Shown in pieces: positions 1 to 64,000 of a DNA stretch of 64,000 nt. The notes below the pieces were generated by a model that saw nothing but the letters and a program-made list of their open reading frames with translations, ran no database searches and had not been told where the DNA came from. The stretch comes from Actinotalea alkalitolerans (GTDB lineage: Bacteria; Actinomycetota; Actinomycetes; Actinomycetales; Cellulomonadaceae). Location of the stretch: positions 186,001-250,000 of the forward strand of contig NZ_JAMBPP010000001.1 in the NCBI RefSeq assembly GCF_023369855.1. The letters are read 5' to 3'. Each line of letters opens with the position of its first letter. Within the stretch, counting starts at the first letter, position 1. A program made the translations under genes and the position numbers.

Positions 1-1
1 A

Positions 2-634
2 TCCGAGATCCAGTACACCGGTGAGGACCCATACCGTCGCCAGAGCTGGATCCCGCGCGACCCCGTCCTGGAGGGCGCCCTGCAGGACCCTGGCGTCTTT
101 GGTCCCGACGCGAGTCTCGGAGCAGACGGCGTCCATACCGGCTCGCTCGGCCCGACGTGGTTCCACGCCGGCGGAGCGATCGACTGGGCCGGGCTCTACG
201 CCCTGCCGACGGATCCGGTCGAACTCGAACGCATCTTGCGCAGCGACTACAACCCCGACGGCGCCAGTGAGAACGAACAGCTGTGGGAGAGCGTCAAGTC
301 ACTCCTGGTCGGCACACCCGCACCGCCGGCCCTCCGCCAAGCCCTGTGGGAGGTGACCGCGACCATCCCCGGAGTGGAGTTGACCGGCCGTGTGACGGAC
401 GCCGCCGGACGACCTGGGATCGCAGTCGAACGAGATGACCGCGCCAACGGCCGTCAGATGGAACGCCTCGTTGTCGACCCCGACGAGGGTCGACTCCTGC
501 AGATCGAGCAGTACACGCAAGACGGCGTCCTGGCGTGGCGCATGACCCTCTTGGAGCAGCGACCCGCCGACACAGCACCCGAGACAGACCCCCCCATCTG
601 CGGACCGGGATCTGAGCCCCATCGAAGCTGCTGA
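2..634 (+). CDS. CU044_5270-family protein, C-terminal part (5' end outside window)
   Basis: The frame is open from the first bases of the window, so the start lies upstream. About 210 residues are visible. The C-terminal half carries the pattern I know from CU044_5270-family proteins of actinobacteria: a helix ending in LRQALWEVTATIPGVEL, then TGRVTDAAGRPGIAVE, then a VVDPDEGRLL strand and a closing hairpin. Family members are usually membrane-anchored proteins of unknown function encoded beside a sigma factor; neither the anchor nor a sigma factor is visible here. It lies on the same side of the tRNA-Pro fragment as the relaxase, but whether it belongs to the mobile element cannot be decided from this window. 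Confidence 0.7.
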   Translation, partial: SEIQYTGEDPYRRQSWIPRDPVLEGALQDPGVFGPDASLGADGVHTGSLGPTWFHAGGAIDWAGLYALPTDPVELERILRSDYNPDGASENEQLWESVKSLLVGTPAPPALRQALWEVTATIPGVELTGRVTDAAGRPGIAVERDDRANGRQMERLVVDPDEGRLLQIEQYTQDGVLAWRMTLLEQRPADTAPETDPPICGPGSEPHRSC

Positions 635-759
635 TAGCGGCAGCCGCTCGCGCACTCCTCGGCTGGCCCAAGCTTCGCGTCCGCGAGGTAGTCATCATTT
701 TTCGGTCGCCGAAGAACGGACGGGCGGCGGCAGATCCGTGCACGACCCTCGACGAACTC

Positions 760-1135
760 TCAGACGATGGCGTCGGCCTTCATGAAGATCTTCTCGATCT
801 CGTCGGTGAGGACGGCGGTGTACTGCTGGGCCATCTCGACCCCGAGGGTGCGGTGGCACGCTCGAAGCAGGCGTCCTCGAGCCGCTTCACGAACTCGTCG
901 CCCGCCATGTCGCCCGGCGGGGCGACCTCCCACCAGGTGAACGGCGCCGACGGCAGGCCGACGTCGGCGAGGTCCTCGGGGGTCTTCGCGACTGTTCGTC
1001 GTCGGCGGTCCCGTCGGCCTCCGTGCAGATCTCGGCGACCCGGCGAAGCACCGGGGGCACAACGTGCGGCCGAGCACGCCCCGGGCCGGCGCGGTAGGCG
1101 ACGATCGCGCACTGGTACCGCGTCGTGTGATCGTG
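760..1135 (-). pseudogene. frameshifted remnant of a hypothetical gene
   Basis: No single frame covers this stretch, but three protein-like pieces follow one another on the minus strand in different frames. The first reads YQCAIVAYRAG then VLRRVAEICTEADGT (about 1130-1010). The second reads TPEDLADVGLPSAPFTWWEV and ends in EFVKRLEDACFERA (about 1000-860). The third reads EMAQQYTAVLTDEIEKIFMK and ends at the stop at 760. The amphipathic, low-arginine composition of each piece contrasts with the arginine-rich shadow frames around it. The simplest reading is a gene with two frameshifts. The family is not recognised. Confidence 0.45.
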
Positions 1136-1158
1136 CTCGGGTTGCCGTGGGTAGGCAA

Positions 1159-1623
1159 CTACTGACGGGCGGTGATGACGTAGTCGGCGTAGAAGCCCTC
1201 GCCGGTCTCGTTCGAGACGTCGAGCGTCACCTGGAAGTCGTCGGATCTGAGTTCGGCGTAGTTCCAGGCGGGTCGAGTCGGGTCGGTCTCCTCCTGGTCG
1301 ACAGCGAACCCAGCGGCGGTGAGGGCGGCGACGGCGAGCGGGTAGCCGTCCGCTCCGGCGTCGTTCAGCTGGAGCATGACCCGCCAGCTTGAACCGTCTG
1401 AGTTCAGCTCGGCCCGCAGGATGCGTTCGACGAGGATCGGGACGTCGCGAGGGAGCGCCGACGGGTCGACGGCGGTCCACAAGTCGGGCGTCTCCGCTGC
1501 GGTTGGCGAAGCGGTCTGGATGACCGTCATGGTCTCCGTCGGTGCGGGAGCCTCGTTCCCACAGCCAGCGAGAGCGACGCCACCGGCGACGACCACAACC
1601 GCGAAGGCAATCGCACCTCTCAT
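1159..1623 (-). CDS. small secreted lipoprotein, unknown function
   Basis: The product is 154 residues. The ATG at 1623 gives a classic lipoprotein signal: MRGAIAF, a hydrophobic run, then the lipobox LAGC with the lipidated Cys at about residue 21. A Thr/Pro/Glu-rich spacer follows and then a small globular domain of about 100 residues (WRVMLQLNDAGADGYPLAVA, then SDDFQVTLDVSNET). The longer upstream open frame is Arg-rich and not credible. It is divergent from the relaxase gene with about 125 bp between them. I do not recognise a named family. It is probably anchored to the outer face of the membrane. Confidence 0.7.
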   Translation of the reverse strand: MRGAIAFAVVVVAGGVALAGCGNEAPAPTETMTVIQTASPTAAETPDLWTAVDPSALPRDVPILVERILRAELNSDGSSWRVMLQLNDAGADGYPLAVAALTAAGFAVDQEETDPTRPAWNYAELRSDDFQVTLDVSNETGEGFYADYVITARQ

Positions 1624-1748
1624 CGATCGATGATCGCAGAGTGGACGCACTCGTGTTGCCTCTCGCCCGCGCCTCGACAGCCAACCTGACGCGAATGGAC
1701 GTATGCTACCTTCGATAGTTGCAAGTACACGCGATGACGGGAGTCGGC

Positions 1749-4700
1749 GTGAGAGGTGGCGTGATCCTGTTCCGAGGTGCCGGCGCGGCCGCGCGCCGCT
1801 ACCTCGAGGCGGATCGCTCACGGGCTGACGAGTACTACCTGGAAGGCGGCGTCGCTCGGGCGGAGCTGTCGGTGGTCGACGGGACCGGGAGGGTGACCGG
1901 TGAGAGATCCCTGACGCCCATCCAGTACGCCGGCTGGGTCGACTGGGTCGAGCCGATCACCGGGGAGTCGATGGGGACTCCGCGTCAGGCTGGCGAGGCT
2001 CGACAGGGCTCGCCGCGGTTCGCCGAGATGGTCGTAAACACCCCCAAGTCCCTGTCGATCGCCGCCGCCCTGCACCCGGACGTGTCCGAGGCTCTGGACG
2101 CTGCGCAGCGCGACGCCGTGGCCGAGATCCGGTCCTGGCTCGGCCTGCACTCGGTCACGCGCGTCGGCCCGCGCGGGCGGCAGGAGGTCGTGCCGGTCGA
2201 GCGGCTGGAGACGGTCGCCATCTCGCACAGGACCTCGCGGGCGGGCGATCCGCACTGCCACATCCACCTGCAGATCGGGACGCGGGTGTGGGCCGCCGGC
2301 GCGTGGCGCGGACTGGACACCGCGGCACTCTTCCGGCAGCAGGGCGCCATCCGCGCGCTTGGCACCGCAGTACTGGCGGCCCACCCTGGGCTCGCCGCGG
2401 TGCTGGACGCGCACGCCCTGACGCTCGATCCCGTGACGGGCGAGGTGCCAGAGCTGCAGCCGTTCAACGCGGCGATGAGCAAGCGCGCCAGCCAGGTCGC
2501 GCGCAACCTGGCGTTGTTCGAGGCCAAGTGGGCGGCCGCCCATCCCGGCCTAGAGCCCGGTCCGGCGGTCAGCGCCCGGTTGCAGGCGAGGGCCTGGGAT
2601 CACGAACGCCCGCACAAGAAGCCGTCCCGTCTCGGCAGCGAAGCGGGCTGGCGTCGCGAGCTGGACGACGCCGGCTACACCCCCGACCTTCCCCGCGCGC
2701 CGCGACGCGTCCCCGTCGCGCTCGACGAGCTGCGTGTGCAGGAGGTGGCGAACCGCGCCCTGGACCGGTGCGCCGCCGGCGCGTCGACCTGGACGGTGCA
2801 CGACATCCAGGAGCACGTCACCCGGATCATCACCGAGGCGGGCGTGCGGGCCGAGCGCGGCGAGCTGCGTGACCTCATCGCGATGACGACCCGACTGGCG
2901 GCCGACGACTGCCTGTCCGTGCTCCCACCCGTCGTCGCGCACCCCGAGCACGTCGCGCACCTGACCAGCGTGCGGGTCGTCGCGGCGGACACGCAGCTGC
3001 GCGACCTGCTGGCAGCGCGCGCCGCTCAACCATCAGGGACCACGCCGGATGTGAGCCGCCTGGCGCGCGATCGCGGACTGGACGACGAACAGGCACGCGC
3101 GGCCGCAGCGGTCGCCTCGGGCGCTCCGTTGGTCGTGGTCGAGGGGGCCGCGGGCGCGGGCAAGACCACGATGCTCGGCGTGGCGATCTCCGCGGCGCAG
3201 GCCGAGGGCCGCGCGACCAGGGTCATGACACCGACGAAGAAGGCAGCCGACGTCGCCGCGCGCGAGCTCGGTGTACCGACCGACTCCGTCGCGAAGCTCG
3301 TCCATGACCACGGGTGGCGATGGGACCAGGACGGGGTGTGGACGCGCCTCGCGGTCGGGGAGCCGGACCCGCGCACGGGCGGCATCTACGCCGGGCCGTC
3401 CGCATCGGCCCGCCTGCACCGAGGAGAGCGAGTCGTCGTCGACGAGGCGGGGATGCTCGACCAGGACACCGCCATCGCCCTGCTGCACATCGCCGACGAG
3501 GCAGGAGCGAGCCTCGCGCTCGTCGGAGACCGCGCGCAGCTGGCGGCGGTCGGCCGGGGTGGGGTGCTCGACATCGCGGCTCAGGTCTCGCGGCGCATGT
3601 TCGACATGGCGACGGTGCACCGCTTCACCGACCCCGAGTACGCCGACCTCACCGTGCAGATGCGCCGGGGCGAGGACCCGGCGCATCTGTTCGACCGGCT
3701 CGAGACCCTGGGCCTGGTCGTGCTGCACCCCAGCACCGAGGACGCGCACGACGCGGTCGCCCGCACGGCTCGAGACGGCGACGCGGTCACCGTCGCGACC
3801 AACGACGAGGCCCGCGCCCTCAACTCGGCGATCCGGGAGGTACGTGTCCGGCGCGGCGACGTCGACGACGCCCACACCACCTACGGCAGCGACGGCCTAC
3901 CGATCGGCGCCGGCGACGTGGTCCAGACCCGCCGCAACCAGAGCGATCTCGGTGTGGCGAACCGGCAGACCTGGACCGTCCAGCACGTCACCGATGACGG
4001 CGGGGCCTGGGTCAGGGCGACCGCGGCCGGCGGCGTGCACGGGCGCAGCGTCAGGCTCCCCGACCAGTACGTCGCCGAGCACACGCACCTGGCATATGCC
4101 GCGACCTCCTACGGCGTCCAGAGCGCGACCACTCCCAGGGCGCACACGATCCTCAGCGACGCACTGGACGGGGCAGGGCTGTACGTCGGCATGACCCGCG
4201 GGCGGGACAGCGACACCCTGCACGTCGTCGCTGCGGACCGGGACGAGGCCCGCGAGCAGTTCACCGCAGCACTCCAGCGGGACCGCGCCGATCGCGGGCT
4301 GACCGACGCGACCCACGGCGCGCACCACGCGGTCAGCGGCCTCATCGCGGACGGCCCGGTGACGTTCGTCAACGCTGAACGGGCTCTGCTCCGCGAACTG
4401 ATCACTAGTGCCGAGCGGGAGGCAGCCCGGTGGGAACACGCCCTGGGCGCCCTGACCCGGCAGAGCGCCGAGCACCGCGTCGGGGCGGAGCAGCAGGCCC
4501 ACGTCGTCACGGCCGCCGACGCGCGCCTCGCGGACGTGCGGACCGCGGTCGCCGTACCACTGATCGAGATGGCCACCAGCGACGGCGTGGGCTACCTGAG
4601 TGCGCAGGAGCGGACGTGGCAGGCACACCGCGCACTGAACGTCGCGGGGCGGTTCGGCAAGCGGTCGGCCGCTCGCACCGCTCGGGAGGCGCTCGCGACG

Positions 4701-5183
4701 CACCGCACGACGGAGGACTCCGTGCGCCGACGCTGGGGTGACGTCCCGCACACGACGACCCACCTCCCCTTCTGGGCCGAGGCCGCTGCTGAGCGGCAGG
4801 TCCTCGCCGACCCCCGGGTGGTCGCGGCGCAGCAGTCGGCCGACCGCGCCCACCTCGAGCAGCAGGAGCTCAAGGCAGACCACAGACAGGCGCGGTCGAC
4901 CCTGATGCACGACGTCGCGGGCGGGCACTGGCCCAGCCGACTGGCGGAGCGAGTCACCGAGCTGCGAGCTCACGTGCGTCAGGCACGCCGCGAGCTTGCC
5001 GAGATCGACGCCCTGCCCGTGGGCGAGGCCGCTCAGCTCATCCGCGACCGAGCAGCACAGGCCGAGGCTGGGCGGATCGCCGAGGCCGCGAGGCTGGCAC
5101 AAGCGGCCGAGCGTGCGCGCTGGGATTTCTCGGCCCCGGTGTACCCGTCGGCGCCCGATCGCGACTACGGGATGGGTCGGTAG
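1749..5183 (+). CDS. MobF-family conjugative relaxase with RecD2/TraA-type helicase
   Basis: This protein of about 1144 residues nicks DNA at oriT and unwinds it for conjugative transfer. The N-terminal TrwC-like relaxase domain has a paired tyrosine (ADEYYLEG, about residue 28) and the metal-binding three-histidine motif DPHCHIHLQ (about residue 168). The helicase follows: Walker A GAAGAGKTT (about 467), Walker B VVVDEAGM (about 562), and a C-terminal YVGMTRGRD motif (about 812). An Ala/Glu/Arg-rich probable coiled coil closes the protein. I chose GTG 1749 because GGGAG at 1739-1743 lies 5 bases upstream and MobF relatives in actinobacteria start at this RGGVILFRG strand. ATG 1734 and TTG 1719 are alternatives. 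It marks the left part of the window as a mobile element. No T4SS or integrase genes are visible. Confidence 0.92.
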   Translation: MRGGVILFRGAGAAARRYLEADRSRADEYYLEGGVARAELSVVDGTGRVTGERSLTPIQYAGWVDWVEPITGESMGTPRQAGEARQGSPRFAEMVVNTPKSLSIAAALHPDVSEALDAAQRDAVAEIRSWLGLHSVTRVGPRGRQEVVPVERLETVAISHRTSRAGDPHCHIHLQIGTRVWAAGAWRGLDTAALFRQQGAIRALGTAVLAAHPGLAAVLDAHALTLDPVTGEVPELQPFNAAMSKRASQVARNLALFEAKWAAAHPGLEPGPAVSARLQARAWDHERPHKKPSRLGSEAGWRRELDDAGYTPDLPRAPRRVPVALDELRVQEVANRALDRCAAGASTWTVHDIQEHVTRIITEAGVRAERGELRDLIAMTTRLAADDCLSVLPPVVAHPEHVAHLTSVRVVAADTQLRDLLAARAAQPSGTTPDVSRLARDRGLDDEQARAAAAVASGAPLVVVEGAAGAGKTTMLGVAISAAQAEGRATRVMTPTKKAADVAARELGVPTDSVAKLVHDHGWRWDQDGVWTRLAVGEPDPRTGGIYAGPSASARLHRGERVVVDEAGMLDQDTAIALLHIADEAGASLALVGDRAQLAAVGRGGVLDIAAQVSRRMFDMATVHRFTDPEYADLTVQMRRGEDPAHLFDRLETLGLVVLHPSTEDAHDAVARTARDGDAVTVATNDEARALNSAIREVRVRRGDVDDAHTTYGSDGLPIGAGDVVQTRRNQSDLGVANRQTWTVQHVTDDGGAWVRATAAGGVHGRSVRLPDQYVAEHTHLAYAATSYGVQSATTPRAHTILSDALDGAGLYVGMTRGRDSDTLHVVAADRDEAREQFTAALQRDRADRGLTDATHGAHHAVSGLIADGPVTFVNAERALLRELITSAEREAARWEHALGALTRQSAEHRVGAEQQAHVVTAADARLADVRTAVAVPLIEMATSDGVGYLSAQERTWQAHRALNVAGRFGKRSAARTAREALATHRTTEDSVRRRWGDVPHTTTHLPFWAEAAAERQVLADPRVVAAQQSADRAHLEQQELKADHRQARSTLMHDVAGGHWPSRLAERVTELRAHVRQARRELAEIDALPVGEAAQLIRDRAAQAEAGRIAEAARLAQAAERARWDFSAPVYPSAPDRDYGMGR

Positions 5184-5228
5184 CACTTGACCCGTACAGC
5201 AGCGACGGTCGTGACTAGAATTCGGGTC

Positions 5229-5489
5229 ATGACGACCACGACATCGCTGGCCAACGTCAAGGCCCATCTGTCCGCGATCGTCAGAACCGTCCACGACACC
5301 CACGAGCGGGTCGTCATCACACGCAACGGTGAGCCGGCCGCCGTCCTCGTCTCCCCCGACGACCTGGCGTCGCTGGAGGAGACCCTGGACATCCTGTCGA
5401 ACAAGGCTCTGATGACACAGGTCGCCGAGGCCCGAGCTGAGATCGACTCCGGCGAGACCGTCGAGCAGTCGGCCCTGCGCCGGCGGTGA
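5229..5489 (+). CDS. type II antitoxin, Phd/YefM family
   Basis: The product is 86 residues. The N-terminal half (TSLANVKAHLSAIVRTVHDT, then ERVVITRNGEPAAVLVSPDDLASLEET) is the Phd/YefM DNA-binding fold. The C-terminal half is an acidic helix of the kind that wraps the toxin. The gene overlaps the downstream RelE-type toxin by 4 bases, the classical antitoxin-first order. There is no good ribosome site before ATG 5229. A TAGAAT hexamer at 5216-5221 would place transcription start almost on the ATG, so a leaderless message is possible. By family, antitoxin and toxin together should repress this promoter. It probably stabilises the mobile element. Confidence 0.9.
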   Translation: MTTTTSLANVKAHLSAIVRTVHDTHERVVITRNGEPAAVLVSPDDLASLEETLDILSNKALMTQVAEARAEIDSGETVEQSALRRR

Positions 5490-5749
5490 CCTACCTCATC
5501 CGCTGGGCGCCGCCGGCGCAGCGGGCAACCGCAGAGACCCTGCCGGAGGCCGTAGCGACAGCGGTCCGGATGTTCGCCAGCGGCGCACTGGCCGAGGATC
5601 CGCAGCGAGCCGGCACGCGCCTCACGCATGAGCTCGCCGGGTACTGGTCCGCCCGCCGCGGTCAGTACCGCGTCATCTACGCCATCGATGACGAGGCCGC
5701 CACCGTGACGATCATGACCGTCGACCATCGCCGCGACGTCTACCACTGA
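5486..5749 (+). CDS. type II toxin, RelE/ParE superfamily
   Basis: The product is 87 residues and starts with GTG inside the antitoxin stop (GTGA overlap), so translation is coupled. It shows the RelE/ParE pattern: YLIRWAPPAQ at the N-terminus, a helical middle, then the core strand pair GYWSARRGQYRVIYAIDDE and TVTIMTVDHRRDVYH with a C-terminal His-Arg-Arg and Tyr-His. RelE members cleave mRNA on the ribosome and ParE members block gyrase. The Arg-rich GQYRVIY strand and the terminal Tyr-His favour the RelE/YoeB-like ribosome-dependent RNase group, but this is inference. Confidence 0.9.
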   Translation: MTYLIRWAPPAQRATAETLPEAVATAVRMFASGALAEDPQRAGTRLTHELAGYWSARRGQYRVIYAIDDEAATVTIMTVDHRRDVYH

Positions 5750-5895
5750 GGATCCGGAGGACCGTTGGACCGCATCAGGGTCGGCGCAAGCGCACACAGG
5801 CACCCAGCGCCCCCGCGGCAGTCGACGGGCTCTCCCGCCGGGCGTGACGGCCTTTGCTGCAAGGATGGGAAGCAAGCATGGCGAAGCGTTGGTCA

Positions 5896-5925
5896 TACGA
5901 AAGGATCTCGCGCTATCCTTTCGTA
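5896..5925. promoter_or_regulatory. operator-like perfect palindrome upstream of fic
   Basis: TACGAAAGGAT (5896-5906) and ATCCTTTCGTA (5915-5925) are perfect 11-base inverted repeats separated by CTCGCGCT. The centre lies about 97 bases upstream of the fic start. The AT-rich arms stand out in GC-rich surroundings and there is no T-tract, so an operator is more likely than a terminator. The Fic protein has a C-terminal winged-helix-like region, so autoregulation is possible. Confidence 0.6.
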
Positions 5926-5941
5926 ACGCGCACTCGCACGC

Positions 5942-5961
5942 AAGGCTTCCGCCGAAGCCTT
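5942..5961 (+). promoter_or_regulatory. short hairpin in fic leader
   Basis: AAGGCTTC and GAAGCCTT form a perfect 8-bp stem with a CGCC loop, 46 bases before the fic ATG and 16 bases after the larger palindrome. It may shape the 5' leader or act as a weak attenuator. Its function is unknown. Confidence 0.3.
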
Positions 5962-6007
5962 CTTCACCGGAGTGCCGTGGGAAAGGCCCGAGCACGCCGG
6001 AGGACCG

Positions 6008-7282
6008 ATGAACGAGCGACGCGAACCGGCCGGCCAGGCCCAGGGCGATCCGAGGCTCAGCAGCGCCCAGGCCGCGCCCGCCCTACACCCCACCGCCGGC
6101 TGGCCACCGGTGACCTATGAGGACCGCGACTGGGCCTCCACGCTCAACGAGGGCCACCTCGACGTGTGGCAACGGATCAAGACCGCCCGCCCCTACAAGG
6201 CCGCCGTCCCACCGTTCATCGCCGACCTGGACCCCCGCCTGCGACCCGAGGCGCTCACCGCCGCGTTGGATGCCACCAACGAGGTCACCCGCTTCGACAC
6301 CGAGATGGCCGGCCTGCCCGTGCCCATGCCCGCAGTCCTGCTGCGCACCGAGTCCGCGTCCTCCTCCCAGATCGAGCACCTCACCTCCAACGCCCGCAAC
6401 ATCGCCCTCGCTGAGCTCGGTGCCCCCGGCAAGGAGAACGCCGCACTCATCGTGGCCAACGCCCACGCGATGACCACCGCCCTGAAAGCCGGAGAAGCCG
6501 TCACCCCCGCCACCATCCTGGCGATCCACGCCACCCTGCTCCAGGCCGCCGAGCCCGACCACGCCGGCACGTGGCGCGACCAGCAGGTCTGGATCGGGTC
6601 CTCACCGATCTCCCCGCACGACGCAGACTTCGTCCCACCCCACGCCGACCGGGTCCCCGGGCTGATCGACGACCTCTGCGCGTTCGGCCAACGAGCCGAT
6701 GTGCCGCCGCTGGTGCACGCCGCCCTCCTCCACGCCCAGTTCGAGACCATCCACCCGTTCATCGACGGGAACGGCCGCACCGGAAGAGTCTTGGTCCACA
6801 CCGTCCTGCGCGACCACGGGATCACCCGGCACACCACAGTCCCGGTGTCCGCCGGGCTGCTGCGCGCCCCCGGCCGGTACTTCGACGCGCTCGGCGCGTA
6901 CCGTGACGGCGACCCGAACCCCATCGTCACCGAGATGTCCGCCGCTGCACTGGCCGCGGTCGCCAACGGCCGTCAGCTCGCCAGCGACATCCTGGGCATC
7001 CGCCAGCAGTGGCGGGATCAGATCAAGGCCCGCACCGACTCGTCCGTCTGGCGGCTCGCCGACGCACTCTTCGCCCAGCCGGTGATCAACGTCGACCGCG
7101 CCGTCACCGACCTGGGGGTCTCCGCACCGGCCGCCCGGGCGTCCATCGCCACCCTGGTCGACGCCGGTGTCCTCACGACGACGTCGCACGCCCGCCGCAA
7201 CCGCGCCTGGCAAGCGACCAGCATCCTTGCCGCGATCGACGACTTCTCCCGCCGGGCAGGGCGGCGCGCCGCGGGGCGGTGA
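6008..7282 (+). CDS. Fic family protein (AMP-transferase), class II-like
   Basis: The product is 424 residues. The Fic core motif HPFIDGNGRTGR at about residues 249-260 carries the catalytic His and the phosphate-binding GNGR. Upstream, at about residue 118, SSSQIEHL matches the inhibitory helix of class II Fic proteins, where the Glu blocks ATP gamma-phosphate binding, so the enzyme is probably self-inhibited. A C-terminal region (about 345-405: VINVDRAVTDLGVSAPAARA, then TLVDAGVLTTT) looks like a winged helix. GGAGG at 5999-6003 is 4 bases before ATG 6008. Fic proteins AMPylate hydroxyl side chains of target proteins; this target is unknown. It lies inside the element beside the toxin-antitoxin pair and has its own palindromic leader. 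Confidence 0.93.
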   Translation: MNERREPAGQAQGDPRLSSAQAAPALHPTAGWPPVTYEDRDWASTLNEGHLDVWQRIKTARPYKAAVPPFIADLDPRLRPEALTAALDATNEVTRFDTEMAGLPVPMPAVLLRTESASSSQIEHLTSNARNIALAELGAPGKENAALIVANAHAMTTALKAGEAVTPATILAIHATLLQAAEPDHAGTWRDQQVWIGSSPISPHDADFVPPHADRVPGLIDDLCAFGQRADVPPLVHAALLHAQFETIHPFIDGNGRTGRVLVHTVLRDHGITRHTTVPVSAGLLRAPGRYFDALGAYRDGDPNPIVTEMSAAALAAVANGRQLASDILGIRQQWRDQIKARTDSSVWRLADALFAQPVINVDRAVTDLGVSAPAARASIATLVDAGVLTTTSHARRNRAWQATSILAAIDDFSRRAGRRAAGR

Positions 7283-7385
7283 GGCCCGCGCAAACGCTCA
7301 CCCCAGAATCACCCCCACTGCGAGCCGGACAGCCCTGGAGACACCTCACGAATCGCGGTGACCTGCGCAGACACCCCCGACGGGA

Positions 7386-7429
7386 CGTTCGGGACGAAGA
7401 GGGCGCAGGTTCAACTGTCACCCCGACCA
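7386..7429 (+). other. attachment-site remnant: 3' fragment of tRNA-Pro(CGG)
   Basis: The sequence runs from the anticodon loop (TTCGGGA, anticodon CGG) through CGAAGAGG, a T-arm-like GCAGGTTCAA and an acceptor 3' strand CACCCCGAC followed by CCA. From memory this matches the 3' half of actinobacterial tRNA-Pro(CGG). The 5' half is absent and about three T-arm bases are missing, so it cannot fold as a functional tRNA. A 3' tRNA fragment starting at the anticodon loop is the usual trace of tyrosine-recombinase integration. It lies right after the relaxase, toxin-antitoxin and fic block. Confidence 0.6.
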
Positions 7430-7432
7430 GCA

Positions 7433-7478
7433 GACGAGGGCCCTCGACCAGCGGAGACGCGGGTCGAGGGCCTTCGTC
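7433..7478 (+). terminator. hairpin terminator behind the tRNA-Pro fragment
   Basis: A stem of about 17 bp (perfect core 7439-7449 with 7462-7472, extended by GACGA/TCGTC with one G-U pair) lies 3 bases after the tRNA-like CCA. It is probably the original tRNA-Pro terminator. The rest of 7283-7789 holds no gene that I can support. Confidence 0.55.
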
Positions 7479-7789
7479 GTCCAGCACACCCAGGGCACCT
7501 GGCGTCGCGGCGGCACCGAGGTCGGCCTGGTCAGCTGACCAGTGGAGGCGCCGCGGGTGTCGTCTGCGGGGACCGCCACAAGACGAGCTCTGCGATCCGA
7601 GCGGCTCTCGTCACCGTCGTACCGCTCGACAGCCGCGGCAGCCCTGCCACCGTCCGCGGCTCGTGCCACCGGGTCGTGCTGCACCGTGCGCAAGTGCGCC
7701 CTGACGGTGGCACTGCACCGGTGCGAGACTGGGGGCAGGGCACCGAGGCGTGGACCGACCTGCGCCGACGCCCGAGTCGGGAGGCGATC

Positions 7790-8725
7790 ATGATGACCAC
7801 GGACCGCACCACGGTGAGAACGCCGTCGTCCTGCCCACCGCGCACCGCCCGCCGGCACCGCTCCCCCGCCCTGGCGGTGACCGCTGCGCTGCTCCTCGTC
7901 CTGACCGCGTGCACCGGAGCGACCGGTGAGGAGCCCTCCCCCACACCCGAGCCGCCCTCGCCCGCCCCGACCCCCACGGCCGAGCCGAGCCCGGAGCCGA
8001 CCGCGACACCCGGGCCGGTGGACACGGTCGCCTACTACCTGGTCGACACCCGCGCAGGGCTGCGACTGGCCCGCGAGCTCGGCGAGGGCACGGGGACCGA
8101 CGCCGTCGTCGCCTCGGTGCAGGCGATGGTCGACGGCGCCGACGACCCCGACTACAGCACGGCCTGGGACCCCGCGACCGAGGTGCTGTCGGTGGGTCCC
8201 GGAGCGGACGGGACGATCGTCGTCGACCTGAGCGCGCAGGCGCGGCAGGCGAACATCGGTTCGCAGGGTGCGGCACTGATGATCCAGCAGCTCGTCCACA
8301 CCGTCACGGCCGCCGCCGAGGACGAGACGGCGGGTGTGCTGCTGACCATCGACGGCGAACCTGCCGGTGAGCTCTGGGGTACGGTCGTCTGGGACGAGCC
8401 CGTGACGCGGGCCGATCCCCTCGAGGTGCGCGTGCTGGTGCAGATCGACGAGCCGCGCGAGGGCACCGTGACGAGCTCGCCGATCACGGTCAGCGGCGAG
8501 GCGAACGTCTTCGAGGCCACCGTGCTGTGGTCGGTGCTCGACGCCGACGGGACCGAGGTCGCCGCGGACTTCACCACCACGGCAGAAGGGCAGACCTTCG
8601 CCCCGTTCACCTTCTCGGTGGACCTCGAACCCGGGACGTACACCGTCGTCATCAGCGAGTCCGACCCGTCCGACGGCGAGGCCGGCACCCCGATGAGCGA
8701 CAGCAGGTCGGTCACGGTGGAGTGA
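7790..8725 (+). CDS. GerMN/Gmad2 domain lipoprotein
   Basis: The product is 311 residues. GGGAGG at 7779-7784 lies 5 bases before ATG 7790; a second ATG follows at once. The signal peptide ends in the lipobox LTAC (Cys about residue 43). A Pro/Thr/Glu-rich linker follows (about 48-80), then a GerMN domain (about 85-190: VAYYLVDTRAGLRLARE, then TIVVDLSAQARQ). The last domain (about 205-311) is an immunoglobulin-like Gmad2 fold (ITVSGEANVFEATVLWSVLD). GerMN and Gmad2 domains occur together in envelope lipoproteins of Gram-positive bacteria, and their role in non-sporulating species is unclear. It is the first chromosomal gene after the element boundary. Confidence 0.85.
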   Translation: MMTTDRTTVRTPSSCPPRTARRHRSPALAVTAALLLVLTACTGATGEEPSPTPEPPSPAPTPTAEPSPEPTATPGPVDTVAYYLVDTRAGLRLARELGEGTGTDAVVASVQAMVDGADDPDYSTAWDPATEVLSVGPGADGTIVVDLSAQARQANIGSQGAALMIQQLVHTVTAAAEDETAGVLLTIDGEPAGELWGTVVWDEPVTRADPLEVRVLVQIDEPREGTVTSSPITVSGEANVFEATVLWSVLDADGTEVAADFTTTAEGQTFAPFTFSVDLEPGTYTVVISESDPSDGEAGTPMSDSRSVTVE

Positions 8726-8935
8726 CCGACCACAGATCACCCTCGACCTGCCCAAAGGTCCCGGAAGAACCCGGTCCCGACCTGTCGAAATAGAGGTATG
8801 GATCTCACGACCTTCGCAGCAGTTGTCGGCATCCCCGTCGAGGACGACCTCCCGCCGTTCTGGGACTGACCGCGACCCCGCTCGACGCTCCGCCGCTCGT
8901 CCCTCGCTCACCCGCGAGGACGTCGGCGCACCTCG

Positions 8936-9634
8936 TCACCCCTCGGACGTGACGCCCGGCTCCTGGCCGGTGGCACCGTCCTGCGCAGGGGCGACCTCGG
9001 CCTCTCCCGGGGCAACCTCGGAGACCGTCGGTGCACCGGTGACCGCGTCGTCGACCAGGTCGACCGCTCGTGGGCCGAAGACCAGCAGCGACGCGACGAG
9101 CAGCACCCCCGCGACGAGCTGACGACCACCGCTGCGTGAGGGGCTGGGCAGCTCCGCACGAAGGGTACGTCCCACGTCGCGGACCTCCTGGGCCGAGAGC
9201 CGCACGGGCAGGCTGCGCAGGTACGGTCCCAGCTGCCGGGCCCCGACGAGGGTCACCCCGCTGCTCAGCATCGCCGGGGGCACGTTCTGGCTCGGCACGC
9301 ACAGCACCGCACGGGTCGCGGTGCGGTGCTGCGGCGGGAGGGTCGCGGCGATGGTCCCCGCCGACCAGGCGAGGGCCGCGGTGTCGGCCGTGCGACGGTG
9401 CCCATGGACCCGCAGCTCACCCTGAGCGGTGGTCACCACGCCGGGCTCGTCCGCGATCCCCAGCACCATCACCCCGCCCGGGCCGACCAGGACCACGGCA
9501 CGCTCGGCGCTCGCACCGACGCGGCGGTCGCTGCGTCCGACGAGGACCCAGCCGTCCGCGCCGACGGACCGGGCGATCTGGGAGGTGCGCAACGGCGCAC
9601 CCACGGAAGCGGGCGTGTCATAGACGAGTGCCAT
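8936..9634 (-). CDS. membrane-anchored protein with NERD-like domain
   Basis: The product is 232 residues. ATG 9634 was chosen because the upstream part of the frame is Arg-rich and the protein-like sequence starts at MALVYDTPASVG. The middle resembles a nuclease-related NERD domain: VVLVGPGGVMVLGI, followed by a glycine-bracketed strand, AVLCVPSQN, and VTLVGARQLGPYLRSLP. The catalytic residues are not clear and activity may be lost. A single membrane helix (about 180-198, LVAGVLLVASLLVFG) and an acidic tail close the protein. It is divergent from the Nudix gene. The assignment rests on pattern only. Confidence 0.6.
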   Translation of the reverse strand: MALVYDTPASVGAPLRTSQIARSVGADGWVLVGRSDRRVGASAERAVVLVGPGGVMVLGIADEPGVVTTAQGELRVHGHRRTADTAALAWSAGTIAATLPPQHRTATRAVLCVPSQNVPPAMLSSGVTLVGARQLGPYLRSLPVRLSAQEVRDVGRTLRAELPSPSRSGGRQLVAGVLLVASLLVFGPRAVDLVDDAVTGAPTVSEVAPGEAEVAPAQDGATGQEPGVTSEG

Positions 9635-9789
9635 GGTCGTCCTATCGGCGTTCGTGGGTCGGCGTTGACCCGTGGGGAGCATCTTGCTGCACGACGGGCT
9701 GTGACACCAGTCACGGACCACCACGAATGCGGACGATCTTCCCTCGCCCACCACGCCCGGAACCCCGTCGGCGTCGTACAGTCACCGGC

Positions 9790-10287
9790 ATGCCGATCCC
9801 CGAGTTCGTCCTGCGCCTCCGCGCGGCGGTCGGCCACGCACCGCTGTGGCTGCCCGGCGCGTCCGTCGTGGTGCTCGACGACACCGACCGGCTCCTCCTG
9901 GGGCGCCGCGCCGACAACGGCCTGTGGGCAGTGGTCAGCGGGATCGTGGAGCCGGGTGAGGAACCGGCGCGCGCGATCACCCGAGAGGCCCTCGAGGAGA
10001 CCGGTGTCGAGATCGAGGTGGTGGCCCTGACCGCCGTGTCGATCACCGAGGAGGTCCGGTACGCCAACGGCGACCTGGCCCAGTACCTCGACCTCTGCTT
10101 CTGGGGCCGCCCCGTGGGCGGCACGGCCCACGTGGCCGACGACGAGTCCACCGAGGTCGCGTGGTTCGAGCGCGACCACCTGCCGGCCGACCTGACGAGG
10201 ACGTCGACCGAGCGCATCGCGCGCACCCTCGCCTACGTGGCCGCCGCGCGGGGAGGCGGACGTCCCGAAGCCTGGTTCGCACGCTGA
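9790..10287 (+). CDS. Nudix hydrolase
   Basis: The product is 165 residues. A complete Nudix box lies at about residues 57-79 (GIVEPGEEPARAITREALEE followed by TGV), fitting GX5EX7REUXEEXGU, so Mg-dependent pyrophosphohydrolysis of a nucleoside diphosphate-linked substrate is expected. The N-terminal strand is GASVVVLDDTDRLLLGRR and the C-terminal part ends in a helix (STERIARTLAYVAAARG). The substrate cannot be told. It is divergent from the NERD-like gene and convergent with the ABC operon at 10311. Confidence 0.92.
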   Translation: MPIPEFVLRLRAAVGHAPLWLPGASVVVLDDTDRLLLGRRADNGLWAVVSGIVEPGEEPARAITREALEETGVEIEVVALTAVSITEEVRYANGDLAQYLDLCFWGRPVGGTAHVADDESTEVAWFERDHLPADLTRTSTERIARTLAYVAAARGGGRPEAWFAR

Positions 10288-10310
10288 CCCAGGGCCGGGC
10301 CGTCGAGGCC

Positions 10311-11090
10311 TCACTGCCAGCGGAAGACCTTGGCGGCCACCGGGACCAGCACCAGCGTCCACAGCACCATCACCACGAGCTGCTGGACGGGCACGCCGTC
10401 GCCGAACCACCCGGCGCTCATCGCCTGCGCGGCGGCGCCCAGCGGCAGGAACCCCGCGACCCGCTCGAGGGAGTCGGGCATGAGGGGGCCGGGCATCCAC
10501 GCCCCGGCGAAGAAGATCAGCGGGAAGTAGAGGAGCATCCCCAGACCGTTCGCCGTACCCGCCGTGGGGACGACCGCCGCGAGCAGGCAGCCCAGCGCGA
10601 TCATGTGCAGCGCGCCCAGCACGAACGCCACGACGACGACGCCGGGCCGGGTCGGTGCCACGATGTCCAGGACCGCCCAGGCGACCGTCAGCGCCAGGGC
10701 GACCGCCACGAGCAGGGCCAGGGCGACCGCCACGAGCAGGGCCGCCACGTTGACCGCGACCTGGGCGACCAGCAGCCGTGAGGCGGGCAGGGGCGTGGTC
10801 GACAGCCGGCGCAGGACCCCCCTCTCCCGGTAGGTGCCGAAGGCCGAGGGGAAGGTGGTGAGCGAGACCGTCGTGATCGCCATCGCCAGCGCGACGGGCA
10901 CGTACAGGTCGATGCCCCGCAGGTGGGCGATCTCCGGGATCGCGGCGGTGATCGGCTCCTGCATGCCCGGCATGACCAGGCCGAGCAGCAGCAGCAGGAC
11001 GGTGGGGAAGGCCAGGGCGAAGAAGGCGGTGCCCGGGTCGCGCAGGTACACGCGCCCCTCGGCCAGGGTCAGGGTGCGCAGGGCGTGCAT
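10311..11090 (-). CDS. ABC-2 type exporter permease
   Basis: The product is 259 residues with about six membrane helices and the ABC-2 permease pattern: a cytoplasmic start (TLAEGRVYLRDPGTAFFALAFP), a coupling segment FGTYRERGVLRRLSTTPLP, and a late LIFFAGAWMPGPLMPDSLERVAGFLPL loop region. ATG 11090 lies 1 base after the stop of the ATPase gene, so the two are one operon. The substrate is unknown; such DrrB-like permeases often serve drug or lipid export. A 24-bp tandem duplication in the gene lengthens one hydrophobic segment. Confidence 0.9.
   Translation of the reverse strand: MHALRTLTLAEGRVYLRDPGTAFFALAFPTVLLLLLGLVMPGMQEPITAAIPEIAHLRGIDLYVPVALAMAITTVSLTTFPSAFGTYRERGVLRRLSTTPLPASRLLVAQVAVNVAALLVAVALALLVAVALALTVAWAVLDIVAPTRPGVVVVAFVLGALHMIALGCLLAAVVPTAGTANGLGMLLYFPLIFFAGAWMPGPLMPDSLERVAGFLPLGAAAQAMSAGWFGDGVPVQQLVVMVLWTLVLVPVAAKVFRWQ
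10693..10740 (-). repeat. 24-bp tandem duplication inside permease gene
   Basis: Two identical 24-base units lie head to tail (10693-10716 and 10717-10740). In the coding strand they repeat the octapeptide LLVAVALA. The copies are identical down to third positions, which suggests a recent slip event that keeps the frame. Confidence 0.85.
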
Positions 11091-11091
11091 G

Positions 11092-12087
11092 TCAGACCTC
11101 CTCGAGGACGGTGGTCGGCTCGGCGTCCGCGCCGGGCCGGTGCTGGCGGTCACGACGGGTCAGCTCGACGAAGGCGTCCTCGAGCCGGCCGCGCTCCGCG
11201 GCCACCGCGACGGGGGTGATGCCCTGGCCGGTCAGTCCCAGCAGGGTCGCGACGACGACGTCGTGCCCCCCGCGCACGACGACGTCGTCACCGGTGACGT
11301 CGACCTGCTCGACCGAGGGGACCTGCGCCAGGACCGCGCGGAGGCGCTCGTCGGGCACCGGGTCAGCGGTGCGGAAGCGGAGCACCTGCCCGACCCCGGC
11401 CCGCCGGACGAGGCCCTGGGGGGTGTCGGTGGCCACGACACGGCCGTGGTCGATCAGGGCGAGGCGGTCGCACAGCCGCTCGGCCTCGTCCATGAAGTGG
11501 GTGACCAGGACGATGGTGACCCCCTGGTCCCGGACCCCCTCGATGAGCTCCCAGGTGTCCCGGCGCGCCTGGGGGTCCAGCCCGGTGGTGAGCTCGTCGA
11601 GCACCGCGATCTCGGGGTTGCCGATCAGTGCCAGCGCGATCGACAGCCGCTGCTTCTGACCTCCCGAGAGCTTGGCGTACGGGGTGTCGAGGGAGCTGGT
11701 CAGCCCGAGCCGGGCGGCCAGCGCGCGCCCGTCCGCCGGGTGCTCGTAGAACGAGGAGTAGAGGTCCAGGGCCTCACCGGCGCGGAGCTTGCCGGGGAGC
11801 TCGCTCTCCTGGAGCTGGCAGCCCACCCGCTGCCGCAGCGCGAGGCCGTCGCGCTGCGGGTCCAGGCCGAGCACCCTGACCGTGCCGCGGTCCGGTGCCC
11901 GCAGGCCGGTCAGGCACTCGACGGTGGTGGTCTTGCCGGCACCGTTGGGTCCGAGGATCCCGAAGATCTCCCCGCGGTGGACGTCGAGGCCGACGTCGTC
12001 CACCGCGATCGTCGAGCCGTACCTCTTGTGCAGGCCGTCCACGCTGACCACGGGGTCAGCGGGTCGGTCCTGGGTGCTGCTGGGCAT
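11092..12087 (-). CDS. ABC exporter ATP-binding protein (DrrA-like)
   Basis: The product is 331 residues. Walker A is GPNGAGKTT (about residue 46), the signature [10 protein letters not shown] (about 141), Walker B IAVLDELTTGLDP (about 160) and the switch His is in LVTHFMDEAE. The Walker B following residue is Leu instead of the usual Pro, a variant I have seen in this family. The C-terminal 100 residues are the extra domain of DrrA-type ATPases. It pairs with the permease just downstream. The 126-bp gap to the previous gene pair shows no clear terminator. Confidence 0.92.
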   Translation of the reverse strand: MPSSTQDRPADPVVSVDGLHKRYGSTIAVDDVGLDVHRGEIFGILGPNGAGKTTTVECLTGLRAPDRGTVRVLGLDPQRDGLALRQRVGCQLQESELPGKLRAGEALDLYSSFYEHPADGRALAARLGLTSSLDTPYAKLSGGQKQRLSIALALIGNPEIAVLDELTTGLDPQARRDTWELIEGVRDQGVTIVLVTHFMDEAERLCDRLALIDHGRVVATDTPQGLVRRAGVGQVLRFRTADPVPDERLRAVLAQVPSVEQVDVTGDDVVVRGGHDVVVATLLGLTGQGITPVAVAAERGRLEDAFVELTRRDRQHRPGADAEPTTVLEEV

Positions 12088-12213
12088 GATGAGCCTCCGA
12101 TCATGGGTGCGGTGAGGGGAGGGACGGCGTCGGGCCCTGTGCGGGCCGCGCCTCCCCGTGCGAGGTGTGGTGAGTGGTGGCGCCGGCCGCTGCCGGCGGG
12201 CCGTGCCGCGCCG

Positions 12214-12951
12214 TCAGCCGGTCGCGGTGTGGACGGTGGCTCCTCGGGTGGCCAGGGAGAACGCTGCGGCCAGGACGACCAGGAGCCCGACGATCACCGC
12301 AGCCCGCAGGGCCAGGTCCAGGCCGGGCGCGGCGATGCCGAGGCCCGCCTGCAGGATCCACATCACCCCGAAGATCGGCCCGACGGTCAGCGGGAGGGTG
12401 AGGGTGCCCCACCATCCACCGAACCGGTAGTACGTGATGCCGACAAGGAGTCCGCAGAGCTGAGCCGTGCCGATCAGGGCGAGATGGGTACCGAGCACCA
12501 GGTCGATGTCGCTCGAGGCGTAGCTGGTGTCGGACTCCGTGAGCTCGTGGCTCCAGCCGGCGATGCCGTAGACGAGCCTCTCGACCTGGAGGAGCACCGT
12601 CAGCGCGACCGCGTAGACGACAGTCATCACCAGCATGGCCAGGACGGCGGCGCGAGCGAGGCTGCGACGGGTCATGCCCGCGGCGACGTGGACCGGCAGG
12701 TAGGCGGTGATCGTGCCGATCGCCATCGCGAAGGGGAACCAGATGCCGCCCTGACGGCTGAACTGGACCACCGAGGCCGTCACCTCGCCGAGGTTCGCCC
12801 AGACGATCAGCGCGACCGTGGCCCCCGCGAGGACGACCGACACGGCCCACGCCGCGATCACGAGCTGGCCGCGGACGAGCCATCGGACGGTCCGCAGCAC
12901 GGGTCCGCGGCGGTTCCCCCGGACCGGCGCCACCTGCGTGTCAGCGGTCAT
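12214..12951 (-). CDS. polytopic membrane protein of GntR-linked ABC operon
   Basis: The product is 245 residues with about six hydrophobic helices (for example LVIAAWAVSVVLAGATVALI, AVLAMLVMTVVYAVALTVLL, AAVIVGLLVVLAAAFSLA). Its ATG overlaps the stop of the ATPase gene (ATGA). In YtrA-type operons the ATPase is followed by a membrane partner like this one. It has no clear ABC-2 motif, so it is named by context. The substrate is unknown. Confidence 0.8.
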   Translation of the reverse strand: MTADTQVAPVRGNRRGPVLRTVRWLVRGQLVIAAWAVSVVLAGATVALIVWANLGEVTASVVQFSRQGGIWFPFAMAIGTITAYLPVHVAAGMTRRSLARAAVLAMLVMTVVYAVALTVLLQVERLVYGIAGWSHELTESDTSYASSDIDLVLGTHLALIGTAQLCGLLVGITYYRFGGWWGTLTLPLTVGPIFGVMWILQAGLGIAAPGLDLALRAAVIVGLLVVLAAAFSLATRGATVHTATG

Positions 12952-13826
12952 CGTCCTGCCTCCTTCCCGGTCAGGTGCACGAACAGGTCCTGCAGGTCCA
13001 CCGGTCCGATCTCCAGGCCCAGGCCTCGGGCGGCGGCGATCTCCTCGGGCTCGAGGTCGCCGTAGACCGTGGCCTGGGTGGTGGGGCCCAGGCTCTGCCG
13101 CCCGACGACGGTCCGCCCGGCGACGAACGCCTCCACGGCCTGGTCGGGTCCGGTGACGCAGACCCCCCGACGTCGCAACGTCTCGGCGTCCTCGGTCAGC
13201 AGGACCTTCCCGTGGTGCAGCACGACCACCGTCTCGAGCAGTCGCTGGACCTCCTCGATGAGGTGGCTCGAGAGCACGATCGTGCGCGGGTGGCTCACGT
13301 AGTCGGCGAGCAGGGCGTCGTAGAACTCGTACCGCGACGGTGCGTCCATGCCCAGGTGCACCTCGTCGAGCAGCGTGAGCGGCGCCCGCGAGGCGAGCCC
13401 GACGATCGTGCCGAAGGCCGACCGTCGCCCGCGGGAGAGCGCGGAGTGCTTGCTGCGTGGGTCGAGCTCGAAGCGGTCCATGAGGGTCCCGGCGAGCTCG
13501 TGCGAGTAGTGCGGGCGCGACTGCGCGACGAGGGCGAGGTTGTCCTCGAGACTGCGGTCGCTCAGCACGTCCCCGCTCTCGCGGACCAGGACGACCCCCT
13601 CGAGCACCCGGGCGTTCTCCCACGGGTCCTCGCCGTCGACCAGGAGGGTCCCGGCGTTCGGCCGACGGAAGGCCGCCATGGCCGACAGGAGCGTGGTCTT
13701 GCCCGAGCCGTTGCGACCGAGCAGCCCGCAGATGGTGCCCGGGGGGATCTCCAGGCTCACCCGGTCGACCGCGACGGTCGAGCCGTAGCGCAGCGTGAGG
13801 TCGCGGGTCTGGACGGCGAAGCTCAT
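12948..13826 (-). CDS. ABC ATP-binding protein with non-canonical motifs
   Basis: The product is 292 residues. Walker A is intact (GRNGSGKTT, about residue 37). The signature is SRGRRSAFG in place of LSGGQ, and Walker B reads LTLLDEVHLGMDAPSR in place of the usual DEPTxGLD, with the catalytic Glu kept. The H-loop is kept in VLSSHLIEE. It lies between the GntR regulator and the membrane protein with 4-base overlaps on both sides. The family resembles YtrB-like ATPases. The altered signature may mean weak ATP turnover or a regulatory role. Confidence 0.85.
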   Translation of the reverse strand: MSFAVQTRDLTLRYGSTVAVDRVSLEIPPGTICGLLGRNGSGKTTLLSAMAAFRRPNAGTLLVDGEDPWENARVLEGVVLVRESGDVLSDRSLEDNLALVAQSRPHYSHELAGTLMDRFELDPRSKHSALSRGRRSAFGTIVGLASRAPLTLLDEVHLGMDAPSRYEFYDALLADYVSHPRTIVLSSHLIEEVQRLLETVVVLHHGKVLLTEDAETLRRRGVCVTGPDQAVEAFVAGRTVVGRQSLGPTTQATVYGDLEPEEIAAARGLGLEIGPVDLQDLFVHLTGKEAGR

Positions 13827-14230
13827 CGGTCCTCCTGGGGGGTGGCCGGCCGTGCGGGGTCGACCTCGGCGGCGGTCCGGGCGGCCTGCCGGAGCCGGTC
13901 CACGACCTGCTCGACGGGGATGCCGAGGATGTGGGCCTCGAGGGCCAGGGGTTCGACGGCCTCGGCGAAGAAGCGCTCGCGTCGGCGGCCGAGCAGCGCC
14001 TCGCGGGCGTCGGGGGCGACGAACATGCCGACCCCGCGCCGCTTGTAGAGGATGCCCTCGTCGACGAGCTCGGCGAAGGCCTTGGCCGCGGTCGCCGGGT
14101 TGATCCGGAACGTCGTCGCGTACTGCGTGGTGGACATGACCTGCTCCTCCTCGCTGAGGGCACCGCTGAGGATCTCGCGGCGGATCTGGTCGGCGATCTG
14201 CAGGTAGATGGGGTCACGGCCGTCGAACAC
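13823..14230 (-). CDS. GntR-family transcriptional regulator (YtrA type)
   Basis: The product is 135 residues: an N-terminal winged helix (PIYLQIADQIRREILSGALS, then STTQYATTFRINPATAAKAFAELVDEGI) followed by a short two-helix tail typical of the YtrA subfamily, with no ligand domain. GTG 14230 is preferred over 14239 because AGGAGG then lies 8 bases upstream and the protein starts MFDGRDPIYLQ like its relatives. The ATPase gene overlaps its end. A 14-bp-arm palindrome just upstream is the likely operator, so the operon should be self-repressed. Confidence 0.92.
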   Translation of the reverse strand: MFDGRDPIYLQIADQIRREILSGALSEEEQVMSTTQYATTFRINPATAAKAFAELVDEGILYKRRGVGMFVAPDAREALLGRRRERFFAEAVEPLALEAHILGIPVEQVVDRLRQAARTAAEVDPARPATPQEDR

Positions 14231-14255
14231 GCGCTCCACCTCCTGCAGGACTGGT

Positions 14256-14289
14256 TCTGTGGTTCATTACTCCACTAATGAACCACAGA
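14256..14289. promoter_or_regulatory. operator palindrome of the GntR/ABC operon
   Basis: TCTGTGGTTCATTA (14256-14269) and TAATGAACCACAGA (14276-14289) are perfect 14-base inverted repeats around CTCCAC. The site ends 26 bases before the chosen gntR start and holds the only AT-rich sequence nearby, so it probably overlaps the core promoter. Palindromes of this size are typical of YtrA-type repressors. Confidence 0.75.
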
Positions 14290-14351
14290 GGCCGCGCGAG
14301 GGCAAGGGGCTGGCGGGAGAAGGCGCCCCGTGACCGGGGCAGACGGCTGCG

Positions 14352-16711
<2,360 letters not shown>

Positions 16712-16920
16712 GGCGAGCGCTCCGGTGTGAGTGGCGGTGGTGCATGTCTCGGATGCCAGATCCTAGACGTGACCAGCCCGCGGACACCGGGACGTTCACC
16801 ATGCGGGAAGACGGCAAGGCCGAGGGCCGCGAGCACACAGAACGGGTAGACAGGGAGGTCGGCGCAGGCACCCGTCGCCTGTGCCTCAGCACCCGCCGTG
16901 TCCCGGCACCAGGAGGCACC

Positions 16921-17388
16921 ATGCGCAGCACCGTCCTTGCCACGGCCGTCGTCGTCGGTCTGCTCGCCCTGGCTGGCTGCGCGACGGGCGGCGAGGCGGG
17001 CAGCCCCAGCCCCGACGTCGAGGTCCCCGGCGCCCCGACCCCGATCGAGACCGACGAGCCGACCACCGAGCTGGTGGTCACCGTCGACGAGACCGGTGAC
17101 GGGCAGACCCGCACCTGGACCCTCACCTGCGACCCGCCCGGGGGGGACCACCCCGACCCCGAGGGCGCCTGCGCGACCCTGGGAACGGTGGACATCGCGG
17201 AGGCCTTCGCACCGGTGCCCGCCGACCAGATGTGCACCCAGCAGTACGGCGGCCCGCAGGTCGCCACGGTCCAGGGCCTGGTCGGCGGCGAGCAGGTCGA
17301 CGCGACCTTCTCGTACACCAACGGCTGCGAGATCTCCCGGTGGGACAACCTGACGGCACTGCTCGGCGAGGCAGGGACCACGCAGTGA
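16921..17388 (+). CDS. SSI-family protease inhibitor, lipoprotein form
   Basis: The product is 155 residues. AGGAGG lies 7 bases before ATG 16921. The signal peptide ends in the lipobox LAGC (Cys about residue 20), followed by a Pro/Ser/Thr/Glu linker. Residues about 55-150 match the Streptomyces subtilisin inhibitor fold: WTLTCDPPGGDHPDPEGAC, then CTQQYGGPQVATVQGLVGG, then VDATFSYTNGCEISRWDNLT, with four Cys able to form two disulfides. SSI proteins are normally freely secreted inhibitors of serine proteases; this one should be membrane-tethered. Whether it inhibits a protease is inferred. Confidence 0.88.
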   Translation: MRSTVLATAVVVGLLALAGCATGGEAGSPSPDVEVPGAPTPIETDEPTTELVVTVDETGDGQTRTWTLTCDPPGGDHPDPEGACATLGTVDIAEAFAPVPADQMCTQQYGGPQVATVQGLVGGEQVDATFSYTNGCEISRWDNLTALLGEAGTTQ

Positions 17389-17438
17389 GCGCCGCGAGCA
17401 TCCCCCACACCGTTGCACGCCGGCCCTAGGCTCGCGCC

Positions 17439-18452
17439 ATGCCCACTGCCGCCGACGGCGCCGTCGGTCCCGCCCCGCTGGCCCCTGCCCCCGAGCACCC
17501 CGGCATCGTGGTGTCCGGGGTCCGCCGCCACTTCGGGGCGGTCCGCGCGGTCGACGGCGTGGACCTCGTCGCCCGCCGCGGGGCGGTCACCGCGCTGATC
17601 GGGCCCAACGGCTCGGGCAAGACGACCCTGCTGCTCGTCCTGGCGGGGCTCCTGGTCCCCGATGCCGGCACGGTGCGCATCGCCGGGCACGACCCGGTCA
17701 CCGCGGGCCTGACCACCCGGGCGCTGACCGGCTGGATGCCCGACGCCTTCGGCACGTGGGACTCGCTGACCGCGCGCGAGGTGCTGACGACCGTCGGTGC
17801 CGCCTACCGCCTGCCTGCCGCGCGCGCGGCGGCCCGCGCCGCAGAGCTGCTCGACCTGGTGCACCTGACCGACCTGGCCGACCGCCCCGCCCACGTGCTC
17901 TCGCGCGGCCAGAAGCAGCGCCTGGGCCTGGCCCGCGCGCTGGTGCACGACCCCCAGGTGCTGCTGCTCGACGAGCCCGCGTCGGGCCTGGACCCCCGCT
18001 CACGGGTGGACCTGCGCGTGCTGGTGCGTGACCTCGCGGCCCAGGGCAAGACCATCCTGGTCTCGAGCCACGTGCTGGTCGAGCTCGACGAGATGGCCGA
18101 CGACGCCGTCTTCGTCTCGGCCGGACGGACGGTCGCCGCGGAGTCGCTCGCGGCGGCATCGGCGGCGCGCCGGCCCTGGCGTCTACGGGCCCTGTCCCAG
18201 TCCGGCCTGGCCGGGTGGCTGACGGCGGCCGGGGTCCCGTGGCGACCCGAGGGCGGGACCGCGAACGGGTTCGCCCCACCGCCCGACCTGCTCGACTCGC
18301 CCGGCTCGCTCGTCGTGGACCTGGACGGCGAGGCCGGGGCGGCCGACCTGCTGCGCGCCGCCGTCGGTGCGGGCGTGCCGGTCACCTCGCTCGCGCCGGC
18401 CTCCGGTGCCCTCGAGGCGACCTACCTGGCCCTCGAGGAGGAGCGGCGATGA
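17439..18452 (+). CDS. ABC exporter ATP-binding protein
   Basis: The product is 337 residues. Walker A GPNGSGKTT lies at about residue 55, the signature LSRGQKQRLG at about 152, Walker B VLLLDEPASGLDP at about 172, and the switch His is in LVSSHVLVELDE. The C-terminal 110 residues are the extra domain of CcmA/NatA-type ATPases. Its stop overlaps the permease start by 4 bases. It starts 50 bases after the SSI gene on the same strand and may be read with it. Confidence 0.92.
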   Translation: MPTAADGAVGPAPLAPAPEHPGIVVSGVRRHFGAVRAVDGVDLVARRGAVTALIGPNGSGKTTLLLVLAGLLVPDAGTVRIAGHDPVTAGLTTRALTGWMPDAFGTWDSLTAREVLTTVGAAYRLPAARAAARAAELLDLVHLTDLADRPAHVLSRGQKQRLGLARALVHDPQVLLLDEPASGLDPRSRVDLRVLVRDLAAQGKTILVSSHVLVELDEMADDAVFVSAGRTVAAESLAAASAARRPWRLRALSQSGLAGWLTAAGVPWRPEGGTANGFAPPPDLLDSPGSLVVDLDGEAGAADLLRAAVGAGVPVTSLAPASGALEATYLALEEERR

Positions 18453-19633
18453 CCACCACGACGGCCCCACCGGTCGGACCGACCCCGACCGACCCCCGTC
18501 AGGCCGTCGACCCGCTGCCCGGGGCCGGCAGCACCTGGTCGGTCAGCTGGCACGGTGTGCGGACCGTGGCGACCCTCGAGCTGCGCCAGCGGGTCCGGTC
18601 GACCCGGTGGATCGTCTCGCTGGTGGTCTTCGGGCTGCTCGTCGGCGGTGTCAGCGTGCTGACCTGGGCCTTCGCCCGACAGGTGGACGACGCGGCCTGG
18701 ACCGTCGGCCCGACGATGTTCGGCTTCATCGCGTTCTTCGTGCTCTTCCTGGGCCTGCTGGTGTCCCCGACGCTCTCCGCGACGGCGATCAACGGGGACC
18801 GGGCCGCGGGCACCCTGGCCACGTTGCAGGTCACCCTGCTGAGCGCGCTCGAGATCGTGCTCGGCAAGCTGCTGGCCGCCTGGCTGGCCTCGTTGGCCTT
18901 CCTGGCGGTGTCGCTGCCGTTCATCCTGTGGGCCTTCGCCACGGGCAACACCTCGCCGCTCGCCGTGCTCACCACCGTGCTGCTGCTCGCCGTGATGCTC
19001 GCCGTGGTGTGCGCGATGGGACTGGGCTTCTCGGCGCTGACCGCCCGGACGGCCGGTTCGGCGGTGCTGAGCTACGTGGCGGTGGCGAGCCTGTCGGTGC
19101 TCTCCCTCATCATCTTCGGGCTCAGCGTCCCGCTGGTCAGCGGGATCGAGACGGTCCAGGTCTACGAGGAGGACTGGGAGGCCTGGGAGCGCGAGGGCAA
19201 CGAGTACCCGCTGGACGGCGAGCCGATGATCCCCTGCACGTGGGTCGAGCGTGAGCAGTACGTCTCGCACACCGAGCGGACGTGGTGGCTGCTGGCCATC
19301 AACCCGTTCGTGATCGTGGCCGACGCCGCGCCCGACGCGGTGCGCCCGCGGGACGACTACTACGGCTCGTTCGACCCGCTGGCCCTCATCCGTCAGGGCG
19401 TGCGCACGGCCCGGCTCGGCCCGCCCGAGACCTTCAACTACTGCTGGCGCGAGCTCGAGATGACGGGCCAGGGCTTCGGCGCCGGGACCTCCGACGACGG
19501 GCGGCCGCTCAGCCCGGTCTGGCCGTGGGGACTGTCCGTGAACCTGCTGCTCGGCGCCGCCGGGGTGCTGTTCGCGACCCATCGGCTGCGGATCCCGCAG
19601 CGCACGCTGCCCCGGGGCACGCGCGTCGCCTAG
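18449..19633 (+). CDS. ABC-2 type permease with large extracellular loop
   Basis: The product is 394 residues. A cytoplasmic N-terminus (LELRQRVRSTRWIVSLVVFG) enters about six helices in ABC-2 style. Between helices 5 and 6 there is a soluble loop of about 130 residues (from ETVQVYEEDWEAWEREGNEY to GTSDDGRPLSPVWPWG) with Cys residues, probably outside the membrane. It is coupled to the ATPase upstream by an ATGA overlap. The substrate is unknown. Confidence 0.88.
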   Translation: MTTTTAPPVGPTPTDPRQAVDPLPGAGSTWSVSWHGVRTVATLELRQRVRSTRWIVSLVVFGLLVGGVSVLTWAFARQVDDAAWTVGPTMFGFIAFFVLFLGLLVSPTLSATAINGDRAAGTLATLQVTLLSALEIVLGKLLAAWLASLAFLAVSLPFILWAFATGNTSPLAVLTTVLLLAVMLAVVCAMGLGFSALTARTAGSAVLSYVAVASLSVLSLIIFGLSVPLVSGIETVQVYEEDWEAWEREGNEYPLDGEPMIPCTWVEREQYVSHTERTWWLLAINPFVIVADAAPDAVRPRDDYYGSFDPLALIRQGVRTARLGPPETFNYCWRELEMTGQGFGAGTSDDGRPLSPVWPWGLSVNLLLGAAGVLFATHRLRIPQRTLPRGTRVA

Positions 19634-19660
19634 CCCGTCGCAGCGACCTCACCCGTCGCA

Positions 19661-19717
19661 CGAGACCGGTGGTCACATGATGAGACCGGTCTCCGTCTCC
19701 TGATGAGACCGGTCTCA
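19661..19717. promoter_or_regulatory. three LacI-type operator sites before the GH81 gene
   Basis: Three copies of a GAGACCGGT-centred palindrome lie in a row: CGAGACCGGTGGTC (19661-19674, half degenerate), TGAGACCGGTCTCC (19681-19694) and TGAGACCGGTCTCA (19704-19717, perfect 14-mer). Centre spacings are 20 and 23 bases. The size and central CG fit LacI-family sugar repressors such as CelR/CebR of actinobacteria. No LacI-family gene is in the window. Confidence 0.7.
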
Positions 19718-19724
19718 GAAAGCC

Positions 19725-19751
19725 TTGTCCATGAGTCATGGTCTCTATAAC
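19725..19751 (+). promoter_or_regulatory. possible promoter of the GH81 gene
   Basis: TTGTCC (19725-19730) and TATAAC (19746-19751) form a possible sigma-70-like pair with a short 15-base spacer. They lie directly after the operators and about 130 bases before the start codon. An odd-centre palindrome CCATGAGTCATGG (19729-19741) fills the spacer. The call is tentative because of the spacing. Confidence 0.4.
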
Positions 19752-19883
19752 GTCGAGTCCTGGTCGCACTGACAGGCCACCTAGCCAGCGTGGGCGGGTG
19801 TCGGCCGTCCGACCGCACCGACGGCCGGACCAACCTGCGGGGTCGCAGCGGCCACGTCGCGACCCTGCCGACCCGGGGGGGCC

Positions 19884-22883
19884 ATGACAGCCACGACCGC
19901 ACGACAGCCGCAGCACCGGGAGGCGGGCACCTCTCGACCACGTCCGCACCTGCGGCGCAGGCTCACCGCGATGACCGCCACCGCCGCGGTCCTCCTGGTC
20001 GGCGGCGTCCTCGCCGTCCCCGCACATGCCCAGACCCGACCCGTCGGTGCCGGCAGCTACACCACGGACCAGGTCGGACCCGCACCGGAGGGCTGCGCAC
20101 CGCTGGCCACCGATGCCCGCGCGTACCTCACCGACGACGCCCCCTCGGGCGCCGTCCCCACCAACGACTGGTGGTCATCCCTGGTGTTCAAGCACCCGAA
20201 CGCGAGCTGCACCACCAGCGCCCCGCTGCACGCCCACCCGGTCGCGTACCAGCCCCACCAGGACGGCCTGGGACTGTCGAGCACCCGCGAGCCGGTCATG
20301 TACGGCACCCCCGGGGGCATCGGCGAGTTCCACTACCCCTACAGCGAGGACGTCGTCGTCGGGGTCGACGGGCTCGACGCCCCCGTGGTGATGGTCGCCG
20401 ACTGGACGGACTGGACCGTCACGCCGTCCTGGGAGGGCAACGGCCGCTCCCTGCGAGCGACGATCGGTCACGGCCTGCCCTTCAGCTGGTACCACCTCAG
20501 CGGCGGCGACGCGGTGCTGGACACCCCGAGCGGGGTGCGGACCTGGCTCCAGGACGGAGGCCACATCGGCTTCACCGCCGGCGGCAGCGACTACGTCGCC
20601 TACGCCCCCGTGGGCTCGACCTGGAGCTCGACCGGCAACCAGCTGCGCAGCTCCCTGGCCGGGGCAGGGTTCCTGTCCGTCGCAGCGCTGCCCACCACGC
20701 CGGTGGACGACGACGCCACCCGCCGCGCGTTCGCCCAGCGGTACGCCCCTTACGCGTTCTCCGAGGTCACCGGGACCCGCGCCGACTACACCTACGACCA
20801 GGCCGGCGGCACGGTGCGCACCACCTACTCCCTGGAGACAGCACCGTTCCAGGGCTCGGTCGACGGGACGGTCGTCTCGCTCTACCCGCACCAGAGCGCG
20901 TACCTCGACAGCACGACCGGCGACGGGCCGTCGCAGGGCCAGGCCATCGACCGCACGTACGTCTCCCCACGAGGCGACATGCTGACGCTGGCCGGTGCGA
21001 CGTCGTTCACCACGGACACGCCGTTCACCGGGGTGCTGCCCGAGATCCCCGCGGTCATGACCGGGAGCGGGGAGCAGAACGCCCGGCTGGACGCCCTGCT
21101 CGACCAGGTCGCGCAGGACCCGATGGACGCACGTGGCAGCGACACGTACTGGACCGGCAAGGGGCTGGGCAGGGCGGCACGGATCGCCGAGATCGCCGAC
21201 CAGGTCGGCCGCACCGACGTGCGCGACACCGCCCTGGCCGGCATCCGCGAGACCCTGACCGACTGGTTCACGGCCTCGGACGGCAAGACCGAGCAGGTCT
21301 TCGCGTACAACGAGAGCTGGGGCACCCTGGTGGGCTTCCCCGGCTCGTACGGCTCGGACCGCGAGCTCAACGACCACCACTTCCACTACGGCTACTTCAT
21401 CCTCGCCGCGGCGACCCTCGCCCGGTTCGACTCCGAGTGGGCCGCCGACGACGCCTACGGCGGCATGGTCGACCTGCTGATCCGGGACGCGAACGGCTAC
21501 GACCGCGACGACGAGATGTTCCCCTACCTGCGCGACTTCGACATCTACGCGGGCCACGACTGGGCCGCGGGCCACGGCGCCTTCGGGGCCGGGAACAACC
21601 AGGAGTCGAGCTCGGAGGGGATGAACTTCGCCAACGCCCTGATCCAGTGGGGAGAGGCGACGGGGGACACCGAGGTCCGCGACGCCGGGGCCTTCATCTA
21701 CGCGACGCAGGCCGCAGCGATCCAGCAGTACTGGTTCGACGAGGCCGGGGCGATCCCCGAGGGCTTCGGCCACACGACCCTGGGCATGGTCTGGGGCTCG
21801 GGCGGCACCTACTCCACCTGGTTCAGCGGTGCGCCCGAGATGATCCAGGGCATCAACCTGCTGCCCATCACGGGCGGTCACCTGTACCTCGGCCTGCGGC
21901 CGGACGACGTCCGCAGCAACTACGCCGAGCTCGAGCGCACGATCGGCGGGCCGCCCACGGTGTGGCAGGACCTCCTGTGGTCCTCCCTGGCCCTGGGGGA
22001 CGCCCCGGCGGCGCTCGCAGCCCTCGACGGCCATCCCGGCTACACGGTCGAGGAGGGCGAGAGCCGGGCGCACACGTACCACTGGATCGCGAACCTGGAC
22101 GGCCTGGGCACGCTGGACAGCGGGATCCGCGCGGACCACCCCCTGGCAGCCGTCTTCGACGGGACCGGTGGTCGCACCTACGTCGCCGCGAACGTCACCG
22201 CGCAGGAGATCCTCGTGCGCTTCTCCGACGGCACCCGGGTCACGGTCCCGGCCGGCCGCACGGTCACCACGGGTGCCCACAGCTGGAGCGGCGGCTCGGG
22301 TCCGGGAGGGCCCGGCGGCGAGGACCCCAGGCCCACACCCGACCCGACGCCCGACCCGGACCCGGACCCGACACCGGACCCGGACCCCACGCCCGACCCG
22401 GACCCCGGCACGTCGGTCTTCGACCGCTACCTCACGCCAGGGGGCGTGCTGGCCCCGCAGCCGGGGAACGTCACGACCACGAGCGTCGCGCGCGCCTCGG
22501 GGCAGGACGCGATCGGCGAGCCGGCCCTCGGGCTCGTGCTCGAGGCGACGGGACTGACGGGTGACCACACCGGTGGCGCGACCCGCTTCTCGATCGGCCT
22601 CGACGCCGGCACTGCGGTCGGCAACGGCACCCGTCTGCGGGTCTCGTACGACCTGACCGGCGACGGCACCTGGGACCGGGTCGAGACCTACCACTACTTC
22701 GCGACCGACCCGGTGCCGGGCTGGGAGCAGTACACCGAAGCCCGGGGCCTGCTGAGCACCGGGGGCGCGCTCGGTGACCTCCGCGACGGTCGGGTCAGGG
22801 TCGAGCTGTGGAACGTGATCGGCACCCAGCCGACCTCGGTCGACCTCGCCGGGTCGGTCGTCCACCTGCCGTTCGCAGGATGA
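19884..22883 (+). CDS. secreted GH81 endo-beta-1,3-glucanase (laminarinase)
   Basis: The product is 999 residues. A long signal peptide (RRR, hydrophobic run AVLLVGGVLAVPAHA, cleavage about residue 49) leads into a GH81 catalytic region of about 700 residues. The family landmarks are NDWWSSLVFKHP near the start, LNDHHFHYGYFILAAATLA (about 495) and the catalytic Glu cluster in NNQESSSEGMNFANALIQWG (about 570). A PTPDPDPDP linker (about 815-840) joins a C-terminal beta-sandwich of about 150 residues (VFDRYLTPGGVLAPQPGNV, then LRVSYDLTGDGTWDRVETY) that is probably a glucan-binding module, not assigned to a family. It should hydrolyse beta-1,3-glucan outside the cell. Three operators lie upstream. 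Confidence 0.93.
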   Translation: MTATTARQPQHREAGTSRPRPHLRRRLTAMTATAAVLLVGGVLAVPAHAQTRPVGAGSYTTDQVGPAPEGCAPLATDARAYLTDDAPSGAVPTNDWWSSLVFKHPNASCTTSAPLHAHPVAYQPHQDGLGLSSTREPVMYGTPGGIGEFHYPYSEDVVVGVDGLDAPVVMVADWTDWTVTPSWEGNGRSLRATIGHGLPFSWYHLSGGDAVLDTPSGVRTWLQDGGHIGFTAGGSDYVAYAPVGSTWSSTGNQLRSSLAGAGFLSVAALPTTPVDDDATRRAFAQRYAPYAFSEVTGTRADYTYDQAGGTVRTTYSLETAPFQGSVDGTVVSLYPHQSAYLDSTTGDGPSQGQAIDRTYVSPRGDMLTLAGATSFTTDTPFTGVLPEIPAVMTGSGEQNARLDALLDQVAQDPMDARGSDTYWTGKGLGRAARIAEIADQVGRTDVRDTALAGIRETLTDWFTASDGKTEQVFAYNESWGTLVGFPGSYGSDRELNDHHFHYGYFILAAATLARFDSEWAADDAYGGMVDLLIRDANGYDRDDEMFPYLRDFDIYAGHDWAAGHGAFGAGNNQESSSEGMNFANALIQWGEATGDTEVRDAGAFIYATQAAAIQQYWFDEAGAIPEGFGHTTLGMVWGSGGTYSTWFSGAPEMIQGINLLPITGGHLYLGLRPDDVRSNYAELERTIGGPPTVWQDLLWSSLALGDAPAALAALDGHPGYTVEEGESRAHTYHWIANLDGLGTLDSGIRADHPLAAVFDGTGGRTYVAANVTAQEILVRFSDGTRVTVPAGRTVTTGAHSWSGGSGPGGPGGEDPRPTPDPTPDPDPDPTPDPDPTPDPDPGTSVFDRYLTPGGVLAPQPGNVTTTSVARASGQDAIGEPALGLVLEATGLTGDHTGGATRFSIGLDAGTAVGNGTRLRVSYDLTGDGTWDRVETYHYFATDPVPGWEQYTEARGLLSTGGALGDLRDGRVRVELWNVIGTQPTSVDLAGSVVHLPFAG

Positions 22884-22888
22884 CGACG

Positions 22889-22915
22889 GCCCCCGGTGCA
22901 GGGGGCACCGGGGGC
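22889..22915. terminator. bidirectional terminator hairpin between GH81 and GH5
   Basis: GCCCCCGGTGC (22889-22899) and GCACCGGGGGC (22905-22915) form a perfect 11-bp stem with a 5-base loop, 5 bases after the GH81 stop. It can serve both convergent genes. There is no T-tract, as is usual in high-GC actinobacteria. Confidence 0.7.
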
Positions 22916-22923
22916 GTGCAGGT

Positions 22924-22957
22924 GCGAGGGCCGGGGCTCAGCGTCCCCGGCCCTCGC
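22924..22957. terminator. perfect 13-bp hairpin spanning the GH5 stop codon
   Basis: GCGAGGGCCGGGG (22924-22936) and CCCCGGCCCTCGC (22945-22957) pair perfectly around an 8-base loop that contains the GH5 stop codon (22938-22940). The right arm codes for the last residues REGRG. It probably acts with the neighbouring hairpin in termination. Confidence 0.55.
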
Positions 22958-24215
22958 GCAGCAGCGGCGCCAGCGCGTCCAGCTTCCCCTGCTGCGGGGT
23001 GACCCAGTCGTCCTGGACGAGGCCGCCCGTGTCGCTCGAGTTGGGGTTGTACGACCAGTAGGCGAAGCTGAAGCCACCGTCGAGCAGGTACGGGACCAGG
23101 TGGGCGAGCCAGCTCCGGTCGGACTCCGTCTCGTGGTGCGTGCCGAGCTCCCCGACGAGCACCGGTGCGATGTCCTCGTGCACCAGGTAGCCCCAGTTCG
23201 TGTCCCAGAGGGGCCGCAGGTTCTCGGGGTAGGTCGGGTCGGCGAACCACGGCTGCGGGTAGACGCTCGCGGGGTACTCGTGCGTGGAGTAGACGACCCG
23301 GTCCGGGACATCCAGGGTGATGGGGTGGTCGCGGACGTCCGACAGGCCACCGCCCCACCAGGTGGACGTCCCGTCACCCATGCGCTCGACCCCCTCGACC
23401 ACGACGAGCCAGCTCGGCTGCACGGCGAGGATCGCGTTGCCCGCACGGGTCGCCGCGGCCGCCCAGTCGAGCGCCGCGTCCCCGCAGCCCCAGCATGCCG
23501 GGCCGTGCGGCTCGTTGTGCAGGTCCGCACCGATGACCGTGGGGTCCTCGAGGTAGCGCTCGGCCAGCATGACCCAGTCGTCGATCCACTGCTGCTCGGG
23601 ATACGCGTCGGTGTACCAGAGCTCGGACTGCTGGTCGTACCCCGGCCGGTGACGGTCGAGCAGCACCGTCATGTCCCGCGCCCGGGCCCCGGCGACGACC
23701 GCGTCCATGATCTCGAGCGCGCTCCTGCCCGCCAGGTCGGGGTTCTTGCTCTCATCGATGCTGTTCGGCGCCGCGCCGCCGATGCACTGGTTGGACCACG
23801 GCAGCCGGATCGTCGTGAACCCGAAGCCGTGGATCTGGTCGAGGACCTCGTCCATCGACCGGGTCCACAGGCCGTGGGGCACGCAGTTCTGGGTCTCGAG
23901 CCCGAACCAGCTGACCGCCTTGAGGACGACGGGGCTCCCGTCGCTGTCGACGATCGTGGCCCCGTCCGTGGACAGGAAGCCCTGCGCTGACGCCACGACG
24001 GGCGACGACGGCGCAGGCGCTGGCTCGGACGACGTCGCCGGGGTGCGGGACGACGTCGGAACGGAAGCCGGTGCGACCGCGCGGCCGGCGTCGCCGACCG
24101 CACCGAGCTGGATCACGCCGACCGCGCCGACCGTGATGCCGACGACCAACGCCCCGACGATCGACCCGATCCACAGGCCGCGTCGCCGCCCGGGAGCGGG
24201 GACCGGGCCGGTCAC
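22938..24215 (-). CDS. membrane-anchored GH5 glucanase (cellulase)
   Basis: The product is 425 residues. An N-terminal anchor (about 14-37, LWIGSIVGALVVGITVGAVG) and a Ser/Thr/Pro linker precede a GH5 domain starting near GFLSTDGATIVDSDGSPVVL. The acid/base Glu is in ADLHNEPHG (about 240) and the nucleophile Glu in VLVGELGTHHE (about 365). ILDRHRP-type and LWYTD motifs fit the GH5 subfamily 1 endo-beta-1,4-glucanases. No binding module is present and there is no cleavage site after the anchor, so the enzyme may stay on the cell. GTG 24215 lies 1 base after the DUF5063 stop, so it is read with recR and DUF5063. Confidence 0.9.
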   Translation of the reverse strand: MTGPVPAPGRRRGLWIGSIVGALVVGITVGAVGVIQLGAVGDAGRAVAPASVPTSSRTPATSSEPAPAPSSPVVASAQGFLSTDGATIVDSDGSPVVLKAVSWFGLETQNCVPHGLWTRSMDEVLDQIHGFGFTTIRLPWSNQCIGGAAPNSIDESKNPDLAGRSALEIMDAVVAGARARDMTVLLDRHRPGYDQQSELWYTDAYPEQQWIDDWVMLAERYLEDPTVIGADLHNEPHGPACWGCGDAALDWAAAATRAGNAILAVQPSWLVVVEGVERMGDGTSTWWGGGLSDVRDHPITLDVPDRVVYSTHEYPASVYPQPWFADPTYPENLRPLWDTNWGYLVHEDIAPVLVGELGTHHETESDRSWLAHLVPYLLDGGFSFAYWSYNPNSSDTGGLVQDDWVTPQQGKLDALAPLLREGRGR

Positions 24216-24216
24216 C

Positions 24217-24816
24217 TCAGGGATGCAGGGCCTTGAACTCCGCGTCGGCCGCGACCTCGTCGTCGACGTCCAGGCGCAGATGACCCAGCATCACCTGGAG
24301 CACCCGCAGCACCGCCGAGGCCCGCTCGCCCCAGTTGGCCAGGTAGGAGAACTGCCACCACCACAGCGCCTCGAGCACCTGGCCGGTGTCGTAGTGCCGC
24401 TGCCCCTGCGCGAGGGCACCCACGATGAGCACCAGGTCGCCCGAGAGGGACGAGGTGACGACCTCCGAGCCGAGCACCGGGTCGTGGACCTCGGTGTAGT
24501 CGTCGATGCCGTCCAGCACGTTCTCGAGCCCCGCTCCCAGGGGGTCGAGGTCGGCATCGGGGCCGACGTCCGGCTCGAACCGCTCGGGCGGCAGGATGTC
24601 CACCATCGCCCCGAGCCGCGCCCCGGCGGCCAGCACGTCGGAGACAGCCAGGAGCAGCAGCGGGATGGCCGCCTCGGGGTTGGATCCGGCGGCGACCTCG
24701 GTCACCGTGCTCACGAACCGGCGGGACTCCGCCGAGACGGCGTCGGCGACGTCGCGCAGGTCTGCTGGCGTCTCGTCCGCGGTGGGTGGTGCAGGCTCTT
24801 CTCGGCTGTCAGGCAC
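24217..24816 (-). CDS. DUF5063 domain-containing protein
   Basis: The product is 199 residues and all-helical. It shows the DUF5063 pattern: [35 protein letters not shown], then an acidic [17 protein letters not shown] segment and [27 protein letters not shown]. The GTG at 24816 lies inside the end of recR with GGAGG 8 bases upstream. The family often follows recR in actinobacteria, but its function is unknown. Confidence 0.88.
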
Positions 24817-25408
24817 TGATCTGCCTCCGTCCTTCGAAGGCCCGCCCCAGCGTGACCTCATCGGCGTACTCCAGGTCCCCCCCGACCGGTAGTCCGGAGG
24901 CAAGTCGCGTGACCCGCAGACCCATGGGGACCAGCAGCCGCGCGAGGTAGGTCGAGGTGGCCTCACCCTCGACGTTCGGATCGGTCGCGAGGATGACCTC
25001 GGTGACCGTGCCGTCGGCGAGACGACTCATCAGCTCGGCGATGCGCAGGTCGTCCGGACCGACGTTGTCCATCGGGTTGATCGCCCCGCCGAGCACGTGG
25101 TACCGCCCGCGGAACTCGCGGGTGCGTTCGATCGCGACGACGTCCTTGGGCTCCTCGACCACGCAGATGGTCTCCAGCGACCGACGCGGGTCACGGCAGA
25201 CGCGGCACTGCTCCTCCTGCGAGACGTTGCCGCACACCACGCAGAACTGGACGCGGGCCTTGACCTCGGTGAGGGAGTCGACGAGTCGACGCACCTCGGC
25301 GGGGTCGGCCGCGAGCAGGTGGAAGGCGATGCGCTGGGCGCTCTTCGGCCCGACCCCGGGCAGTCGCCCGAGCTCGTCGATCAGGTCCTGGACCGCGCCT
25401 TCGTACAC
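24809..25408 (-). CDS. recR: recombination mediator protein RecR
   Basis: The product is 199 residues, the family's usual length, starting with GTG. It works with RecFO in loading RecA at gaps. A helix-hairpin-helix ([20 protein letters not shown]) lies at the N-terminus, followed by a four-Cys zinc finger ([16 protein letters not shown], about 57-72) and a Toprim domain ([16 protein letters not shown], then [13 protein letters not shown]). It lies 24 bases downstream of dnaX; the ybaB gene that often sits between them is missing. Confidence 0.97.
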
Positions 25409-25432
25409 CCGTCCAGCCTAGTGCGTGCGGGG

Positions 25433-27910
25433 TCAGCGCGGGTCGTCGGGGATCTCGTCGATGACCGTGCCGCCCAGCATCTGCGCGACCAGGGGTGCCC
25501 CTACCAGCCCCGAGGAGATCAGGTCGGGGTCGTCCGGAGAGGGGTCGTCGACCTCGACAGGTCCCGACGGCTTCGCCTGGGCGGCCATGGCCCGCTCGAA
25601 CGGCGAACCGGCGCGGGTCCGTGCACCGGCCGGACCGGCGCCCTCCTCTGCCGCACCCTCGGGTGCAGGCTCGGGGTCCGGCTCGGGACCGTCGGGGATC
25701 GCCTCACCGTCGGGGCCGGTGCCGCGACCGGCACCGGGCGCGACACCCGGACGGGGGGACCGCCCTGCGCCGGTACCCGTCGGACGTGCCCGGTCCGGCT
25801 GCCCGGACGGACCTGACGTGGTCGCGACCGGAGGGACGGGCGCGTCCCACGAGGCCTCGGCCGCCTGGGTGACCCGTCGCGCGCGAGCGGCGGCCTCGCT
25901 CTCGGTCCCGCCCTCGGCCGCAGGAATCACCTCCGCGGTGGTGCCCGGGCCCGGCGCGGCGCCCGGGGTCGGGGGGGCGCCCGCGGCGACGGCCCCCAGG
26001 GAGGTCTCGATCCGCACGGTGATGCCGAGGGTCTCGTGCAGGGCCCGCTGGACGTTGTCCTGGTGCGGGCCGGCCCGGAAGGTGGTCGCGAGCTGGGGTG
26101 TGCTGAAGCCCAGGGTGACCTTGTCGGCGGTGACCTCCGCGACCTGCGCGTTCTGGCTGACCAGCACCCAGGTCGCCATCCGCAGCCCCCGCAGGGTCTG
26201 CAGCACCTCGGGCCACCGACGGCGCACGGTCTCGGCGTCCAGACCACCTGCCGACCGCTCCTGCGACGAGGGTGGTGCGGACGTCACCGGGTGCTGAGCC
26301 GCGCGGGGTGCGGGGCTGGGGGACGCGGGCAGCGCTGCGTCCGGCGACGGGGTCGACGCCGCGGGCGGTGTCGCGACCGGCGCCTCGGTCGGCTCGGCGA
26401 CTGGTTCTGCGGTCGGTCCTGCGGTCGGTCCTGCGGCCGACCCTGCCACCGGTTCTGCGGCCGGCGCCGCGGTCGGTGTCGGCTCGCCGTCGGCGACAGG
26501 AACGCGCTCGACGGCAGGCTCGTCCTCGGGCTCCGGGGCGACTGCGCGGACCGGGTCGGTGACCCGAGCAGGCTCGCGCGGGGGCACCGACGGCCGCGCC
26601 GGCGAGGGCTCGACCACCTGTGGCCCGGTGGGCGCCGGCACCTGCGGCGGGGCGAGGGGAATCATCGACCGGGGTGCCGGGGCCGCGACCGTGCCGACCG
26701 GGACACCCGGGGCGACCGGGGCACCCGTCGGCGCGGTGGGGCCGGCTCCCTGCCCGAGGTCACGCTCGACCTTGTCGAGGCGCGCACCGAACCCGCGAGC
26801 GCCGTCGTCGGCGGCAGGGAGCAGCAGGCGCGCGGCGAGCAGCTCGAGATGCAGCCGGGGGGACGTCGCCCCGGTCATCTCGGTCAGGGCCGTGTTGACC
26901 AGGTCGGCCGAACGGGAGAGCTCGGCGGCACCCAGGGCGGTGGCCTGAGCGCGCATCCGCTCGAGCTGGTCGGCCGGCAGGTCACGCAGCACGGCCTGGG
27001 CCGCGTCCCCCGAGGCCGCGATCACGATGAGGTCGCGCAACCGCTCGAGGAGGTCCTCGACGAACCGGCGGGGCTCGTGCCCCGAGGAGACCACACGGTC
27101 GACGACCCGGAAGGCGCTGGCGCCGTCCCGCGCGGCGATCGCGTCGACGGTGTCGTCGAGCAGCGTCGCGTGGGTGTAGCCGAGCAGGGCGACGGCGCGT
27201 TCGTAGTCGATACCCGCCTCACCCGAGCCGGCCACGAGCTGGTCGAGCACGGACAGCGAGTCACGCACCGACCCACCGCCGGCCCGCACCACGAGCGGGA
27301 GCACCCCCGAGCCCACCGGCACGCCCTCGGCCGCGCAGATCTCCTCGAGGTAGGAGATCAGGCGGTCCGGCGCGACCAGGCGGAACGGGTAGTGGTGCGT
27401 GCGCGACCGGATGGTGCCGATGACCTTGTCCGGCTCGGTGGTCGCGAAGACGAACTTCACGTGCGGCGGCGGCTCCTCGACGATCTTGAGCAGGGCGTTG
27501 AAGCCCTGCGGCGTGACCATGTGCGCCTCGTCGAGGATGAAGATCTTGAACCGGTCGCGGGCCGGGGCGAACGTCGCCCGCTCGCGCAGGTCCCGGGCGT
27601 CGTCGACACCACCGTGGCTGGCCGCGTCGATCTCGACCACGTCCAGGCTGCCCGGGCCACCGCGGGCCAGGTCGGTGCACGAGTCGCAGGTGCCGCACGG
27701 CGTGTCCGTGGGACCCTCGGCGCAGTTCAGGCAGCGCGCCAGGATCCGGGCCGACGTCGTCTTGCCGCAGCCGCGCGGCCCGGAGAACAGGTAGGCGTGG
27801 GTGATGCGGTCCGCGCGCAGCGCCTGCATCAGCGGGTCGGTGACGTGCTCCTGCCCGATCACCTCGGTGAAGGTCTCCGGCCGGTAGCGGCGGTACAGGG
27901 CTGTGGTCAC
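25433..27910 (-). CDS. dnaX: DNA polymerase III gamma/tau subunit
   Basis: The product is 825 residues. GTG 27910 gives the typical start TTALYRRYRPETF. It is the clamp-loader ATPase: Walker A GPRGCGKTTSA (about residue 44), a four-Cys zinc module just after (CLNC and CGTCDSC, about 62-83), Walker B IFILDEAHMV (about 124) and the arginine-containing sensor region near GTIRSRTHHYPFRLV. Domain III follows to about residue 365. A very long Pro/Ala/Glu linker (about 385-580) is broken by a tau-like domain (about 580-680: RWPEVLQTLRGLRMATWVLV). The linker is acidic and low-complexity. Confidence 0.96.
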   Translation of the reverse strand: MTTALYRRYRPETFTEVIGQEHVTDPLMQALRADRITHAYLFSGPRGCGKTTSARILARCLNCAEGPTDTPCGTCDSCTDLARGGPGSLDVVEIDAASHGGVDDARDLRERATFAPARDRFKIFILDEAHMVTPQGFNALLKIVEEPPPHVKFVFATTEPDKVIGTIRSRTHHYPFRLVAPDRLISYLEEICAAEGVPVGSGVLPLVVRAGGGSVRDSLSVLDQLVAGSGEAGIDYERAVALLGYTHATLLDDTVDAIAARDGASAFRVVDRVVSSGHEPRRFVEDLLERLRDLIVIAASGDAAQAVLRDLPADQLERMRAQATALGAAELSRSADLVNTALTEMTGATSPRLHLELLAARLLLPAADDGARGFGARLDKVERDLGQGAGPTAPTGAPVAPGVPVGTVAAPAPRSMIPLAPPQVPAPTGPQVVEPSPARPSVPPREPARVTDPVRAVAPEPEDEPAVERVPVADGEPTPTAAPAAEPVAGSAAGPTAGPTAEPVAEPTEAPVATPPAASTPSPDAALPASPSPAPRAAQHPVTSAPPSSQERSAGGLDAETVRRRWPEVLQTLRGLRMATWVLVSQNAQVAEVTADKVTLGFSTPQLATTFRAGPHQDNVQRALHETLGITVRIETSLGAVAAGAPPTPGAAPGPGTTAEVIPAAEGGTESEAAARARRVTQAAEASWDAPVPPVATTSGPSGQPDRARPTGTGAGRSPRPGVAPGAGRGTGPDGEAIPDGPEPDPEPAPEGAAEEGAGPAGARTRAGSPFERAMAAQAKPSGPVEVDDPSPDDPDLISSGLVGAPLVAQMLGGTVIDEIPDDPR

Positions 27911-27990
27911 TGCACGAGCGTAGAGGCCCCTGCCGACGCCCGGCACGGCGTTCCTGGCAGATCCGTACGCCCGATCACCTGCTCTTGCCT

Positions 27991-28005
27991 CTCACACGGT
28001 GTCAG
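27991..28005. promoter_or_regulatory. possible operator of the MerR regulator
   Basis: CTCACAC (27991-27997), a central G and GTGTCAG (27999-28005) form an inverted repeat with one mismatch, following TTGCCT (27985-27990), 11 bases before the merR-type start. MerR proteins bind such repeats between promoter boxes. The matching -10 box is not clear. Confidence 0.4.
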
Positions 28006-28016
28006 GGTGTGGACTC

Positions 28017-28898
28017 ATGAGCATGCCTCCCCAAGGCGAGCACCTGCTGTCGATCGGCGAGTTCTCGCGGCTCTCCCGGATCAGCGTCCGGATGCTGCGG
28101 CACTACGACGAGCACGGCGTGCTGCACCCCACCCGCGTCGATGCGTTCTCGGGCTACCGGTCCTACGCGCCGGACCTGCTGCGCACCGCCGGGCGGATCC
28201 GGGACCTGCGTGACGTCGGCCTCCGGGTCGACGAGCTCGCCGCATGCGCGTCCGTGCTGGACGACCCGTCGGCGCTCCGCCCGGTCCTGGAACGTCAGCG
28301 CGATCGCCTGCTCACCGACGCGTCGGTGGTGGCGAACCGGGTCCGGGAGGTGGAACGCCTGATCACCGATCTGGAGGTCACACTCATGTCTGTCGAGATC
28401 ACCCACCGCACGATCCCTGCTCGCACGGTCGCGTCCGTCCGCGACACCATCCCGGGCTACCAGGACGAGGGCCTGCTCTGGGAGCGGCTCATGGCCGGGA
28501 TGTCGGCCGTCGGCGCGCAGATGGCACCCGCCCCGCTCGCTGTGGCGGTGTTCCACGACGAGGACTACGTCGAGGCTGGGCCCGACGTGGAGGTCCAGCT
28601 CGACGTCGCCGCCGCCTTCCCCGAGACGGGCGACGTACGTTGCCTCGACCTGCCCGAGCAGCAGGTCGCCACCGGGACGATGCACGGCGGCTACGAGGGC
28701 ATCGGCGCCGTGATGGAGGCCATCGCCCAGTGGGCCGGGGAGCACGGTTACCGGTTCACGGGGCCGATGTTCAACATCTACGTGGTCGGACCGGGAGAGG
28801 AGCCCGACCCTGCGCGCTGGGTCACGGAGGTCTGCGCACCTGTCGTTCGCGCCGACGAGCCCGTCACGTCCGGCGCCGATGCGGACGGCGGGAGATGA
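28017..28898 (+). CDS. MerR-family regulator with GyrI-like effector domain
   Basis: The product is 293 residues. The N-terminal winged helix (LLSIGEFSRLSRISVRMLRH, then YDEHGVLHPTRVDAFSGYRSY) is a full MerR DNA-binding domain, followed by a dimer helix (about 75-120). A C-terminal GyrI-like small-molecule domain (about 130-280: TIPARTVASVRDTIPGYQDE, then FNIYVVGPGEEPDPARWVTE) resembles BmrR/TipA-type drug sensors. The short distance from the operator-like repeat to the ATG suggests a leaderless or very short leader. It overlaps the next GyrI-like gene by 4 bases. Confidence 0.9.
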   Translation: MSMPPQGEHLLSIGEFSRLSRISVRMLRHYDEHGVLHPTRVDAFSGYRSYAPDLLRTAGRIRDLRDVGLRVDELAACASVLDDPSALRPVLERQRDRLLTDASVVANRVREVERLITDLEVTLMSVEITHRTIPARTVASVRDTIPGYQDEGLLWERLMAGMSAVGAQMAPAPLAVAVFHDEDYVEAGPDVEVQLDVAAAFPETGDVRCLDLPEQQVATGTMHGGYEGIGAVMEAIAQWAGEHGYRFTGPMFNIYVVGPGEEPDPARWVTEVCAPVVRADEPVTSGADADGGR

Positions 28899-29509
28899 GC
28901 GCGGAGAACGATCCGCGCCGTGAGCGCCCGGACCGCTACCGGGCGGCCGACACCCCGGCCCGGCTGACCGTCCCGCCGCTGAACCTGCTCATGGTCGACG
29001 GGGCCGGCGACCCGAGGTCGACCCAGGCGTACACCGAGGCTGTCGGCACGCTCTACGCGGTGAGCTACGGCGTCCGCGCACACGTCAAGGAGGCCGGAGG
29101 GACGCCGTGGACCGTCATGCCGCTCGAGGGTCTGTGGTGGGCGCTCGACATGGCCGGCTTCAGCACCGACCGCCGCGAGGACTGGCTCTGGACGATGATG
29201 ATCGCCCAGCCGGCGGTGGTGACCGCCGAGATGGTCGAGGCGGCGCTGTCCGCCGCGGCGACCAAGGGTCGGGCGCCGGCGGCTGACCGGCTCCGGTTCG
29301 AGGCGTTCGACGAGGGCGACGCCGTCCAGGTCATGCACCACGGGCCCTACGAGACGGAGGGACCCACCATCGCCGCCCTCCACTCCTCCATCACGGAGCA
29401 GGGCCTGGTCCTGCGGGGCAAGCACCACGAGATCTACCTCAACGACCCGCGTCGGGTGGCACCCGCAGCGGTGCGGACGATCCTGCGCCAGCCGGTCGCC
29501 GCACACTGA
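28895..29509 (+). CDS. GyrI-like small-molecule-binding protein
   Basis: The product is 204 residues and is a free-standing GyrI-like domain (LTVPPLNLLMVDGAGDPRST, a middle LEGLWWALDMAGFS, then AVQVMHHGPYETEGPTIAALH and HHEIYLNDPRRVAP). It is coupled to the MerR regulator by an ATGA overlap. Free-standing members bind or hydrolyse xenobiotics in some cases. Here it may titrate or destroy the ligand sensed by its neighbour, which is inference. Confidence 0.88.
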   Translation: MSAENDPRRERPDRYRAADTPARLTVPPLNLLMVDGAGDPRSTQAYTEAVGTLYAVSYGVRAHVKEAGGTPWTVMPLEGLWWALDMAGFSTDRREDWLWTMMIAQPAVVTAEMVEAALSAAATKGRAPAADRLRFEAFDEGDAVQVMHHGPYETEGPTIAALHSSITEQGLVLRGKHHEIYLNDPRRVAPAAVRTILRQPVAAH

Positions 29510-29574
29510 GGTCGGCGCCGGCGTCCCACCACGAGGGGCGCCGGCGAGCCCGGCGGTCTGCACCGACCGGCCCG

Positions 29575-30303
29575 TCAGGGCAGGGCGAGGGAGGTGGCGA
29601 GGAGGCCCACGACCACGTACCCCGCCACCGCGGTCCCGGCCTGCACCCGTGGCGGCACCCGCGCACCGAGCAGCGAACCGGTCGCGGCGAGCCCGAGCTG
29701 CCAGGCGGCCGACGCCAGGCCGATGCCGACGACGAACGCGACCCGGTCGGTGGGCCCGGCCAGCCGGTCGCCCAGACCCGCCGCGACGACGGTGAAGTAG
29801 ACGACCGTCATCGGATTGACCGCGGTCAGGACCACGAACCGGACCAGGGTTCGCCCGGCCCCCGCCCCGAGATCGGCCTTTCCGTCGCTATCCGCAGCGG
29901 GCAAGCGACGGAAAGGCCGATCTGGACGAGGCGCCGAGCCGGGAGGTCGGTGTCGGCCGAGCGGCATGGTCGCCAGCGCGGTCGAGGGCGCGGTCGAGGG
30001 CGTCGGGCTGCGCAGGGCGCGGGAGAGGCCTGTGACCGCGACCCCGGCGAGCACCGCGGCGCCGATGAGCTCGACCTGGCGGTCGTGCCCCGCCAGGAGC
30101 GTGGAGACCGCCGTGCCCGCGAGCACCGCCACGACCGCGTAGGTGAGGTCGACCAGCGCAGCACCGAGCCCGCCGGCGGCGGCCGGACGCCAGCCGTGCG
30201 TCATCCCGGTCTGCAGCAGGAGCACCCCGATCGCGCCGAGCGGCACGGCGACACCCAGCCCGACGGCGACGCCCAGACCCAGGGCGGTGAGCAGCTCGAT
30301 CAT
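29575..30303 (-). CDS. LysE-family amino acid exporter with in-frame repeat insertion
   Basis: The product is 242 residues with about six helices. The family landmarks are VAVPLGAIGVLLLQTGMTHGWRPA at the N-terminus and RFVVLTAVNPMTVVYFTVVAAGLG in the fourth helix region with the conserved Asn-Pro. LysE/RhtB relatives are about 200-215 residues. The excess lies in the central cytoplasmic loop (about 105-150), which contains an Arg/Pro/Asp-rich stretch encoded by a 54-bp palindromic repeat at 29870-29923. It is divergent from an Lrp-family regulator with 79 bases between them, so it probably exports an amino acid under Lrp control. Confidence 0.88.
   Translation of the reverse strand: MIELLTALGLGVAVGLGVAVPLGAIGVLLLQTGMTHGWRPAAAGGLGAALVDLTYAVVAVLAGTAVSTLLAGHDRQVELIGAAVLAGVAVTGLSRALRSPTPSTAPSTALATMPLGRHRPPGSAPRPDRPFRRLPAADSDGKADLGAGAGRTLVRFVVLTAVNPMTVVYFTVVAAGLGDRLAGPTDRVAFVVGIGLASAAWQLGLAATGSLLGARVPPRVQAGTAVAGYVVVGLLATSLALP
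29870..29923. repeat. palindromic repeat, copy 1, in frame inside the LysE gene
   Basis: Perfect 20-base arms (29870-29889 and 29904-29923) enclose a 14-base loop that contains the smaller palindrome CCGCAGCGG. Arms and loop recur at 30932-30975. In the coding strand it reads DRPFRRLPAADSDGKADL, with no stop and no frame change. Confidence 0.85.
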
Positions 30304-30382
30304 GCGCGGGAGTGTGCTCCGGCCGGACCGCCACGTCGAGAGGATCCTGTGGATCTCACTGCTCTTCTGCGATGATCGCGGT

Positions 30383-30844
30383 GTGGACCCCACAGACAGA
30401 GAGATCCTCCGCGAACTGACCGCCGACGCCCGCGTCACCTTCCGTGACCTCGGCGCACGGGTGGGACTGTCGGCCAACGCCGTCGCGGCGCGCGTCCGTC
30501 GGCTGCAGCACGACGGCGTGATCGCGCGCTTCACCGTCGAGCTCGGCCCGGGCGCCGTCGGGCAGGGTCCAGCAGGCGGGCTCCCCAACGCCGGCGCGGG
30601 GCTCGAGCTGTACCTGGACGTGCGCCTCAAGGAGGGGGTCACCTGCGACGACTTCGCCCGGCAGCAGTCGGACTTCCGCGAGATCCTCGACGCCGTCCAC
30701 CTGACCGGCCCGTACGACTTCCTGGTCCGGGCCGTCGTCCCCGACGCCGCCGCCCTCGACCACCTCGTGCGCAGGCTCAAGACCGAGGCCGGCGTCGCCC
30801 AGACCTCGACCCGCCTCGCCATGCGCCCCCCCGCAACCCGCTGA
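30383..30844 (+). CDS. Lrp/AsnC-family transcriptional regulator
   Basis: The product is 153 residues. The GTG start gives DPTDREILRELTADARVTFRDL, the canonical AsnC winged helix, with recognition helix GLSANAVAARVRRLQHDGVI. A C-terminal RAM ligand-binding domain (about 75-145) follows with DVRLKEGVTCDDFARQQ and LTGPYDFLVRAVVPD. It is divergent from the LysE exporter, the arrangement of LysG/LysE and Lrp/BrnFE-type pairs. The effector is presumably an amino acid. Confidence 0.92.
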   Translation: MDPTDREILRELTADARVTFRDLGARVGLSANAVAARVRRLQHDGVIARFTVELGPGAVGQGPAGGLPNAGAGLELYLDVRLKEGVTCDDFARQQSDFREILDAVHLTGPYDFLVRAVVPDAAALDHLVRRLKTEAGVAQTSTRLAMRPPATR

Positions 30845-30856
30845 CCCGCGCGCCCA

Positions 30857-30890
30857 CACCCGCACCCCGCACCCACCCGCACCCCGCACC
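30857..30890 (+). repeat. 17-bp C-rich tandem repeat
   Basis: Two exact copies of CACCCGCACCCCGCACC (30857-30873 and 30874-30890) are followed by a degenerate third. The tract follows the Lrp stop codon. It is simple-sequence DNA with no coding role that I can see. Confidence 0.8.
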
Positions 30891-30931
30891 CGCTCGCACC
30901 CCGCCCGCCCCCACCCTCGCCGGCCGACATC

Positions 30932-30975
30932 GGGCCTTCCGTCGCTTTCCGCAGCGGGTAAGCGACGGAAAGCCC
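30932..30975. repeat. palindromic repeat, copy 2, intergenic
   Basis: 15-base arms (30932-30946 and 30961-30975, one mismatch) surround a 14-base loop TTCCGCAGCGGGTA that matches copy 1 at 12 of 14 positions. The orientation is the same as copy 1. It lies in the 511-bp gap between the Lrp and metQ genes and may also serve as a terminator for the Lrp gene. Confidence 0.8.
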
Positions 30976-31080
30976 CCTCTCGGCGGCGGGGGCTTGCGTG
31001 CGCGGACACGTGGGACGTGCTGGCGGGATCGCGTGCTACTTTGCCGATGTCATCCGCCCAGTAGGGATTTGGAGCATCAC

Positions 31081-31179
31081 GTGAACCACCCCGTGGTCAT
31101 CGAGCGACGCGCACGCTTCATGTGCGCCATGCCTGGTGCCTCCCGCGGGGTCATGTGCATGTCCGACGACCAGCGCTGA
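31081..31179 (+). CDS. Met/Cys-rich leader peptide before metQNI
   Basis: The ORF codes for 32 residues and starts with GTG. GGAG lies 6 bases upstream. The peptide contains RFMCAMPGASRGVMCMSDDQ, that is four Met and two Cys codons in two MC clusters. Its stop is 176 bases before metQ. Peptides rich in the regulated amino acid in front of transport or synthesis operons act as ribosome-mediated attenuators, and actinobacteria use such leaders for sulfur amino acid genes. Here stalling at Met or Cys codons could switch metQNI. The terminator and antiterminator folds were not resolved by eye. Confidence 0.6.
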   Translation: MNHPVVIERRARFMCAMPGASRGVMCMSDDQR

Positions 31180-31355
31180 GACCTCTCACCACTCTCACGC
31201 TTCCCGGTCCCCGGCGGACCCCCTGACGTCACACCCCCTGGCTCCTGCGTGGGCCCCTGGGTACCGGTGTGCCGCGAGCAGCGAACCGCCGCCGGGAACC
31301 CCTGGCCACCCGGCACCCTCGCACCTCCCGTGCACCCACCTGGAAAGGCACCACC

Positions 31356-32264
31356 ATGAAGCGCACCCTGACGCCCCTGCTCGCAGGGATCACCCTCGTC
31401 GCGACCCTCGCGGCCTGCGGGGGCGGTGACACCGCCGCTGCCCCGACGCAGGAGGCCAGCGTCGAGAACCCCGTCGAGGTCACCGTCGGCGTCACCGACC
31501 AGAGCCACGACTACTGGCGCACCTTCGAGGAGCTGGCCGCGGAGGCCGGCATCGAGGTCGAGCTGGTCAACTTCACCGACTACAACCAGCCGAACCCGAT
31601 CACCAGCCGCTCCGAGCTGGACCTCAACCAGTTCCAGCACCTGCTGTACCTGGCCAACTACAACGTCTCGGCGAACGACGACCTGGTGCCGATCGGTTCG
31701 ACGGCGATCTACCAGCTGGGCCTGTACACCGAGAAGGACTACACGACGCCCGACGACATCCCCGACGGCGCCGAGATCGCCATCCCCAACGACGTCGTCA
31801 ACCAGGCCCGGGCCCTGCTCGTGCTCCAGTCCGCAGGCCTGATCAGCCTGGCCGACGGCGGCAACGCCTTCTCGACGCCGGCCGAGATCGACGCCGACGC
31901 CTCACGGGTCACCGTGGTGCCGGTCGACGCGAACCAGACCACCGTCCAGCTGCGGAGCCTGGACGCGGCGGTCATCAACAACAACTTCGCGGCCGACGCC
32001 GGGATCGACCCGACCACGGCGATCTACTCCGACCTCGAGGACACCAGCACCGCACGCCCGTACCTGAACATCTGGGTGACCCGGGCCGAGGACGCCGACA
32101 ACCCGGTCTACAACCAGCTCGTGGAGATCTACCACTCCGACGAGGTCATCTCGCAGCTCATCGAGCAGAACGGTGGCACGGCCGTCTCGGAGGACATCGA
32201 CGCGGCCGAGCTGCAGGCAGACCTCGCCGAGCTCCAGGAGCTCGTCAGCAGCTCGCAGGGCTGA
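31356..32264 (+). CDS. metQ: methionine ABC transporter substrate-binding lipoprotein
   Basis: The product is 302 residues. GGAAAGG lies 8 bases before ATG 31356. The lipobox LAAC gives Cys at about residue 21. The NLPA/MetQ fold is clear: VTVGVTDQSHDYWRTFEELA, VELVNFTDYNQPNP, LDLNQFQHLLYLANYN, then AIPNDVVNQARALLVLQSAG and AAVINNNFAADAGIDPTTAIY. It captures methionine (family knowledge) for MetNI, which follow. It differs from typical MetQ in having DQSHDYW at the first strand. Confidence 0.94.
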   Translation: MKRTLTPLLAGITLVATLAACGGGDTAAAPTQEASVENPVEVTVGVTDQSHDYWRTFEELAAEAGIEVELVNFTDYNQPNPITSRSELDLNQFQHLLYLANYNVSANDDLVPIGSTAIYQLGLYTEKDYTTPDDIPDGAEIAIPNDVVNQARALLVLQSAGLISLADGGNAFSTPAEIDADASRVTVVPVDANQTTVQLRSLDAAVINNNFAADAGIDPTTAIYSDLEDTSTARPYLNIWVTRAEDADNPVYNQLVEIYHSDEVISQLIEQNGGTAVSEDIDAAELQADLAELQELVSSSQG

Positions 32265-32270
32265 CCACCT

Positions 32271-32304
32271 CGCCGGGCGGGGCGGCGCCACGCCCCGCCC
32301 GGCG
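32271..32304 (+). terminator. intra-operon hairpin after metQ
   Basis: A perfect 13-bp GC stem (32271-32283 with 32292-32304, 8-base loop) starts 6 bases after the metQ stop and lies about 70 bases before metN. It could be a partial terminator or a 3'-end stabiliser that keeps metQ mRNA more abundant than metNI. Confidence 0.55.
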
Positions 32305-32375
32305 GACCGGTCCCGGACCACCGGGCACCGGCGACCAGGGCGCCCCGGCGTCACGACGAGGACAAGGACCGACCC

Positions 32376-33431
32376 ATGACTGCGATGGTCACTCTCCGCG
32401 ACGTCTCCAAGACCTTCACCGGCTCCTCAGGCCCCGTGCACGCCGTCGACGGCGTCACCTTGGACGTCGAGCGGGGTGACGTCTTCGGGATCATCGGCTA
32501 CTCCGGTGCGGGCAAGAGCACCCTCGTCCGGCTGATCAACGGGCTCGAACGCGTCACCGGCGGGCAGGTCCTCATCGACGGCCAGGACGTCACCGACCAC
32601 TCCGAGCGCCAGCTGCGCTCGGTCCGGGTGGGCATCGGCTTCATCTTCCAGCAGTTCAACCTGCTCAACTCGCGGACCGTCGCGGGCAACGTGGGCTACC
32701 CGCTGCGGGTCGCCGGATGGCCCAAGGAGCGCCGCGAGGCGCGGGTCGCCGAGCTGCTGGAGTTCGTCGGCCTGGTCGACAAGGCCCGGCAGTACCCCGA
32801 CCAGCTCTCGGGCGGTCAGAAGCAACGGGTCGGCATCGCCCGTGCCCTGGCCACCTCGCCGCAGCTGCTGCTCGCCGACGAGGCGACCAGCGCGCTGGAC
32901 CCCGAGACCACCAAGGACGTGCTGGACCTGCTGCGCCGGGTCAACCTCGAGCTCGGGGTGACCGTCGTGGTGATCACCCACGAGATGTCGGTGGTCTCCT
33001 ACCTGTGCAACAAGGTCGCGGTGATGGAGAACGGCAAGGTCGCCGAGCAGGGCTCGGTCTACGACATCTTCTCGGCCCCCCAGCAGGAGGTGACCCGCCG
33101 GTTCATCACCAGCGCCCTGCACGACCGCCCCCGCCCGGACGTCCTGGAGCGGCTGCGCGAGCGCCACCCGGGGCGCATCGTCACCGTCAGCGTCCGTGAG
33201 GAGGCCGGCTCGGGCACCCTGCTGACCCAGCAGCTGCGGGCCCACGGCGTGGACGGATCGATCGTCTACGGCGGGATCACCGAGGTCGACTCGCGCCCCC
33301 TCGGGTCGCTGACCCTCGAGCTGGTCGGTGACGACACGAGCATCGATGCCCTGATCGCCGACCTGCGGGTACGGACCGACGTCGAGGAGCACGTGCGACC
33401 AGCGGCGAGCGGCGAGGGGAGGTCACGATGA
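32376..33431 (+). CDS. metN: methionine ABC transporter ATP-binding protein
   Basis: The product is 351 residues. Walker [10 protein letters not shown] (about residue 44), Q-loop [14 protein letters not shown], signature [15 protein letters not shown] (about 145), Walker [14 protein letters not shown] (about 168) and the switch His in ITHEMSVV are all intact. The C-terminal NIL domain (about 270-345) binds methionine and shuts down transport in relatives. AGGA lies 7 bases before the ATG; an in-frame ATG 9 bases later is possible. It overlaps metI by 4 bases. Confidence 0.95.
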
Positions 33432-34090
33432 ACTCCGGGAGCGCGAGCCTGTGGCCCACCTTCCTCCAGGCGATCGTCGAGACGCTGCAGATGGTCTCGG
33501 TGACCCTCCTGGTCGGCGGGTTCGCCGGCCTGGTGATCGGCATCCTGCTCTACACCACGCGCGCCGGGAACCTGCTGGCCAACCGCCCGGTCTTCACCGC
33601 GCTGAACGTGCTGGTGAACACGGTGCGACCCATCCCCTTCATCATCTTCATCACCGCGATCCAGCCGCTCACGGTCGAGGTGACCGGGACGAGCTACGGC
33701 ACCGAGGCGGTCATCTTCCCGATGGCGATCATGGCGACCTTCGGGACGTCACGGATCGTCGAGCAGAACCTGGTGGCCCTGGACCCCGGTGTGATCGAGG
33801 CCGCCCGGGCGATGGGCGCCGGTCCGCTGCGGATCATCCTCACGGTGATCATCCCCGAGGCCCTCGGGCCGTTGGTGCTGGGCTACACGTTCCTGTTCGT
33901 GGCGATCACCGACATGTCCGCGATGGCCGGTGCGGTCGCGGGCGGGGGGCTGGGCGACTTCGCGCTGCAGTACGGCTACCAGCGGTTCAACCCGGTGGTC
34001 ACCTGGTTCACCCTCGGGGTGATCGTGGTCATCGTGCAGCTGGGTCAGGTGCTGGGGAACTGGCTGGCCCGGCGGGTCATGCGCCGCTGA
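33428..34090 (+). CDS. metI: methionine ABC transporter permease
   Basis: The product is 220 residues with five helices and the BPD-type permease loop EAARAMGAGPLRIILTVIIP (about 121-140) that docks on MetN. The N-terminal helix contains LQMVSVTLLVGGFAGLVIG, and NTVRPIPFIIFITAIQPLT and GLGDFALQYGYQRFNPVV are typical MetI motifs. Length and topology fit the family. ATGA overlap with metN. Confidence 0.95.
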   Translation: MNSGSASLWPTFLQAIVETLQMVSVTLLVGGFAGLVIGILLYTTRAGNLLANRPVFTALNVLVNTVRPIPFIIFITAIQPLTVEVTGTSYGTEAVIFPMAIMATFGTSRIVEQNLVALDPGVIEAARAMGAGPLRIILTVIIPEALGPLVLGYTFLFVAITDMSAMAGAVAGGGLGDFALQYGYQRFNPVVTWFTLGVIVVIVQLGQVLGNWLARRVMRR

Positions 34091-34126
34091 GGGTCGTGCG
34101 CCGCTGACGGTCACGCAGCTGACGGG

Positions 34127-35515
34127 TCAGATCTTCTTGCCGGGGTTGAGGATCCCGGTGGGGTCGAAGACGGCCTTGAGGCCGCGCTGCAGCTCGCGCA
34201 CCGTGGGGCCGAGCTCGGCGTCCAGCGCGCCCTGCTTCTCCAGGCCGATGCCGTGCTCACCGGTGACCGTGCCGCCGAGCTCGAGGGCCAGACCCAGGAT
34301 GCTCTCGTGCGCGCGGTGGGCCAGCTCGACCTGGACCGGGTCGAGCGGGTCGTAGGCGATCGCGGGGTGCAGGTTCCCGTCACCGACGTGACCCCCGGTG
34401 CCGATCGGCAGGCCGATGCGGCCGGACAGCTCCTCGAGCCGGTCGAGCAGCTCGGGCAGGCGGCTGCGGGGGACGGACACGTCCTCGTTGATGCTGCCGC
34501 CGCGGATCGCGCGCATCGCGGCGTGGAACGACCGCCGGGCCCGCAGCAGCGCCTCGAGGGCCACGGCGTCGGTCGCGACGTCCACGGTCAGCGCGCCGTG
34601 TTCGTGGGCGATGCGCTGGTAGGCGGCGACGTCGGCTGCGCCCTGCTCGTGCTCGTCGGTCAGCACGAGCAGCATCGCGCGGGCCCCCACGGGCAGACCG
34701 GCATGGGGGTCGTGGGCGACGATGGCCGCCAGCACGACCTGGTCGAGCAGCTCCAGGGTGCTGGGCCGGTGCGGGCCCGCGATGATCTCGTTCGAGGCGA
34801 GCAGGGCGTCGCGGACCGTGGGGAAGGTCGCGCAGATCCCCTGGTTCTCCCCCGGCGCTGCGAGCAGACCGAGCGTCACCTCGGTCACGATGGCCAGGGT
34901 CCCCTCCGAGCCGACGACCAGCCCGGTGAGGTCGTAGCCGGCCACGGCCTTGACGGTGGGTGTGCTGGTGCGGACCACCCGTCCGTCGGCGAGCACCACC
35001 TCGAGGGTGCGGACGAAGTCGCGGGTCACCCCGTACTTGACGCAGCGCATGCCGCCCGCGTTGGTGGCGACGTTCCCGCCGATCGTGCTCCAGGAGTCCG
35101 AGGCGGGGTCGGGCGGGTAGAACAGGCCCTGCGCGGCGACGGCGACGGCCAGGTCCCGGGTGACCACCCCGGGCTGCACCACGGCGACCTGGTCGACCGG
35201 GTCGATCCGCAGGACGGCGGCCATCCGGTCGAAGACCATGAGCAGCGCGCCGTCGACGGCGTTCGCGCCGCCTGCCAGGCCGCTGAGCGCGCCCTGCGGC
35301 ACGATCGGCACCCCGTGGCGGTGCGCGATGCGCGCCACGGCCTGCACCTCGATCGTCGATGAGGGGTGGACGACGGCGAGCGGGACGCCCGTCGGGCCGG
35401 TCGCCGAGGCGTCCTGCGCGCGGGCGAGCAGCCGATCGGGGTGGGTGACGACGGCGTCGGCCGGGAGCGCGGCGCGCAGCTCGTCCAGGGTGGTCGTCGG
35501 GGCGGGGTGGGTCAC
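34127..35515 (-). CDS. FAD-linked oxidase, glycolate/lactate oxidase GlcD-like
   Basis: The product is 462 residues, with a GTG start. The PCMH-type FAD domain shows VVPQGALSGLAGGANAVDG (FAD pyrophosphate loop, about 70-90), PPDPASDSWSTIGGNVATNAGG and GYDLTGLVVGSEGTLAIVTE. The C-terminal FAD-oxidase domain has GTGGHVGDGNLHPAIAYDP (His-rich substrate site) and the terminal GEHGIGLEKQ and LNPGKKI. GlcD and D-lactate dehydrogenase members oxidise 2-hydroxy acids; the substrate here is open. It lies convergent to metI and behind a strong terminator of the ABC pair upstream. Confidence 0.93.
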   Translation of the reverse strand: MTHPAPTTTLDELRAALPADAVVTHPDRLLARAQDASATGPTGVPLAVVHPSSTIEVQAVARIAHRHGVPIVPQGALSGLAGGANAVDGALLMVFDRMAAVLRIDPVDQVAVVQPGVVTRDLAVAVAAQGLFYPPDPASDSWSTIGGNVATNAGGMRCVKYGVTRDFVRTLEVVLADGRVVRTSTPTVKAVAGYDLTGLVVGSEGTLAIVTEVTLGLLAAPGENQGICATFPTVRDALLASNEIIAGPHRPSTLELLDQVVLAAIVAHDPHAGLPVGARAMLLVLTDEHEQGAADVAAYQRIAHEHGALTVDVATDAVALEALLRARRSFHAAMRAIRGGSINEDVSVPRSRLPELLDRLEELSGRIGLPIGTGGHVGDGNLHPAIAYDPLDPVQVELAHRAHESILGLALELGGTVTGEHGIGLEKQGALDAELGPTVRELQRGLKAVFDPTGILNPGKKI

Positions 35516-35625
35516 GGGAGCCTCGCAGGGTCGGGAGTCAGGTCCTGCCCGGGGGCCGGTGCTGTGCCCGGGGGCCGGTGCCGCACGGATGGGGCACCGA
35601 CCAGGTGCCGACCGTATCCCCGTCG

Positions 35626-35663
35626 TGCCGGGACCTGGTGGGACGTCTCACCAGGTCCCGGCA
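35626..35663 (-). terminator. strong terminator after the LolC-like permease gene
   Basis: 15-base perfect arms (35626-35640 and 35649-35663) enclose an 8-base loop just downstream of the permease stop (minus strand). The gap also holds two exact copies of a 19-base unit (starting TGCCCGGGGGCC at about 35546 and 35565). Confidence 0.7.
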
Positions 35664-35677
35664 GGACGCTGCGCGGC

Positions 35678-37069
35678 TCAGTCCGGGCGCACGACCGTGT
35701 CGGCCAGCACCGAGCGCAGCAGGGGCCGGCTGGCCTCGGTCGCACCGATCACGAGGAGGCCGCCCACCAGCAGGCACCCGGCGAGCGCGATCAGCCCGGT
35801 GAGGTCGGTGGCGGTCGCCAGACCCAGGATCGGCACCACGAAGAGCAGCGCGGCCGCGGCCGAGGTCCCGGCGACGAACACCAGCGGGGCGATCACCTCG
35901 TGACGGCGGACGGCGTCGAACAGCTCGACCGGGACCCCCGCGAGCTGCTGCAGGGCGTACTCGCGCCGGCGGTCCAGCACGCTCGCCGCCTGCATGATCC
36001 CCGCCGAGGTCGCCGCGAGGATGAACGCGATGCCCAGTGTCAGGAGCGCGCCGGTTAGGACGTCCTGCCACAGCAGCCGGCCCACCGGGTCGTTCTGCAT
36101 GCCGTCGTCGGCCAGCATCGTGGGGACCACCGAGAGGATCCCGGCGACGAAGCTCGCGAGCCCCAGCCCACCGACCACGCGCCACGCACCTCGCGGGTCG
36201 TCGAGCAGCCGGCGGGCGGCCAGCAGCCGCGCGGGGGTTCTCGCGCGTCGGGCCATGACCCGCGCGAGCAGCCCGATGGTCCACGGTCCGAGCAGGTTGA
36301 GGGCCAGGAAGACCATCGCGAGCAGACCGAGCAGGATCACCAGGAAGACGGCGCCGTCGATCCCGCCGCCGACCTGCGCGACCACACCGACCGCACCCAG
36401 CGCGACCACCACGACCAGGGCGCGCACCCAGTGCATCGCGGGTGGTGACTGGCGGCGGGCGACGCCGAGCGGGGACACCACGACCCGCCGCAGCGAGACC
36501 GCCCCGCTCACCGCGGCGACAGCCGGCACCACGACGAGGGCCGCGAGCAGCGGACCTGGCCCGACCCACAGCTCGCCCACGCCGAGGCGCTGACCCTGGA
36601 AGGTGAGCCCCGTCCAGACCGGCAGCAGCGCGAGGTAGCCCACCACGCCCAGCGCGGCACCGAGCAGGCCCTGCCGCGCGGTCTCGACCAGGGTCAGACC
36701 CACCACCTCGCGCGGGGTGACCCCGAGCAGGCGCAGCGTGGACAGGCGGGCGTCCCGTTGGGCGACACCCAGCCGGGCGGCGGCCCCACCGAGGGACAGC
36801 AGCGGGACGCACAGCAGCACCACGGCGACCCAGGCGAGGATCACGTAGGTGCCGGCGTCATCCCCGCCGAGGGGGGCGGGAGGGTCCTCGGCACGCTCCA
36901 TGAACGCCATCAGCCCGCCGATCACGCTGAGGGTCAGGGCGGTCGCGATGGCGAAGGCCAGGACGGCCAGCGCCGTCGTCGTGACCTGCGCGCGGCCGCC
37001 CCTGCCGTCCGTGCCGCGCAGCAGGGAGGCGCCCGGGCGGGCCCAGGTCAGGGCCAGGACGGCCCTCAT
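35678..37069 (-). CDS. FtsX-type ABC permease (MacB/LolC-like)
   Basis: The product is 463 residues. Two FtsX-type modules are visible: helices around AVLAFAIATALTLSVIGGLMA and YVILAWVAVVLLCVPLLSLG with the cytoplasmic AQRDARLSTLRLLGVTPREV, and a second set with LDRRREYALQQLAGVPVELF (about 375). About eight to ten membrane helices in all. The ATG overlaps the ATPase stop. No large periplasmic domain is present, so this is a BceB/LolC-like subgroup of unknown substrate. Confidence 0.88.
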   Translation of the reverse strand: MRAVLALTWARPGASLLRGTDGRGGRAQVTTTALAVLAFAIATALTLSVIGGLMAFMERAEDPPAPLGGDDAGTYVILAWVAVVLLCVPLLSLGGAAARLGVAQRDARLSTLRLLGVTPREVVGLTLVETARQGLLGAALGVVGYLALLPVWTGLTFQGQRLGVGELWVGPGPLLAALVVVPAVAAVSGAVSLRRVVVSPLGVARRQSPPAMHWVRALVVVVALGAVGVVAQVGGGIDGAVFLVILLGLLAMVFLALNLLGPWTIGLLARVMARRARTPARLLAARRLLDDPRGAWRVVGGLGLASFVAGILSVVPTMLADDGMQNDPVGRLLWQDVLTGALLTLGIAFILAATSAGIMQAASVLDRRREYALQQLAGVPVELFDAVRRHEVIAPLVFVAGTSAAAALLFVVPILGLATATDLTGLIALAGCLLVGGLLVIGATEASRPLLRSVLADTVVRPD

Positions 37070-37794
37070 CGCACGGCACCGGCGGTGGGCAGCACCACGC
37101 CGTCCCACACCTCGATCCGACGCGAGCACCACGAGGCGACGGTCTCGTCGTGGGTCACCACCACGAGGGACGCCCCCGCGGCGCGGGTGGTCTCGGTCAG
37201 GATCCGCATCACCTCGGCGCCGGTGGTCTGGTCGAGGGCGCCGGTGGGCTCGTCGGCGAACACGACCCCCGGCCCGGTGATCAGCGCCCGGGCGACGGCG
37301 ACGCGCTGCGCCTGCCCGCCCGAGAGCTCGCCCGGGCGCCGCTGCTCCATGCCTCGCAGGCCGAGGGCGTCGAGCCACTGCCGGGCCAGGCCCATGGCCT
37401 GGGCCCGCGGGGTGCCGAGCAGCATCGGCGGCAGGGCGACGTTCTCCTGGGCGGGGAGCTCGGAGAGCAGCTGGCCGAACTGGAAGACGAAGCCGTACCG
37501 GCGCCGGCGCAGCAGCGACCGTTCACGCTCGGACATCCCGGAGACCTCGTGACCGTCGAGGTGCACGGTCCCGGCATCGGGCGGGAGGATCCCCGCGAGG
37601 CAGTGCAGCAGGGTCGACTTGCCCGAGCCCGAGGGGCCCATCACGGCCAGGGACTCCCCCGCGGCGAGGTCGACGTCGACACCTGCGAGCGCCGTCGTCG
37701 GGCCGAAGCGCTTGACCAGCCCGCGGGCGGACAACCGCGGGACGGTGCTCGGCGGGGGCAGCGGGGCGGGGTTCGGGCTCGGGGCGGTGGTCAT
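37066..37794 (-). CDS. LolD/MacB-type ABC ATP-binding protein
   Basis: The product is 242 residues. Walker A GPSGSGKST (about residue 53), signature LSGGQAQRVAVARAL (about 155), Walker B VVFADEPTGALDQ (about 176) and the switch His in VVTHDETVASWC are intact. The motif DEPTGALD is diagnostic for the LolD/MacB/FtsE group. It is coupled to the FtsX-type permease. The start is preceded by no strong ribosome site. Confidence 0.92.
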   Translation of the reverse strand: MTTAPSPNPAPLPPPSTVPRLSARGLVKRFGPTTALAGVDVDLAAGESLAVMGPSGSGKSTLLHCLAGILPPDAGTVHLDGHEVSGMSERERSLLRRRRYGFVFQFGQLLSELPAQENVALPPMLLGTPRAQAMGLARQWLDALGLRGMEQRRPGELSGGQAQRVAVARALITGPGVVFADEPTGALDQTTGAEVMRILTETTRAAGASLVVVTHDETVASWCSRRIEVWDGVVLPTAGAVR

Positions 37795-37970
37795 GCGTCC
37801 AGGCTCGTCGCACGGACGTGGCAGGCGCGTCGGGCGGTGGGTCCGTCCTGGCGAGCGGCGGGTGCGACCGTGGGTGGGGCGCGGGGTGCATGACGTCCGA
37901 CCAGGGTGGGAGACCGCGACGGCGACCGGTCAGGACACCGGGGCCGGGGCTGGGGCCCGGTGGGCATGCA

Positions 37971-38061
37971 AGGACCCCCCGCACACCCACCAGAGCCCGC
38001 CTGCCCTTGCTGCCTTCCGGCCCTGGGGGAGTTCAGCGAGATGATGCCGCACGAGGGGTCT
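37971..38061 (-). ncRNA. ffs: signal recognition particle 4.5S RNA
   Basis: On the minus strand the conserved SRP core is present: CTGAACTCCCCCAGGGCC, then GGAAGGCAGCAAGGG, which form the asymmetric and symmetric loops that bind Ffh. Outer strands ACCCC near the 5' end and GGGGGGT near the 3' end pair to close the stem. The length of about 91-97 nt fits the small bacterial type. Ends are estimated from pairing. In related genomes it often lies near dnaX; here dnaX is 10 kb away. Confidence 0.93.
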
Positions 38062-38126
38062 GGATGAACCCTAACGCAGGGGCCCCGGAGCGCCGAAACC
38101 GGGAACCCTCGGTTCTCTCGCGATCC

Positions 38127-38156
38127 TTGACATGCAAGTGACCACTTGCCTATGGT
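38127..38156 (+). promoter_or_regulatory. promoter with embedded ArsR-type operator
   Basis: TTGACA (38127-38132) and TATGGT (38151-38156) are 18 bases apart. The spacer holds the perfect inverted repeat GCAAGTG-AC-CACTTGC (38134-38149). Transcription would start about 7 bases after the second box, at or next to the GTG at 38164. This is the textbook layout of a self-repressed ArsR promoter. Confidence 0.75.
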
Positions 38157-38163
38157 CGGTGCC

Positions 38164-38436
38164 GTGAGCGACATCTACAAGGCGCTCGCCGACCCCACCC
38201 GCCGGGTGATCCTCGACGAGCTGGTCGAGCGCGACGGCCAGACCCTGTTCGAGCTGTGCACCCGGCTCACCATGAAGCACGACGTCGCCTCGTCACGGCA
38301 GGCGATCTCCCAGCACCTCGACGTGCTCGAGGCCGCCGGGCTGGTCACCCGACGCCGCGAGGGCCGCTACACCTTCCACCACCTCGACACCTCGCCGCTG
38401 CGCGAGGTCGCCACCCGCTGGCCCACCACCCCATGA
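38164..38436 (+). CDS. ArsR-family transcriptional regulator
   Basis: The product is 90 residues: VSDIYKALADPTRRVILDEL, a recognition region SSRQAISQHLDVLEAAGLV and a wing RRREGRYTFHHL. No metal-binding Cys cluster (ELCTRL has one Cys only), so it belongs to the non-metal group that often pairs with VOC or SRPBCC proteins. GTG 38164 coincides with the predicted transcription start, which suggests leaderless translation; TTG 38146 and ATG 38152 would lie in the promoter itself. It precedes the VOC gene by 8 bases. Confidence 0.92.
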   Translation: MSDIYKALADPTRRVILDELVERDGQTLFELCTRLTMKHDVASSRQAISQHLDVLEAAGLVTRRREGRYTFHHLDTSPLREVATRWPTTP

Positions 38437-38444
38437 GGACACCC

Positions 38445-38837
38445 ATGCCCAGGATCACCATCACCAGCGTCTTCGTCGACGACCAGACCACCGCCCTGGC
38501 GTTCTACACCGACGTGCTCGGCTTCGTGCCCAAGGACGACGTCCCGATGGGCGAGCACCGCTGGCTCACCGTCGTCTCCCCCGACCAGCCCGACGGCCCC
38601 GAGCTGCTCCTCGAGCCGAGCGAGCACCCCGCCGTCGGCCCCTACAGGGCCGCGCTCGTCGCGGACGGGATCCCGTGCACGTCGTTCGGGGTCGACGACG
38701 TCGTCGCCGAGCACGCACGCCTCACCGCGGCCGGCGTCGTGTTCACCCAGCCACCCACGACGATGGGCCCGGTCACCACGGCCGTGCTGGACGACACGTG
38801 CGGCAACCTCGTCCAGATCGCGTCGTTCGCGGCCTGA
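38445..38837 (+). CDS. VOC-family protein (glyoxalase/bleomycin resistance-like)
   Basis: The product is 130 residues with the two beta-alpha-beta-beta-beta modules of the VOC fold: ITSVFVDDQTTALAFYTDVL, then RWLTVVSPDQPDGPELLLEP, and FGVDDVVAEHARLTAAGVVF, ending in TAVLDDTCGNLVQIASF. Metal ligands are plausible (Glu in the ELLLEP strand, C-terminal region) but not certain. GAGGA lies before ATG 38445; ATG 38433 overlapping the arsR stop is an alternative. It is probably controlled by the ArsR protein. Confidence 0.92.
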   Translation: MPRITITSVFVDDQTTALAFYTDVLGFVPKDDVPMGEHRWLTVVSPDQPDGPELLLEPSEHPAVGPYRAALVADGIPCTSFGVDDVVAEHARLTAAGVVFTQPPTTMGPVTTAVLDDTCGNLVQIASFAA

Positions 38838-38874
38838 CCCGTCCGCCCGGCGCACCGCGCGACGGTCGAGCGGG

Positions 38875-41514
38875 TCAGGCGGAGGGCAGGTCCGTGCGGC
38901 GCATCCGGAGCAGGGTGCGTCGCGCGGTGCGGTACTCCTGCGCCGTCGGGTAGCCGCTGTGCCCCTGGACCGGTGGGTACGTGGCGTTCTCCTCGTCGAG
39001 CAGGTAGCCGAGCGGGTCCTCGCACTGCAGGTCGTGGTCGTCCAGGGCCGCGACGAGGCTCGCGCCGATCGGATCGGTGTCCCGCCACAGGTTGATCCAC
39101 CGGTCGCCCAGGGCCGCCCGCACCCGCAGCAGCTCGACCGGCCTGCTCACCCCGCGCGCCACCACCGAGCGACCCCGGGGCACCAGCTCGCTGCCGCTGA
39201 AGTACTGCGGGAACAACGGCTGGTACAGCCGCCCCAGGGGGCTGCCGTGGGTGAGCAGCACGACATGGTCCAGGGTGCGGCCACGTGACGGTCGGCCGTC
39301 GGCCGCTGCGCTCCCCTGTGCCGCCTCGGCCGCGTCGAGGGTCGCGAGCTGGGCGATCACCGCGAGCGCGATGACCGTGCCCTGCGAGTGCGCCGAGAGC
39401 ACGACCCGGGGGCCGGGGGCGAAGGTCTGGGCGCCGGCGAGGTGCCGGATGCGCGCGACGAGCTGGGGCACGGCGCGTTCGGTGTAGCTGGGCGGGGCGA
39501 ACGGGTGGCAGCCCCGCGGCCAGAAGGACAGCACGTCCCAGACGATCCCCACCTGACGCCGGACCTCGGCCGAACGCCAGCTCGCGACCACGAGGGCGAC
39601 CAGACCGGCCGCGAGCAGCGCGAGCGCCCACGAGCCCGCGGTCGCGAGGACCTCCCCCAGGTCACCGACCCATGCTGTGGCGGGCACGGTCGCAGGCTCG
39701 TCGGCCAGGGTCGCCACGGCCTGCCCGAGGTCTTCCCCTCGCCACCCCAGCCGGCGGAACAACCCGTCGACCAGCTGCAGGTTGGACGTCACGGCGATCC
39801 CCGCGAGCACCACCCCGCCGACCCCGCCGACCGCCAGCGCGTTGACGATCCACCGCGTCTGGACGAGACGCTGGAGACGGCGGGCACGCACGATCCGCCG
39901 GATGCGGTAGTCGTCGCGCCACTCGCGGTGCAGACGACGACGGTCCGCCGGGTCCCGGGTGACGCCGTCGGCGCCGCGCGACGGGCTCGAGCCGACCCCG
40001 TAGTGGTCGGCCACCGCGACGACGTCCTTCGACGGGTGGCGTGAGACCAGCACGAAGGTCACCACCCCGGCGACCAGGCCCAGCCCGACCACGACCGCGA
40101 ACCCGCCCGAGGCCCACTGGAGGAGCACCGGGACCTCGATCGACGTGGCCGGCCCATCCTCCTGCGCGGGGGCCCGCAGCAGCTCGGCGATCCGCAACGA
40201 GGCGGCAGCGACGTACACGTAGCCCAGCAGCGTCCCGCTGGCCGCCACGACCCACGGCGCGAAACCACCCAGGGCGGGCAGCTGGGTCTCGGCCGCGGGT
40301 GTGCGAGCCGTCGGGCTGAGCGCGGCATGGTCACCGGGGCGCGGGTCCAGCGCCCGTGCGCACCGGTGCGCGGTGTTCAGGAGCCGCTGGGCACTGAGCA
40401 GCACCAGGCCCACGGCGAGCGGCAGCAGCACCTGCACCCAGACGACCACCGTGAGCATGTCCCCCAGGGCCGGCAGCTCGCCGGGCAGGGAGGCCGCGGC
40501 GCCGTCGTCGTCGACCGCCTGCCGGAAGGCCAGGGCCGCGAGCACCGCCGCGAGCAGCGCCACACCCTGGAGCGTCGTCGTCACCACGCCCTGGGCCGGG
40601 GTCGGTCGGTAGGTCCACGACACCCACCGCGTCGGCAACGCCACCAGGAGCACACCCGCCACCACGACGAGCGCGCCGCACACCAGGGCCGTCCACCACA
40701 ACCCGGTGCCCACGCCTCGCGACTGACCCTGCTCGGCCCACGCGACCGCTGCGGTCGTCTGCTGCGACGACCACACCAGCAGCAGCGCGACCGTCGCCCA
40801 CCCCACGCTCAGGTGCACGCTGCGCAGCCGTCGCACCAGCGGCTCCCCGTTCCACATCAGCGGGGAGAACAGGTCGGGCTGGGCCTCGTCACCGCGGGTG
40901 GACCCCACCGGCGAGCCGCTCAGGTCTGCTGCGGACGACGCCTCGTACCGCAGGCTCACCCGGTGCGAGAGCCACGCCACCGCGCCCAGGAGGAGCACCG
41001 GGACGGCCGAGGCCACCGCCACCCGGGTGCCCAGGGTCCAGTCGTCGGCGACCGTCAGCCGCTGCCCGACGACGCCGCACACCTCACCCGCGCACTGCCA
41101 CGCGAGCAGATCCATGCTGATCAGCGCGGCCGCCAGGGTCACCAGCACCGTGAGGGTCACCGCGAGCAGCCGCATCGAGGCGCGGAACAGCCACGGGCGC
41201 GCCGCGCGGCTGCTGGGCCCGTCGCCGTCGGTCAGGTCGCGACTGGTCCAGAACGCGAGGTTGACCAGGGCGAACGGCAGCATCACCAGCCATGCCGCCT
41301 GCTTCGCGACGCCCGAGGTCAGCCGACCCCAGCTCACCCCCTCGAGCACCCCGCCTCCGGGCAGCCGCCCGGCGGACGCGTCGGACGCCCGGACGAAGCG
41401 CACCAGGTCGTCACCCGCGACCTGGTCGAACCTCTCGACCCCCAGGAGGCCCTCCGGGCTGGTGCCCGAGACCCCGTGGACGAGCAGCTCGACATACGAC
41501 GGACGCACCGGCAT
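38875..41514 (-). CDS. large polytopic membrane protein with C-terminal hydrolase-like region
   Basis: The product is 879 residues. GGGAGG lies 8 bases before ATG 41514. The N-terminus (YVELLVHGVSGTSPEGLL) resembles the first strand of an alpha/beta hydrolase. About ten membrane helices are spread over residues 60-640. The C-terminal 230 residues are soluble, with VVLSAHSQGTVIALAVIAQL (about 715-735), a serine-nucleophile elbow of the form AHSQG, and VVLLTHGSPLGRLYQPLFPQ. The fold seems to be split, with strand 1 at the N-terminus and the nucleophile at the C-terminus. It ends 37 bases after the VOC gene on the opposite strand. No named family is recognised; a lipase or esterase role is inferred. 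Confidence 0.75.
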   Translation of the reverse strand: MPVRPSYVELLVHGVSGTSPEGLLGVERFDQVAGDDLVRFVRASDASAGRLPGGGVLEGVSWGRLTSGVAKQAAWLVMLPFALVNLAFWTSRDLTDGDGPSSRAARPWLFRASMRLLAVTLTVLVTLAAALISMDLLAWQCAGEVCGVVGQRLTVADDWTLGTRVAVASAVPVLLLGAVAWLSHRVSLRYEASSAADLSGSPVGSTRGDEAQPDLFSPLMWNGEPLVRRLRSVHLSVGWATVALLLVWSSQQTTAAVAWAEQGQSRGVGTGLWWTALVCGALVVVAGVLLVALPTRWVSWTYRPTPAQGVVTTTLQGVALLAAVLAALAFRQAVDDDGAAASLPGELPALGDMLTVVVWVQVLLPLAVGLVLLSAQRLLNTAHRCARALDPRPGDHAALSPTARTPAAETQLPALGGFAPWVVAASGTLLGYVYVAAASLRIAELLRAPAQEDGPATSIEVPVLLQWASGGFAVVVGLGLVAGVVTFVLVSRHPSKDVVAVADHYGVGSSPSRGADGVTRDPADRRRLHREWRDDYRIRRIVRARRLQRLVQTRWIVNALAVGGVGGVVLAGIAVTSNLQLVDGLFRRLGWRGEDLGQAVATLADEPATVPATAWVGDLGEVLATAGSWALALLAAGLVALVVASWRSAEVRRQVGIVWDVLSFWPRGCHPFAPPSYTERAVPQLVARIRHLAGAQTFAPGPRVVLSAHSQGTVIALAVIAQLATLDAAEAAQGSAAADGRPSRGRTLDHVVLLTHGSPLGRLYQPLFPQYFSGSELVPRGRSVVARGVSRPVELLRVRAALGDRWINLWRDTDPIGASLVAALDDHDLQCEDPLGYLLDEENATYPPVQGHSGYPTAQEYRTARRTLLRMRRTDLPSA

Positions 41515-41640
41515 GCGCATCGCCTCCCGCAGAGATCGCCAGGATGCTCCCCTCGGGCTTGCCGCGACAAGAGGCGCCCCACGGGTGCGGCGGTGTGCGT
41601 TCGGAGGAGCGCGGCGCCGTCGGGTAACCTCGTGCGGCCA

Positions 41641-41725
41641 GGAGGATTCGCCTAGTGGCCTATGGCGCACGCTTGGAAAGCGTGTTGGGTGCAAGCCCTC
41701 GGGGGTTCGAATCCCCCATCCTCCG
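41641..41725 (+). tRNA. tRNA-Ser(GGA), copy 1
   Basis: The 85-nt gene has acceptor strands GGAGGAT/ATCCTCC, discriminator G, D-arm CGCCTAGTGGCCTATGGCG, anticodon stem ACGCT/AGCGT with loop TGGAAA giving anticodon GGA, a long class II variable arm (TTGGGTGCAAGCCCTC) and T-arm GGGGGTTCGAATCCCCC. CCA is not encoded. It is identical to the copy at 49356. Confidence 0.96.
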
Positions 41726-41742
41726 CTCCAGCAAGCACAGCG

Positions 41743-41783
41743 AAGGGCCCGTGACCCGCAGTGATGTGGGTGGCGGGCCCTTT
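41743..41783 (+). terminator. tRNA-Ser copy 1 terminator
   Basis: AAGGGCCCG (41743-41751) and CGGGCCCTT (41774-41782) form a stem ending in TTT, about 18 bases after the tRNA. The same arms follow the second tRNA. Confidence 0.75.
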
Positions 41784-41850
41784 GTCGTGAGGGGGTGCTG
41801 GCGGCCGGAGGGGTGGAGGTAGCCGTTCCGGTGAGGTGCCGGACACCCGA

Positions 41851-42336
41851 TCAGGCTCCCTCGACGGTGCTGGGCTCGTGACCGGCGTCTTCGCCCCGCG
41901 ACTGGCCGGACTCGACGCGTCGCCTGAGCGCCTCGTTGAACGCGGTGAACCCGGCGTGGCTGTTCGCGGTGGCGCCCTTGAAGAGGGTCACGAGGATCCC
42001 GGTGAAGCGTTCGCTGTGGGTCAACCGGGTGGTCCCGTCGGGTTTGACGGTCAGCACGAAGGAGTGCAGCCCGTCGAACAGGCCGCCCGGGCCCAGCCTC
42101 CCGATCCAGCTGAGCTCCTCCCCCGGCGTGGCAACCAGAAGCCTGGGCCGGAAGGTCGTGCCGCGACCACCTCGGCCGGCCAGGTGGACGACCAGCCGGC
42201 TGCCTGCCTCCGCGGTGCCGTCGATGCGGTCCATGAACGGGTTCCACTCCGGGTAGGCGGGGAAGTCGGTCAGGACGTCCCAGACGGCCTGGGGGCCGGC
42301 GTCGATGTCGATCGTGGTGATGACGGTGGCGCTCAT
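41851..42336 (-). CDS. SRPBCC-family protein
   Basis: The product is 161 residues. AGAGGAGC lies before ATG 42336. The START-like helix-grip fold is clear: TTIDIDAGPQAVWDVLTDFP, YPEWNPFMDRIDGTAEAGS, then VATPGEELSWIGRLGPGGLF and TGILVTLFKGATANSHAGF, with the long C-terminal helix. Relatives bind hydrophobic ligands; the ligand here is unknown. Its ATG overlaps the DUF5996 stop, so the two are translated together. Confidence 0.92.
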   Translation of the reverse strand: MSATVITTIDIDAGPQAVWDVLTDFPAYPEWNPFMDRIDGTAEAGSRLVVHLAGRGGRGTTFRPRLLVATPGEELSWIGRLGPGGLFDGLHSFVLTVKPDGTTRLTHSERFTGILVTLFKGATANSHAGFTAFNEALRRRVESGQSRGEDAGHEPSTVEGA

Positions 42337-43307
42337 GCTCTGCTCCTCTCTCGTCGGTGGCCGCCTGCACGGTGCTGCGGCCACCGCGCCGGGTCGTCCT
42401 CCAGGACGGCCCGGTCCCATCCGCCCAGGACGGCTGCGGCGGCGTACGTGCTGTGGAGAAACTGCGCCACGGTGTGGTCCGGGTCCTCCGAGTCGGCCAC
42501 CGCCTCGTACGGCAGCAGGAACTGGCCGTTCTCGACGCTGTAGTACGCCGCGTCCGGTGCCACGGGGTAGTCCGCGAACCCGTCGGGCTCGGGGTAGGCG
42601 TACGCGTAGAAGGCGCCCTCCTCGCCCCCGCCCGGCCAGAACCCGGCACTGCTCAGCTCACGGGAGTAGCCCTCGACCATCACCCAGTCGCCGCAGTTGG
42701 GGGCGCCGCCGGGGTGCTCGGGCGCCTCCCGACCGGAGAACCGGGTGCACGCCAGGTCCATGGCGCCCCAGAAGAGGTGCACCGGGCTGACCTTGCCCAC
42801 GAAGTGGGAACGGAAGTCGCCGAGAACCCGGTCCGCATGCACCAGCTGCTGCCAGAACAGGTGGGCGGCGACCGGGTCGTAGGTCGCGTGCTGGTCGTCA
42901 AGGGGGAACGGGACCGCCGGGTCCACCTCGTTCGGCCGGACGTCGATGACCACGTCGATGCCCAGCTCGTCGAGGGCCCGCATGGTCGCTGCGTAGAAGT
43001 CCGAGACGGGTCGCGAGAACAGTCCGACGAGCCGCTCCTCCCCTGCGCTGCTCCGTATCCGGAGGTGGTGCGCGACGACGTCGAGCTCGAGGTCGAAGGA
43101 CCCAGAGCGGTGCGGGATCGCGCCGGTGGTGAGCCCGCGGGGGCTCACGTACAGGGTGACCTGCCACCAGTGGTTGACCAGTGGGCTCTGCGAGAGCCGG
43201 ATCTTCCCCACGATCTGGGTCCACATGTGCAAGGTCTCGCGGGTGTCGGTCCAGTCGTCGACCCGCAGTCGCGGCCACTCGTGTGGTGAGCCGATGTGCG
43301 TCGTCAT
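42333..43307 (-). CDS. DUF5996 family protein
   Basis: The product is 324 residues. It shows the DUF5996 signature: WPRLRVDDWTDTRETLHMWTQ, then GKIRLSQSPLVNHWWQVTLY, VDFDLEFDVV-type strands (here GSFDLELDVVAHHL), LFSRPVSDFYAATMRALDEL, and a C-terminal HLFWGAMDLACTRFSGREAP with GFWPGGG. Function is unknown. It overlaps the SRPBCC gene by 4 bases and follows the flavodoxin gene by 25 bases, so 44198-41851 is probably a single operon. Confidence 0.92.
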   Translation of the reverse strand: MTTHIGSPHEWPRLRVDDWTDTRETLHMWTQIVGKIRLSQSPLVNHWWQVTLYVSPRGLTTGAIPHRSGSFDLELDVVAHHLRIRSSAGEERLVGLFSRPVSDFYAATMRALDELGIDVVIDVRPNEVDPAVPFPLDDQHATYDPVAAHLFWQQLVHADRVLGDFRSHFVGKVSPVHLFWGAMDLACTRFSGREAPEHPGGAPNCGDWVMVEGYSRELSSAGFWPGGGEEGAFYAYAYPEPDGFADYPVAPDAAYYSVENGQFLLPYEAVADSEDPDHTVAQFLHSTYAAAAVLGGWDRAVLEDDPARWPQHRAGGHRRERSRA

Positions 43308-43332
43308 GGCTCCTCCTTCTCCGGCAGCGGTG

Positions 43333-44064
43333 CTACCGGTGCTCGGGGTTCTCCTGGTCAGGAGCGCAGCCGGCGTCCCACTCGCTGCGTCGGTTCCCGT
43401 ACGCCGGTACGCCGCCCGCGCCGCGCAGGATCGCGGCGAGGTGCATCAGGTTGTAGGTCATGAAGGTCGTGTTGCGGTTGGTGAAGTCGTTCTCCGGGCC
43501 CCCCGACCCTGGATCCATGTACGACGGGCCCGGACCGGCGGCGCCGACCCACCCGGCGTCGGCCTGCGGCGGGATGGTGAACCCCAGGTGCTGCAGGCTG
43601 TAGAGGACGTTCATCGCGCAGTGCTTCGCGCCGTCCTCGTTGCCGGTGATGACGCACCCGCCGACGCGGCCGTAGTAGGCGTACTGCCCCGCGTCGTTGA
43701 GCGAGCCCGAGCAGCCGTAGAGCCGTTCGACGACCCGCTTCATCACCGAGCTGTTGTCCCCCAGCCAGACCGGGCCAGCCAGGACGAGGATGTCGGCCGC
43801 CAGCACCTTCTCCATGAGCGCAGGCCACTCGTCGAGCGCGGCGCCGTGCTCGGTCATGTCCGGCCACACCCCGGTGGCGATGTCGTGGTCCACGGCCCGG
43901 ACCTCCTCGACCTGGACCCCGTGCTCCCGCATGATGCGGGAGCTGATGCGGGCAAGACCCTCCGTGTGGCTGGGCTCCGGTGAACGCTTCAGCGTCGCGT
44001 TGATGAACAGGGCTCGCAGACCGTCGAACCGGGGCGGCACGGCGATCTCGCGGGCGGCGGTCAT
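43333..44064 (-). CDS. flavodoxin-like NADPH-dependent FMN reductase
   Basis: The product is 243 residues. The flavodoxin-like fold starts with LRALFINATLKRSPEPSHTE (FMN phosphate loop) and shows ADILVLAGPVWLGDNSSVMK (the W/G loop at the isoalloxazine) and RVGGCVITGNEDGAKHCAMN. This matches NAD(P)H-dependent FMN reductase/flavodoxin-family proteins. A quinone or xenobiotic reductase role is inferred. Its ATG overlaps the stop of a 45-codon ORF. Confidence 0.92.
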   Translation of the reverse strand: MTAAREIAVPPRFDGLRALFINATLKRSPEPSHTEGLARISSRIMREHGVQVEEVRAVDHDIATGVWPDMTEHGAALDEWPALMEKVLAADILVLAGPVWLGDNSSVMKRVVERLYGCSGSLNDAGQYAYYGRVGGCVITGNEDGAKHCAMNVLYSLQHLGFTIPPQADAGWVGAAGPGPSYMDPGSGGPENDFTNRNTTFMTYNLMHLAAILRGAGGVPAYGNRRSEWDAGCAPDQENPEHR

Positions 44065-44198
44065 GTCAGCACCTCGTTGCCGGCTGCGGCGGACGGCGCG
44101 TTGACGACGACGTCCACGTACTCCGGGTGGTGGCGCAGCCAGCTGAGGATGGAGTGACGGTGGTCCGGATCCCTGCTCACGGCGACGTCTGTTGACAT
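44061..44198 (-). CDS. 45-residue protein coupled to the flavodoxin gene
   Basis: The ORF reads MSTDVAVSRDPDHRHSILSW then LRHHPEYVDVVVNAPSA. It ends by overlapping the flavodoxin ATG by 4 bases. GAGAGG lies 10 bases upstream. The His-rich middle and hydrophobic ends are protein-like. It may be a small protein of its own or a leader that couples translation. No family is recognised. Confidence 0.5.
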   Translation of the reverse strand: MSTDVAVSRDPDHRHSILSWLRHHPEYVDVVVNAPSAAAGNEVLT

Positions 44199-44454
44199 GT
44201 TCTCGAAGCCTCTCTGCTGGTGTGTGCCCGGTGCCGTGGACAGCGACGATCGAGTCGTGGTGAAGGCACCCGAGCAGCTGTGCCTCGCACCGCAGGCGGG
44301 TCGGCCCCGGCTTGATGCCGTGTCACCAGGCTCGCCGCCAGCGGGTTGTCGTGGCGTCGGTGGAACATCCCGATGTCGTGGCCGGTGATGGCACCAGCGG
44401 TGTGGGCGGGCTATGGCCATGTGTGGTTCGCGTCGGTGAGAATCACCTAGAGCC

Positions 44455-47220
44455 GTGCGACCGGGGAGGAGAGCGACCCTGAGCGACCTCGTGGGCCGGC
44501 GCGCGGAGCGTGAGACGGTCGAGCAGGTGCTCGTGCGCGCGCGGGCCGGGCGCAGCGGTGCGCTGGTGGTGCGCGGGGAGGCGGGGATCGGGAAGACGGC
44601 GCTGCTGGACCAGGCACGGGAGGCCGCCGCGTCGTCGGGATTCCGGGTGGAGTCCGCGGTAGGGGTGGAGGCGGAGGCGCAGTTCGCCTTCGCCGGCCTG
44701 CACCAGCTGTGCGGTCCGCTGCTGGGCGGTCTCGCCGCGCTGCCCGACCCCCAGCAGGCCGCCCTGGGAGTGGCGTTCGGGCTACGAGGCGGCCCGGCAC
44801 CGGACCGCTTCCTGGTGGGGTTGGCGACCCTGACCCTGGTGGCCGAGGTCGCGGAGGAGGGGCCGCTGCTCTGTCTGATCGACGATGCGCAGTGGCTGGA
44901 CGAGGCGTCCGCGCAGGTCCTGGCGTTCGTGGCTCGGCGGGTCTCAGCCGAGCGGGTGGCGCTGCTGTTCGGCGTGCGCGACTCTGGCGACGGGGGCGCG
45001 GGCGGTCCGTTGGCCGGTCTGCCCGAGCTGCGCCTCGAGGGCCTCGACGCCGCCGACGCGCTGGCGCTGCTGACCGCTGCGGTCCGCGCACCACTCGATG
45101 GGGAGGTGCGCGACCAGGTCGTCGCGGAGGCTCGCGGCAACCCCTTGGCCCTGCTGGAGCTGCCCGACAACGCCCAGCCGGCGGGGCTGGCCGGGGGGTT
45201 CGAGCTGCCGGACGTGGGGAACGTGCCGCGCCGCATCGAGGACGAGTTCCGGCGCCGCTCGGCGGGGCTGCCAGCCGAGACGCAGCTCCTGCTCCTCACT
45301 GCTGCGGCCGACCCGACCGGCGAGACGGCGCTGCTGTGGCGTGCTGCCGCTCACCTGGGCATCGACCCTGAGGCGGCCGCACTCGCGGAGCACGCCGGGC
45401 TGCTGCTGCAGATCGACACCCGCGTCCGGTTCCGTCACCCGCTGGTGCGCTCGGCTGTCTACCAGGCGGCCACACCACCGGACAAGCGACGAGCGCACGG
45501 CGCCCTGGCCGAGGCCACCGACCCACGCTCGGACCCGGACCGACGCGCCTGGCACCGCGCACAAGCCGTGCTGGGCACCGACGAGGACGCCGCCGCCAGT
45601 CTGCAGGACTCAGCCGACCGGGCACGCGCCCGGGGCGGGCTGGCCGCCGCAGCCGCGTTCCTGCAACGCGCGGTCAAGCTCACCCCCGACCCGGCCACCC
45701 GCGCGGCCCGGGCACTGGACGCCGCCCACATCACGCACGCAGCCGGATCGACCGAGGCGGCCTCGGAGCTCCTCACCGTCGCAGCGTCCGGGCCGCTGGA
45801 CGCCCTGCAACACGCCCGGGTCGAGCTGCTGCGTGCCCGGATCGCCTTTCGCCTGACCCGAGGCAGCGACGTTCCGAGGATGCTGCTCGCCGCCGCCAAC
45901 ACGCTCGTCCCGCTCGACGCGGCGCTGGCGCGCGAGGCCTACCTCGAGGCGATCGAGGCGTCGTTCCACGCTGGACGCTTCGCCACTGCCCACACCCTGC
46001 ACGAGATAGCCGTGGCCGCTCAGGAGGCGGTGCCGCTGGGCACGTCGTCACAGCCCATCGACCTGCTCCTGGACGGGTTGGCCACCAGGTTCACGCTGGG
46101 GTACGAAGCGAGCGTTCCCAGCCTCGAACGGGCGCTCGAGGCGCTCCGCGACGACTCTGGATCCCACGACAACGGCCGTTGGCTGTGGCTGGCCTGCCAC
46201 GTCGGGGCGATGCTGTGGGACGACGAGAGCATCTATCTCCTGGCCAGCCGCGCCGTGCGGCTCGCGCGCGAGGCCGGGGCACTGGCGACGCTCCCCGCCT
46301 CGCTCAACGCGCTCGGTCTGGTGCTCGTGCTCACCGGCGAGCTCAGCCGGGCCGCCGAGCTGTTCGCGGAGGACACGGCCATCACCCGGGCGACCGGCGC
46401 CCCGCCGATTCCCAACGCCAGGCTCAACCTGGCTGCCTGGCGCGGTGTGCCAGGGGCCCCCGAGTTCCTCGAGACGACGGTGGCGGGGGCGACGGCGCGC
46501 GGCGAAGGGCTGACCCTGAGCAGTGCTGACGCCTCGCTCGCCTACCTGCACAACGGGCTGGGCAACTACGACAAGGCGCTCGCCGCAGCGAGTCGTCTGA
46601 GCGAGCTCGACGAGCTGGCGCACAGCAGCGTCGCCCTTCCCGAACTCATCGAGGCGGCCGTCCGTGCCGGCGAGCCGGAGCGTGCCGCGGCCGCACTTGA
46701 CCGGCTCGTGTCCAGGGCCTGCGCGAGCGGTACCCCGTGGGCGCTCGGGATGGCCGCGCGCTCCCGCGCCCTGGTCAGCACCGGGCCGAGCGCCGAGGAC
46801 CACTACCGTGAGGCGATCGAGCGGCTGGGCCGCTCCCGCATGGCCACACATCTGGCTCGCGCGCACCTCGTCTACGGCGAGTGGCTGCGCCGCGAGGGCC
46901 GCCGCCAGGACGCGCGCGACCAGCTGCGCACCGCCCACCGGCTGCTGTCCGACATGGGCGCGGAGGCGTACGCCGACCGCGCGGCCCGCGAGCTGCGCGC
47001 CACCGGCGAGCACCCCCGCCGACGGACCGCCCAGCCCACCGACGCGCTCACCGCCCACGAAGCGCACATCGCGCGGCTGGTGGCGACCGGGGCGACCTCC
47101 CGGGAAGTCGCCTCCCAGCTCTTCCTGAGCCCGCGCACGATCGACGCCCACCTCCGGAGCATCTTCCGCAAGCTCGGCATCACCTCGCGCCGGCAGCTCA
47201 GGGAGCTACGGCTGCCGTGA
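44455..47220 (+). CDS. LAL-type LuxR transcriptional regulator with AAA ATPase domain
   Basis: The product is 921 residues. The N-terminal AAA/STAND ATPase has Walker A GEAGIGKTALL (about residue 41) and Walker B LLCLIDDAQWLDEAS (about 138). A helical TPR-like middle spans about 380-840. The C-terminal LuxR helix-turn-helix (about 860-915) reads LTAHEAHIARLVATGATSRE, then LFLSPRTIDAHLRSIFRKLG. These large activators respond to small ligands. The start is uncertain: GTG 44455 has no ribosome site, whereas GGAGGAG at 44463-44469 could serve a CTG at 44479 (start LSDLVGRR). It is divergent from the flavodoxin operon and probably controls it. Confidence 0.9.
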   Translation: MRPGRRATLSDLVGRRAERETVEQVLVRARAGRSGALVVRGEAGIGKTALLDQAREAAASSGFRVESAVGVEAEAQFAFAGLHQLCGPLLGGLAALPDPQQAALGVAFGLRGGPAPDRFLVGLATLTLVAEVAEEGPLLCLIDDAQWLDEASAQVLAFVARRVSAERVALLFGVRDSGDGGAGGPLAGLPELRLEGLDAADALALLTAAVRAPLDGEVRDQVVAEARGNPLALLELPDNAQPAGLAGGFELPDVGNVPRRIEDEFRRRSAGLPAETQLLLLTAAADPTGETALLWRAAAHLGIDPEAAALAEHAGLLLQIDTRVRFRHPLVRSAVYQAATPPDKRRAHGALAEATDPRSDPDRRAWHRAQAVLGTDEDAAASLQDSADRARARGGLAAAAAFLQRAVKLTPDPATRAARALDAAHITHAAGSTEAASELLTVAASGPLDALQHARVELLRARIAFRLTRGSDVPRMLLAAANTLVPLDAALAREAYLEAIEASFHAGRFATAHTLHEIAVAAQEAVPLGTSSQPIDLLLDGLATRFTLGYEASVPSLERALEALRDDSGSHDNGRWLWLACHVGAMLWDDESIYLLASRAVRLAREAGALATLPASLNALGLVLVLTGELSRAAELFAEDTAITRATGAPPIPNARLNLAAWRGVPGAPEFLETTVAGATARGEGLTLSSADASLAYLHNGLGNYDKALAAASRLSELDELAHSSVALPELIEAAVRAGEPERAAAALDRLVSRACASGTPWALGMAARSRALVSTGPSAEDHYREAIERLGRSRMATHLARAHLVYGEWLRREGRRQDARDQLRTAHRLLSDMGAEAYADRAARELRATGEHPRRRTAQPTDALTAHEAHIARLVATGATSREVASQLFLSPRTIDAHLRSIFRKLGITSRRQLRELRLP

Positions 47221-47282
47221 ACCCAGGGGCACGGACCCCACGGACCACCGGCCCGCCACAGGGGCGGCAGCGAGCCCGACTG

Positions 47283-47945
47283 TCATGCGATGAAGCTGAC
47301 CCACTGCCCCTCGGAGACCACCTCGACGGAACCGTCGACGACGACGAGGGCCGTCTGCTCGTCGATGGCGTACGCCGGCCCACCGATGTCCGCGGCCCAC
47401 CGCTCGGCGTGCGCCAGCGTGTTGGAGGGGAAGGCGTCCAGGTGCGGGAAGATCGCGAAGTCGACGAGGCCGAGCGTCCGGTCGTCCCGCGCGGACGGCC
47501 ACTCGACGAAGGAGGGCCCGATGCGCGGCGACATCACCATGCTGCCCGCGCTCACGCCCACCCAGACCGTGTCGGTCAGCGACGGCAGCAGCTCGGCCAG
47601 GCCGGACTGCCGCACCCAGTGGCACAGGTAGGTGGCGTCGCCGCCGTCCACGAGCAGCACATCGGCCTCTTCGACCCAGGGAACCCAACGTTCCTCGCCG
47701 ATCGTGGGGAGGGCGGTGAGCTCGAGCACGCCGAGGGAGGCCCAGCCCAGGCCGGACAGGTGCTCGAACCCCGGACCGGCCGCGACGAGGCCCTGCACGG
47801 TCGCCGGACCGCACATCGGGTGGCCCCACTGCGCCGTCGGGATGCACAGCGCATGGGACTCTCCGACCGGCTTGCCGAGGAGCCGCACGAGGGCGTCCCG
47901 GATGCTCGGGTTGGTGACGCCGCCTGACGTGAGCAGCAGCTTCAT
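47283..47945 (-). CDS. peptidase E (S51 family)
   Basis: The product is 220 residues. ATG 47945 begins MKLLLTSGGVTNPSIRDALV. The nucleophile Ser is in VWVGVSAGSMVMSPRIGP (about 120), preceded by VEEADVLLVDGGDATYLCHW. VDFAIFPHLDAFPSN carries the catalytic His region. Peptidase E releases N-terminal aspartate from dipeptides such as Asp-X. The upstream extension to 48008 is not protein-like. Confidence 0.93.
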   Translation of the reverse strand: MKLLLTSGGVTNPSIRDALVRLLGKPVGESHALCIPTAQWGHPMCGPATVQGLVAAGPGFEHLSGLGWASLGVLELTALPTIGEERWVPWVEEADVLLVDGGDATYLCHWVRQSGLAELLPSLTDTVWVGVSAGSMVMSPRIGPSFVEWPSARDDRTLGLVDFAIFPHLDAFPSNTLAHAERWAADIGGPAYAIDEQTALVVVDGSVEVVSEGQWVSFIA

Positions 47946-48044
47946 GGGTACCTCGTGACGTGAGTGGATGCCTGACTCATGTGGACCGGCGGTCGAGCCA
48001 GAACTCATCGTGGCCGAGCGGCAGGGGCGCGCGGTGCAGCCTGA

Positions 48045-48761
48045 TCAGACTCGCCGCGCTCCGTCAAGGATCGCGCGCAGACGGCCCGCCAGCTCCTCGT
48101 CGGTCGTCTCGCGCACGGACTCCCCGGCCGAACCGAGATGGATGCCAGAACCTGCGACGACGCGTTTGGCCGAGGCGTGGACCGCGTCGACACCGGTCGC
48201 CACGACGAGCGACACGTTCGCAGCCACGACACCCCCACCAGCCATGATCTCGATGCGGCCGGCCGCGTGCCGGACGAGGCGGGTGAGCTCGCCGCGTCCC
48301 TCGACCGCCGACGCCGCACCGCCCGAGGTGAGCACCCGCGACACCCCGAGCTGCACGAGCACGTCCAGCGCGCCGATCCGGTCACCGAGGGTGTCGAACG
48401 CGCGGTGGAAGGTGATGGGCGCAGGGCCGGCGGCGTCGGTCACCGCCCGCAGGAGCTCGGCGTCCACGCCGCCGTCGGACGTACCGCCCACGACGACGCC
48501 GGCAGCACCAGCAGCAAGGACGTGACGGAGGTCGCGGACGATGACGGCGCGTTCCTCGGCCGTGTAGCCGAACCCCCCTGCTCGGGGACGGATCAGGACG
48601 TGTGCGGCGACCGGTGCGGCCGCTGCCGCCTCCACCAGGGCGAGCGACGGTGTGAGCCCGCCGACCGAGAGCGCCGAGCACAGCTCGATGCGGTCCGCGC
48701 CGACACGCGAGGCGATCGCGATGCCCTCGAGGTCCTGCACCGCGAGCTCGAGAGCGACCAT
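48045..48761 (-). CDS. cutC: CutC family protein
   Basis: The product is 238 residues and a TIM barrel. Typical CutC motifs are ELAVQDLEGIAIASRVGADR, IELCSALSVGGLTPSLALVE, HVLIRPRAGGFGYTAEE, ITFHRAFDTL and VSRVLTSGGAASAVEGR. The early report of a copper homeostasis role is doubtful for the family, so only the family is assigned. Confidence 0.94.
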   Translation of the reverse strand: MVALELAVQDLEGIAIASRVGADRIELCSALSVGGLTPSLALVEAAAAAPVAAHVLIRPRAGGFGYTAEERAVIVRDLRHVLAAGAAGVVVGGTSDGGVDAELLRAVTDAAGPAPITFHRAFDTLGDRIGALDVLVQLGVSRVLTSGGAASAVEGRGELTRLVRHAAGRIEIMAGGGVVAANVSLVVATGVDAVHASAKRVVAGSGIHLGSAGESVRETTDEELAGRLRAILDGARRV

Positions 48762-48832
48762 CGTCCGATCCTCGCACGGGGCCCCCGTCCACGGCGGGCG
48801 CCGCGGGCCTCGGGTCATCGGGTTCCCGACGC

Positions 48833-49216
48833 TCAGCGTGGCGACCAGAAGTACCGGTTCCAGTCGTCGACGAGCGCGAAGCCGACTGCCCCGACCAGCA
48901 CGAGCACCGCGAGCGCGACGACGGCCGAGGTGCGATGCCGGGCGCGCAGGGTCACCAGGACGACGAGGCCGTAGGCGAGGAGGATCGCTGCAGCGCTGGT
49001 CGCGGCGACCGACAGGTGCCACTCGGGGTTGCACTCCGGCGGGGCCGGCATGATCGCCGGGCAGACCCGGTCCTGGTCAGGGTTGATCAAGACGAGGTCG
49101 AGGGACCGGCGCACCCGCCACCAGATCGCGACGACCCACGTGGTCGCGATGAGCCCTCCGGCGACGATCGGCGACCACCTCAAGGGCCTGGAGCGTGGAG
49201 CGTCGTCGTCGGGCAC
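48833..49216 (-). CDS. small membrane protein, unknown
   Basis: The product is about 127 residues with GTG 49216. Three hydrophobic segments are visible: WSPIVAGGLIATTWVVAIWW, SVAATSAAAILLAYGLVVLV and ALAVLVLVGAVGFALVDDW. Between the first two lies a loop with two Cys (RVCPAIMPAPPECNPEWH), probably outside the membrane. No family is recognised. The start is uncertain; the longer frame to 49309 would cross low-quality sequence. Confidence 0.6.
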   Translation of the reverse strand: MPDDDAPRSRPLRWSPIVAGGLIATTWVVAIWWRVRRSLDLVLINPDQDRVCPAIMPAPPECNPEWHLSVAATSAAAILLAYGLVVLVTLRARHRTSAVVALAVLVLVGAVGFALVDDWNRYFWSPR

Positions 49217-49355
49217 CAAGCGATCCAAGCACGCGGCACCCGTTCTCCGGCAGCGGCAGGAGGACGACGGCACCGACGCCAGCGGCGGCGCCGCTGGCGA
49301 CCCGAGCACGGGGCGTTCGGTCCCGACGAGGTGGTCCGGTATCCTCGTGCGGCCA

Positions 49356-49440
49356 GGAGGATTCGCCTAGTGGCCTATGGCGCACGCTTGGAAAGCGTGT
49401 TGGGTGCAAGCCCTCGGGGGTTCGAATCCCCCATCCTCCG
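49356..49440 (+). tRNA. tRNA-Ser(GGA), copy 2
   Basis: All 85 bases are identical to the copy at 41641, including the class II variable arm and anticodon GGA. The upstream 12 bases CCTCGTGCGGCCA-like and the downstream terminator arms are also shared with copy 1. Confidence 0.96.
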
Positions 49441-49447
49441 CGTGACG

Positions 49448-49488
49448 AAGGGCCCGTGACCTGCGGAAGCGTAGGTGGCGGGCCCTTT
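49448..49488 (+). terminator. tRNA-Ser copy 2 terminator
   Basis: AAGGGCCCG (49448-49456) and CGGGCCCTT (49479-49487) repeat the stem of the copy 1 terminator, followed by T. The next 220 bases to about 49709 hold no gene that I can support. Confidence 0.75.
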
Positions 49489-49708
49489 CACGTGGGTGGT
49501 CGCCGAGGAACGCCGCTTCTCGCAAGCCGCTGACCTGCGGTGTGGCAGCAGTTCGGCTCTGGTGGGATGTTGCCCCTCGTCCACCACCGTCCGGTGCCGG
49601 CGGGCACGCTCGGCTCCCATGCCTCCCGAGCTCGCCGTTCAGCGCGTCCGACGGAGAGGAACGAAACGGTAGTGTTTAAGCCGCCAATACGGGAGCGTAA
49701 GCCCTGAG

Positions 49709-50815
49709 GCCGACCGTGACCGACTGTCACGGCTTCCCACCCCGATCCTGATCGACGAGTGGCAGTTGTACCCCGCCGTCTGGGACCAGGTCCGCCGGGC
49801 TGTCGACGCCGGTGCCACCCCCGGGTCCTACCTGCTCACGGGGTCCGCGACACCCACCACCGCTCCCACGCACACGGGCGCCGGCCGCATCGTCCGCCTG
49901 CGACTGCGTCCGATGAGCCTCGCCGAGCGCGGGCTCGTCGAACCCACCGTGTCACTCGCAGGCCTGCTCTCCGACGCCAGGCCGCCCGTCGGCGGCGAGA
50001 GTCGTGTCGGCCTGGCGGAGTACGCCGAGGAGATCGTCACAGGCGGCTTCCCCGGGCTGCGCACCCTGCCCGCGCCTACGCGATCCGCCGGCCTGAGCGG
50101 CTATCTCGACGCCATCGTCGAGCACGACTTCGCTGAGCTGGGACACGTCGTGCGCCGACCTCGGACGCTGCGCGCATGGTTGAAGGCCTACGCGGCTGCG
50201 ACGTCGACGACGACGTCCTACAACGCGATCCTCGATGCATCGACGGCAGGGCATGGAGACAAGCCCGCGAAGACGACGACCATCGCGTACCGCGAGACCC
50301 TCGACCGGATGTGGCTCCTCGACACCGTCCCCGCGTGGACCGGAACGCGCTCACACATGGCCTCACTCGGCCAGGCACCCAAGCATCACCTCGCTGACCC
50401 AGCCCTCGCGGCACGGCTCCTCGGCGTCGGCGCCGGTGCGCTGCTCGACAGCCCGAACCCGGACAGCCCACCGATCCCGCGGGACGGATCCCTCCTGGGC
50501 GCTCTCTTCGAGAGCCTCGTCACCCTCTGCGTACGGACCTATGCCGAAGCGGCCGACGCACAGGTCAGCCACCTGCGCACCCACCGCGGCGATCACGAGG
50601 TCGACCTGATCCTCACCAGGGACGACGGACGCATGGTGGCCCTGGAGGTGAAGCTCGCGGCAGTCGCGGGCGACGAAGACGTCCGCGACCTGCACTGGCT
50701 GCGCGAACAGGTCGGTGACGATCTCCTCGACGCCGCCGTGATCACCACAGGACCAGCTGCATACCGCCGCCCCGACGGGATAGCCGTCATCCCGGCAGCT
50801 CTGCTCGGGCCCTGA
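49709..50815 (+). pseudogene. 5'-truncated DUF4143/AAA_14 ATP-binding protein
   Basis: About 365 residues remain. The readable part begins RDRLSRLPTPILIDEWQ, which contains the Walker B region of AAA_14 proteins; the preceding 60-80 residues with Walker A are absent and no start or ribosome site precedes it. What follows is family-like: YLLTGSATPTTAPTHTGAGR, RPMSLAERGL, EIVTGGFPGLRTLP, and the C-terminal DUF4143 nuclease-like core DHEVDLILTRDDGRMVALEV with K in LEVKLAA. A TTG at 49766 could start translation but would lack ATPase function. It lies 270 bases after tRNA-Ser copy 2. Confidence 0.75.
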
Positions 50816-50929
50816 TCGCGCGACCCGACGTCGTCTACTCACCCACCTCGCGAGGCTCGCGCCGGCGCCGGTCAGGGCCCGTCACCCGCGCCCCGGTTGC
50901 AGGCTGACGAGGGTGTGCCACGGTGCGGT

Positions 50930-52093
50930 GTGGACAGGCAGACGATCGGCATCGGTGTCGGTGGAGCAGCTGTCGTGGGCGTCGCCTTCGGCATGGCCCG
51001 CTACGCCTACGGGCTGACCCTGCCTGACGTGAGGTCAGAGTTCGGCCTGTCCGAGCTGCTCCTGGGTCTGATCGCCAGTGGCACCTTCGCGGGTTATCTC
51101 ATCGGGCTGGTCTGCGTGCCGCGACTGTCTGCCCGACGAGGACCGCGGGCACCCACGACCGTGGGCGGTGTGTGCGGGTTCATCGGCGCGGCGACCGTCG
51201 CTCTCGCACCGTCGCCGTGGATCCTGGCCGTGGGTGCTGTGATCAGCGGTAGTGCCGCCGGCTGGGTGTGGGCCCCCTACTCCGACATCGTGACCGAGGC
51301 CGCGCCACGGCCCCGCCGAGCGACCCTGCTGGCGGTGATCACGACCGGGACCAGCCTGGGGCTGGTCGGGCTCGCGGGGCTGGGCCTGCTCGCGACCGCG
51401 TACTCCTGGCGGCTGACCTGGGCGGGCATCGCCCTGGCCGCAGCGGTTGCCGCGGTGCTGAACAGGCGCGTCGTGCCCCGGGTGGCTGCTCCTCGCCGAG
51501 GCGAGGGGGCCCCGCGGCAGTCTCTGTGGCGGCGGCCCATGGCCGCGCCCCTCGCGTACGCCGCGCTCTACTTCGCCGCTGTCACCATCTACTTCACCTA
51601 CGCCACCGAGGCCGCGCGCAGCGGGGGACTCGCCGGTTCGGCCGAGCCACTGCTGTTCGCTCTCATCGGCGTCGGCGGCCTCGTCGGGCTGCGCACCGCG
51701 TGGATGAACCGCGCGATGGGCACACCGGTGGTCGGGGTCGGCAGCGTCTGGGTGGTCAGCGGCGCCCTCGTCCTCCTCGGGCTGGGACGGACGTCGCTGC
51801 CCCTCACCCTGCTCTCCGCACTCCTGCTGGGGACGGGCTACATGGTGGGCTCGTCCCTGCTGGCCATCTGGACGGCTCAGGTCGCCCCGGATCGGCCCGG
51901 TGAGGGTTTCACGTTGGCGCTCGTGGTCGGTGCGGTTGCCTCGATCGCCGCGCCTGCGGCGATGGGTGCGCTCATCCCGGCCCTGGGGCTGCCGACGATG
52001 CTCGTGCTCGTCGCCGCGGGCGCTGCCGTGGGCACGCTGGCCCTCGCCGCCCCACCGCTCCGGGGTGCGGCCGAGTCACGACGACCTGGGTGA
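50930..52093 (+). CDS. MFS transporter, YbfB/YjiJ family
   Basis: The product is about 387 residues with 12 helices. The N-terminal GIGVGGAAVVGVAFGMARYA, then YGLTLPDVRSEFGLSELLLG, fits YbfB/YjiJ-family MFS members, as does GSAAGWVWAPYSDIVTEAAP. The substrate is unknown. Several in-frame starts exist (TTG 50897, GTG 50915, GTG 50930); I chose 50930 because the helix begins shortly after. Confidence 0.85.
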   Translation: MDRQTIGIGVGGAAVVGVAFGMARYAYGLTLPDVRSEFGLSELLLGLIASGTFAGYLIGLVCVPRLSARRGPRAPTTVGGVCGFIGAATVALAPSPWILAVGAVISGSAAGWVWAPYSDIVTEAAPRPRRATLLAVITTGTSLGLVGLAGLGLLATAYSWRLTWAGIALAAAVAAVLNRRVVPRVAAPRRGEGAPRQSLWRRPMAAPLAYAALYFAAVTIYFTYATEAARSGGLAGSAEPLLFALIGVGGLVGLRTAWMNRAMGTPVVGVGSVWVVSGALVLLGLGRTSLPLTLLSALLLGTGYMVGSSLLAIWTAQVAPDRPGEGFTLALVVGAVASIAAPAAMGALIPALGLPTMLVLVAAGAAVGTLALAAPPLRGAAESRRPG

Positions 52094-52184
52094 CTCCTGG
52101 CCCCCGCGGCCGCTCGTGGTGCCGACCCGTGGCGGGCTCGGGTGCGGGCGGCGCATGCTCGAGTCCTCACGTCAGGAGAAGCCC

Positions 52185-52907
52185 ATGCCCCTCGCCACGC
52201 CCCAGGTCGTCGTCTTCGACGTCAACGAGACCCTGAGCGACATGACCCCGCTCCGGGCCCGATGGGAAGCCGTCGGGGCACCACCCCACCTCGCCCAGCA
52301 GTGGTTCGCCGAGGTGCTCCGGGACGGGTTCGCCCTCGCGGCAGCCGGTGCGCAGGAGGACTTCGCCACGATCGCCGCCGACGTCGCACGGCGACTTCTC
52401 GTCGGTGCCGGGCGGGACGCCGGTGCCGGTCAGGACCTCGACGCCGCAGTGGCTCACGTCATGGGAGGGTTCGCAGCGCTCGAGGTGCACCCCGACGTCG
52501 CCGACGGCATCCGAGCGCTGCACGACCTCGGGATCCGGCTCGTGACGCTCACCAACGGCGCCACGACGGTCGCCGACCGGCTGCTGCAGGGTGCCGACCT
52601 CCGGGACCGCTTCGAGCAGCTGCTGTCCGTGAGCGACGCCGGCCTCTGGAAACCAGCAGCGCAGGCCTACCGCCACGCGCTGGACGCGTGCGGGGTGAGC
52701 GCCACGGAGGCGATGCTCGTCGCGGTGCACCCGTGGGACGTCGACGGCGCGTCGCGCGCCGGGCTGCGGACCGCGTGGGTCTCCCGGACCGGCGGTCGGT
52801 ACCCGGCCTACTTCCGTGCGCCGGACGTGACCGTCGGCTCCCTGGTCGAGCTCGCCCAGGCGGTGACGCGTGGTGGCCCCGCGGGGCATCCCTCCCCCGG
52901 CCGTTGA
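52185..52907 (+). CDS. haloacid dehalogenase type II-like hydrolase
   Basis: The product is 240 residues. AGGAG lies 7 bases before ATG 52185. The HAD motif I is VVFDVNETLSDM with the nucleophile Asp, motif II TLTNGATTVAD, motif III Lys in LWKPAAQAY, and motif IV VAVHPWDVDGASRAGL. The cap and the motif I residues fit the L-2-haloacid dehalogenase group, although the substrate is not certain. Confidence 0.9.
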   Translation: MPLATPQVVVFDVNETLSDMTPLRARWEAVGAPPHLAQQWFAEVLRDGFALAAAGAQEDFATIAADVARRLLVGAGRDAGAGQDLDAAVAHVMGGFAALEVHPDVADGIRALHDLGIRLVTLTNGATTVADRLLQGADLRDRFEQLLSVSDAGLWKPAAQAYRHALDACGVSATEAMLVAVHPWDVDGASRAGLRTAWVSRTGGRYPAYFRAPDVTVGSLVELAQAVTRGGPAGHPSPGR

Positions 52908-52908
52908 T

Positions 52909-52957
52909 CACGACCTGCTCTCGAACCAGGGGCCGCAGCTCCCTCTCCGGGGTGGAC
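52909..52957 (+). repeat. short direct repeat, copy 1
   Basis: The sequence CTCTCGAACCAGG, then CCGCAG, then CTCCGGGGTGGAC recurs at 55045-55099 in the same orientation with gaps. It lies right after the HAD stop and just before the end of the metallophosphoesterase gene. Confidence 0.65.
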
Positions 52958-52989
52958 TCAGGATCCGCCCCGGGTGCTCGACGCGCCCC

Positions 52990-54918
52990 TCACCCGACCG
53001 GCCGCGCCAAGAGGTCGTCGACCGTGAGGACGATCGGGGTGTTCGTCGCACCGCTGGACAGGTAGTGGCTGACGCCGATCCATCCGGACGCCTGCAGCTC
53101 TGTCGCGGAGTCGGTGCGCGTGACGGTCCAGGCGGACGGCTCGGCCGTTCCCGCACGCCACACCTTGGCCTGGATCGTCGTCGGCGAGGTGCCGGTCGCC
53201 TGGACGCGGACCTTCAGCTGCTCGCCCGCCACGTGGGTCACCCCGGGCAGGACCGCCGCCGGTGCGATGAGCGTGGCGGTCGACCCGATCTTGCGCTCCA
53301 GGGCCAGCACGATCGACGCGTCGGGCCGCAGCTGCAGGCGAGCGCTGTAGGAGCCGGTGCTCAGCCGTCGCGGCGAGACGCTCACGTACAGACCGGACCC
53401 GACGATGGGCTTGTCGGTCGCGATCGTGTACGTCAGGTCGGTGCTCGACGAGGAGACGGCCGGGAGCGAGATGTCAGGCCCGGCCCCGGACGCCGGCAGG
53501 ATGATCCGCCCCACACCCCCGGAGACCGAGTAGTTCGCGCTGCTGCCCGTCGTACGCCACAGGCCCCCGGTCTCGGCGCTGCCGAACCCCGTGGCCACCG
53601 TCCGGCTGAAGGTGTCGGCAGCGAAGGCCACCGGCTCGACCACCTCGGAGACCTCGACCGTGCGCGTGACGGTCCCGGTCGCGCCGTCGTCGTCGGTCAC
53701 GGTGAGGGTGATCGTGTACGTGCCCGGCGCGGCGTAGGTGTGCGTGAGGCCGGCGCCGGTGAGGCTGGTCCCGTCTCCCATCGTCCACGCGTAGGACGCG
53801 ATCACGCCGTCCGGGTCGGTCGAGGCGTTGGCGTCGACCGCGCAGGCCAGGCCGCTGCACGAGGCGGTGAAGGACGCCGTCGGCGACTGGTTCGGGGGCG
53901 GGTCGACAGGCGGGCCGATGGTGAACGCGTCGGTGAACGTGCCCCCGGAGGCGCGTTCGAAGGAGGCGGTGAGGGTGGTGGGGGTCAGACGGACGTCGAG
54001 CGCCCCCCATGTCGCCGTGGCGAGCCCGGACATGGCCGCGAAGTACCCCGCCTCGCTGTCGGCGGGGTCCACGGCTCGCTGAGCGATCCCGCCGGTGCCC
54101 ACGGTCGCGAAGACGGTGCCCGCGCTCTTGCCCATCTCGGCGGTGCTGTCGACCACGCAGCTCGCGTTGAAGGTCCCCGGCACGACGGTGCTGCAGCCGG
54201 GACCGAAGCCGATCTGGTGGGTGCGCTGGTAGGAGTGCTCGTGGCCGTACAGGACCAGGTCGACCTTCTTCGCGATCAGCATGTCGTGCAGCCCCGCGCC
54301 GATGTCGCAGCCGTAGACGCCCACGGACAGGCAGGGCTTGTGCGCGCCGACCACAACCCACGGGATGGACGCGGCCCGGGCACCGTCGATGGCGGCCGCT
54401 GTCCACTGGTACCGCGGGCTGCCCACCGCGTAGGACCAGGTACCGTCCGGGAAGGTCAACGCCGGGGAGATCATCACGTAGCGCACCAACGGCGCATGCG
54501 CGGGGACGTCCACGTACCACTGGCGGCCGTAGGTGCCGACCAGCCCTGGGAGCTGGTTGGGCAGGCAGGCGGAGAAGTCGTTGATGTTGCCGTCCATACC
54601 GTTCGACTCGTGGTTGCCCGCGAGCAGCTGGAAGGCGAACCCGGCCCCCACGTGGCTGGTCACGTACTCGCACCAGGCGTCCTCGGACGGGGACGACGCG
54701 TACGAGAGGTCGCCGAGGGCCAGGTTGAGATCCGGTCCCAGCGCATCGATGCGGTTGAGGACGGCCGAGGTGTTGGCGCCCGCGGCGTAGTCACCGACCG
54801 CCGTGAAGTGCACCTCGTCGGCCGTGGCCGCCATCGGCACCAGCCCGGTGCCGACCCCCGCCAGAGCGAAGACCGAGACAGTGAGTGCCGCACTGATCCA
54901 GGATGTCCGTCCACGCAT
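52990..54918 (-). CDS. secreted metallophosphoesterase with PKD domain
   Basis: The product is 642 residues. GGAGG lies 5 bases before ATG 54918. A signal peptide (RGRTSWISAALTVSVFALAG, cleavage near ATADE) precedes a calcineurin-like phosphoesterase domain (about 35-330) with all metal motifs: GDYAAG, LGDLSY, LLAGNHESNG, VVVGAHKP and LYGHEHSYQRT. A PKD domain (about 355-440: YAWTMGDGTSLTGAGLTHTY) and a C-terminal beta-rich domain (about 450-640, TFSRTVATGFGSAETGGLW) follow. It is probably a secreted phosphatase bound to cell wall or polysaccharide; the substrate is not known. Confidence 0.92.
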   Translation of the reverse strand: MRGRTSWISAALTVSVFALAGVGTGLVPMAATADEVHFTAVGDYAAGANTSAVLNRIDALGPDLNLALGDLSYASSPSEDAWCEYVTSHVGAGFAFQLLAGNHESNGMDGNINDFSACLPNQLPGLVGTYGRQWYVDVPAHAPLVRYVMISPALTFPDGTWSYAVGSPRYQWTAAAIDGARAASIPWVVVGAHKPCLSVGVYGCDIGAGLHDMLIAKKVDLVLYGHEHSYQRTHQIGFGPGCSTVVPGTFNASCVVDSTAEMGKSAGTVFATVGTGGIAQRAVDPADSEAGYFAAMSGLATATWGALDVRLTPTTLTASFERASGGTFTDAFTIGPPVDPPPNQSPTASFTASCSGLACAVDANASTDPDGVIASYAWTMGDGTSLTGAGLTHTYAAPGTYTITLTVTDDDGATGTVTRTVEVSEVVEPVAFAADTFSRTVATGFGSAETGGLWRTTGSSANYSVSGGVGRIILPASGAGPDISLPAVSSSSTDLTYTIATDKPIVGSGLYVSVSPRRLSTGSYSARLQLRPDASIVLALERKIGSTATLIAPAAVLPGVTHVAGEQLKVRVQATGTSPTTIQAKVWRAGTAEPSAWTVTRTDSATELQASGWIGVSHYLSSGATNTPIVLTVDDLLARPVG

Positions 54919-55044
54919 GACGACCTCCGTCAGGGCGGCGCTCGGGGACCCGGGCCACCTCGCTCCCCGTAGTACCGCATATCGGGACGAAAGGGAATGG
55001 TGGCAGTGGGCAGGTGGGCGCAATCTCCCTCCCCGCCCGGTGCT

Positions 55045-55099
55045 CACGGCCTACTCTCGAACCAGGCCCGCAGACCGCTGCTCCCGCTCCGGGGTGGAC
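55045..55099 (+). repeat. short direct repeat, copy 2
   Basis: It matches copy 1 at 52909-52957 (CTCTCGAACCAGG, CCGCAG and CTCCGGGGTGGAC in order). It lies between the metallophosphoesterase start and the ABC operon, about 30 bases before the ATPase GTG. Confidence 0.65.
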
Positions 55100-55128
55100 C
55101 TGATCTCAGCCGCGAGAAGGACGAGCCG

Positions 55129-55992
55129 GTGACCGAAGCCGCGATCAGTGTGCAGGGACTGCGCTACTCCTACGGCGACCTGGAGGCCGTCAAGGGAATC
55201 TCCTTCGACGTCGCCCCCGGGGAGATCCTCGGCTTCCTCGGCCCCAACGGTGCGGGCAAGTCCACCACGATCAAGATGCTCACGGGGCAGCTCCCCCCGA
55301 GCGGCGGGTCCGCGACCGTCCTCGGCTACGACGTGGGCACCGGCAGCTCGCAGATGCAGGCGCGCATCGGCGTGTGCTTCGAGGAGAAGAACCTCTACGT
55401 CACCATGTCGGCCAAGGAGAACCTCGAGTTCTTCGCCTCGCTCTACGGGATCAAGAACCCCGACGCCGACGGCGTGCTCCGACGGGTCGGCCTGGCCGAC
55501 CGGGCGACGGACCGGGTCAAGACGTTCTCCAAGGGCATGCGACAGCGGATGATGATCTCCCGCGCCTTCATCAACACCCCGGACGTGCTCTTCCTGGACG
55601 AGCCGACCGACGGCCTGGACCCCACCACCGCGGCCGCCATCCGGACCACGATCCAGGAGGAGGCCGACCGCGGGGTGGCGGTGCTGCTCACCACCCATGA
55701 CATGTTCGAGGCCGACCAGCTCTCCGACCGCGTCGCGTTCATCAACGGCGGCGAGATCGTTGCCCTGGACACCCCCGAGAACCTCAAGCTCGCCTACGGC
55801 TCGCGCTCGGTCAAGGTCCGGCTGCGTGACGGGGACGGCGTGCGCGAGGAGAACCTGCCGCTCGACGACGGGAGTGCCTCGGCCCGCCTCGCGGAGCTGG
55901 CGACCTCGCCCGCGCTGCTGACGATGCACACCGAGGAAGCGACGCTCGAGCACATCTTCATCCAGCTCACCGGCCGAGGGCTGGCGGGGTGA
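55129..55992 (+). CDS. ABC exporter ATP-binding protein (NatA-like)
   Basis: The product is 287 residues. AAGGA lies 8 bases before GTG 55129. Walker A GPNGAGKST (about residue 39), signature FSKGMRQRMMISRAF (about 136), Walker B VLFLDEPTDGLDP (about 157), switch His in LLTTHDMFEAD. The signature is SKGMRQR, common in NatA/CcmA exporters. It is the first gene of a three-gene operon. Confidence 0.92.
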   Translation: MTEAAISVQGLRYSYGDLEAVKGISFDVAPGEILGFLGPNGAGKSTTIKMLTGQLPPSGGSATVLGYDVGTGSSQMQARIGVCFEEKNLYVTMSAKENLEFFASLYGIKNPDADGVLRRVGLADRATDRVKTFSKGMRQRMMISRAFINTPDVLFLDEPTDGLDPTTAAAIRTTIQEEADRGVAVLLTTHDMFEADQLSDRVAFINGGEIVALDTPENLKLAYGSRSVKVRLRDGDGVREENLPLDDGSASARLAELATSPALLTMHTEEATLEHIFIQLTGRGLAG

Positions 55993-57086
55993 ACCGGCGC
56001 GTGTCCCGCCCGGCGATCGTCGCCTCGATCGTCCGCAAGGACTTCACCGAGTTCTCCAGGGACCTGCTGTACATCTTCCTGTCGGTCCTGGGTCTGGTGC
56101 TCTTCGCCGTCACCTACTACCTGGTCCCGGACACCGTCGACGAGACACTGACCGTCGGGGTGCACCAGACGGGCCTGGACGAGCTCTTCGACCAGCTCGA
56201 CGCCTCCGAGGCCGACGGGCTGGCCCTCGTGCAGTACGCCGGCGGTGACGAGCTCGCGGCGGCCGTCCACGACGGGGACGTGATGGTCGGCCTCGCCTTC
56301 CCGGAGGGCTTCCTCGAGGCCGCGACGGCCGGGGAGCAGCCGACCGTGACCGTCTACAGCGACGCCGCGGTCCCGCCGGAGGTCACCGGGGCGGTCCAGT
56401 CGATGGTCCGTGAGATCGCCTACGCCCTCACCGGGCACGGGCTCCCCGTCACGGAGCCGGCCGAGGAGTCGATCGTCCTGGGCATCGACCGCGCGGGAGA
56501 CCAGACTTCCATGCGCGACCTCATGCTGCCGATGCTGGTGTTCTTCATCCTGATGATCGAGACGTTCGCGCTCTCGTCGTTGATCGCGAACGAGGTCCTC
56601 AACCGGACGGTCACGGCGGTGCTGGTCACGCCCGCCCGGGTGAGCGACTTCCTGACCGCGAAGACCATCTACGGGACCCTGCTCACCGGCGGCCAGGCGG
56701 TGCTGCTGCTCCTGGTGCTGCAGGCCTTCACGCTGGGCAACCTCGGCATCCTGCTGGCGACGGTGCTGCTCGGGGCCGTCATGTTCACCGGGATCGGCAT
56801 GATCGCCGGGTCGGCGGGCAAGGACTTCTTCAGCACGCTGTTCCTCACCATGGCCTTCGTCCTGCCGCTGATGATCCCGACGTTCTCGGTGCTGTTCCCG
56901 GGCACCGCGGCGGGCTGGGTGCAGGCCATGCCCTCGTACCCGATCATCGACACGCTGAACGAGGTGCTGACGTACGGAGCCGGATGGTCCGACGTCGTCG
57001 GCTCCCTCGGCGCCGCCCTGGCCTGGGTGACGGTGATCTTCGTCATCGGCCTCCTTGTGCTGCGGCGGAAGGTGAGGTCGCTGTGA
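55989..57086 (+). CDS. ABC-2/ABC-3 type permease A of the exporter
   Basis: The product is 365 residues with a GTG start in a GTGA overlap. A first helix (LLYIFLSVLGLVLFAVTYYL) is followed by an extracellular domain of about 130 residues (DTVDETLTVGVHQTGLDELF), then five helices (from MLVFFILMIETFALSSLIAN, NRTVTAVLVTPARVSDFLTA). This is the YhgE/ABC2_membrane_3 layout with a coupling motif NRTVTAVLVTP. The partner is permease B downstream. Confidence 0.9.
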   Translation: MNRRVSRPAIVASIVRKDFTEFSRDLLYIFLSVLGLVLFAVTYYLVPDTVDETLTVGVHQTGLDELFDQLDASEADGLALVQYAGGDELAAAVHDGDVMVGLAFPEGFLEAATAGEQPTVTVYSDAAVPPEVTGAVQSMVREIAYALTGHGLPVTEPAEESIVLGIDRAGDQTSMRDLMLPMLVFFILMIETFALSSLIANEVLNRTVTAVLVTPARVSDFLTAKTIYGTLLTGGQAVLLLLVLQAFTLGNLGILLATVLLGAVMFTGIGMIAGSAGKDFFSTLFLTMAFVLPLMIPTFSVLFPGTAAGWVQAMPSYPIIDTLNEVLTYGAGWSDVVGSLGAALAWVTVIFVIGLLVLRRKVRSL

Positions 57087-58150
57087 GCCTGTCCCGGATC
57101 TGGGTGATCCTGCGCAAGGACCTGGCCCTCGGCCCGCGGTCTCCGATCTTCCTGTACGCCGTCGCGCTGCCCGTCGTGCTGACCGCGATCTTCCAGCTCG
57201 CGTTCGGCTCGCTGTTCGACCCCGAGCCCCGGATGGCGGTCGTGGACGACGGCGCCTCGCAGATCACCTCCTCATTGCGCGAGCTTGAAGGCGTCGAGCT
57301 CACCGTGCTGGACAGCGCCGAGGCGCTGCGGCAGGGCGTCGAGGCGAACGACCACGACGTCGGCCTGGTGCTGCCCGCCGGGTTCGACGACGCCGTCCGT
57401 GCCGGCCAGGAGCCGCCGCTCGAGATGTATGTCAGCGGCGGCTCCCTCGCCGCCGACCGGATGATCCTCAGCGTCACGACGATCGACCTGATCCGCGCCG
57501 TCGAGGGCGGAGCGCCCCCGGTCGACGTCGAGCTGGTCCAGACCGGCGACGCCGGCCTGCCGATCTCCGTCCGCCTGGTGCCCGTGCTCGTCATGTACGC
57601 GCTGTTCGTCGCGGGCACGTTCGTCCCCGCGTCGAGCATCGTCGACGAGAAGATCCGCGGGACCCTCACGGCCATCCTCGTCACTCCCGCCAGGGTCAGC
57701 GAGGTGCTCGCGGCCAAGGCCTCCCTGGGAGTGCTGCTCGCCTTCCTGATGTCCGTCGTCACGCTGCTCCTGAACGGCGCCGTCGGGAGCAGCTGGGCGC
57801 ACCTGCTCGTCGTGGTACTCCTCGGTGCGACGTTCACGGCCCTGCTCGGGCTGCTGATCGGGACGGTCGCCAAGGACGGCGCGACGCTCTTCACGATCGT
57901 CAAGAGCAGCGGCATCCTCATCTTCGGCCCCGTGATCTTCTACCTGTTCCCCGAGTGGCCGCAGTGGATCGCCCGCCTGTTCCCGACCTACTGGGTGATC
58001 GACCCGATCTGGCGCGTCGCGGTGCTCGGCGAAGGGCTGGCCGACGTCTGGGTGCCGATGGTCGTGGCGGTCGGCCTCGGAGGGCTGCTCGTGCTCCTGG
58101 TCAGGCGGCTCTCGGGGCGCATGCTCGCCCGGGCCACGGCCGCGTCGTAG
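57083..58150 (+). CDS. ABC-2/ABC-3 type permease B of the exporter
   Basis: The product is 355 residues, again with a GTGA overlap, and has the same layout as permease A: one helix, an extracellular domain of about 150 residues (DGASQITSSLRELEGVELTV), then five helices with KIRGTLTAILVTPARVSEVL as the coupling motif. The two proteins are paralogues and probably form a heterodimer with the ATPase. Confidence 0.9.
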   Translation: MSLSRIWVILRKDLALGPRSPIFLYAVALPVVLTAIFQLAFGSLFDPEPRMAVVDDGASQITSSLRELEGVELTVLDSAEALRQGVEANDHDVGLVLPAGFDDAVRAGQEPPLEMYVSGGSLAADRMILSVTTIDLIRAVEGGAPPVDVELVQTGDAGLPISVRLVPVLVMYALFVAGTFVPASSIVDEKIRGTLTAILVTPARVSEVLAAKASLGVLLAFLMSVVTLLLNGAVGSSWAHLLVVVLLGATFTALLGLLIGTVAKDGATLFTIVKSSGILIFGPVIFYLFPEWPQWIARLFPTYWVIDPIWRVAVLGEGLADVWVPMVVAVGLGGLLVLLVRRLSGRMLARATAAS

Positions 58151-58237
58151 CGCGACACGCGGTTCGAGCGTCGAGAGCGCCAGCTCGGCGTGGAGGCCCT
58201 CGTGCACCATCCGTACGTCGACGTGGGAGATGCCGCC

Positions 58238-59206
58238 TCACAACCACCCGACCCGACGGAAGTTCCAGTGGAGCACCCCGACAGCCGCGACCATGAGGGC
58301 CAGCGCGAAGGCGTAGCCGAACGGCCAGCCGAGCTCGGGGAAGTGGCGGAAGTTCATGCCGTACACCCCAGTGATGACCGTCGGCGCGGCCGCGATCGCG
58401 GCCCACGACGACACCTTCTGCAGGATCACGTTCTGCCGGACCGTGACGCGCGCCAGGTTGGCGCTCAGCAGACCTTCCAGGCGGCCCGAGAGCATCACCA
58501 CCTCCTCGGACAGGCGACGGGCGTGGTCACCGGCATCTCGCAGGAGGGCGCGCACGGCCTCCGGGGACATCACCGGTTCACCTCGCTCAAGCGTGTCGAA
58601 CACGGCGAGCACCGGATGCACGGTCCGACCGAGCCGGTCAACCCGGCGATGGTGCAGGTAGATGGCCTCGCTCTGGTCGCGATCCCCCTGGAAGACGGCC
58701 TGCTCGATCCGCTCGGCCCCGTCCAGCAGGAGGTCGACCACCCGCTCGCCGTCATCGACCACCGTGTCGAGCACCGCCCACAGGACGATCATCGGTCCGA
58801 GCGCCGTGACCGCCGGGTGCCCGTCGATCCGCCGGCGGACACCGCTGAGGACGCCGCCTGCTGTACGGCTGACCACGATGGCATACCGCGCTCCGAGGAA
58901 GACGTCGAGCTCGACCACGTCGAGCTGTCCCGAGTCCTGGTCGTAGAGGGCCGCCTTGACGACCACGAACAGGCAGTCGCCGTACTCCTCCAGCTTCGGA
59001 CGCTGGTGGCCCTCGAGCGCGTCCTCCACGGCCAGCGCAGGGAGATCGAAGCACTCGCTGAGCTCGTCGAGCTCCTCGCGAGCGGGTTCGCTCACCGCGA
59101 GCCACACGAACCCCGGCCCTCGCAGGGACAGGCGTGCGGCGTCCGGGATGCTCATCGCCTCTGAGCCGCGAGCGCTGGCGTGGTACCACGCGGAGTCGAC
59201 GATCAC
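58238..59206 (-). CDS. CorA-family divalent cation channel
   Basis: The product is about 322 residues. Two C-terminal helices flank the diagnostic GMN selectivity motif in ITGVYGMNFRHFPELGWPFG (about 280-300). The N-terminal cytoplasmic domain (VWLAVSEPAREELDELSECF, EDALEGHQRPKLEEYGDCLF) and the long stalk helix (about 130-265) are typical. GTG 59206 gives the start MIVDSAWYHAS; the frame further upstream is not protein-like. Transports Mg or other divalent ions. Confidence 0.92.
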   Translation of the reverse strand: MIVDSAWYHASARGSEAMSIPDAARLSLRGPGFVWLAVSEPAREELDELSECFDLPALAVEDALEGHQRPKLEEYGDCLFVVVKAALYDQDSGQLDVVELDVFLGARYAIVVSRTAGGVLSGVRRRIDGHPAVTALGPMIVLWAVLDTVVDDGERVVDLLLDGAERIEQAVFQGDRDQSEAIYLHHRRVDRLGRTVHPVLAVFDTLERGEPVMSPEAVRALLRDAGDHARRLSEEVVMLSGRLEGLLSANLARVTVRQNVILQKVSSWAAIAAAPTVITGVYGMNFRHFPELGWPFGYAFALALMVAAVGVLHWNFRRVGWL

Positions 59207-59405
59207 GGCCGATCCAGCCTCCGAAGCCGAAGGAGCACGCCGCCAGGGGGTCCACCAGACGAGGGCGTCGCCGCCGAGCGTAATCGGCATCGGCGGTCAG
59301 TGGCCAGAGCGTCAGGCAGCACGTCGCCCGTGGCCCGTCGGGACGGACCGGCACGGCGAGCGGTGAAGGTCGGTCGCCCGCGAGAGACCGACGGCACATC
59401 GGCGG

Positions 59406-61067
59406 TCACTGACCGTTCCCCTCAGACCGGGTCGGGTCCGGCGCCCTCTCCGCGCGCGCACGCGTCCCGGGACGCATCGCCTCGAGCGTCCACCGGAACC
59501 GCAGCACCACGACGACCGCAGCTCCGAGCGTCCACAGCGCGATCACCCCCAGGTGCCACCAGCCGACGCCCAGCCCGGCCGTCACCTCGGTCATCGCCCG
59601 GGTCGCGTGCCGCAGCGGGAACACCCAGGTGAGCCGTTCCAGCCAGTCCGGGAACACCACGCCCTGCAGGAAGACGTCCGAGACGAAGGACAGCGGCAGC
59701 AACGTGCCCAGGGTCACCCCGACGACGGCCTGCCCGCTCGGGACCAGGGACAGCACAGCCAGCCCCAGCACCGCGAAGCACACCGCCGCGACGACGAACA
59801 CCCCGACCATCACGGGCCACGACGCCGGCACCCCGGCGCCGTACATGACCATGGCCAGGGCCCACGCGGCCAGCAGGGTCAGCACCGAGACCACGAGCGC
59901 CGCGACGACCCGGCCGGTCAGCAGCGCCCACGCGGGCACCGGGGTGCCGCGCAGCCGTTTGAGCACACCGCGCTCACGGTCCTCGGCCAGGCCCTGCGGC
60001 ATGTTGACGTACGCCGTCACACCTGCCCCGTAGACCGCCATGGTCACGGCGAAGAACGCACCGAGGGTCAGGCCCGAGTCGCCCAGCTGCTGCGTTCCAC
60101 CACCGTTGACGACCGGGATCACCGCCACCAGCAGCACGGGGAAGACGACGGCGAAGAAGGCCGACGACGGGTCGCGCCACAGCACCCGCTGGCCGTGGCC
60201 CACCTGGGAGCCGAGCACCTGCCGGGCCGAGACCGACCCGGTGCGGCGAGGCCGGACGTCGTCGGCGTGCGCCCTGCCGGGGGAGGTGCCGGTCGCGGAC
60301 GCCCGGTCCTGACCGTGCCGCAGCCCCCACACCGCGAGCGCCGCACCCACGAGCCCCCACAGGACGATCACACCCAGGTGGTCCCAGGCCCACCCGCTGC
60401 CGTCCAGGTACGGGTTGAACCCGTCACCGAGGGCGTTGACGAGGTGCTTGAGCGGGAACACCCACCCCAGGGTCGACATCCAGCCGGGCATGCCGTCGCC
60501 GAAGGCGAAGATGTCGGAGACGAACGCCAGCACGATGGCCACGCCGTTGGTCACCGCCGTCGTCGCCTGCGGCGGCAGCCAGGCCGCGGCAGCCAGGCCC
60601 AGCGCGCTGAAGGACACCCCGGCGACGAGCAGGGTCACGACCACCGCGGGCAGGGTCCGGCCGATCAGCTGCACCCCGTAGAACGCGACCCCCGTCGCCA
60701 CGACGAGCACGGTCGCCAGCAGGCCGAGCAGCACCGCGGCCCCGATCCGCCCACCGAGCAGCCCCCACCGCGGCAGCGGCGTCCCCGCCTGCCGCCGCAG
60801 CACCCCACCGGCCTGGGCCTCGGCGAACCCGATGGCCAGGAACGAGAACGTCGCCATCACCACGCCGAAGGACGCGAACGCGGGGGCGAGGAACTGCGCC
60901 ACCCGGATGCCCGCGCGGGCGTCGATCGTCTCGTTGCCCACGAACGCGGCCACGATGAGGAAGAACACGAGCGGGAAGGCGATCGACAGGATCATCGTGA
61001 TCGGTGTGCGGGTCAGGGCCACGAGCTCGTGGCGGACCTGCCGGCCGAGCAGCCCGATGTCGTTCAC
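59406..61067 (-). CDS. fused double ABC-2 type permease
   Basis: The product is 553 residues made of two ABC-2 permease units in tandem. Unit 1 (about 1-265) and unit 2 (about 290-535) repeat the same signatures: ALTRTPITMILSIAFPLVFF and LWRDPSSAFFAVVFPVLLVA; then VLRRQAGTPLPRWGLLGG and VLKRLRGTPVPAWALLTG; then LPPQATTAVTNGVAIVLAF and VPSGQAVVGVTLGTLLPLS. A soluble linker of about 30 residues joins them. It overlaps the ATPase stop by 4 bases. Confidence 0.92.
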   Translation of the reverse strand: MNDIGLLGRQVRHELVALTRTPITMILSIAFPLVFFLIVAAFVGNETIDARAGIRVAQFLAPAFASFGVVMATFSFLAIGFAEAQAGGVLRRQAGTPLPRWGLLGGRIGAAVLLGLLATVLVVATGVAFYGVQLIGRTLPAVVVTLLVAGVSFSALGLAAAAWLPPQATTAVTNGVAIVLAFVSDIFAFGDGMPGWMSTLGWVFPLKHLVNALGDGFNPYLDGSGWAWDHLGVIVLWGLVGAALAVWGLRHGQDRASATGTSPGRAHADDVRPRRTGSVSARQVLGSQVGHGQRVLWRDPSSAFFAVVFPVLLVAVIPVVNGGGTQQLGDSGLTLGAFFAVTMAVYGAGVTAYVNMPQGLAEDRERGVLKRLRGTPVPAWALLTGRVVAALVVSVLTLLAAWALAMVMYGAGVPASWPVMVGVFVVAAVCFAVLGLAVLSLVPSGQAVVGVTLGTLLPLSFVSDVFLQGVVFPDWLERLTWVFPLRHATRAMTEVTAGLGVGWWHLGVIALWTLGAAVVVVLRFRWTLEAMRPGTRARAERAPDPTRSEGNGQ

Positions 61068-62035
61068 GGTGCTGCCTCGCCCGTGGCCGCCCCCTCGGGG
61101 GTCGTCCCGGCGGCGTGCAGCCCGTTGCCGTCGGGCTCCTCGGAGCCCACCAGGTCGAGGTACACGTCCTCCAGGCTCGGGCGGGTCAGCGACAGCCCCT
61201 CGAGCTCGATGCCACGGGCGACCGCCCAGCCCGCGAGCGCTGCGACGTCGGCCGTCGCGGCACGCGTCCGCACGTCCACGACCGAACCTGCCACCCGCAG
61301 GTCCTGGCCCACCCGGGGGAGGTCGGCGACCTCAGCCCCGGCGGGCAGCCTGAAGGACACCACGGTCGCGAGCCCCGCTGTCGCCGCGAGCTGCTCGGCG
61401 GTGCCCTGGGCGACGACCTTCCCGTGGTCGATGACCACCAGGCGGTCGGCGAGGTGCTCGGCCTCGTCCAGGTAGTGGGTGGTCAGCAGGATCGTCGCGC
61501 CGAGCGAGCGCAGCCCGTCCACCACGTCCCACGCGCGGCGGCGGGCCGACGGGTCGAACCCGGTGGTCGGCTCGTCGAGGAACAGGAGCTCGGGGTCACC
61601 CACGATCCCCAGGGCGAGGTCCAGCCGGCGTCGCTGCCCGCCCGACAGGCTGCGCACCTTCGCATCGGCCTTCTCCTGCAGGCCGACCAGCGTGAGCACC
61701 TCCTCGACCGGCCGGGGCGAGGGGTACCAGCCGGCGTGCAGGCGGAGCAGCTCCCGGGGGCTGAACTGCTCCTCGAAGCCCGCCTCCTGGAGCACGATCC
61801 CGACACGCTCACGGAACGCGCGACCTCCCGTGCGCGGGTCGACGCCCAGCACCTCCACACGTCCCGCGTCCGGTGTCCGGTAGCCCTCGAGGATCTCGAC
61901 CGTGGTCGTCTTGCCCGCGCCGTTGGGCCCGAGCAGCGCGACCACCTCCCCGGTCGCAACCGTCAGGTCCAGGCCGTCCACGGCCCTGACCTCCCCGTAC
62001 CCCTTGTGCAGGCCCTCGACGACGACGGCGTTCAC
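61064..62035 (-). CDS. ABC exporter ATP-binding protein
   Basis: The product is 323 residues, with GTG start. Walker A GPNGAGKTTT (about residue 38), signature LSGGQRRRLDLALG (about 135), Walker B LLFLDEPTTGFDP (about 153), switch His in LLTTHYLDEAEH. The C-terminal DrrA-like domain runs about 225-305. It serves the fused permease downstream. Confidence 0.93.
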   Translation of the reverse strand: MNAVVVEGLHKGYGEVRAVDGLDLTVATGEVVALLGPNGAGKTTTVEILEGYRTPDAGRVEVLGVDPRTGGRAFRERVGIVLQEAGFEEQFSPRELLRLHAGWYPSPRPVEEVLTLVGLQEKADAKVRSLSGGQRRRLDLALGIVGDPELLFLDEPTTGFDPSARRRAWDVVDGLRSLGATILLTTHYLDEAEHLADRLVVIDHGKVVAQGTAEQLAATAGLATVVSFRLPAGAEVADLPRVGQDLRVAGSVVDVRTRAATADVAALAGWAVARGIELEGLSLTRPSLEDVYLDLVGSEEPDGNGLHAAGTTPEGAATGEAAP

Positions 62036-62167
62036 GGTGCACCTCCCGGTGATCGGCTCACCCCCCGTTCTACCGGCACCACCCCTCCCACGGCAGCCAC
62101 TTACGCCCCCCGATCACCCCCCAACGGTCTCCGCCTGTCCCCCTCCCCACCCCCGAGCGGCAGAGGA

Positions 62168-62223
62168 CGCACATCTGCACCCAGAACGCACTGGCGACCG
62201 TGCGACCTCGCTGCGGATGTGCG
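62168..62223. repeat. 56-bp palindromic repeat, copy A
   Basis: CGCACATCTGCA (62168-62179) and TGCGGATGTGCG (62212-62223) form 12-base arms with one mismatch. An inner CGCAC/GTGCG pair lies between them. It matches copy B at 62883-62938. Copy A lies in the 313-bp gap before the glycosyltransferase remnant; nothing else is seen in that gap. Confidence 0.75.
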
Positions 62224-62349
62224 ACCTCACGACAGGCAAGTGGGTGGTGTTCAGCGCGAGGGCTGGGTCCTTCCCGGGGTCTACGTCGTCCGGCAGCATG
62301 GGCGGCATGCGCGTGCTGCGGAACATCAGGTCCTCGACGCCGTGACGCG

Positions 62350-62856
62350 GTGCGCGTCCTGGCCACCACGCGCCAGGGGCCCGACGTCACGGCGGCCGGG
62401 CTCGAGCACGTCGCCTACCGCCGTCCCCGGCCCTGGTCGGGCCAGCAGCCTCGACCGTCGACCCGCGCCGCGGTGGACTTCCTGGCGATGGTCGGCGACC
62501 GCGCCTACGGCCGCGACCTGGCCGAGACGCTCGCCACCCGCCCCGCCGACGTCGTCATGGTCGACGCCATGATCCCGGCAGCATCCCTCGCCGCGGCCCG
62601 TCTGGGCGTGCCGAACGCCGTGCTCATGCACACGTTCGCCCGGTTCTTCCTGTCCCCCGCGCTCGAGGCGGCGGGCCGGCTGCGCGGGTTCTCCCCGCGA
62701 CGGGCGTGGGCTCGCGCGTCGGCGGTCCTGGTGGTGTCGGACGCCGAGCTCGACCCCGCGCACGGCACGGCGCGGGCGGCCTCGTTCGAGTGGACCGGCG
62801 TCGCGGAGCAGCACCCTACGGCCCTGCCCCGCGAGAGCACCCCGAGGACGGGGTGA
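62350..62856 (+). pseudogene. remnant of an MGT-like glycosyltransferase
   Basis: About 168 residues of the N-terminal donor-independent half of a UGT/MGT-type glycosyltransferase are readable: VRVLATTRQGPDVTAAGLEH, ETLATRPADVVMVDAMIPAA and GVPNAVLMHTFARFFLSPAL. The N-terminal first strand and the C-terminal UDP-sugar domain (about 200 residues) are missing and there is no ribosome site. The frame ends at 62856 inside a stretch that is no longer family-like. It is a decayed gene flanked by palindromic repeats. Confidence 0.6.
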
Positions 62857-62882
62857 CCCGCCACCGCCCCCTCCGCCCAGAA

Positions 62883-62938
62883 CGCACATCTGCACCGAGG
62901 ACGCACCGGCCATCGTGCGACGTCGCTGCAGATGTGCG
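62883..62938. repeat. 56-bp palindromic repeat, copy B
   Basis: Perfect 12-base arms CGCACATCTGCA (62883-62894) and TGCAGATGTGCG (62927-62938) with an inner CGCAC/GTGCG pair. Same length and orientation as copy A, 715 bases away. Confidence 0.8.
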
Positions 62939-63027
62939 ACCTCGCGCGGGCCGACGGCGGACCTCAGGGTGATCTCAGGGTGGTAACCCATGGCGCCGGG
63001 CACCTCGGAGCCACCAGGATCGTCCTC

Positions 63028-63984
63028 ATGGTCACCAGCCAGACGGACAGCGCAGCGGTGCCGTCCGTCCAGGTCGAGGGGCTGACGCGCACCTTCGGAC
63101 CGGTCACCGCGCTCGCCGACCTCACCGTCGCGATGCCGCAGGGCGTCGTCGGGCTGGTCGGGGCCAACGGCGCCGGCAAGTCGACCCTGATCAAGATCCT
63201 GCTGGGCCTGCTGCCCGCCACCTCGGGACGCGCCGAGGTGCTCGGCCTGGACTGCGCGACCGACGGCCTGGAGATCCGCGGCCTCGTGGGCTACATGCCC
63301 GAGAGCGACTGCCTGCCGCCCGACGTCTCGGCCACCGAGCTCATCGTGCACCTGGCGCGCATGTCCGGGCTGCCGACGGCGGTCGCCCGCGAGCGCACCG
63401 CCGACACGCTGCGCCACGTCGGCCTGTACGAGGAGCGCTACCGGCCCATCGGCGGCTACTCCACCGGCATGAAGCAGCGGGTCAAGCTCGCCCAGGCGCT
63501 CGTGCACGACCCCCGGCTGGTGCTGCTCGACGAACCGACCAACGGTCTGGACCCGGCCGGACGCGACGAGATGCTCGCCCTGATCCAGCGGATCAGCACC
63601 GAGTTCTCGATCGCCGTGGTGGTGACCTCCCACCTCCTCGGCGAGCTCGAGCGCATCGCCGACCACGTCGTGGTCATCGAGAGCGGCGTGCTGCAGCGGT
63701 CGACCTCGACGGCGGACGCCACCGGGTACAGCGGCGTGCTGCTGGTCGAGGTCACCGACCGCGGGCCCGAGCTCGCCGCGCTGCTGCGGGCCGCCGGGGC
63801 GCAGGTGGTGGCGAGCGGCTCGGCGGACTCCTTCACCGTCGAGCTCGCCGACGAGAGCGTGCTCGACACGCTCCAGGCCGGCGCCGCCGACCTCGAGGTC
63901 GGGCTGGTGCGCATGCAGCGCCGCCGGCACCACCTCACCGAGATCTTCAGCGACCGGACGGAGGGCGAGCGTGCCCGCCACTGA
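63028..63984 (+). CDS. ABC exporter ATP-binding protein
   Basis: The product is 318 residues. Walker A GANGAGKST (about residue 45), signature YSTGMKQRVKLAQAL (about 143), Walker B LVLLDEPTNGLDP (about 164), switch His in VVTSHLLGELE. The C-terminal domain of about 85 residues ends in RRRHHLTEIF. ATG 63028 lies after a duplicated CTCAGGGTG motif (about 62963-62986). It overlaps the next gene by 14 bases. Confidence 0.92.
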   Translation: MVTSQTDSAAVPSVQVEGLTRTFGPVTALADLTVAMPQGVVGLVGANGAGKSTLIKILLGLLPATSGRAEVLGLDCATDGLEIRGLVGYMPESDCLPPDVSATELIVHLARMSGLPTAVARERTADTLRHVGLYEERYRPIGGYSTGMKQRVKLAQALVHDPRLVLLDEPTNGLDPAGRDEMLALIQRISTEFSIAVVVTSHLLGELERIADHVVVIESGVLQRSTSTADATGYSGVLLVEVTDRGPELAALLRAAGAQVVASGSADSFTVELADESVLDTLQAGAADLEVGLVRMQRRRHHLTEIFSDRTEGERARH

Positions 63985-64000
63985 ACCCGTCGCCACGCCC
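63971..64000 (+). CDS. start of a probable ABC permease gene (3' end outside window)
   Basis: A GTG at 63971 in the +2-shifted frame opens VPATEPVATP and runs out of the window. GGAGGG lies 5 bases before it. The overlap with the ATPase stop and the pattern of all other ABC pairs here suggest the permease gene. Only ten codons are visible. Confidence 0.5.
   Translation, partial: MPATEPVATP

Follow-up and report, generated by a model that had tools for sequence, protein, structure and literature searches.

A short palindromic element dispersed in the genome of Actinotalea alkalitolerans and read in frame in two of its proteins

The window analyzed here, a stretch of 64,000 nt of Actinotalea alkalitolerans DNA (C11:186001-250000 of a 4.37-Mb genome comprising 35 contigs), contains a palindrome within the gene of an exporter and a second palindrome of similar sequence close by. 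This raises the question of whether the two are the product of a local duplication, an element that adds peptides to proteins like those known from Rickettsia, or members of a dispersed family that resides mainly outside genes.

The palindrome and its copies in the genome

A preliminary description of this locus, made from the sequence alone, had proposed a palindromic repeat with a second copy about 1 kb away, and the repeat is real. In copy 1, two arms of 20 nt each, fully complementary, enclose a 14-nt loop; copy 2, at an offset of 1,057 nt, shares 84% identity with copy 1 over 62 nt (Table 1). The arm-gap-arm pattern occurred once in the window versus 0 times in 100 shuffles, and the folding energy of the copy 1 RNA (plus strand) was -46.4 kcal/mol versus -21.9 (SD, 3.3) for shuffled sequences. 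With the general model introduced below, the third-ranked match in the window after the two copies had 21.5 bits (E = 0.011). The loop CCGCAGCGGG alone carries no information, with 36 matches at one mismatch or fewer versus 32.5 expected by chance. Copy 2 lies, as had been stated, in a noncoding gap, 80 nt past the stop codon of an AsnC/Lrp-type gene, and its minus strand would be translated into REGAFRRLPAAESDGRPDV, similar to the peptide read from copy 1. Rfam provided no above-threshold match at either copy, and the sub-threshold matches there were limited to weak, unlikely families (eukaryotic microRNAs, VA RNA, and a plant virus promoter hairpin).

Table 1. Features of the window and related loci; positions refer to the window unless a locus (L) is given
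Feature	Coordinates	Strand	Basis and remarks
Exporter gene of the LysE family (242 aa) in which copy 1 is translated	29575..30303	-	Translation; PF01810
31-residue block (residues 115-145 as aligned), contains copy 1	29869..29961	-	Alignment; exact edges alignment-dependent
Copy 1, palindromic element, 58-nt core	29868..29925	+	Perfect 20-nt arms 29870-29889/29904-29923; general model; folding
C-rich left flank, copy 1	29828..29867	+	Skew -0.23, nearly same 40 nt
G-rich right flank, copy 1	29926..29967	+	Skew +0.29
AsnC/Lrp-type regulator gene, copy 2 its 3' neighbor	30383..30844	+	Pfam on residues from 30392; start codon by eye
C-rich left flank, copy 2	30885-30924		Skew -0.54, nearly same 40 nt
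Copy 2, palindromic element, intergenic	30925..30982	+	Pattern search; covariance model; general model
G-rich right flank, copy 2	30983-31024		Skew +0.35
NlpA-type lipoprotein gene	31356-32264		PF03180
DUF559-type genes bracketed by element copies	L076:5947-6819, L275:3245-4165
Second hairpin, in frame in GcvP linker	L153:2965-3078, L154:2147-2260, L155:2989-3102, L156:2977-3090
Same-plan hairpins, other genera/families	L051:1501-1578, L053:1501-1575, L055:1501-1573, L061:1501-1574

The genome-wide search suggested in the preliminary description uncovered a family. A covariance model trained on nine copies identified 18 distinct places in this genome, each matched on both strands with 57 to 93 bits, followed by a next match of 19 bits. 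The exact core pattern was found at 8 places, or 9 with a shorter arm, and the reversed pattern, which served as a control, at none. The mean identity among the 18 copies was 0.82 in the core and 0.39 and 0.37 in the two 60-nt flanks. The unit is thus sharply bounded and dispersed, and since 18 places share a similar core amid unrelated flanks, the element has been copied. A local duplication limited to two copies is ruled out by the 18 copies genome-wide. Independent, ordinary terminator hairpins that merely look alike would be expected 3' of genes, which is where the copies are mostly found (see below), but a core identity of 0.82 shared by 18 places whose flanks are unrelated requires copying, and the reversed control gave no occurrence; the core identity refutes this explanation, as well as chance, and leaves it a very small probability.

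The form found in this genome measures about 58 nt and consists of CGAGATSGGGCTTTCCGTCGCTWWCC, a short variable center, and GGWWAGCGACGGAAAGCCCGATCTCG; a stem of approximately 20 to 26 bp can form on either strand. The copies are located on 5 of the 35 contigs, and 7 pairs of neighboring copies are less than 2 kb apart versus 0.14 expected. At 27 to 30 kb of contig C11 (L076:5007-8336), four copies occupy four consecutive intergenic gaps, each separated from a stop codon by 7 to 97 nt.

All 18 copies have a C-rich left flank and a G-rich right flank, with mean skews of -0.40 and +0.34, respectively. The same was observed in three further species of the genus (G014, G010, and G003), where 15 copies showed the skew on the left in 14 cases and on the right in 15; with 30 copies, these numbers were 28 and 27. 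Both skews were present at the midpoints of 17 of 71 control gaps. Because the flank skew is found in convergent, tandem, and divergent gaps as well as in both genes that contain a copy, it is a property either of the element itself or of the targets chosen by it. Genus g44 does not show the skew (6 of 17 copies on each side), and in genus g7 it is weaker (10 and 13 of 15).

The distribution over the contigs was also uneven. The gene dnaA is on contig C31, which carries five copies, and the 11 clusters of copies are confined to 5 of the 35 contigs (post hoc P = 0.006). Four element regions have counterparts in the complete genome G006 at 78, 180, 317, and 409 kb from dnaA, and in G017, counterparts are found at 115, 343, 497, and perhaps 662 kb. 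In G010, the 1.16-Mb contig C1 contains none of the 20 copies, and C2, with dnaA, contains ten. The proximity of copies to the origin is thus suggestive, and a role can be envisaged in which the palindrome would be the predicted site of a sequence-specific DNA-binding protein, for example, a chromosome organizer acting near the origin. The long dyad, which has conserved blocks, would fit a dimer, and the contig bias, the copies on the dnaA contig, and the positions in G006 point in the same direction. On the other hand, many genomes of the same genus are devoid of the element, its arms are species-specific, and it invades genes; furthermore, the G017 counterpart of one C32 region may lie at a distance of 1.3 Mb from dnaA, and that of a region free of the element lies 221 kb away. 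We regard a protein binding site as rather unlikely.

Copies inside genes and placement at gene ends

The gene read through by copy 1 encodes, as had been proposed, an exporter of the LysE family (PF01810; E = 1.7e-16), and the palindrome is in frame in this gene, in a putatively cytoplasmic loop of the exporter, where the protein reads PDRPFRRLPAADSDGKADLG without a stop. The preliminary figure of about 18 added residues agrees with the core, which encodes approximately 19, but not with the complete block that is missing from orthologues, which amounts to 31 residues (93 nt). Of 39 genomes, 9 had a LysE match, the genome under study among them, and two of the other sequences were truncated by contig ends. 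The four same-genus orthologues that were aligned are without the block, and in none of them is the loop present in unrelated codons.

A second in-frame copy is contained in glycine dehydrogenase GcvP (PF02347 and PF21478), in the linker between the two halves of the protein, a stretch that is skipped by the alignments to two solved homologues. Compared to G018 and G004, the linker has 99 additional nt, and the block was absent from all 28 other rows of the linker alignment, which represent 17 other genomes; GcvP of G003 could not be placed since its contig ends there. Both proteins read the palindrome in one common frame (RRLPAxxSDGKxDLG), namely, FRRLPAADSDGKADLG in LysE and LRRLPAEESDGKPDLG in GcvP. 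Since 58 nt cannot be divided by three, the core must have been accompanied by the gain or alteration of adjacent bases. The in-frame insertion is therefore genuine and has a second case, which means that the entry of a palindrome into proteins is seen outside Rickettsia.

These two cases and their common frame, together with the fact that four to six of the six frames are open in each of the 18 copies of this genome, would agree with an element of coding regions comparable to the palindromic elements of Rickettsia, in whose sequence stops are avoided so that it can enter genes and add a peptide to their products. All six frames remained open in 2.5% of mononucleotide shuffles of one copy, and some stop-poor bias of the element is possible. 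Open frames are nevertheless common in GC-rich sequence, the agreement of two out of two copies in frame has a chance of one in three, and 16 of the 18 copies are intergenic. A specialization for coding regions is thus quite unlikely, and we consider the in-frame insertions a side-product of a palindrome that is mainly extragenic.

Genes were called by a codon-score script, on which the assignments to genes and intergenic regions as well as the coding fractions are based. Two of the 18 copies are inside genes, compared to a coding fraction of 0.888 in the window (p = 7.5e-14), indicating that genes are avoided or that such insertions are removed. To this we added the better-scoring hits of the general model in several genomes; 91 copies were matched and 90 classified, the remaining one (L291:2831) being in a tandem gap. 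A number of observations were derived from these data. (i) Two of the 90 classified copies were wholly genic, and three overlapped a gene end, by 37, 10, and 3 nt. (ii) Within the genus, the 48 classified copies comprised 12 in convergent, 23 in tandem, and 11 in divergent gaps and 2 in genes. The share of convergent gaps among the intergenic copies was 12/46 versus 12/94 in control gaps (p = 0.059), and that of divergent gaps (11/46) resembled the control (p = 0.69). (iii) In other genera, 42 classified copies were distributed over convergent (16), tandem (23), and divergent (1) gaps, and 2 were at locus edges. The control gaps of these loci were 5 convergent, 20 tandem, and 16 divergent of 41, corresponding to an excess of convergent positions (16/40 versus 5/41; p = 0.005) and a deficit of divergent ones (1/40 versus 16/41; p = 5e-5); 39 of 40 copies were found at or after a stop codon. 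(iv) The median distance to the stop codon was 41 nt in the genus and 38 nt in other genera, and a stop codon was present within 100 nt for 31 of the 46 intergenic copies of the genus and for 34 of the 40 copies of other genera.

This placement, less distinct within the genus than in other genera, is what a two-way hairpin at transcript ends would show, and a role in termination would be in line with it. No U-tract terminator or T-rich tract following a stem was recognized between positions 28500 and 32500, which include both copies; terminators devoid of a U tract have been proposed for mycobacteria. We hold it to be fairly probable that the palindrome is a dispersed, non-autonomous, REP-like element that is kept mainly as a two-way hairpin at the 3' ends of transcripts. 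Its copies would be retained just 3' of genes because they are tolerated there, where the hairpin would probably mark the end of transcription in both directions or stop 3' exonucleases. Most insertions into genes would be removed by selection. The copies in LysE and GcvP are best read as rare tolerated insertions, presumably survivors in flexible linkers that are translated into a few hydrophilic residues without apparent function.

Relatives in the family and pairing of the arms

A first model searched against 59 genomes, including that of A. alkalitolerans, detected strong further copies in three species of the same genus (G014, G010, and G003), and some match at an E value of 1 or less, many of them weak, was present in 24 of the 59 genomes. 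A match in G058, which belongs to another family, had an E value of 6.8e-5 and quite different arms. A general model (R3) was then built from 20 copies of the genus. At E values of 0.001 or less, it matched 42 of 150 genomes of the family, or 40 of the 139 of good quality, representing 12 of 25 genera; many genomes of the same genus are without the element. In terms of specificity, no match at E < 0.01 was obtained in 20 element-free stretches of the genome under study and at 11 unrelated long-hairpin loci. The ends CGAG...CTCG are common to the different forms, an agreement that for other genera is partly selected by the model, and the arms are species-specific. Arms of genus g44 read CGAGAACGGGGTTGCGGTCGTT...AACGACCGCAACCCCGTTCTCG and those of genus g7 CGAGACCGGGGTTTCTTCGCTTT...AAAGCGAAGAAACCCCGGTCTCG; the recurrence of the same arms within each of the other genera is independent of R3.

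The changes in the two arms are coupled. In a set of 20 copies from four species of the genus (5 of the 18 copies of A. alkalitolerans and 15 others), 55 double-change cells were counted versus 22.2 (SD, 3.7) in shuffled alignments. In 15 copies of genus g7, from which one 58-nt copy was omitted, this number was 39 versus 12.1 (SD, 2.6), and in 20 copies of G010 it was 35 versus 17.8 (SD, 2.9); none of 500 shuffles reached the observed value in any of the three sets, and the relatedness among copies inflates such counts. Pairings slid by 1 to 3 columns provided at most 25 (own genus), 7 (g7), and 7 (G010) double-change cells. Other measures were less discriminating: further pair types were matched by 73, 331, and 12 of 500 shuffles for the genus, g7, and G010, respectively, and the number of pairs with double changes in G010 was reached by 95 of 500. 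The copies of A. alkalitolerans alone showed 8 double-change cells versus 6.3 in shuffles (reached by 137 of 500), which is not significant, and 7 double-change pairs versus 4.6 (38 of 500). The paired change fits selection for the hairpin as well as correction of imperfect palindromes by template switching, two processes that these counts cannot separate. How two changing arms remain complementary can now be tested with this family.

Moving agent and comparison with known palindromic elements

The best-known REP-type palindromes are those of Proteobacteria, in which their spread is attributed to RAYT transposases. A transposase of this type (Y1_Tnp; PF01797), the search for which had been recommended in the preliminary description, was detected in none of the 19 same-genus genomes searched; applied to 14 control genomes, this search was positive in 5. 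As far as was searched, the element would therefore be moved by an agent other than a Y1 transposase of its own genome. Neither an insertion sequence with the same ends nor a lone arm was detected in the genome at up to one mismatch, every arm match being a known copy. Two lone arm matches appeared at two mismatches, and looser searches of the arms gave 56 and 42 matches in all versus 9 and 7 in the reversed control. At 16 of the 18 copies there was no target-site duplication of at least 3 nt; one copy had a duplication of 4 nt and another one of 3 nt. No exact match of the core was found in IMG/VR, and neither blastn of copy 1 against plasmids and phages nor a search of plasmids with two forms from other genera provided a match. 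Searches in an open-access collection (PMC) yielded no paper on this repeat and no occurrence of six arm fragments.

A gene of the DUF559 type (PF04480, above the cutoff; restriction-endonuclease-like) is bracketed by copies of the element in both A. alkalitolerans and G010. The two proteins are 47.6% identical and have otherwise unrelated neighbors; in one species the stop codon and the element are 7 nt apart, and in the other they overlap by 3 nt. These two genes were the DUF559-type genes present in 408 kb of element loci, and none was found in 503 kb of mixed control loci. With so few cases, a recurrent partnership of DUF559 with the element is a lead rather than a claim. The copies may be imagined as recombination or cassette sites that bracket single genes, which would be gained and lost by recombination, perhaps with the nuclease as a partner. 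This would account for the four copies in successive gaps of C11, an arrangement that would also be expected of integron attC sites, for the single genes bracketed in several genomes, and for the bracketed DUF559-type gene at otherwise unrelated loci of two species. Against it, the bracketed genes are of many kinds, copies also occur alone and inside genes, and a location between genes combined with local clustering is enough to space copies about one gene apart. Such a cassette function is very unlikely. A broader proposal, which we also judge unlikely, is that hairpin elements multiply within genomes across the whole family without a Y1 transposase, with fixed ends, arms that are rewritten jointly (perhaps by template switching) and thereby give every species its own form, the DUF559 nuclease as a possible partner enzyme, and C-rich and G-rich flanks that would mark sites where single-stranded hairpins form.

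Returning to the REP-like reading, the element was compared to known palindromes as they are described in the sources cited. (i) Rickettsia palindromic elements are about 150 bp long, and nearly half of them are in ORFs (PMC10969869). The likeness to them that the preliminary description had noted holds for a palindrome in frame in unrelated genes, LysE and GcvP, whose orthologues are without the insertion, but does not extend to a specialization for coding regions, given that the present element has 58 nt and a small share inside genes (2 of 18 copies in this genome, 16 being intergenic, and 2 of 90 classified copies). (ii) The GTAG- and CGTC-tagged REPs are located mainly between convergent and unidirectional genes, and some are genic. 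For the CGTC group, no transposase is known and five other phyla are named, and the word "actinobacteria" is absent from the main text of that article (PMC3733652). The element studied here is REP-like in the wide sense of a short, dispersed, multicopy palindrome that is mainly extragenic (18 copies, 16 of them intergenic). It differs in its length (about 58 nt versus 20 to 40 nt), in its CGAG/CTCG ends, which pair with each other and leave, as judged by eye, neither a GTAG nor a CGTC tag unpaired at the base of the stem, in the absence of a Y1 transposase from the 19 genomes of the genus, and in a copy number (18) below the usual hundreds. (iii) SPRITE of Streptococcus pneumoniae is described as a dispersed, terminator-like hairpin near 3' ends that is enriched between convergent genes and for which target-site duplication was not established (PMC3049150). 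The element would resemble it in its proximity to stop codons and in its convergent enrichment, which is distinct in other genera (p = 0.005) and less clear in the own genus (p = 0.059), but it is GC-rich, has no U tract and equivalent strands, is unrelated in sequence, and is present in many genera. (iv) As MITEs are, it is short, non-autonomous, dispersed, and composed of inverted repeats, but no target-site duplication was seen at most copies, and an autonomous element carrying these arms was not seen in the genome. Since it behaves in the manner of a REP or SPRITE but differs in the defining properties of RAYT-mobilized or tagged REPs, Rickettsia palindromic elements, and MITEs, it represents a variant of the short-palindrome kind and looks like an actinobacterial counterpart of short spreading palindromes without their usual transposase. 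An element present in 12 genera of one actinobacterial family, with species-specific arms and no RAYT in its own genus, makes the spread of hairpins without RAYT testable.

Other hairpins were encountered during this analysis. The GcvP linker of five species of the same genus carries a second hairpin, in which a conserved core of about 60 nt is enclosed by long arms; these arms are complementary within each species and different between most of them. G008, G011, G012, and G014 have the insert at the linker point, and the copy of G003 is cut by the contig end. The same hairpin is present in antisense orientation in the infB-rbfA gap of seven species (L185-L191). It is unrelated in sequence to the 58-nt element, had no match in the genome of A. 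alkalitolerans, including its element loci and the window, and matched no Rfam family. The GcvP linker thus holds two unrelated hairpin elements in different species, which makes it an insertion-tolerant point of a conserved enzyme. In other genera and families, we observed long hairpins, nearly perfect, that follow the same plan and may belong to the class of the 58-nt element; their arms are quite different, and their right flanks are often G-rich. In G011, a genome listed as 9% contaminated, one long hairpin occurs twice with nearly identical flanks, on C3 and C29 (L056:1501-1576 and L074:1501-1576). Finally, a short ORF at positions 31081-31179 of the window (VNHPVVIERRARFMCAMPGASRGVMCMSDDQR), with several Met and Cys codons, is located upstream of the NlpA-type lipoprotein gene and perhaps encodes the leader peptide of an operon that would serve methionine uptake.
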